The notes under the pieces are model-generated. The model searched no databases, was not told the origin of the DNA, and saw only the letters and a list, made by a program, of their open reading frames with translations. Shown here one piece after another: positions 1 through 22,686 of a DNA stretch of 22,686 nt (its first letter is position 1; each line of letters starts with the position of its first letter). Position numbers and translations under genes: made by a program. The stretch covers positions 1 to 22,686 of the IMG/VR virus record IMGVR_UViG_3300026097_000114; one strand, given 5' to 3'. This DNA is from a virus.

Positions 1-1
1 A

Positions 2-1546
2 ATGGATATGGATTCCGAAATTAACGCCGCATTGGATATCCTTGCAGAATTCTGTACAGAAAAAGACAACGAAAATAAAACACCTTTTAGGTTCAGTTTT
101 AACGGAAAGCCCACTTCAACCGAAACTAGATTACTTAACGATGCGCTTGTAAAATGGTGTAAGTTTCAAGAATTTGAAACCCGTATATTTAGAATGGTAA
201 GAAATGTCTTTAAGTATGGCGACTGTTTTTTCATAAGAGATCCAGAAACTTTTAAACTGCTATATGTAGAACCTGCAAAAGTTTCTAAAATTATTGTTAA
301 TGAAAGCACGGGTAAAACGCCAGAACAATATGTAGTTCAAGATCTTAATTTTAATTTTGTCGAAAACGTTGCGGTTACTCCCTTCGGAACTTCGAACAAT
401 GCACCGAGCGGAACAAGTTCATATGTATCAGGTGGAGCATTTGGTAGAGGTTATGTTGGTGATGTTAATCAACCAACAGGCACAAGATTTCAACAAAACC
501 AAAACGAAACCGCAGTTGACGCTAAACATATTTTACATCTTAGCTTATCTGAAGGCATAGACAGCAATTATCCTTTTGGTAATTCACTTTTAGAATCAGT
601 TTTTAAAGTTTATAAGCAAAAAGAATTGCTTGAGGATGCTATTATAATCTATAGAATTCAAAGAGCGCCTGAAAGACGAATATTTTATGTAGATGTAGGT
701 AATATGCCCGCTCACATGGCAATGCAATTTGTTGAACGTGTAAAAAATGAAATACAACAAAGAAGAATTCCTAGCAGCACAGGTGGCGGCAATTCAGTGA
801 TTGATGCAAGTTATAATCCTTTATCCACTAATGAGGATTATTTCTTTCCGCAAACTGCTGAAGGGCGTGGATCCAAAGTAGACACACTGCCAGGCGGCAC
901 TAATCTAGGTGAAATTACGGATTTACGTTACTTTACAAATAAATTATTCAGAGCATTAAGAATACCATCTAGCTATCTGCCTACATCAATTGACGAACAA
1001 CCTAATACAGTTGCAGATGGCAAAGTGGGTACAGCATACATTCAAGAACTGCGTTTTAATAAGTACTGTGAACGTTTACAAAGCACGATTGTTGAAGTAT
1101 TAGATAACGAATTTAAATTGTGGTTATATCACAACGGTTACAATATCGATAGCAGTCTATTCAATATAGAATTTAGCCCACCACAAAATTTTGCGGCTTA
1201 TAGACAGGCTGAATTAGATGCAACTAGAGCAAATTTATACGGATCGATTGCTGATATACCGTTTCTCAGCAAGAGATTCGCAATGAAAAGATATCTAGGT
1301 TTAACACCAGAAGAAATTGCAGAAAATGAAGCATTGTGGAGAGAAGAAAATGCTGGTAATCTAAACTCTTCACAAACCACCGATGCAGAGATGCGAAGTG
1401 CAGGAATTTCGCCTGCGGGTATTGAAGCAGATCTAGCAGGAGAAGATGCTACAGCAACTGACATAGATCTTGATGCAGGAACAGACACAGCTGATGATAG
1501 TCCTTTAGGCGGTGATACAGAATCTCCAACAGACACTGAAGGATAA
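2..1546 (+). CDS. 20: Portal vertex protein gp20, 5'-truncated by the window edge
   Basis: Portal protein of T4-like phages: a dodecameric ring at one capsid vertex that starts prohead assembly and is the channel for DNA packaging. The 514 visible residues match T4 gp20 as I remember it, notably LLEDAIIIYRIQRAPERR (from about residue 211), FYVDVGNMPA, NEDYFFP, KVDTLPGG and LRYFTNKLFRALRIP. The first visible ATG is probably internal: the opening residues align with sequence roughly 80 residues into T4 gp20 (524 aa), so the true start lies upstream of the window. Residues about 120-165 hold a Ser/Gly/Asn-rich stretch (TSNNAPSGTSSYVSGG) that T4 gp20 lacks, probably a surface loop. The C-terminal 45 residues are an acidic Asp/Thr-rich tail. 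The gene ends 8 bases before the next ATG. The family call is very secure. Confidence 0.96.
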   Translation: MDMDSEINAALDILAEFCTEKDNENKTPFRFSFNGKPTSTETRLLNDALVKWCKFQEFETRIFRMVRNVFKYGDCFFIRDPETFKLLYVEPAKVSKIIVNESTGKTPEQYVVQDLNFNFVENVAVTPFGTSNNAPSGTSSYVSGGAFGRGYVGDVNQPTGTRFQQNQNETAVDAKHILHLSLSEGIDSNYPFGNSLLESVFKVYKQKELLEDAIIIYRIQRAPERRIFYVDVGNMPAHMAMQFVERVKNEIQQRRIPSSTGGGNSVIDASYNPLSTNEDYFFPQTAEGRGSKVDTLPGGTNLGEITDLRYFTNKLFRALRIPSSYLPTSIDEQPNTVADGKVGTAYIQELRFNKYCERLQSTIVEVLDNEFKLWLYHNGYNIDSSLFNIEFSPPQNFAAYRQAELDATRANLYGSIADIPFLSKRFAMKRYLGLTPEEIAENEALWREENAGNLNSSQTTDAEMRSAGISPAGIEADLAGEDATATDIDLDAGTDTADDSPLGGDTESPTDTEG

Positions 1547-1550
1547 ATAC
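1542..1550 (+). promoter_or_regulatory. Late-promoter-like GATAAATAC (weak candidate)
   Basis: GATAAATAC resembles the T4 late -10 box (TATAAATA) and equals the motif at 6602. It overlaps the gp20 stop codon. A start point 6-7 bases downstream would fall on the ATG at 1555, so a transcript from it would be leaderless for that gene and could serve only the genes after it. An AAGGA (1539-1543) that could be the ribosome site overlaps it, so it may be coincidence. Confidence 0.3.
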
Positions 1551-1554
1551 AACT

Positions 1555-1797
1555 ATGCTTTTAAATGAATTTTTTGACTTCAGCCAAGATAAAAATGCGT
1601 TTTCGAACGATCGTAGATATTCTGCAAATCGTGATATTTCTGTTTTTAACAAAGATGATACCAGAAAAACGAAACTTACCTTGAAATTAATAAACCAATT
1701 AAGATTGCAAGCTGAGGCCCACAACGCAGAGCATGATTCAGAATTGGGATTTATACAACAAATGTATGGTAACCCAAGTGGCGAAGAAACATCTTAG
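1555..1797 (+). CDS. Small conserved-type phage protein between gp20 and the core genes
   Basis: An 80-residue protein of unknown function. The middle is basic and helical (KLTLKLINQLRLQAEAHNAE, residues 42-61), followed by a short tail with MYGNPSGEE. I recall similar small proteins with an LTL..LN.LR core and a QMYG-like end directly after the portal gene of marine T4-like phages, but cannot name one securely. It is not the gp67 homologue, which is the acidic gene at 2515. AAGGA lies 11 bases before the ATG. Its 3' end overlaps the next gene by 32 bases in another frame, suggesting translational coupling. Position suggests a head or prohead role, which is inference only. Confidence 0.75.
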   Translation: MLLNEFFDFSQDKNAFSNDRRYSANRDISVFNKDDTRKTKLTLKLINQLRLQAEAHNAEHDSELGFIQQMYGNPSGEETS

Positions 1798-2452
1798 AAA
1801 ACAGATTTTAAATTTTAAACCCACACAAACACAAATCGACGTTGCATTTATTGTAGGCAACGGTACAACTCGTTTGTGTATAAATCCAGAAAAATTGAAA
1901 GAACATGGAACAGTTTACGGATGTAATGCACAATATAGAGAATATTCTCCCCATTATTTGGTTTCTGTAGATGTAAAAATGGTTAACGAAATTGTTGCTT
2001 CAGGCTATCATAGAAATAATGAAGTCTGGACAAATCCAAATAAAGGTATTAATGCTAAATCCGGAATAAATTATTTTTCACCGCATAAAGGTTGGAGTAG
2101 TGGACCTACTGCAATGTGGTTTGCGGCAACTAATGGTCATAAACACATTTATATTCTAGGATTTGATTATGTAGGGATTAAGGGCAAACTTAACAATGTT
2201 TACGCTGATACATACAATTATAAAAAATCAACTGACAGTGCAACATTCCATGGAAATTGGCTCAATCAAACAGATAGGGTGATTAAAGAGTTTCCTAATA
2301 TTCAATTTTATAGACTCATCCAACAAGATGGATTTATTCCAGATAAATTAGCAAATTATAGAAATTTACATCACATCACTTATGAAAATATGGCAGAAGT
2401 ATTCGGATCTACTATATATTCAGATAAAACGGATCAAAAAAGTACCATTTAA
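1766..2452 (+). CDS. Rossmann-like protein with GT42/DUF115-type motifs, function unknown
   Basis: A 228-residue protein (from ATG 1766) of a type I associate with marine T4-like phages but without assigned function. Visible motifs are a beta-strand plus glycine loop AFIVGNGTTR (27-36), YGCNAQYRE (51-59), VSVD (66-69), GWSSGPTAMWFAATNGHKHI (109-128), IYILGFDY (128-135) and FHGNW (161-165). Their order and spacing recall CstII-like sialyltransferases (GT42), which have AGNGPSL, RCN.FY, ITSG...A..LGYKEIYL.GIDFY and a catalytic His in the last block, and also the DUF115/MptE family. This suggests a nucleotide- or nucleotide-sugar-binding fold; activity is unproven. The alternative start at 1733 would lengthen the overlap with the upstream gene from 32 to 65 bases. 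Neither start has a good Shine-Dalgarno site, fitting coupled translation. Confidence 0.8.
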   Translation: MVTQVAKKHLRKQILNFKPTQTQIDVAFIVGNGTTRLCINPEKLKEHGTVYGCNAQYREYSPHYLVSVDVKMVNEIVASGYHRNNEVWTNPNKGINAKSGINYFSPHKGWSSGPTAMWFAATNGHKHIYILGFDYVGIKGKLNNVYADTYNYKKSTDSATFHGNWLNQTDRVIKEFPNIQFYRLIQQDGFIPDKLANYRNLHHITYENMAEVFGSTIYSDKTDQKSTI

Positions 2453-2472
2453 CGGGTCTTTTATTACAATTG

Positions 2473-2480
2473 TGTAAATA
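2473..2480 (+). promoter_or_regulatory. Late-promoter-like TGTAAATA before the core gene
   Basis: TGTAAATA sits 35 bases before the ATG at 2515 in the 62-base gap, well placed for a T4-type late promoter driving the core-protease-scaffold-capsid genes. It differs from the TATAAATA consensus at one position. A weak inverted repeat (TTATTACA at 2461-2468 with TGTAAATAA at 2473-2481, one bulge) overlaps it. Confidence 0.4.
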
Positions 2481-2514
2481 ATAGCACAGCCTAACCATTA
2501 AAGGAGATTAAACT

Positions 2515-3327
2515 ATGTCAGATAAAACATTAGAACAGATGCTAGAACATCTTGTAAACGATGATCAAGCAAAAGCAGAAGAACTTTTCCACGAGTATGT
2601 GGTTGCAAAGTCTCGTGAAATTTACGAAGGCCTAATCGAAGTAGAAGAAGGCGATTTCGAAGAAGAGGAAGACGTAAAAGAAGACGATATGGACATGATG
2701 GATTTACCAGATGACGAAACTGGTGATCTAGAAAACGAAATTGAAATGGACGATCCAGAAGATGAAGAGCCCATGGACGACGAAGAGCCAGAAGAAGCAG
2801 AAGAATTATTCCAAGATCTTGAAGATATTGTAGGTGAACTAGAAGCTAAGTTTGCCGAACTTCAAGGCGGAGAAACAGAAGATGATAATGAAGATGAAAC
2901 AGAAGAAGCATTTTCATTTGAATCAAAAGATGAAGACAACGACGAAGAGCCTGTAGACGAAGCAGCAGACGACGAAGAAGAAGAAAAAGATGACTTAGAT
3001 GAAAATTTTGAAGATGAGCTTGCTTCATTGCGTGAATATGTTGAAAAAGTAGGTGCTCCTTCAAATACAGATAACGCTGACAATAAAAAATCAATTGTCG
3101 ACGATATGAAAAACGATATGGGCGGAACAACTGCGAACATATTAGGCGACAAAACAGATGAAAAAGGTCGCACAGCAGATAAGCCAAAAGAAGAGGATAT
3201 GGGTAACATCAACAAGCCAGGCGGTATGAAGTCTGACAAAATGATGAACAAAGCATCTGGTGGAGCTGACAGTAACGAAACTGGAGCAGACAACACCGAC
3301 AGCGTTCTCCGTAGCAAGAGATCTTAA
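2515..3327 (+). CDS. 67: Prohead core protein, gp67-like, greatly extended
   Basis: Likely internal prohead core protein. Residues about 4-45 (LEQMLEHLVNDDQAKAEELF, then HEYVVAKSREIYEGLIEVEE) resemble the start of T4 gp67 (an LIEAI...ND...A..LF.EA.AA...DLI pattern), followed as in gp67 by a long Glu/Asp tract. At 270 residues it is more than three times T4 gp67 (80 aa). The acidic part runs to about residue 170 and includes a possible short coiled coil (EELFQDLEDIVGELEAKFAE). The rest is a disordered Lys/Asp/Gly/Asn-rich tail ending in basic RSKRS. It lies immediately before gp21, where T4 has 67 and 68, so it may do the work of both. AAGGAG at 2501-2506 precedes the ATG. It is expected to be degraded by gp21 during maturation. 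Confidence 0.8.
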   Translation: MSDKTLEQMLEHLVNDDQAKAEELFHEYVVAKSREIYEGLIEVEEGDFEEEEDVKEDDMDMMDLPDDETGDLENEIEMDDPEDEEPMDDEEPEEAEELFQDLEDIVGELEAKFAELQGGETEDDNEDETEEAFSFESKDEDNDEEPVDEAADDEEEEKDDLDENFEDELASLREYVEKVGAPSNTDNADNKKSIVDDMKNDMGGTTANILGDKTDEKGRTADKPKEEDMGNINKPGGMKSDKMMNKASGGADSNETGADNTDSVLRSKRS

Positions 3328-3339
3328 GGAGTAACAACG

Positions 3340-3966
3340 GTGAGACATACTCTCGCAGAACAATTGAGTTTCGATCAGGCTAAGATTGTCTTGGAGCGAC
3401 AAGAAGAGGAAAATGGCAAATCTTTGTACATGAACGGTATTTGCATACAAGGCGATATTCGTAATCAAAATCAAAGAGTTTATTCTTCTCGTGAAATTGG
3501 CAAGGCTGTTGAATCGCTCAACGAACAAATCGCTGGTGGGTATTCAGTCTGCGGTGAGGTAGATCATCCTGAAGATTTGAAGATCAATTTGGACCGTGTT
3601 AGTCATATTATAACTAAAATGTGGATGGACGGCCCGAATGGCTACGGAAAACTTAAAATAATACCAACTCCGATGGGACAGTTAATTGAAACTATGCTTA
3701 ATTCGGGTTGTAAATTAGGAGTAAGTTCTAGAGGCACAGGTGAAGTTGACGGCGACGGCAACGTAACAGGTTTCGAAATAGTAACCGTTGATGTTGTCGC
3801 TCAACCAAGTGCTCCCGGAGCTTACCCCACACCAGTTTACGAACATCTTATGAATACAAAAGGTGGATATCAGGCAACACAAATAGCAAAAGAACTTAAA
3901 GGCGATCCAAAGGCACAAAAATATATAGCAGAGAGCCTGAAAAATATTATTTCAGGACTCAAATAA
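3340..3966 (+). CDS. 21: Prohead core protease gp21
   Basis: Serine protease of the T4 prohead (peptidase family U9/S80, herpesvirus-assemblin-like fold). It matures the capsid by cutting the core proteins and the gp23 propeptide. The 208 residues show the family landmarks: NGICIQGDIRNQNQRVY (32-48), GEVDHPED with the likely catalytic His76, a KLKIIPTPMGQ strand (104-114), LGVSSRGTG with the likely nucleophile Ser129 or Ser130, and VDVVAQPSAPGAY near the C-terminus. Length is close to T4 gp21 (about 212 aa). The start is GTG at 3340; AAGGAG at 3326-3331 sits 8 bases upstream and no in-frame ATG gives a better start. It lies 12 bases after the gp67-like gene and 10 before gp22. The protease should process itself and its neighbours at L/I-x-E sites. 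Confidence 0.94.
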   Translation: MRHTLAEQLSFDQAKIVLERQEEENGKSLYMNGICIQGDIRNQNQRVYSSREIGKAVESLNEQIAGGYSVCGEVDHPEDLKINLDRVSHIITKMWMDGPNGYGKLKIIPTPMGQLIETMLNSGCKLGVSSRGTGEVDGDGNVTGFEIVTVDVVAQPSAPGAYPTPVYEHLMNTKGGYQATQIAKELKGDPKAQKYIAESLKNIISGLK

Positions 3967-3976
3967 GGAGAATCAC

Positions 3977-5065
3977 ATGCTAGATTTTGTACAACAACTG
4001 TTAGAAAACGATGTGATTTCCGAAGATATGAAATCGGAAATTGAATCTGCATGGCAAACAAAGATTCAAGAAAACCGCGAACAAGTTAGCGCACAACTTC
4101 GCGAAGAGTTTGCTCAAAAATACGAGCACGATAAATCCGCAATGGTAGAAGCAGTTGAAAAGATGCTTGAAGATAGACTTCAAGCAGAACTTGGAGAATT
4201 TGCTGAAGACCGTCAAGGTTTAATCGAAGCACGAGCAAAATATGTCCAAAAGATGAAGAATGATTCTGCAGCTTTTGAGTCATTTATGCTTAAAAATCTA
4301 CAAAAAGAGATTGCTGAACTTCACGAAGATAAAAAGCGTATTGCTGAAAATGTCCAAAAATTAGAACAGTTTATTGTAGACTCACTTGCGAACGAAATCG
4401 CAGAATTCCAGTCTGACAAAAAAGATCTTGCTGAAACCAAAGTACGTTTGGTTAAAGAAAGCAAGAATAAGTTTGAAGAAGTTAAGCAAAACTTCGTCAA
4501 GCGTTCTGCTAAAATTATTGAAGAAACAGTATCGAAAGGTCTGCGTTCTGAAATGACACAGCTGAAAGAAGACATTGAAGCAGCCCGTAAAAATGACTTT
4601 GGTCGTAGAATTTTTGAAAGCTTTGCCAGTGAGTATGCTACAAGCTATCTCAACGAAAAGAGCGAAACTGCTAAATTAATGCAGGTTGTTAAGCAGAAAG
4701 AACTTGAATTAGTAGAAGCCGCAGAAATTGTTGCTGAAGCAAAACAACAAGTTAAAAGTAGGGAAAACGAAATTCAAAAGATCACTGAATCTGCAAAGCG
4801 TAAAGAAGTTATGAACGAACTTCTTGGACCGTTGGCACGCGATAAGCGTGAGGTTATGCAGGAACTTTTAGAATCAGTTAAAACCGAAAAATTACATTCA
4901 ACCTTTGAAAAGTACTTACCAGCCGTAATGGAAGGACAAGCACCTAAGAAAAAAGAAGCGTTGACAGAAGGCAAAGAAGTAACAGGCGATAAAATAAAGG
5001 CACAGACATCAGACGACAACAAAGTCGTTGATATAACAGACATCCGCAGGCTTGCGGGACTTTAA
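3977..5065 (+). CDS. 22: Prohead scaffold (core) protein gp22, long form
   Basis: Main scaffolding protein of the prohead inner core, around which gp23 assembles and which gp21 later degrades. The protein is almost wholly charged and helical (coiled coil), with many L-x-E and I-x-E gp21 sites. Its C-terminal part (about 275-318: KRKEVMNELLGPLARDKREV and MQELLESVKTEKLHSTFEKY, then LPAVME) is the block I recognise from marine T4-like gp22. At 362 residues it is well above T4 gp22 (269). The extra length includes four loosely repeated blocks starting L..E(I/L/M) near residues 68, 108, 137 and 189. AAGGAG (3965-3970) overlaps the gp21 stop and sits 6 bases before the ATG. The last codons form a GC-rich hairpin (5044-5057). 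Confidence 0.92.
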   Translation: MLDFVQQLLENDVISEDMKSEIESAWQTKIQENREQVSAQLREEFAQKYEHDKSAMVEAVEKMLEDRLQAELGEFAEDRQGLIEARAKYVQKMKNDSAAFESFMLKNLQKEIAELHEDKKRIAENVQKLEQFIVDSLANEIAEFQSDKKDLAETKVRLVKESKNKFEEVKQNFVKRSAKIIEETVSKGLRSEMTQLKEDIEAARKNDFGRRIFESFASEYATSYLNEKSETAKLMQVVKQKELELVEAAEIVAEAKQQVKSRENEIQKITESAKRKEVMNELLGPLARDKREVMQELLESVKTEKLHSTFEKYLPAVMEGQAPKKKEALTEGKEVTGDKIKAQTSDDNKVVDITDIRRLAGL

Positions 5066-5072
5066 TTAAAGT
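5044..5072 (+). other. Hairpin plus palindrome just upstream of gp23
   Basis: CCGCA-GGCT-TGCGG (5044-5057) is a 5-bp GC hairpin in the last gp22 codons. It is followed by a perfect 14-base palindrome ACTTTAATTAAAGT (5059-5072), which includes the gp22 stop. The AAGGAG ribosome site of gp23 starts 4 bases later (5076). This could mark a processing or stabilising element for the heavily expressed capsid message, or be chance. Confidence 0.3.
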
Positions 5073-5091
5073 TTTAAGGAGATATAGAAAA

Positions 5092-6273
5092 ATGTCACAA
5101 CTACTCGAGTCACGCTGGTCGGAAACCAAAGACGCACTTCTTGAAGGCCTAGAAGGTAACAAGAAGACAGTTATGGCAACTACTCTGGAAAATACCCGTA
5201 AGTATCTTGCAGAGAGTGCCACAGCTGGTTCAACTTCCGCCGGTAACGTTGCTACACTTAACCGTGTAATTCTACCAGTTATTAGACGTGTAATGCCTAC
5301 TGTCATTGCAAACGAATTGGTTGGCGTACAGCCAATGACTGGTCCAGTGGGTCAAATCCACACTCTACGTGTTCGTTATTCGGATGCGTTTTCTCCATCA
5401 GCTGGTACTTCTGTAACAGCAGGTGAAGAAGCACTATCACCATTCAAGATTGCTGAAGGATATTCAGGAAACGACACCACTACTGGTCAATTCCCTGCTT
5501 CAACAGCTGCTCTTGAAGGTACAGCTGGAAACAAGATGTCAATTCAAATCTTGAAGCAGACTGTAGAAGCTAAAACTCGTAAGCTCAGCGCACGTTGGAC
5601 TTTCGAAGCTGCACAGGATGCACAAGCACAGCAAGGTATTGATGTAGAAGCAGAAATTATGGCTGCTCTTGCTCAAGAAATTACCGCTGAAATTGATCAG
5701 GAGATCCTAGCATCTCTATCAACTCTAGCTGGAACAGCTGCATTGACATATGATCAGGCTGCTGTATCAGGTACTGCTACATTTGTTGGTGATGAACACG
5801 CTGCTCTAGCAGTTCAAATCAACCGTGTTGCAAACTTGATTGCACAGCGTACACGTCGTGGTGCTGGTAACTGGGCTGTTGTTTCACCAACAGTACTAAC
5901 ACTACTCCAGTCAGCTACTACTTCAGCATTCGCTCGTACTACAGAAGGTACTTTCGAAGCTCCAACTAACACTAAGTTTGTCGGTACTTTGAATTCAGCG
6001 ATGCGTGTATACGTAAACGGCTATGCTACAAGCGACGATGTTATTGTTGGGTACAAAGGTTCATCAGAATCAGACGCAGCTGCGTTCTATGCACCATACA
6101 TTCCATTGATGTCAAGCGGTGTTGTACTAGATCCGTCTACCTTCGAGCCAGTAGTTAGTTTCATGACCAGATACGGTTATGTAGAACTAACTAACACAGC
6201 ATCATCTCTTGGTAATGCTGCTGACTACCTAGGTAAAGTAGCTGTTTCTTCTGCAAACCTACGTTTCGCATAA
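5092..6273 (+). CDS. 23: Major capsid protein gp23
   Basis: Major head protein with an HK97-type fold that forms the hexamers of the shell. The conserved blocks agree with gp23: LNRVILPVIRRVMPTVIANE, LVGVQPMTGPVGQIHTLRVRY, KQTVEAKTRKLSARWTFEAA, QDAQAQQGIDVEAEI, RTRRGAGNWAVVSPTV, VGYKGSSESDAAAFYAPYIP and FEPVVSFMTRYGY. At 393 residues it is much shorter than T4 gp23 (521), with a small central insertion region. The N-terminus holds LLE (4-6, 16-18) and LAE (39-41); cleavage by gp21 after Glu41 would leave SATAGSTSAG at the mature N-terminus. AAGGAG (5076-5081) precedes the ATG by 10 bases. Arginine is almost always CGT here, unlike the AGA-rich neighbours, as expected for a very highly expressed gene. 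It ends 24 bases before a strong terminator. Confidence 0.97.
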   Translation: MSQLLESRWSETKDALLEGLEGNKKTVMATTLENTRKYLAESATAGSTSAGNVATLNRVILPVIRRVMPTVIANELVGVQPMTGPVGQIHTLRVRYSDAFSPSAGTSVTAGEEALSPFKIAEGYSGNDTTTGQFPASTAALEGTAGNKMSIQILKQTVEAKTRKLSARWTFEAAQDAQAQQGIDVEAEIMAALAQEITAEIDQEILASLSTLAGTAALTYDQAAVSGTATFVGDEHAALAVQINRVANLIAQRTRRGAGNWAVVSPTVLTLLQSATTSAFARTTEGTFEAPTNTKFVGTLNSAMRVYVNGYATSDDVIVGYKGSSESDAAAFYAPYIPLMSSGVVLDPSTFEPVVSFMTRYGYVELTNTASSLGNAADYLGKVAVSSANLRFA

Positions 6274-6297
6274 GTAAAACATTACTACTTAGTACGT

Positions 6298-6325
6298 AAA
6301 AAGGGCTTGTAAAAGCCCTTTTTTT
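6298..6325 (+). terminator. Rho-independent terminator after gp23
   Basis: AAGGGCTT (6301-6308), loop GTAA, AAGCCCTT (6313-6320), extended by AAA (6298-6300) pairing with TTT (6321-6323) and followed by further T. This gives an 11-bp stem and a U tract, typical of an intrinsic terminator. It closes the head-gene transcript. Confidence 0.9.
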
Positions 6326-6328
6326 ATG

Positions 6329-6337
6329 CTTAAATAA
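6329..6337 (+). promoter_or_regulatory. Late-promoter-like CTTAAATAA directly before a start codon
   Basis: TTAAATA (6330-6336) matches the late-type box seen elsewhere here and lies between the gp23 terminator and the ATG at 6342. A start point 6-7 bases downstream falls at the ATG, so a transcript from here would be leaderless for the small gene. The flanking A/T-rich sequence makes a chance match possible. Confidence 0.3.
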
Positions 6338-6341
6338 AAGT

Positions 6342-6596
6342 ATGAAAGACGAATTTGCAGAAGTCCGAAGTAAAATCAAAAAATATAAAAAAAGATTTCC
6401 TTTATTTCTTAAAGATATTCATCGCATAGAAAAAACAGTGGAAAATCATATTAAGTTACACAGTCAACATCTTGTAAAATATAAACAAACACATTCAAAA
6501 AAATATCTAGAAAAAGCCGAAAACGAAGTTAAACAAATTGAATATCTTCTATCTACTATTGATAAAATTGAGCTAATGGCACTACTTGCAAAGTAA
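6342..6596 (+). CDS. Small Lys-rich helical protein after gp23
   Basis: An 84-residue protein of unknown function, strongly basic (many Lys) and predicted all-helical with heptad-like spacing (FPLFLKDIHRIEKTVENHIK, then EKAENEVKQIEYLLSTIDKI). It sits alone between the gp23 terminator and the next promoter and leader. No Shine-Dalgarno site is visible before its ATG; only the TTAAATA motif lies there. Its codon use (AAA, AGA, ATT) matches the neighbouring genes. I recall small helical proteins after gp23 in marine T4-like phages, but no name can be given. A capsid accessory or DNA-binding role would be a guess from charge and position only. Confidence 0.7.
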   Translation: MKDEFAEVRSKIKKYKKRFPLFLKDIHRIEKTVENHIKLHSQHLVKYKQTHSKKYLEKAENEVKQIEYLLSTIDKIELMALLAK

Positions 6597-6601
6597 CCTT
6601 T

Positions 6602-6610
6602 GATAAATAC
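6602..6610 (+). promoter_or_regulatory. Late promoter GATAAATAC
   Basis: ATAAATA is one base from the T4 late -10 box TATAAATA. The 14 bases from 6604, TAAATACTATTGTC, recur at 11330 with one change (TAAATACTACTGTC), and both copies precede a long structured leader. The expected start point is about 6615-6617. This and the copy at 11329 are the best-supported promoters of the window. Confidence 0.65.
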
Positions 6611-6615
6611 TATTG

Positions 6616-6702
6616 TCTATAAACTAAGTGTGCCGCCAAAAGTGGTGGACTTATGCGGAAACCCACCGCGTAGACCTAGAACGTCAACATAAGGAGAAAC
6701 AA
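6616..6702 (+). promoter_or_regulatory. Structured mRNA leader with two tandem hairpins
   Basis: This roughly 87-base leader is clearly more GC-rich than its surroundings. Hairpin 1 is CCGCCA (6633-6638), loop AAAG, TGGTGG (6643-6648). Hairpin 2 is TTATGCGG (6651-6658), loop AAACCCA, CCGCGTAG (6666-6673), 8 bp including two G-U pairs. GGTGG (6644-6648) can instead pair with CCACC (6663-6667), which would break both hairpins. Hairpin 2 has a counterpart of the same size in the leader at 11341. The leader ends with AAGGAG (6691-6696) and ATG 6703. A GTG at 6628 opens an in-frame extension through the leader, which I reject as a start. Confidence 0.65.
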
Positions 6703-7143
6703 ATGGGACGCCCTATACAAAAAAGAAAAATTGGAACAGGTTCGGCTAAAATTCAGGTATCAAGTGCTCGTTTTACAGGCGGCAGTGTAATTACTGGAGG
6801 AAGTGAAAATCCTTTGTACATTGATCGTCAAAGAAGTTCTTTACAATTTATTATCAAAGATGTAAATGGCACAGAAAGTGAAAAATTACAACTTGTCGGT
6901 AAAGCTACGCCAGGTGAAGGCCAATTTAACATTATGGTAACACTAGATAATGTTGCTGATAATAATCTTGACGACTCTTCTGTGTATTATGTAGTAAAAC
7001 TGCACAATAGAACTGTTTCTGTTCAACCAGATGATGATCCATCTAATATGATTCATTTACCATATACACTACAAGCAGGTGAAAATGATCAAGAATTGCT
7101 AGGAGACGGATTCACCTTAGCAAATATTGATACACAAAGATAA
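6703..7143 (+). CDS. Small virion-type protein, unknown function
   Basis: A 146-residue protein starting MGRPIQKRKIG. The start at 6703 is set by AAGGAG 6 bases upstream; the GTG at 6628 in the same frame lies inside the structured leader. After a basic N-terminus it is beta-rich with many Gly, Asn and Asp, ending in YTLQAGENDQELLGDGFTLA. I recall small MGRP(I/L)QKR-type proteins among marine T4-like virion genes, with no defined role. It has its own promoter and structured leader, which suggests high late expression. It ends 6 bases before the next gene, which has only a weak ribosome site and is probably co-translated. Confidence 0.8.
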   Translation: MGRPIQKRKIGTGSAKIQVSSARFTGGSVITGGSENPLYIDRQRSSLQFIIKDVNGTESEKLQLVGKATPGEGQFNIMVTLDNVADNNLDDSSVYYVVKLHNRTVSVQPDDDPSNMIHLPYTLQAGENDQELLGDGFTLANIDTQR

Positions 7144-7149
7144 GAAAGT

Positions 7150-8121
7150 ATGAGTAAATTCATTCAAACAGATGGCGACTTTGGAATAAAAGTCGCAGAT
7201 GGCGGCAACATACTCTTCGACACTGGTGCAGGTGTCGGAGAAGTTCGTGTTACCGGAAACCTAAATGTTGAAGGTGATACATTTACAGTATCAGCTGAAA
7301 ACTTACAAGTAGAAGATAATTCAATTGTTTTAAATTTTGGGGAAACTGGTAATGGTGTTAGTCTACGATATGCTGGTATAGAAATCGATAGAGGCAATGC
7401 TACTAATGCCGCTATCATGTTTGATGAAAACGATGATACATTTAATTTTGCTAAAGGAACAGCTGATTCGGGTGATTTCGATTTTGAAGATAGTAAAATT
7501 AGAGTTAAAGAAATATTAACGAACAGTACCACCGACGAAGGTGATTTAATCTTAATCGGTGAAGGTACTGGTGTAATAAAAGTTATAGGTACTATTAATT
7601 ACGAAGATCAAGTTACAGAAGATGATGATATTCCTAATAAGAAATATGTAGATGACGCTGTAAGAAATAATCCGACATTCCAAATTGTTGATGATGATAC
7701 TCGTGTTATTGTAACTGATGTTAATGTACCAGGTGCACAGCAATTTTTATTAGATACTACTGGATACAGCACATTTGGCGAAAGTGGGATATCTGTAATT
7801 GTAGATGGTCAGTTGTCTACGCAATTTTACAAAGACTTTGTAATATTCCAAGACTTAGAGTTTAACAGAAACGAAATCACCACCGCTGGTGCAACTAACG
7901 AAAACATTGTGATAAGAACACAAGGAACTGGTAAGCTCGAAACAAATTATGGTATACAAATTGAAAAAATTGGTGTAGATCCTGCGTTTGTAAGTGATGC
8001 AGTTATTTTATACGCCAAAGAGCCTGACATAGGCGACACAGGATTATACTTTTCTAATTCAGATGAAAGTGCAGAATTAGTTAATAAAAACAGAGCACTA
8101 TTGTTTAGTTTAATATTTTAG
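7150..8121 (+). CDS. Fibre-like virion structural protein
   Basis: A 323-residue beta-rich protein. The N-terminal half has segments typical of marine T4-like structural proteins and of trimeric fibre shafts: VRVTGNLNVEGDTFTVSAEN (residues 33-52), LQVEDNSIVLNFGETGNGVS, GIEIDRGN and AAIMFDENDDTFNFA. Residues near 160-170 carry DDDIPNKKYVDDAV, the short helical linker pattern (PNKxYVDxAV) common in phage fibres. The C-terminal half is beta-rich and ends in hydrophobic LFSLIF. It probably belongs to tail fibre, baseplate or another surface structure; which one cannot be told. It shares the G.(L/I).(V/I)(E/S)G.. shaft style with the genes at 9039 and 11431. Confidence 0.8.
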   Translation: MSKFIQTDGDFGIKVADGGNILFDTGAGVGEVRVTGNLNVEGDTFTVSAENLQVEDNSIVLNFGETGNGVSLRYAGIEIDRGNATNAAIMFDENDDTFNFAKGTADSGDFDFEDSKIRVKEILTNSTTDEGDLILIGEGTGVIKVIGTINYEDQVTEDDDIPNKKYVDDAVRNNPTFQIVDDDTRVIVTDVNVPGAQQFLLDTTGYSTFGESGISVIVDGQLSTQFYKDFVIFQDLEFNRNEITTAGATNENIVIRTQGTGKLETNYGIQIEKIGVDPAFVSDAVILYAKEPDIGDTGLYFSNSDESAELVNKNRALLFSLIF

Positions 8122-8129
8122 GATAAAAC

Positions 8130-8510
8130 ATGTTATATAGTAAATTAGTTACATCAACGTCAACCACAGTGCCAGAACTGGTTTTTACGAGTACAACTAC
8201 AGGCGACCCAATCGGCGGTGCAATAGTTGGGCAGGAAAATGCTATTACTACTATGGTTTTGTGTAACACAGGAACTCCTGATTTAACAGACGAAAGCGTG
8301 AACACAGTAAGTGCCAGCGTTTATCTTGTAAAATCAGGAGAAAGTTATTCTGCGGCTAACCGTATAGTAAGTGACTTAATAGTTCCAGCAGGCGAAAGTG
8401 TATTTTTCAGTGATGAAAAAATAATTCTTAGTCCAGGTGATGAAATTTATGTAGGTACAACGTCAGCAAGTTTGCTTTCGGTAACTGTAAGTTCTTTTAA
8501 GGTTAATTAA
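8130..8510 (+). CDS. Small beta-sandwich-like virion protein (paralog of 12490 gene)
   Basis: A 126-residue, Ser/Thr/Val-rich protein with no signal peptide. Its pattern of strands is TMVLCNTGTPDLTDES, VSASVYLVKSG, DLIVPAGESVFFSDEKIILS and PGDEIYVGTTSASLLSVTVS. The same layout (VVGINLANT, VVANIFVIDE, IPIPPATSLKAITQGEKLIL and DATISYVEIS) occurs in the gene at 12490, so I call them distant paralogs. Each follows a fibre-like gene. A decoration or fibre-associated beta-sandwich role is an inference. AGGA (8120-8123) overlapping the upstream stop serves as the ribosome site. Confidence 0.75.
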   Translation: MLYSKLVTSTSTTVPELVFTSTTTGDPIGGAIVGQENAITTMVLCNTGTPDLTDESVNTVSASVYLVKSGESYSAANRIVSDLIVPAGESVFFSDEKIILSPGDEIYVGTTSASLLSVTVSSFKVN

Positions 8511-8511
8511 A

Positions 8512-9039
8512 ATGAAATTTTTAAAGAGCCAAACAACTTCAAAATACAGTCCTTCTGATAACACATTCTTTTCTAATCCGTACGGGCGAATCGTAATGGA
8601 TGCAAGAGGCGGCTTAATGATTCCTAAAGGAACTGAAGCCCAGCGACCTGATTTAGTAGGCGTAAGACAACCAGAAGATGCTAACGGTACCATAAGATAT
8701 AACACTGATACTAATGAAATAGAAGGATATGTGGGAGGAGCATGGGAAACTATAAGAGCACCAGGTGCTACCACAATATCAATTGAAACATTTGGTCCAG
8801 GAGATGCAACAGAAACTACTTTTGGGCCTTTAGCTAATGTTCCAGCAAGTGCTAATAACGTAATTGTGCTTGTAGAAAATGTAATGCAAATACCAACTAC
8901 TAACTATACTTTAGAACAGAGTGTAAGCGGAAGTTTATCAGGACCGGGTGCACCTTATACAGACGGATGGTATTTACAATTTACATCTCCTGTTCCGTTT
9001 AGTAAATTTGTAACGGTATTTTTTGGATTCGCTAACTAA
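8512..9039 (+). CDS. Virion structural protein with fibre adaptor motif
   Basis: A 175-residue protein. Residues about 41-80 (GLMIPKGTEAQRP, then GTIRYNTDTNEIEGYVGGAW) contain the RYNT..N..EGY.G..W adaptor seen near the C-termini of many phage fibres and, in variant form, in the genes at 9039 and 11431. The second half (VPASANNVIVLVENVMQIPT, then TNYTL) is a beta domain that I recognise from other marine T4-like structural proteins. It starts 2 bases after the previous stop, with AAGG about 9 bases upstream. Its stop overlaps the next ATG by one base (CTAATGG), so translation of the next gene is probably coupled. The exact place in the virion is unknown. Confidence 0.8.
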   Translation: MKFLKSQTTSKYSPSDNTFFSNPYGRIVMDARGGLMIPKGTEAQRPDLVGVRQPEDANGTIRYNTDTNEIEGYVGGAWETIRAPGATTISIETFGPGDATETTFGPLANVPASANNVIVLVENVMQIPTTNYTLEQSVSGSLSGPGAPYTDGWYLQFTSPVPFSKFVTVFFGFAN

Positions 9040-11315
9040 TGGCACAGCTTGGTAGAATTGCAGGTCATCTATTACAGGATAATCTTGTTAGAGAAGGTAT
9101 AGACCTTGCATTTAAAAATACCAGTTTCGATGCAGATCCAATTTTATTTTTAGATATAAACAATGGCAGAGTTGGTTTTAAAACTGACAGTCCTGTTTAT
9201 GATTTAGACATTAGAACAAATTTAAGCACCACAAATCTAGGTGCAACAAGCCAAGCAGAAATTGATCAAGTTTATATAAATGCTGCAGGTTTTATTACAT
9301 CGGGTACAGGTCCTATTAATATTTCTCCCCAAGGAGAAAATCCATTAATTATTCTAGAAAGACTGATAAGTGATAATTTACAAATAACTGATAATAAAAT
9401 TTCTAGTTTTGCAAACAGCAATATTGTATTTGATCCTAATGGATCCGGTACTGTTGAATTACAAACCAATGTTAATATTCAGGGTGATTTAGAAACCACA
9501 GGTGATATTAATATTTCAGGTGATCTATCAACTCCGCAAAATATTATAATTGGTGATAGTCCTTTAGATGTAGTACGAATAACTCCAGAATTAGAACAAG
9601 GCTTAACCACCGGCGCAGATTTAACATATAATTTAGGTAGTCAAGATAAACAATGGGGTGCTATATATTCTCCAGACATGACTAACATTGCAAATGTCAA
9701 TCCGGATAGAGCACGAATTTCGTCTCAACTATTAATAGATGGCGTAACAGGTGATATTAATCAGTTACAATCAAATGATAACACAATCTTAAAACCTAAT
9801 AGCGGCGTCTATAATTCTTTTGAGTTAGCAACAACACTAGATAATCCTAATTTGTATTCAACAACCCAATTTGATAGATTTGGTTTTAATGTCGGAATGA
9901 GTGATTCATACACTATCATAAGTGCTCCTCGAGAAGATGATTCTACAGGGTTAGATCAAGGTAAAGTTTATATTTTTAATAATAGCAATGGATCTTTAGC
10001 ACATACACTAGATAATCCGAACACATCAGGTACACCTAGTAATGATGAGTTCGGGTTCAAAGTTGCAATATCAGAATCTTATGCAATAGTATCAGCTCCG
10101 TTTGAATCTAGTAATTCGGGTGTTGCATATATTTTTGATACCGATACCGGTAATTTATTACATACGCTTGTGAACCCTAATGCATATGATGCTGCAACTG
10201 GCGACGAATTTGGAAGATTTGGTTTAGCTATAAATGAAACTTATTGTGCAATCAGTTCGGTTCCTGAAAACAATTTAAGCGGTGTTGTTTATGTGTTTGA
10301 TAATTTAACAGGGGCATTGGTCTACACAATCGATAATCCTAATGCATTCGATACTGAAGTGAATGACAGATTTGGTATAAGTTTAGATTTAAACAGCACT
10401 CATTTAATAGTCGGTGCATTTTTAGAAGATCAAGATGGGTTTACTGATACAGGTAAAGCATATATTTTTGATTTATCTGACGGAAGTTTATACCTAACAG
10501 TAGATAATGCAGACGATGTATTTGGCATAGATAATGATCGTTTTGGTAATAGTGTTTCTATTTCTGAAAATTATTTTGCAATAGGATCTTACACAGCAGA
10601 TACAGAAACTAATACCGAAACAGGTGTTGCATACATTTATTCATTTCCTAAAGGAGAATTAATCAATACATTACAAAACCCAAATAATTTTGGAACTGCT
10701 GATAATGACCGATTTGGCGAAGAAATAATAGTTACTGACGAATACACAATGGTATCTTCTATACAAGAAGATGACGCAACGGGAACAGACGTAGGTATTG
10801 TTTATATATTTCATACTATAACTGGTCAGCTTATAAAAACAATAGAAAATGAAAATGCATTTGGTACGACAAATCAAGATTATTTTGGATTTAGCATTGG
10901 TGCTTGCTCAACCAATCTTGTTGTAGGAGCTTGGAGAGAAGACGATGCTGGAGGCAATCAATCAGGTAAAGCGTATCTTTACACCGTAAAAATTCCAAAG
11001 GTCGAAATTGAAGATTTAACTTTTGATATTGAAAACACAGTTATATACAATAATTTAAATTCTCCAGTACAATTAAGAAATACAGGCATTGGGTACGTTA
11101 GGTTTAGTGATACAAATGGAATAGTTTTACCTAGCGGCCCTAATGCTGATAGACCTGCAACTCCAGAAGTAGGAGATACTCGATGGAATACAGAAGAACT
11201 TTATCTAGAGTGTTTTGACGGCACTGTCTACATTACTTCCATTGGACCTGGTGATCCGGTAACTCAAGATGATATGGATGAACTAGGTGTCTTATATAGC
11301 TTGTTCCTAGGCTAA
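9039..11315 (+). CDS. Fibre-like protein with inserted seven-repeat FG-GAP-like beta-propeller
   Basis: A 758-residue virion protein. Residues 1-270 (GRIAGHLLQDNLVREGIDLA, then FLDINNGRVGFKTDSPVYDL, FDPNGSGTVELQTNVNIQGD) are paralogous to the whole N-terminal part of the gene at 11431. Residues about 278-652 hold seven repeats of roughly 53 aa with the pattern (N)DRFG..(V/I).(I/M)....(I/V)(V/S)(S/G)A..ED....(S/T)G.(V/A)YIF....G.L..T(L/I).NPN. This resembles FG-GAP/integrin-alpha propeller blades, and seven copies fit a closed propeller. The C-terminal 100 residues return to the fibre type, with GDTRWNTEELYLECFDGTVY and a final LYSLFLG. A host-binding or adhesion role is likely but not shown. 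The start overlaps the previous stop by one base. Confidence 0.85.
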   Translation: MAQLGRIAGHLLQDNLVREGIDLAFKNTSFDADPILFLDINNGRVGFKTDSPVYDLDIRTNLSTTNLGATSQAEIDQVYINAAGFITSGTGPINISPQGENPLIILERLISDNLQITDNKISSFANSNIVFDPNGSGTVELQTNVNIQGDLETTGDINISGDLSTPQNIIIGDSPLDVVRITPELEQGLTTGADLTYNLGSQDKQWGAIYSPDMTNIANVNPDRARISSQLLIDGVTGDINQLQSNDNTILKPNSGVYNSFELATTLDNPNLYSTTQFDRFGFNVGMSDSYTIISAPREDDSTGLDQGKVYIFNNSNGSLAHTLDNPNTSGTPSNDEFGFKVAISESYAIVSAPFESSNSGVAYIFDTDTGNLLHTLVNPNAYDAATGDEFGRFGLAINETYCAISSVPENNLSGVVYVFDNLTGALVYTIDNPNAFDTEVNDRFGISLDLNSTHLIVGAFLEDQDGFTDTGKAYIFDLSDGSLYLTVDNADDVFGIDNDRFGNSVSISENYFAIGSYTADTETNTETGVAYIYSFPKGELINTLQNPNNFGTADNDRFGEEIIVTDEYTMVSSIQEDDATGTDVGIVYIFHTITGQLIKTIENENAFGTTNQDYFGFSIGACSTNLVVGAWREDDAGGNQSGKAYLYTVKIPKVEIEDLTFDIENTVIYNNLNSPVQLRNTGIGYVRFSDTNGIVLPSGPNADRPATPEVGDTRWNTEELYLECFDGTVYITSIGPGDPVTQDDMDELGVLYSLFLG
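9870..10995 (+). repeat. Seven tandem FG-GAP-like protein repeats
   Basis: The blades begin at FDRFGFNVG, NDEFGFKVA, DEFGRFGLA, NDRFGISLD, NDRFGNSVS, NDRFGEEII and QDYFGFSIG, each followed by a hydrophobic strand, an acidic Gly turn and G.(A/V)YI(F/Y). The DNA copies have diverged well beyond recent duplication, so this is an old array kept at protein level. Confidence 0.85.
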
Positions 11316-11328
11316 TTTTACATTTTGA

Positions 11329-11336
11329 CTAAATAC
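11329..11336 (+). promoter_or_regulatory. Late promoter CTAAATAC (second module copy)
   Basis: CTAAATAC followed by TACTGTC repeats the promoter and initial transcribed region of 6602-6617 with one change over 14 bases. It lies 14 bases after the stop of the propeller gene. The expected start point is about 11341-11343, exactly where the first leader hairpin begins. Confidence 0.65.
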
Positions 11337-11340
11337 TACT

Positions 11341-11426
11341 GTCAGCGGAGACCAACCGCTGATCTTTTACTGTGGTCAACCCGCAACGTAAGGTGGTTGG
11401 AGGGACAGGATCCCCGTGTAAGGAGA
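11341..11426 (+). promoter_or_regulatory. Structured mRNA leader, hairpin shared with the 6616 leader
   Basis: Hairpin A is GTCAGCGG (11341-11348), loop AGACCAA, CCGCTGAT (11356-11363): 8 bp with a 7-base loop, the same size as hairpin 2 of the leader at 6651. Hairpin B is TCAACC (11376-11381) with GGTTGG (11395-11400). The GGTTGG can instead pair with CCAACC (11352-11357) of hairpin A, giving exclusive folds. A third small stem is GGGA (11402-11405) with TCCC (11411-11414). AAGGAG (11420-11425) precedes ATG 11431. No stable U-tract terminator is present, so control would act on translation or stability. Confidence 0.65.
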
Positions 11427-11430
11427 GCGA

Positions 11431-12483
11431 ATGGCGATTGGTCGTATTAGTGGTCCGCTCTTAAAAGCAAATCTCGTCCGTGACGGGGTTGATCTGGCTT
11501 TTGAGAACGACCTACTCTATCTTGATGTAAACAATGCTCGGATTGGTATTAACAATTCTAACCCTTCCACGGATCTTGACGTTATTGGCACAGCTCGTGC
11601 AACAACAGCAGTAGTAGATAATGAGGTACAGGTTGGTGAGTTCACTATTTCTGGAAACACTATTGCCAGCAATTTAAACACAATTAGCTTCCAACCTTCT
11701 GGAAATGATCCAGCAATTTATAATTCAAAAATGCAGATTGACGATTTCCAAATTGAAGGAAATAAGATTTCTACGTTTGTATCTAATTCAAATATCGAAA
11801 TTGAACCGAATGGTACAGGAACTGTTGAAATAATCGGTAATACAAACATTACCGGTGATTTAGGTGTATCAGGAACAGTAACAGCACAAGGTAATGTTGT
11901 TATTCAAGGTGATATTACAATAGGTGATGAAAACACTGACACAATAGAATTTAATGCCAGTATACAGAGTGATATTATTCCAGAAACCACAAATACGTTC
12001 AGTATTGGGAGTCCTACGGCACGTTGGTCTACTATTCACACGCAGGATTTATTTGCAGATTACTTAAACTTACCTACATTAGATATAGGTGATATCAGTT
12101 TTAGAGATAATGAAATTATAGCTAATAACGGATTGGATATTATACTAGACGGAAACGGCACCGGCGGCGTCCAGCTAGGCAACCTTTTAGTTACAGATAA
12201 CATAATTACAAATGTTGCAAACAATCAAATTACTCAAATAGTTCAAACAGGAACTGGTTATTTCAAGATAGATAGTGATAATGGGTTTGTTCCTCCAAGA
12301 GGAGGGAATGAAACTAGACCTACAGCCTATGCTGTTGTAGGTATGACAAGATACAATACAGATGCAAGAGCATTAGAAGTATGGGACGGTAATGCGTGGG
12401 CAAGCCCTGCAGGTGCCTCTGGTGCAGTATCAGAAATTCAAGCAAATGACATTGCGGCTACATTTGCTTTAACATTAGGATAA
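11431..12483 (+). CDS. Fibre-like virion protein, short paralog of the 9039 gene
   Basis: A 350-residue protein. Its start (MAIGRISGPLLKANLVRDGV, then LYLDVNNARIGINNSNPSTD) matches the gene at 9039 (GRIAGHLLQDNLVREGIDLA), as do IEPNGTGTVEIIGNTNITGD and a Gly/Asn shaft with G(D/N).(T/V)...G repeats. The C-terminus has GMTRYNTDARALEVWDGNAW and ends in FALTLG, parallel to LYSLFLG. It lacks the propeller. A surface fibre or tail-associated structure is the likely role. The start is fixed by AAGGAG 5 bases upstream. The first 200 or so bases use CGT, CTC, GGT and CCG more freely than the rest, which is AGA/ATT-rich, so the 5' end looks compositionally different. Confidence 0.85.
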   Translation: MAIGRISGPLLKANLVRDGVDLAFENDLLYLDVNNARIGINNSNPSTDLDVIGTARATTAVVDNEVQVGEFTISGNTIASNLNTISFQPSGNDPAIYNSKMQIDDFQIEGNKISTFVSNSNIEIEPNGTGTVEIIGNTNITGDLGVSGTVTAQGNVVIQGDITIGDENTDTIEFNASIQSDIIPETTNTFSIGSPTARWSTIHTQDLFADYLNLPTLDIGDISFRDNEIIANNGLDIILDGNGTGGVQLGNLLVTDNIITNVANNQITQIVQTGTGYFKIDSDNGFVPPRGGNETRPTAYAVVGMTRYNTDARALEVWDGNAWASPAGASGAVSEIQANDIAATFALTLG

Positions 12484-12489
12484 ACAAAT

Positions 12490-12822
12490 ATGCCAACTAT
12501 TTTTAGACAAAAAGTTGAAACTGGAATAGGAACAACCCCTGTAGATGTAGTTCAAATACAGCCGGGTATTCGTGCTACAGTTGTAGGTATAAATCTTGCT
12601 AATACGACAGAAAATGATCTTGTAGTAGCAAATATTTTTGTAATAGATGAAAACTCAACGCAAGGTAACTATGTAAAAGACATACCTATACCGCCTGCTA
12701 CAAGTTTAAAAGCAATAACACAAGGTGAAAAACTTATACTTCCTGAAACAGCAGGTATTAGGGTTGTATCAGATGTTGAAGATAGTATAGACGCAACAAT
12801 AAGTTATGTCGAAATTTCTTAA
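12490..12822 (+). CDS. Small beta-rich virion protein (paralog of 8130 gene)
   Basis: A 110-residue protein with alternating hydrophobic strands and turns: VDVVQIQPGIRATVVGINLA, NDLVVANIFVIDE, KDIPIPPATSLKAI, GEKLILPETAGIRVVSD and IDATISYVEIS. The strand order and the phrase pattern (P)PA.S....GEKLIL parallel VPAGESVFFSDEKIILSPGD in the gene at 8130. Each comes directly after a fibre-like gene, as if fibre plus partner were a duplicated pair. AGGA at the upstream stop, 8 bases from the ATG, is the probable ribosome site. Its precise function is unknown; a fibre- or tail-associated beta-sandwich is plausible. Confidence 0.75.
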   Translation: MPTIFRQKVETGIGTTPVDVVQIQPGIRATVVGINLANTTENDLVVANIFVIDENSTQGNYVKDIPIPPATSLKAITQGEKLILPETAGIRVVSDVEDSIDATISYVEIS

Positions 12823-12831
12823 GGACGGATT

Positions 12832-13251
12832 ATGGCAAATACATATTATTTAGGAAGAGATCCAGAAGCGGTATTAGGTGAGAGTACCCGTTTCTTTTAT
12901 GCATTAAGAAGAAACCAAGACGGCGAATTATTTTTTCAAAGAATAGATCTACTTAAAGACCAAGATGTAGTAGATATAAACAAAATAGGTATACCAGATG
13001 ATACCTTTGAAGATTTTGAAGAAGGGATTGATTTTTTTGAAGGTATAGATAATAACCATGTAAATCAATTTCCTAACATTACCTATCCACAATATAGATG
13101 GGACGACAGATCAATTTTTTATTACATAGACGAAGAAGGCAGATTTGTGCAAAGAATTAACAGAGGATATGATTATCCGGAAGGTATATCTTCAGATGAA
13201 TCACAGCCGCCCGTTGCTGATTCAACTGAACTAGGAGGAACATATGGCTGA
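12832..13251 (+). CDS. Acidic, aromatic-rich small protein, unknown function
   Basis: A 139-residue protein starting MANTYYLGRDPEAVLGESTR. It is rich in Asp, Glu, Phe and Tyr (FEDFEEGIDFFEGIDNN; YRWDDRSIFYYIDEEGRF) and ends in a flexible Pro/Ser/Asp tail. No catalytic motif or known domain is visible. AAGGA overlaps the previous stop, about 5 bases before the ATG. Its stop overlaps the start of the giant gene by 8 bases, and the perfect AGGAGG (13233-13238) of that gene lies inside its last codons, so expression of the two is tightly linked. This suggests an accessory or assembly partner of the giant virion protein, which is inference from context. Confidence 0.75.
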   Translation: MANTYYLGRDPEAVLGESTRFFYALRRNQDGELFFQRIDLLKDQDVVDINKIGIPDDTFEDFEEGIDFFEGIDNNHVNQFPNITYPQYRWDDRSIFYYIDEEGRFVQRINRGYDYPEGISSDESQPPVADSTELGGTYG

Positions 13252-16200
13252 GTTTAAGTTTAGTAGACTTAGATATAGATGGCGAGGCGAATGGTCTACA
13301 TCTACAGACTATATTTTAGACGATGTAGTCTACTATCGAGGAAAAAGTTGGGTATGTGTTAGACAACATACAGCATCCGACTTTGCAGCCGATGTAAACT
13401 TTAGAAATCCAGGTGACACAAATACTTCTCCTGCATGGTTATTGATGACAGAAGGTTATGAGTGGAGAGGTGAATGGGAATCTGGAGTACTGTATGAACC
13501 AGGAAACATTGCATTATTCGGTGGCGTAATTTACCTATGCATCGAATCTCATACTTCATCTAGTTTCAACACTGAAAGTTTTTATTGGACAGTATATGCT
13601 TCTGCAAATAAGTGGAGTGAAAACTGGACTCCAACCACAACATACGGTGTCGGAGAAGTTGTAAAATATTTTGGTACGGTATACAAATGTAGAGTAGGAC
13701 ATGATTCTCAAGCTTTATTCGAAGATGACATCAACAAGTGGACTGTGTTATTTTCTGGTGTTGAATACAGAGGAGATTGGATTGCGTCTAGAAGATTTGC
13801 AGTAAACGATATTGTAAAAAATGGCGGTACAATTTTTAGATGCGTAGAGGCCCACACTTCAACTACATTGTTTGATAGCACAAAATTCGAAGTAGAATTT
13901 TTTGGTAACGAATTCGGCGGGGTATGGAATGCAACCACGGCTTATGCACAAGGATCTGTTGTAAGACACGGTGGATTTTTATATTATGCCAAAACAAACA
14001 ATTTAAACAGCAATCCAGGCGACGAAGCACTGGCTGGACCTAGTCCAGACTGGGCATTGTTGTCAAAAGGCACAAATCTTAGAGGTGATTGGTCAGCTGA
14101 ATTAACCTATAAAACAGGTGATGTCGTTCGCAGAGGCGGAACCCTCTATATTGCAATAAACGACTCTTCCAGTGACGGTTCTACGCTGGATTATCTAGAC
14201 TCTAGCAACTGGGAAGTTGTAATTCCAGGAGACAAATTTAGAAGTTATTGGACAGAAAATACTTCTTACGAATTAGGCGATGTAGTCCTGTTTGATGGAA
14301 CCTCTTACAGAGCAAACTTTGCACATATTTCTTCGGCAGACAACTTTCCAGGTGATAATGGTAATGCATTGTTTTATTGGGACATAATTTTACAATCTCC
14401 GGATGAAACAGGCTTGACTGACCAAGCCGACTTGTTATCCTTCGGTACGACACGATCAATAAAAGGAGACGGAAGTACATTAGGGCCGAAAGGTGTAAAT
14501 ATCGGCAATGAGGATGAGTTGCTTCGTGTCTCTTCGACAAATGAACTTGATTATAGAAAGTGGAGAAACACAAATAGATTTTTCTATGTCGCAAAAGAAG
14601 GTGTAGACGACGATCGAGATCCTGATCAAGGTATAAATCCATTTAAACCTTTTAGAACAATTGCTTTTGCTGCGAAGAAAGCAAATGACGGATTTGAAGG
14701 AACAACAAAAATCAGTGTAGGGCCTGGAGAATTTAAAGAAGTCTTACCAATTTCAATACCATACAATACGGTTATGCAAGGCAATGAATTAAGATCAACT
14801 ACGGTTCTTCCAAACGATCCTACCACAGAGAATGTAAATGCTACATTAGTTAGACAAACTTCTGTTTTAAACCGAATAATCGGTTTAATACCCCAGTTAA
14901 TGATCACAAGAAATGTAGTAAAAACACCAGCAAATATTCTTGATCCTGTGTACCTTTTCGATGAAGTAGCCGGAATAGATGAGTTAGGTAATCCTATAAC
15001 AGTCCAATCTGCTGTGGTAAGCGATCAAGATACGGTTGATGTTATTCAAGATTTATTCTCTCAGGTTACTCAATATTTAAATTTCTTTGTTCTAGGAGTA
15101 GGTGCAAGTGCTCCTGCCATTTCAGGTTCTAATACTCGAATCTCAACAGAAGCAGTAACAAATGCTGTAAGAATTCTAGAAGCAAACAAAGAGTTTTTTG
15201 CACAAGAAGCATTTGCATTTTTGACAGCTGAATTTCCTACATACAATTTTGTAGAACAACGTGTAAGAGAGAATATTCTTAAATTTGTAAATGCTTTTGA
15301 ACATGACATTCAATATCCTGGAAATTATGAAACCTTGCTTGCTGCAAGATTTAGAAGAAATCAAATTTTAGGATCAAAAACTGAAGACATGTTCTATTGC
15401 CGTGATGCAACAGGCGTAAGAGATTGCACCTTAGGCGGACTAGAAGGTACACTGAACCCTTCAGGCGTATTTGAATTATTCCAAAGACCCACCGGTGGCG
15501 CATATTGTTCGTTAGATCCAGGTTGGGGTCCTGATCACGAAGACTGCTGGATTATGACTCGTTCACCGTATATTCAAGGTGTTACAACAACAGGATATGC
15601 AGCTATTGGTCAAAAAATTGACGGTGCTCTCCATAATGGAGGTAACAAGTCAATGGTATCGAACGATTTTACTCAAGTTATTTCCGATGGTATAGGCGCA
15701 TGGGTAGATAATAACGGCAGAGCAGAACTTGTATCTGTGTTTACATATTATGCTCAGGTAGGATATCTTGCAACTAACGGCGGTATAATTCGGTCTGCGA
15801 ACGGAAACTGCTCTTACGGAAATTACGGAGCATATGCCACTGGATTTGACGAATCTGAAGTTTATGAAACTGCTATAATTGACAATCAAAGCGAAAATCA
15901 AGCTCTAATAGATAAAGCATTTGCCGGTGAAGTAAACGATGAAATATTGGCATTAGAATATCTAAATGCAGGAATAAACTATTCTCAGGCAAATGCTACA
16001 TTTTTAGGCGCAGGTATTAACGCAGACGTTGAATTTGATGATTTTAGAAACAATGCTATTTTTAGAGCATTTATTTCCAATCCACTAGATTCTGGTGTTC
16101 CAGGCGGCGGCGGCTATGCTCAAATAGGTAATAACGCCCAAACTGGTGATGAATTTTCTATTACACTTGCATCTAGTTATGAAGGATTAGAAGAAGAAAT

Positions 16201-18838
16201 ATTAGGTTTACGGGTTATAATTACGTCTGGTACAGGAACAGGGCAATACGGTTATGTAAATGCCTACAATGATATCACTAAAGTTGTAACGGTTTACAGA
16301 GAAAGTGATAATCAGCCAGGATGGGATCATGTTGTATCAGGTACACCGCCTATAAGACTCATGGATACCAGTACAACTTATCGCTTAGAACCCAGACCTG
16401 TAATAGACGATCCAGGATTCTCAGCAGCTAACATTGAATTAGGTGCCCAAACAGTTTGGGCTAATGGTGCATTTGGCGGAATAACTCAAGTTTACTCTAA
16501 CGTATCTGCTGGCTTAGGTACAGGAGATGTAGAAGAACAAGACGGATTAACTCCAACTCCAGCAACATTTGATGTAGTGCGTAGAGGTGAGGATTATACC
16601 GTTACTCTAGCTGACGGCGGCGCAGGTTATGCAGAAAGAGATGTTATTAGGATTCTTGGATCGGAGTTAGGCGGCGTAACTCCTGATAACGATATAACAA
16701 TCACAGTGATTTCTGTAAGTGATGATTCTACTAACAGCATTTTAGGTTTTAGACCATCGGGTGTTGCACCAACTGGTAGATTTGTGATTACTGCCGCTAC
16801 AGGTAACACCGTTACTTATTCAGATAACGGGGATGATTGGGAAACATCTGCTTTACCAAGTAACGGAAATTGGATTTGTATAGCAAACGGAAATAATCGT
16901 TTTGTTGCAATAGAAGGCGAAGACGGCGCATTTAATCCTTCAAATCAGGCTGCATACTCGTTAGACGGTATATCTTGGACAGCAGTAACTATGCCTTCAA
17001 GCCAAAAATGGTCGGATTTAACATTTGGAGATGGTTTGTTTGTTGCTGTATCTAAAACAGCAAATGCAGGAGCTTTCAGCACAGATGGAATAACTTGGAC
17101 TACAACTACACTACCTACAGCCCCTGATTCTACTCTCAATGAATGGATAGGTGTAACATATGGCGCCGGGCATTACGTAGCAGTTTCTAATAGTAATAAT
17201 ATTTCAGCTAAAGGCACTTACAATCCAGGTACGAATAATATTTCTTGGGAATTGCATATTATGGATGTTATTGATGACTCCAGCCAAAAAGATTGGGTAA
17301 ATGTCGAATGGGGCAACAACAGATATGTAGCAATTTCCTCACAAGGCGATGTAGCATATAGTTTCGATGGCGATTTTTGGTATCCTGCATCAATGCCATC
17401 ACCTGACGGATCTTCTCAGATGACGTGGACCGATGTGCTCTACGCAGATGGAATTTTCTTTGCGGTGTGTAACACTGGAGGAAGGACAATCGGCGGCGAT
17501 GCAACTACAGGTCCGACTACTTATTGTGCAACTTCACCAGACGGTATTGTTTGGACAAATAGATTTATGCAATCTGAAGCAAATTGGAGTGCGGTAATTT
17601 ATGGAGCTCCTGACACTACCCTAGGCGATTCTGCTATACAAAGTAAGAATCCTATGTTTATTGTAATCAACGAAGATTTATCAAATGTAGCACAAAAAGT
17701 ATTCACTGGTGCAAAAGCAATAGTAAGACCAGAAATGATTAGTGGTCGAATCATTCAAATTAATTTATTGGATCCAGGAAGTGGGTATAGAACTGCTCCT
17801 AACTTTACATTTATTGATCCAAATAATACTGGAGATGTATTTGTTACACCTCGCATCGGCGACGGGGTGCTTGCACAACCGAGTTGGAAAAATAGAGGGT
17901 TAGGATATAGAACTTCATCTACAACTGTAAATATTTCTGGTAATGGTGTAGCTGATATTATTCCAATAAACGAAAATTTAGTTTTAGATAAGTTATCTAA
18001 ATACCCTGGACCAGGCACTCAATTATTAATAGACGGATTATCAGATGTTTATACGGTTATATTAGTGACTGAATTAGGGCAAAACGAGGATGGTACGTTT
18101 AAATCTGCCATAACAGTAGATCCTACATTTAGCACAGAAGTTAATCCGGAGCATTTAGCACAAGTTAGAATAAGAGAAAGATATTCACAATGTCGTATTT
18201 CAGGACACGACTTCTTAGATATCGGAACCGGAAACTTTGTAGAAACTAATTATCCAGAAATTTACTCAAGTGGTGCGTTTTTCCGTTTTTCTCCAGAAGA
18301 CGAAGTTACCGAAACAGATGGCGGAAGAGTATTTTATGCATCTACTGACCAAGACGGTAACTTCAGGGCAGGTGAATTGTTTGCTGTAGAACAGGCAACT
18401 GGTATTGTAACAATTAGTGCCCAGTTCTTTGATTTAGATGGTCTAAGCGAATTACGATTAGGCGGAATTAGAGTAGGCGGTTCAGGAGTTGTAATTAGAG
18501 AATTTTCAACAGATCCCCTATTCACAGAAGATTCAAATAATGTTGTACCTACGCAAAGAGCAATTGCAGCATTTTTGCAAAATCAATTGAGCGTAGGTGG
18601 TTCAGAGTTAACACTAAGCAATTTTGTTGCTGGTACAACCAGCATAGGCCCAGATTCAATCGGATCTAGTGTGGGAATTTATACAAGATTCCCAGAAAGA
18701 TTAAACTTCCAGGCTAATCCAGAAGAATTAGATGCAGAAGGAAATATTATTACAGGACAAGGTGAAGTTAATGGAACAATTCTTGCAAACAAACTATTTT
18801 ATGCATCGTTTGCAGACGATCCTAACCGCCAAACCTGA
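13244..18838 (+). CDS. Giant 1864-aa adhesin-like virion protein
   Basis: Order of parts: residues 11-385, seven Trp/Gly repeats (YRWRGEWSTSTDYILDDVVY type) resembling CBM5/12 chitin-binding modules; 444-520, FFYVAKEGVDDD...NPFKPFRTIAFAAK and KEVLPISIPYNTVMQGNELR, the start of a right-handed beta-helix-like region; 644-703, a divergent copy of a helical domain shared with the next two genes; 716-930, a block strongly conserved in marine T4-like phages as I remember it (RDATGVRDCTLGGLEG, DPGWGPDHEDCWIMTRSPYI, GALHNGGNKSMVSNDFTQVI); 1126-1145, 1509-1530 and 1553-1570, G.GY mini-repeats; 1178-1455, five Asp-box-like S.DG..W repeats, a probable propeller; then a C-terminal beta-rich domain with VPTQRAIAAFLQNQL. 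The start has AGGAGG 5 bases upstream. It is probably a receptor- or glycan-binding tail or surface fibre; no catalytic site is evident. Confidence 0.88.
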   Translation: MAEFKFSRLRYRWRGEWSTSTDYILDDVVYYRGKSWVCVRQHTASDFAADVNFRNPGDTNTSPAWLLMTEGYEWRGEWESGVLYEPGNIALFGGVIYLCIESHTSSSFNTESFYWTVYASANKWSENWTPTTTYGVGEVVKYFGTVYKCRVGHDSQALFEDDINKWTVLFSGVEYRGDWIASRRFAVNDIVKNGGTIFRCVEAHTSTTLFDSTKFEVEFFGNEFGGVWNATTAYAQGSVVRHGGFLYYAKTNNLNSNPGDEALAGPSPDWALLSKGTNLRGDWSAELTYKTGDVVRRGGTLYIAINDSSSDGSTLDYLDSSNWEVVIPGDKFRSYWTENTSYELGDVVLFDGTSYRANFAHISSADNFPGDNGNALFYWDIILQSPDETGLTDQADLLSFGTTRSIKGDGSTLGPKGVNIGNEDELLRVSSTNELDYRKWRNTNRFFYVAKEGVDDDRDPDQGINPFKPFRTIAFAAKKANDGFEGTTKISVGPGEFKEVLPISIPYNTVMQGNELRSTTVLPNDPTTENVNATLVRQTSVLNRIIGLIPQLMITRNVVKTPANILDPVYLFDEVAGIDELGNPITVQSAVVSDQDTVDVIQDLFSQVTQYLNFFVLGVGASAPAISGSNTRISTEAVTNAVRILEANKEFFAQEAFAFLTAEFPTYNFVEQRVRENILKFVNAFEHDIQYPGNYETLLAARFRRNQILGSKTEDMFYCRDATGVRDCTLGGLEGTLNPSGVFELFQRPTGGAYCSLDPGWGPDHEDCWIMTRSPYIQGVTTTGYAAIGQKIDGALHNGGNKSMVSNDFTQVISDGIGAWVDNNGRAELVSVFTYYAQVGYLATNGGIIRSANGNCSYGNYGAYATGFDESEVYETAIIDNQSENQALIDKAFAGEVNDEILALEYLNAGINYSQANATFLGAGINADVEFDDFRNNAIFRAFISNPLDSGVPGGGGYAQIGNNAQTGDEFSITLASSYEGLEEEILGLRVIITSGTGTGQYGYVNAYNDITKVVTVYRESDNQPGWDHVVSGTPPIRLMDTSTTYRLEPRPVIDDPGFSAANIELGAQTVWANGAFGGITQVYSNVSAGLGTGDVEEQDGLTPTPATFDVVRRGEDYTVTLADGGAGYAERDVIRILGSELGGVTPDNDITITVISVSDDSTNSILGFRPSGVAPTGRFVITAATGNTVTYSDNGDDWETSALPSNGNWICIANGNNRFVAIEGEDGAFNPSNQAAYSLDGISWTAVTMPSSQKWSDLTFGDGLFVAVSKTANAGAFSTDGITWTTTTLPTAPDSTLNEWIGVTYGAGHYVAVSNSNNISAKGTYNPGTNNISWELHIMDVIDDSSQKDWVNVEWGNNRYVAISSQGDVAYSFDGDFWYPASMPSPDGSSQMTWTDVLYADGIFFAVCNTGGRTIGGDATTGPTTYCATSPDGIVWTNRFMQSEANWSAVIYGAPDTTLGDSAIQSKNPMFIVINEDLSNVAQKVFTGAKAIVRPEMISGRIIQINLLDPGSGYRTAPNFTFIDPNNTGDVFVTPRIGDGVLAQPSWKNRGLGYRTSSTTVNISGNGVADIIPINENLVLDKLSKYPGPGTQLLIDGLSDVYTVILVTELGQNEDGTFKSAITVDPTFSTEVNPEHLAQVRIRERYSQCRISGHDFLDIGTGNFVETNYPEIYSSGAFFRFSPEDEVTETDGGRVFYASTDQDGNFRAGELFAVEQATGIVTISAQFFDLDGLSELRLGGIRVGGSGVVIREFSTDPLFTEDSNNVVPTQRAIAAFLQNQLSVGGSELTLSNFVAGTTSIGPDSIGSSVGIYTRFPERLNFQANPEELDAEGNIITGQGEVNGTILANKLFYASFADDPNRQT
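13274..14400 (+). repeat. Seven Trp/Gly carbohydrate-binding-like protein repeats
   Basis: The units begin YRWRGEW, YEWRGEW, NKWSENW, VEYRGDW, NEFGGVW, TNLRGDW and DKFRSYW. Each is about 53 residues with the pattern W....Y..(G/D)D(V/I)V.(Y/F).G..Y.(C/A)...H.S.......W. The spaced Trp/Tyr residues and the GDVV.Y.G..Y core recall ChtBD3/CBM5-12. Confidence 0.8.
15173..15349 (+). repeat. Helical domain, copy 1 (divergent)
   Basis: ILEANKEFFAQEAFAFLTAE followed by FEHDIQYPGNYETLLAA aligns with copies in the next two genes, but the C..D.GY..DA core is degenerate here. Confidence 0.6.
16775..17600 (+). repeat. Asp-box-like repeat region in the giant protein
   Basis: YSDNGDDW, YSLDGISW, FSTDGITW, YSFDGDFW and TSPDGIVW, each followed by a W(T/S).(V/L).(Y/F/W)G...(F/Y)VA(V/I)-type strand. 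This is the pattern of BNR/Asp-box beta-propellers, with one residue fewer than the canonical S-x-D-x-G-x-x-W. Confidence 0.75.
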
Positions 18839-18843
18839 TATCG

Positions 18844-18852
18844 GATAAATAT
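18844..18852 (+). promoter_or_regulatory. Late-promoter-like GATAAATAT before the second giant gene
   Basis: ATAAATA (18845-18851) lies in the 34-base gap after the 1864-residue gene, with CGGAG (18860-18864) and ATG 18873 downstream. A start point at about 18858 would leave a leader of roughly 15 bases containing the ribosome site. It lacks the TACTAYTGTC extension and the hairpins of the two leader modules. Confidence 0.5.
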
Positions 18853-18872
18853 GTTAATACGGAGTTTTTTGA

Positions 18873-21110
18873 ATGGCAGAGTTTAGATTAGGTAGAATTA
18901 GATTTGTATGGAAAGGTACCTGGATTGGCGGTACTGAGTATTTCGTTGACGATGTTATACGATACGGTGGAAAATCTTACATATGTGTGGAAGGACATAC
19001 AGCTGATGACGACTTTTACACCGATCTTAATATAGTTCCTACAAAATGGAATTTAATTGCAGACGGTTCAGAGTGGAAAGATGCGTGGGCCGCTGACGAG
19101 TTTTATAAAGTAGGCGATATTGTTAGATACGGCGGCTTGCTTTATATTTGCAACCAAGCACACACATCAAACTCCGATTCAACATTATCATTGGAAGCTG
19201 ATCAAGGTAAGTGGGATGTTTATGCTGAAGGATTTGATTGGAAAGGTGATTGGACATCTTCCCCTGCTGATTTAATTTACAAGAAAAATGACCTTGTTAA
19301 ATACGGCGGCAAGACGTTTGTATGTGCCGTATCGCATTCTCCTCAAGCTACTCTTGAAGCGGACCTAGGCAAATGGGATGAATTTAATGCCGGTATTAGA
19401 TATATAGGTGTTTGGGACGATTTATCAGTAGGAACACGGATATTAGTAAACGATGTAATTAGATTCGGTTCTGGACTGTTTATTGCAACTGCTTATCACG
19501 AAAAATCTGCTACATTTGAATCAGATGCAAATAACTTTAGCCAGTTTGTAAAAGGTTTCGAGTTTGAAAGAGAATGGAATGCCGATGCAAGTTATCAGCC
19601 AGGCGATGTTGTAACTTACGGCGGATATCAATATATTTCTAAGACAACTCACAGCAGCCAAACTCCAACACAAAGTTCAGACAACTGGGATTTATTTAAC
19701 GAAGGCTTTAAATTTGAAAATGATTGGGAATTTGGTGAATCCTATAAAGTAGGGTCAGTGGTTCGGTTAGGCGGATACACATACGTTGCAACAGCTGATA
19801 CAATATCGGAAACAGCTCTAGTAACTGAAACAAGTTCTGCTGATAACAGTTTTACAATTGCAGATACTTCTAATTTAGTATCAGGAACTGCTGTTAGATT
19901 TACAAATCCAACAATCGGTAATGTATTTGAATCAGGCGATAGTTCAGAAAGTGCAACATATTATGTTAAAAGCATACTAAGTTCTACAAAGTTTACGATA
20001 AGCACAGAAGTCGACGGTGTTGTATACACACCAACAACAGATACAGGGTCAATGCCTGTAAGATTTGCATCATTACCGCCAGACGGAAACTTCTGGGAAC
20101 GACTAAACAGTGGTATTCGCTGGCAGGGAGAATGGCAGGATGATGTACAATATTTCTTAGGAGATGCGGTACGTTACAACTCTAATGCCTATATCTGTAT
20201 AAAGAATCATAGATCAAATGAAGATGCTGATTCAACAATTGGACCACAAGGTGGCGGGAATGCAAACAGTAGACCAGATTTAGATAATTCAGGCACATAT
20301 TGGGATATTATTGCAATAGGAAACGAGACATCGGTTTTAAGTGAAGTTGGTGATCTTGTTTATTTAGGCGGTTCTGGTCCTACTAGACTTCCTGTAGGCA
20401 CAGAAGGACAGATACTCACAGTTAGTAGCACAGCCGAGCCTGAATGGAGAACACTCGGTAGAGTAGATAACTTGTATTATGTTTCTACAGACGGTGTAGA
20501 TGGCCCAGCACCAGTAAATGGTTTAACACAGGATAAGCCATTTAGAACAATTAGATATGCCGCAGAGCAAGTAGAAAACGGTATTAAAGTTCCTAACGCA
20601 AGAAGATTAATTGAACTAAACAGAGAATTTATAAAAAGAGAAATTGTAGAATGGGTGAATTATCAAATAGCAAACGATATCGCTCCGTTTTCGAGTGCAT
20701 TTGATTACGACGACTCGATTTGCGAAAGAGATATGGGATATTTGATTGATGCAATTGTGTTTGATCTTACCCACGGCGGCAATTTAAAAACTGTAGCAGC
20801 CGCTCAATCATACTTTACTCCTGGAGGAGCAAGTTACATTGAAGGACAAACCGCAGAAACTGTTGCGGCAATTAACTACGGAGTTACGCTAATTGAAAAT
20901 GTATTAAATCAAGTAGCTCCAGAAGAAAATTATCAAGTGCTAAACGGCGACAATTCCACTGCAATAGTTGAACAATTTTTTGATCCTACTATTACAGCTG
21001 AAACTGATTATACAAATAATCCTTTCTCAGGAACAGGCTACGACGGCTCAGGCGCATCAACAACTTATCCAGGCGGAACAACGATACCTGGCGGAACGGG
21101 AGGTTATTAA
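18873..21110 (+). CDS. Adhesin-like virion protein, N-terminal part of a split giant protein
   Basis: A 745-residue protein that starts like the giant gene (MAEFRLGRIRFVWKGTWIGG against MAEFKFSRLRYRWRGEWSTS). It carries seven Trp/Gly CBM-like repeats (residues about 8-485). The sixth repeat is interrupted at about 312-386 by a beta domain (SADNSFTIADTSNLVSGTAV...YYVKSILSSTKFTI) that resembles segments in the next gene. Then follow LYYVSTDGVDG...KPFRTIRYAAEQVENGIKVP (531-575) and a helical domain with CERDMGYLIDAIVFDLTHGG (577-648). It ends in a low-complexity Gly/Thr/Ser tail and tandem TAA TAA. In the 1864-residue paralog the PFRTI block leads straight into KEVLPISIP; here the equivalent EVLPIIVP is in the next ORF, so this gene is likely one half of a split protein. 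Confidence 0.85.
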   Translation: MAEFRLGRIRFVWKGTWIGGTEYFVDDVIRYGGKSYICVEGHTADDDFYTDLNIVPTKWNLIADGSEWKDAWAADEFYKVGDIVRYGGLLYICNQAHTSNSDSTLSLEADQGKWDVYAEGFDWKGDWTSSPADLIYKKNDLVKYGGKTFVCAVSHSPQATLEADLGKWDEFNAGIRYIGVWDDLSVGTRILVNDVIRFGSGLFIATAYHEKSATFESDANNFSQFVKGFEFEREWNADASYQPGDVVTYGGYQYISKTTHSSQTPTQSSDNWDLFNEGFKFENDWEFGESYKVGSVVRLGGYTYVATADTISETALVTETSSADNSFTIADTSNLVSGTAVRFTNPTIGNVFESGDSSESATYYVKSILSSTKFTISTEVDGVVYTPTTDTGSMPVRFASLPPDGNFWERLNSGIRWQGEWQDDVQYFLGDAVRYNSNAYICIKNHRSNEDADSTIGPQGGGNANSRPDLDNSGTYWDIIAIGNETSVLSEVGDLVYLGGSGPTRLPVGTEGQILTVSSTAEPEWRTLGRVDNLYYVSTDGVDGPAPVNGLTQDKPFRTIRYAAEQVENGIKVPNARRLIELNREFIKREIVEWVNYQIANDIAPFSSAFDYDDSICERDMGYLIDAIVFDLTHGGNLKTVAAAQSYFTPGGASYIEGQTAETVAAINYGVTLIENVLNQVAPEENYQVLNGDNSTAIVEQFFDPTITAETDYTNNPFSGTGYDGSGASTTYPGGTTIPGGTGGY
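18897..20330 (+). repeat. Seven Trp/Gly carbohydrate-binding-like repeats, second array
   Basis: The units begin IRFVWKGTW, SEWKDAW, FDWKGDW, IRYIGVW, FEFEREW, FKFENDW and IRWQGEW, with GD(I/V)V.YGG..Y.C cores. The copy number equals that of the array at 13274. The sixth unit is longer because of an inserted beta domain. Confidence 0.8.
20602..20816 (+). repeat. Helical domain, copy 2
   Basis: RRLIELNREFIKREIVEWVN and CERDMGYLIDAIVFDLTHGG, then NLKTVAAAQSYF. This is the clearest match to copy 3 at 21624. Confidence 0.75.
21098..21103 (+). promoter_or_regulatory. Shine-Dalgarno site GGGAGG before the downstream half gene
   Basis: GGGAGG lies 10 bases before ATG 21114, inside the last codons of the upstream gene and just ahead of the tandem stops. 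It supports independent or re-initiated translation of the downstream gene. Confidence 0.6.
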
Positions 21111-21113
21111 TAA

Positions 21114-22686
21114 ATGGCAACATTAGTTGAGCAAATTCAATCATTAGCTGGAATTGTAACAGATGCAATTACTGCAGGCAGTGCAGATAATATACCATCG
21201 GCAAACACAGAAGAAGTTACAATAGCAGTTAAAACAGGAACATATAGGGAAGTCCTTCCTATTATTGTTCCTTCGCATACAGTTATTCTAGGTGATGAAC
21301 TGAGATCTATGAATGCAGGACCTGCGAGTGAAATAACTGCTCGTGAAGATGCTTTTTACAGTGTTCAAAGTTTGTCTCACATGTCTGATGTTATACAGGA
21401 CATTATTGTAGGAAACACAGTAACTCCTACATCCGGAAACATCGAAGCGCAGTATCAATCATTCCCGTTTGCCGATGCTCCGCAACAATATAAACTTAAA
21501 ACATTGGTGAGTGCAATACAAAATAATATTGATTTTCGCACAGGATTAACAAATGTAGTAGAAAATGCACAACCAGTAGGATACAGTAATACATATCTGA
21601 CAGGGTATGGACCAGCAGTAACCAATCTCCAAAACAATAAAGAGTTTTTGAAAGAAGAAGTAACCGCATATATTGGCAGAGTTTTTCCAAATCTACTGTA
21701 CAGCAGAACAAAATGTAAACAGGATGTTGGTTATGTAGTGGATGCTTTAATATATGATTTAACCTACGGCGGGAATCACCAATCTATTATAGCAGGCCTT
21801 GCATATTATGACGGTAATAGTGCAACATTGCAGGTTTCTGAATCAGAAAAAGGACCTACTATTGATGCATATGAGTTTCTCAGATCACGTGTAACCAGCG
21901 TAATTAACAATGTAAATTTACCCAGTCCAGAACAGACTACAGTTCCTCAATTCACAAATGGAACATCAGGTAGTACCGCTTCAAGAAATGTCGCCACAGC
22001 AAACATTAATATCATTATTTCTATAATAAACGGAGGCGTGAATTCTGCTCCAAATATAACAGTTCAATCGATCACAGGCACTGATACACTAAACGCAACA
22101 GGCCATGGTTTAGAAGTAGGCGACTCTTTTACTCCTAGAGTGACAAGGAACGGATTTGTTAAAAATCGTAAATATTGGGTAATAGAAGTCCCTACAGCAA
22201 ATACTTTCAAAGTAAGTGAAACTTATGGCGGAAGTGCCTTAACATTGACAAATGGTACCAATTTAAATATTGTAGGTGATGTGGTAGATTATCCTTTAGC
22301 GCAAGACGGCACAAGTTCTACAGCGGCATTGATAACCGCTGCAGAAACACTTGACACAGCACAAGAAGATATTATACGTTCTGTTATCGACGAACTTAAC
22401 AAAACAGCATATCACTTTGATTTTGTTGTAGATGATACTAATTTAACTAACGACGATTTTCAAGTTTATGTTGGAAAAAACAACATTGTACACACCTATG
22501 TAAGTGGAGGACAAGTTACTCTACCTTCAGGTAGTTTGCTAAACATTACTAATTTTGTTTACAATAACGTTACAGGTTTTGCTACAGTTACCACTGCAAG
22601 CGACCACAACCTCGAAGCCGGCGACATAGTAGAACTGCGAGAAATAACAGTAAGTTGCACATATTCATCTGGTACACGTGAATTTG
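21114..22686 (+). CDS. Virion protein, C-terminal part of the split giant protein; runs off the window end
   Basis: The frame is open from ATG 21114 to the last base (524 codons) with no stop, so the gene is 3'-truncated by the window. It is in the same frame as the previous gene, one TAA codon after that gene's stop. Residues about 40-65 (EEVTIAVKTGTYREVLPIIV, then PSHTVILGDELRS) match GEFKEVLPISIPYNTVMQGN in the 1864-residue protein, a beta-helix-type region. Residues 171-232 are another copy of the helical domain (NNKEFLKEEVTAYIG; CKQDVGYVVDALIYDLTYGG). Later come beta segments such as ATGHGLEVGDSF...KYWVIEVPTANTFKVSE and ATVTTASDHNLEAGDIVEL. The GGGAGG site supports translation. It is a probable surface or tail fibre component. 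Confidence 0.85.
   Translation, partial: MATLVEQIQSLAGIVTDAITAGSADNIPSANTEEVTIAVKTGTYREVLPIIVPSHTVILGDELRSMNAGPASEITAREDAFYSVQSLSHMSDVIQDIIVGNTVTPTSGNIEAQYQSFPFADAPQQYKLKTLVSAIQNNIDFRTGLTNVVENAQPVGYSNTYLTGYGPAVTNLQNNKEFLKEEVTAYIGRVFPNLLYSRTKCKQDVGYVVDALIYDLTYGGNHQSIIAGLAYYDGNSATLQVSESEKGPTIDAYEFLRSRVTSVINNVNLPSPEQTTVPQFTNGTSGSTASRNVATANINIIISIINGGVNSAPNITVQSITGTDTLNATGHGLEVGDSFTPRVTRNGFVKNRKYWVIEVPTANTFKVSETYGGSALTLTNGTNLNIVGDVVDYPLAQDGTSSTAALITAAETLDTAQEDIIRSVIDELNKTAYHFDFVVDDTNLTNDDFQVYVGKNNIVHTYVSGGQVTLPSGSLLNITNFVYNNVTGFATVTTASDHNLEAGDIVELREITVSCTYSSGTREF
21624..21809 (+). repeat. Helical domain, copy 3
   Basis: NLQNNKEFLKEEVTAYIGRV and CKQDVGYVVDALIYDLTYGG, then NHQSIIAGLAYY, aligns along its whole length with copy 2 at 20602. 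Confidence 0.75.

Follow-up and report, generated by a model that had tools for sequence, protein, structure and literature searches.

An integrin-like FG-GAP_2 propeller, predicted from sequence, inserted in a fibre-like protein of a T4-type phage

Genes A and B and their neighbourhood

The window, by which we mean the whole stretch of DNA analysed here (22,686 nucleotides from IMG/VR record IMGVR_UViG_3300026097_000114), carries a T4-type major capsid gene (positions 5092–6273, plus strand; phrog_138, E = 1.2e-103) that marks the type of the phage. Its product is 73% identical to the major capsid protein of Sinorhizobium phage Phosso and is nearest to the capsid proteins of jumbo T4-like phages with varied hosts; a megablast search of the window against phage records returned no match. 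This capsid gene, together with portal, head protease and long tail-fibre genes, surrounds gene A (9039–11315, plus strand), an open reading frame that codes for a fibre-like, putative virion protein of 758 aa with a propeller. The PHROG matches of gene A are weak and all of unknown function, including those of its C-terminal domain, and we infer its assignment to the fibres from its neighbours and from shared repeats. Its conserved N- and C-terminal parts, with an inner propeller that is present or absent at several positions in relatives, fit a tail fibre.

Other genes of the same neighbourhood include one for a 239-aa phrog_30607 protein (1733–2452) that lies between the portal and head protease genes. 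Positions 13244–18838 encode a tail-fibre-like protein of 1864 aa (phrog_9851) with five CBM_5_12 matches (E = 1.3e-34); it is a further candidate, near the propeller gene, for binding to hosts or particles. In the record of the closest relative, L008, the major capsid gene was matched in two pieces with internal stop codons (75259–76430); a shift of frame, an intron or a faulty assembly could each account for this.

Gene A and gene B (11431–12483, plus strand; 350 aa) are tandem paralogs, and the pair is syntenic in related loci; gene B, recognized by its similarity to gene A and by its L008 counterpart, has no propeller. Residues 4–214 of the gene A product align with residues 3–207 of the gene B product (35% identity, E = 9e-36), and residues 674–758 with residues 265–350 (35% identity, E = 3e-12). 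These parts correspond to an N-terminal scaffold domain (residues 1–214; 9039–9680, plus strand), which is also similar to gene A of L008, and a C-terminal scaffold domain (residues 674–758; 11058–11315, plus strand). Immediately upstream, positions 8512–9039 of the plus strand encode a small protein related to the C-terminal domain: it has PHROG matches in common with genes A and B, and its counterparts in relatives are matched by the C-domain profile. A first-pass annotation, made by reading the sequence without database searches, had described the genes at 9039 and 11431 as sharing their terminal parts, with repeats in the former only. The alignments confirm the shared parts, and blades are found in gene A alone. 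That every paralog might carry the propeller is ruled out, as neither gene B nor the syntenic gene A at more than 10 related loci contains it.

The repeats and their predicted fold

The repeat region of gene A (9870–11003, plus strand) matches the Pfam family FG-GAP_2 (PF14312) with E = 1.9e-45 and a score of 153.2 bits, which exceeds the curated cut-off of 23 bits. A PF14312 search over the whole window gave seven matches, all in this region and none elsewhere. The repeat units start with DRFG, DEFG or DYFG motifs at residues 278, 336, 389, 443, 500, 557 and 614, are 42–58 residues long and have a mean pairwise blade identity of 38%. Both the motif starts and the Pfam matches agree with the count of seven and the coordinates given in the first-pass annotation. 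A chance or low-complexity repeat is ruled out by the strength of the Pfam match together with the closed predicted fold.

AlphaFold2 modelling of residues 254–661, run together with two relatives, gave a propeller with a pLDDT of 80.7 and a pTM of 0.87, whose strand pattern is that of seven four-stranded blades. In the full-length model, 28 propeller strands extend from the closing strand at residues 261–267 through residues 641–650. Outside the propeller that model is poor (pLDDT below 50 for residues 1–259), and the badly predicted shaft and ends were left out of propeller placement. The last repeat unit has no fourth strand of its own; the strand predicted at residues 261–267 (7–15 in A1 numbering; window 9819–9839, plus strand) would close blade 7 as its outer (velcro) strand. 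The insert is located where the annotation had placed it, but because this strand precedes the first DRFG motif the cassette is slightly longer than described, covering approximately residues 256–653 (window ∼ 9804–10997, plus strand), as judged from alignments with blade-less gene A proteins and from the AlphaFold strands at 261–650. The insert of gene A is predicted to be a closed seven-bladed FG-GAP propeller, complete as the annotation had supposed.

The annotation had also pointed to integrin alpha, and in a Foldseek search against the PDB integrin-alpha heads ranked first (E = 1.3e-13, TMq 0.65). VIA-align gave Z values of 33–35 across ∼ 340–367 residues, and all of its top 50 entries were integrins; sequence identity in the fold alignments with integrins is 11–20%. 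The integrin alpha head and the viral propeller thus have in common the predicted fold, the seven blades and the FG...GA(P) repeat logic, whereas the integrin-type repeat and the DxDxDGxxD loop of the former are replaced by FG-GAP_2 without a calcium loop in the latter. In some blades of integrin alpha, a DxDxDGxxD calcium loop connects strand 1 to strand 2; this motif is absent from the window propeller and from all 754 distinct blades of the wider set. Window-type blades, unlike those of integrins, have a conserved EDD..G motif in the 2–3 loop. Searching PDB sequences with a profile of the propeller gave no significant match (best integrin chain, E = 0.29), and PF14312 was the only Pfam family found in the propeller at E ≤ 0.1, with no integrin-type repeat.

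In the propeller tree, 51 propellers from viral contigs, including that of the window, group in a single clade (99/97) that is separate from the bacterial propellers; 17 of the 51 are labelled as fibre propellers, most of them with the N/C scaffold. Among the bacteria sampled, which are represented by only 11 loci from a genome scan, the nearest relatives of the viral clade are Planctomycetota. Bacterial FG-GAP_2 proteins, such as those of Planctomycetota, share the sequence family and the blade count but fall outside this clade, as do the propellers of cyanophage S-TIM5 and phage C48C1. The S-TIM5 protein (H6WG31/AEZ65754) has the same propeller fold (TMq 0.67) and is annotated as virion structural, but it is a free-standing propeller of 407 aa without the N/C fibre scaffold. 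The annotation's term 'eukaryote-like' therefore holds as a statement on fold, with integrin heads as the best match, and is not supported as one on sequence, given the position of the viral clade beside Planctomycetota, the lack of a significant integrin sequence match in the PDB and the missing calcium loop. Giant-virus propellers, from pithovirus and others, are also close by fold comparison. A giant-virus origin of the contigs is nevertheless unlikely, despite a pithovirus protein being the top match in a BFVD fold search, since 11 of the 13 propeller-bearing records checked contain a T4-type major capsid gene.

Insertion, recurrence and divergence

Syntenic gene A proteins without blades (463–641 aa) were found in L015, L016, L019 and L022–L028, and their flanks are continuous. 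The L016 junction '...SNEDTMLVSGTG-DYFINGTKIETNN...' corresponds to '...SNDNTILKPNSG-[propeller]-VEIEDLTFDIENT...' in the window. When the flanks are joined, those of the window, L008, L047, L088, L092 and L106 are matched by blade-less scaffolds right through the junction, and so are those of L098 (at both of its propellers), L116, L118, L120, L125, L097 and L061. The clearest case is the pair L047/L055, in which a 432-aa propeller sits at one single point of L055: residues 1–828 of L047 are 68% identical to residues 326–1158 of L055, and residues 1261–1770 are 55% identical to residues 1156–1669. A search of all 55,817 bases of the L055 record for FG-GAP_2 gave no match. Because the joined flanks are matched continuously by related fibres without a propeller, we regard the propeller of gene A as a clean insertion of ∼ 398 residues. 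The insertion in a fibre paralog that the first-pass annotation proposed is thus seen twice over, in gene B and in blade-less gene A proteins that span the junction, and the boundaries it suggested looking for are visible as scaffolds continuous across the propeller site.

Other inserts were noticed in blade-less proteins. Gene A of L015 (3958–5880) has one of ∼ 130 aa near residue 97, gene A of the L016 group (L016–L028) has one of ∼ 75 aa near the C-terminus, and that of L025 has an insert of ∼ 110 aa at the propeller site.

When viral contigs were scanned with the alignment of propellers, 126 relatives were recovered, of which 77 distinct loci were retained. Among fibres with the N/C scaffold, the start of the propeller falls close to residue 132 in L092, L098, L106 and L118; at residues 231–255, near the site used in the window, in L116, L120 and L125; at residue 344 in the gene B lineage of L088–L091; and at residue 853 in L047, with a second L098 propeller at residue 1176. 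In a tree of the scaffold only, the presence or absence of the propeller requires seven changes, at least four of which are forced by well supported branches. The domain capture that the annotation had suspected is supported by these data and, moreover, appears to be recurrent, with several scaffold sites and at least four gains or losses.

The other scan matches are free-standing or multi-propeller proteins, which were found in many contigs. The L098 gene at 4479–10202 encodes a fibre of 1908 aa with two complete propellers (residues 129–541 and 1176–1583). Proteins of L063, L081, L093 and others consist almost wholly of FG-GAP_2 blades, 14–23 each, in several adjacent genes. Further FG-GAP_2 matches lie in frames of 4634, 3381 and 5230 codons in the L008 record (near 43055–43528) and the L088/L090 records, and a giant virion protein of S-MbCM6 has comparable matches.

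Between the window and L008, the propellers are only 38.5% identical, compared with 73% for the N part and 63% for the C part of gene A, 82% for gene B, 89% for the gene at 8512 and 92% for the major capsid protein over a 270-residue segment. On the scaffold tree the window and L008 pair as sisters (100/99), whereas the propeller tree does not place their propellers together. A shared origin for the two propellers is not rejected (AU test, p = 0.31), and we therefore do not claim a replacement; fast divergence could account for the difference.

The blades can be aligned to the register DxFGxSVAISGNYAIVGAYxEDDAGGTxSGKAYIFNVTTGALLHTLDNPNAYGTS and, apart from a few loop positions, are highly conserved. 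The six most variable register positions (5, 20, 2, 19, 28 and 27) are all in or adjoining the 4–1 and 2–3 loops, which the topology of four-stranded blades puts on one face, and it is the 4–1 and 2–3 loops that form the ligand face of integrin alpha. Mean loop variability is similar on both faces, so that this one-sidedness is a pattern of the extreme positions only. We also sought, across 49 viral propellers, an invariant residue of the His/Tyr/Arg/Lys set specific to one blade and found none: the conserved positions all follow the repeat. The lack of such an extra residue in any one blade speaks for binding over catalysis.

Possible roles and known counterparts

With moderate confidence, we propose that the gene A propeller is an exchangeable closed module set in a loop of a phage fibre and binding the host surface; its place on a trimeric fibre, its exposure, its ligand and its part in host choice are all putative. 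The gene A product would be a tail-fibre-like virion protein of a phage of the T4 superfamily, whose repetitive shaft would accommodate the closed propeller in a loop connecting two shaft strands. The ends of the cassette are expected to lie side by side because its first and last strands are predicted to pair in the same blade, and such adjacent ends would allow it to be plugged into a loop with the scaffold unbroken. Attachment and assembly of the fibre would fall to the conserved N- and C-terminal parts, which gene B also has, and the propeller would project sideways from the shaft. Its variable face, made of the 4–1 and 2–3 loops as in integrin alpha, would bind a glycan or protein ligand on the surface of the host, and phages would swap propeller cassettes between fibres.

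The propeller might instead be a general sticking or decoration module of low specificity that keeps the virion close to cells, polymers or particles without deciding which host is infected. The free-standing or multiple propellers in so many contigs, as well as blades that vary at few loop positions, would suit such a module, but generic glue would not be expected to differ between close relatives much more strongly than its flanks do, nor to show extreme variability on one face, and we find this explanation rather unlikely. A structural part, serving as a spacer or as a docking site for an adjacent fibre or baseplate protein, would agree with a location inside the virion gene block and with a ligand that is putative. 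However, related phages without the propeller keep the syntenic genes A and B intact, so that it is dispensable in the family, and its varied positions along the scaffold are ill-suited to a fixed contact; of the explanations considered here, a purely structural role seems the least probable, and very improbable.

An enzymatic domain, a polysaccharide lyase or depolymerase, has in its favour that the phage folds predicted to degrade polysaccharides include propellers (PMC11326577) and that a propeller lyase, 7esk_A, is among the weaker Foldseek matches (E = 1.2e-9). Related fibres also have weak pectinesterase-like matches beside the propeller or in its place; in the blade-less fibres, a Pfam search for other cargo found weak pectinesterase/DUF1565 matches only. 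Since the 49 viral propellers have no blade-specific invariant set and the best fold matches are the non-enzymatic integrin heads, we regard catalysis as improbable. Binding of the host surface by an exchangeable propeller is the reading that we retain.

Domain shuffling in phage tail fibres and spikes is known as receptor-binding fibre mosaicism (PMC10684548). Host-facing domains are likewise exchanged on a conserved scaffold there, whereas the unit exchanged here is a closed propeller in the interior of the chain; the text of PMC10684548 has no mention of propellers or FG-GAP. FG-GAP proteins of the prasinovirus MntV1 have been proposed to act in attachment (PMC11467894), but MntV1 is an algal virus and its FG-GAP is not a phage fibre insert. 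The suggestion in the same paper that MntV1 may be the first virus confirmed to have FG-GAP repeats is contradicted by the phage records described here, which carry such repeats. In the open-access literature searched, we found no description of FG-GAP propellers in phage tails. The known parts, i.e. fibre mosaicism, FG-GAP_2 propellers and the integrin-like fold, are joined here in a way that we did not find described in that literature.

More tentatively, and as a possibility that we would rate somewhat short of even, closed integrin-like FG-GAP_2 propellers may form a mobile pool in T4-type phages, each transferred as an intact cassette to one of many different loops in a common fibre scaffold (that of fibre A, that of fibre B, or twice in the same fibre), with ligand specificity evolving through changes at six positions on the top face of each blade; they would then be an unreported class of phage receptor-binding module. 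If the proposed role is right, a probable receptor-binding module can be named for uncultured T4-type phages, and a whole propeller would be exchangeable as a single plug-in unit. The six variable positions per blade would then offer a sequence mark for the prediction of specificity, and phages and animal cells would use the same propeller face for binding to surfaces without close sequence kinship.
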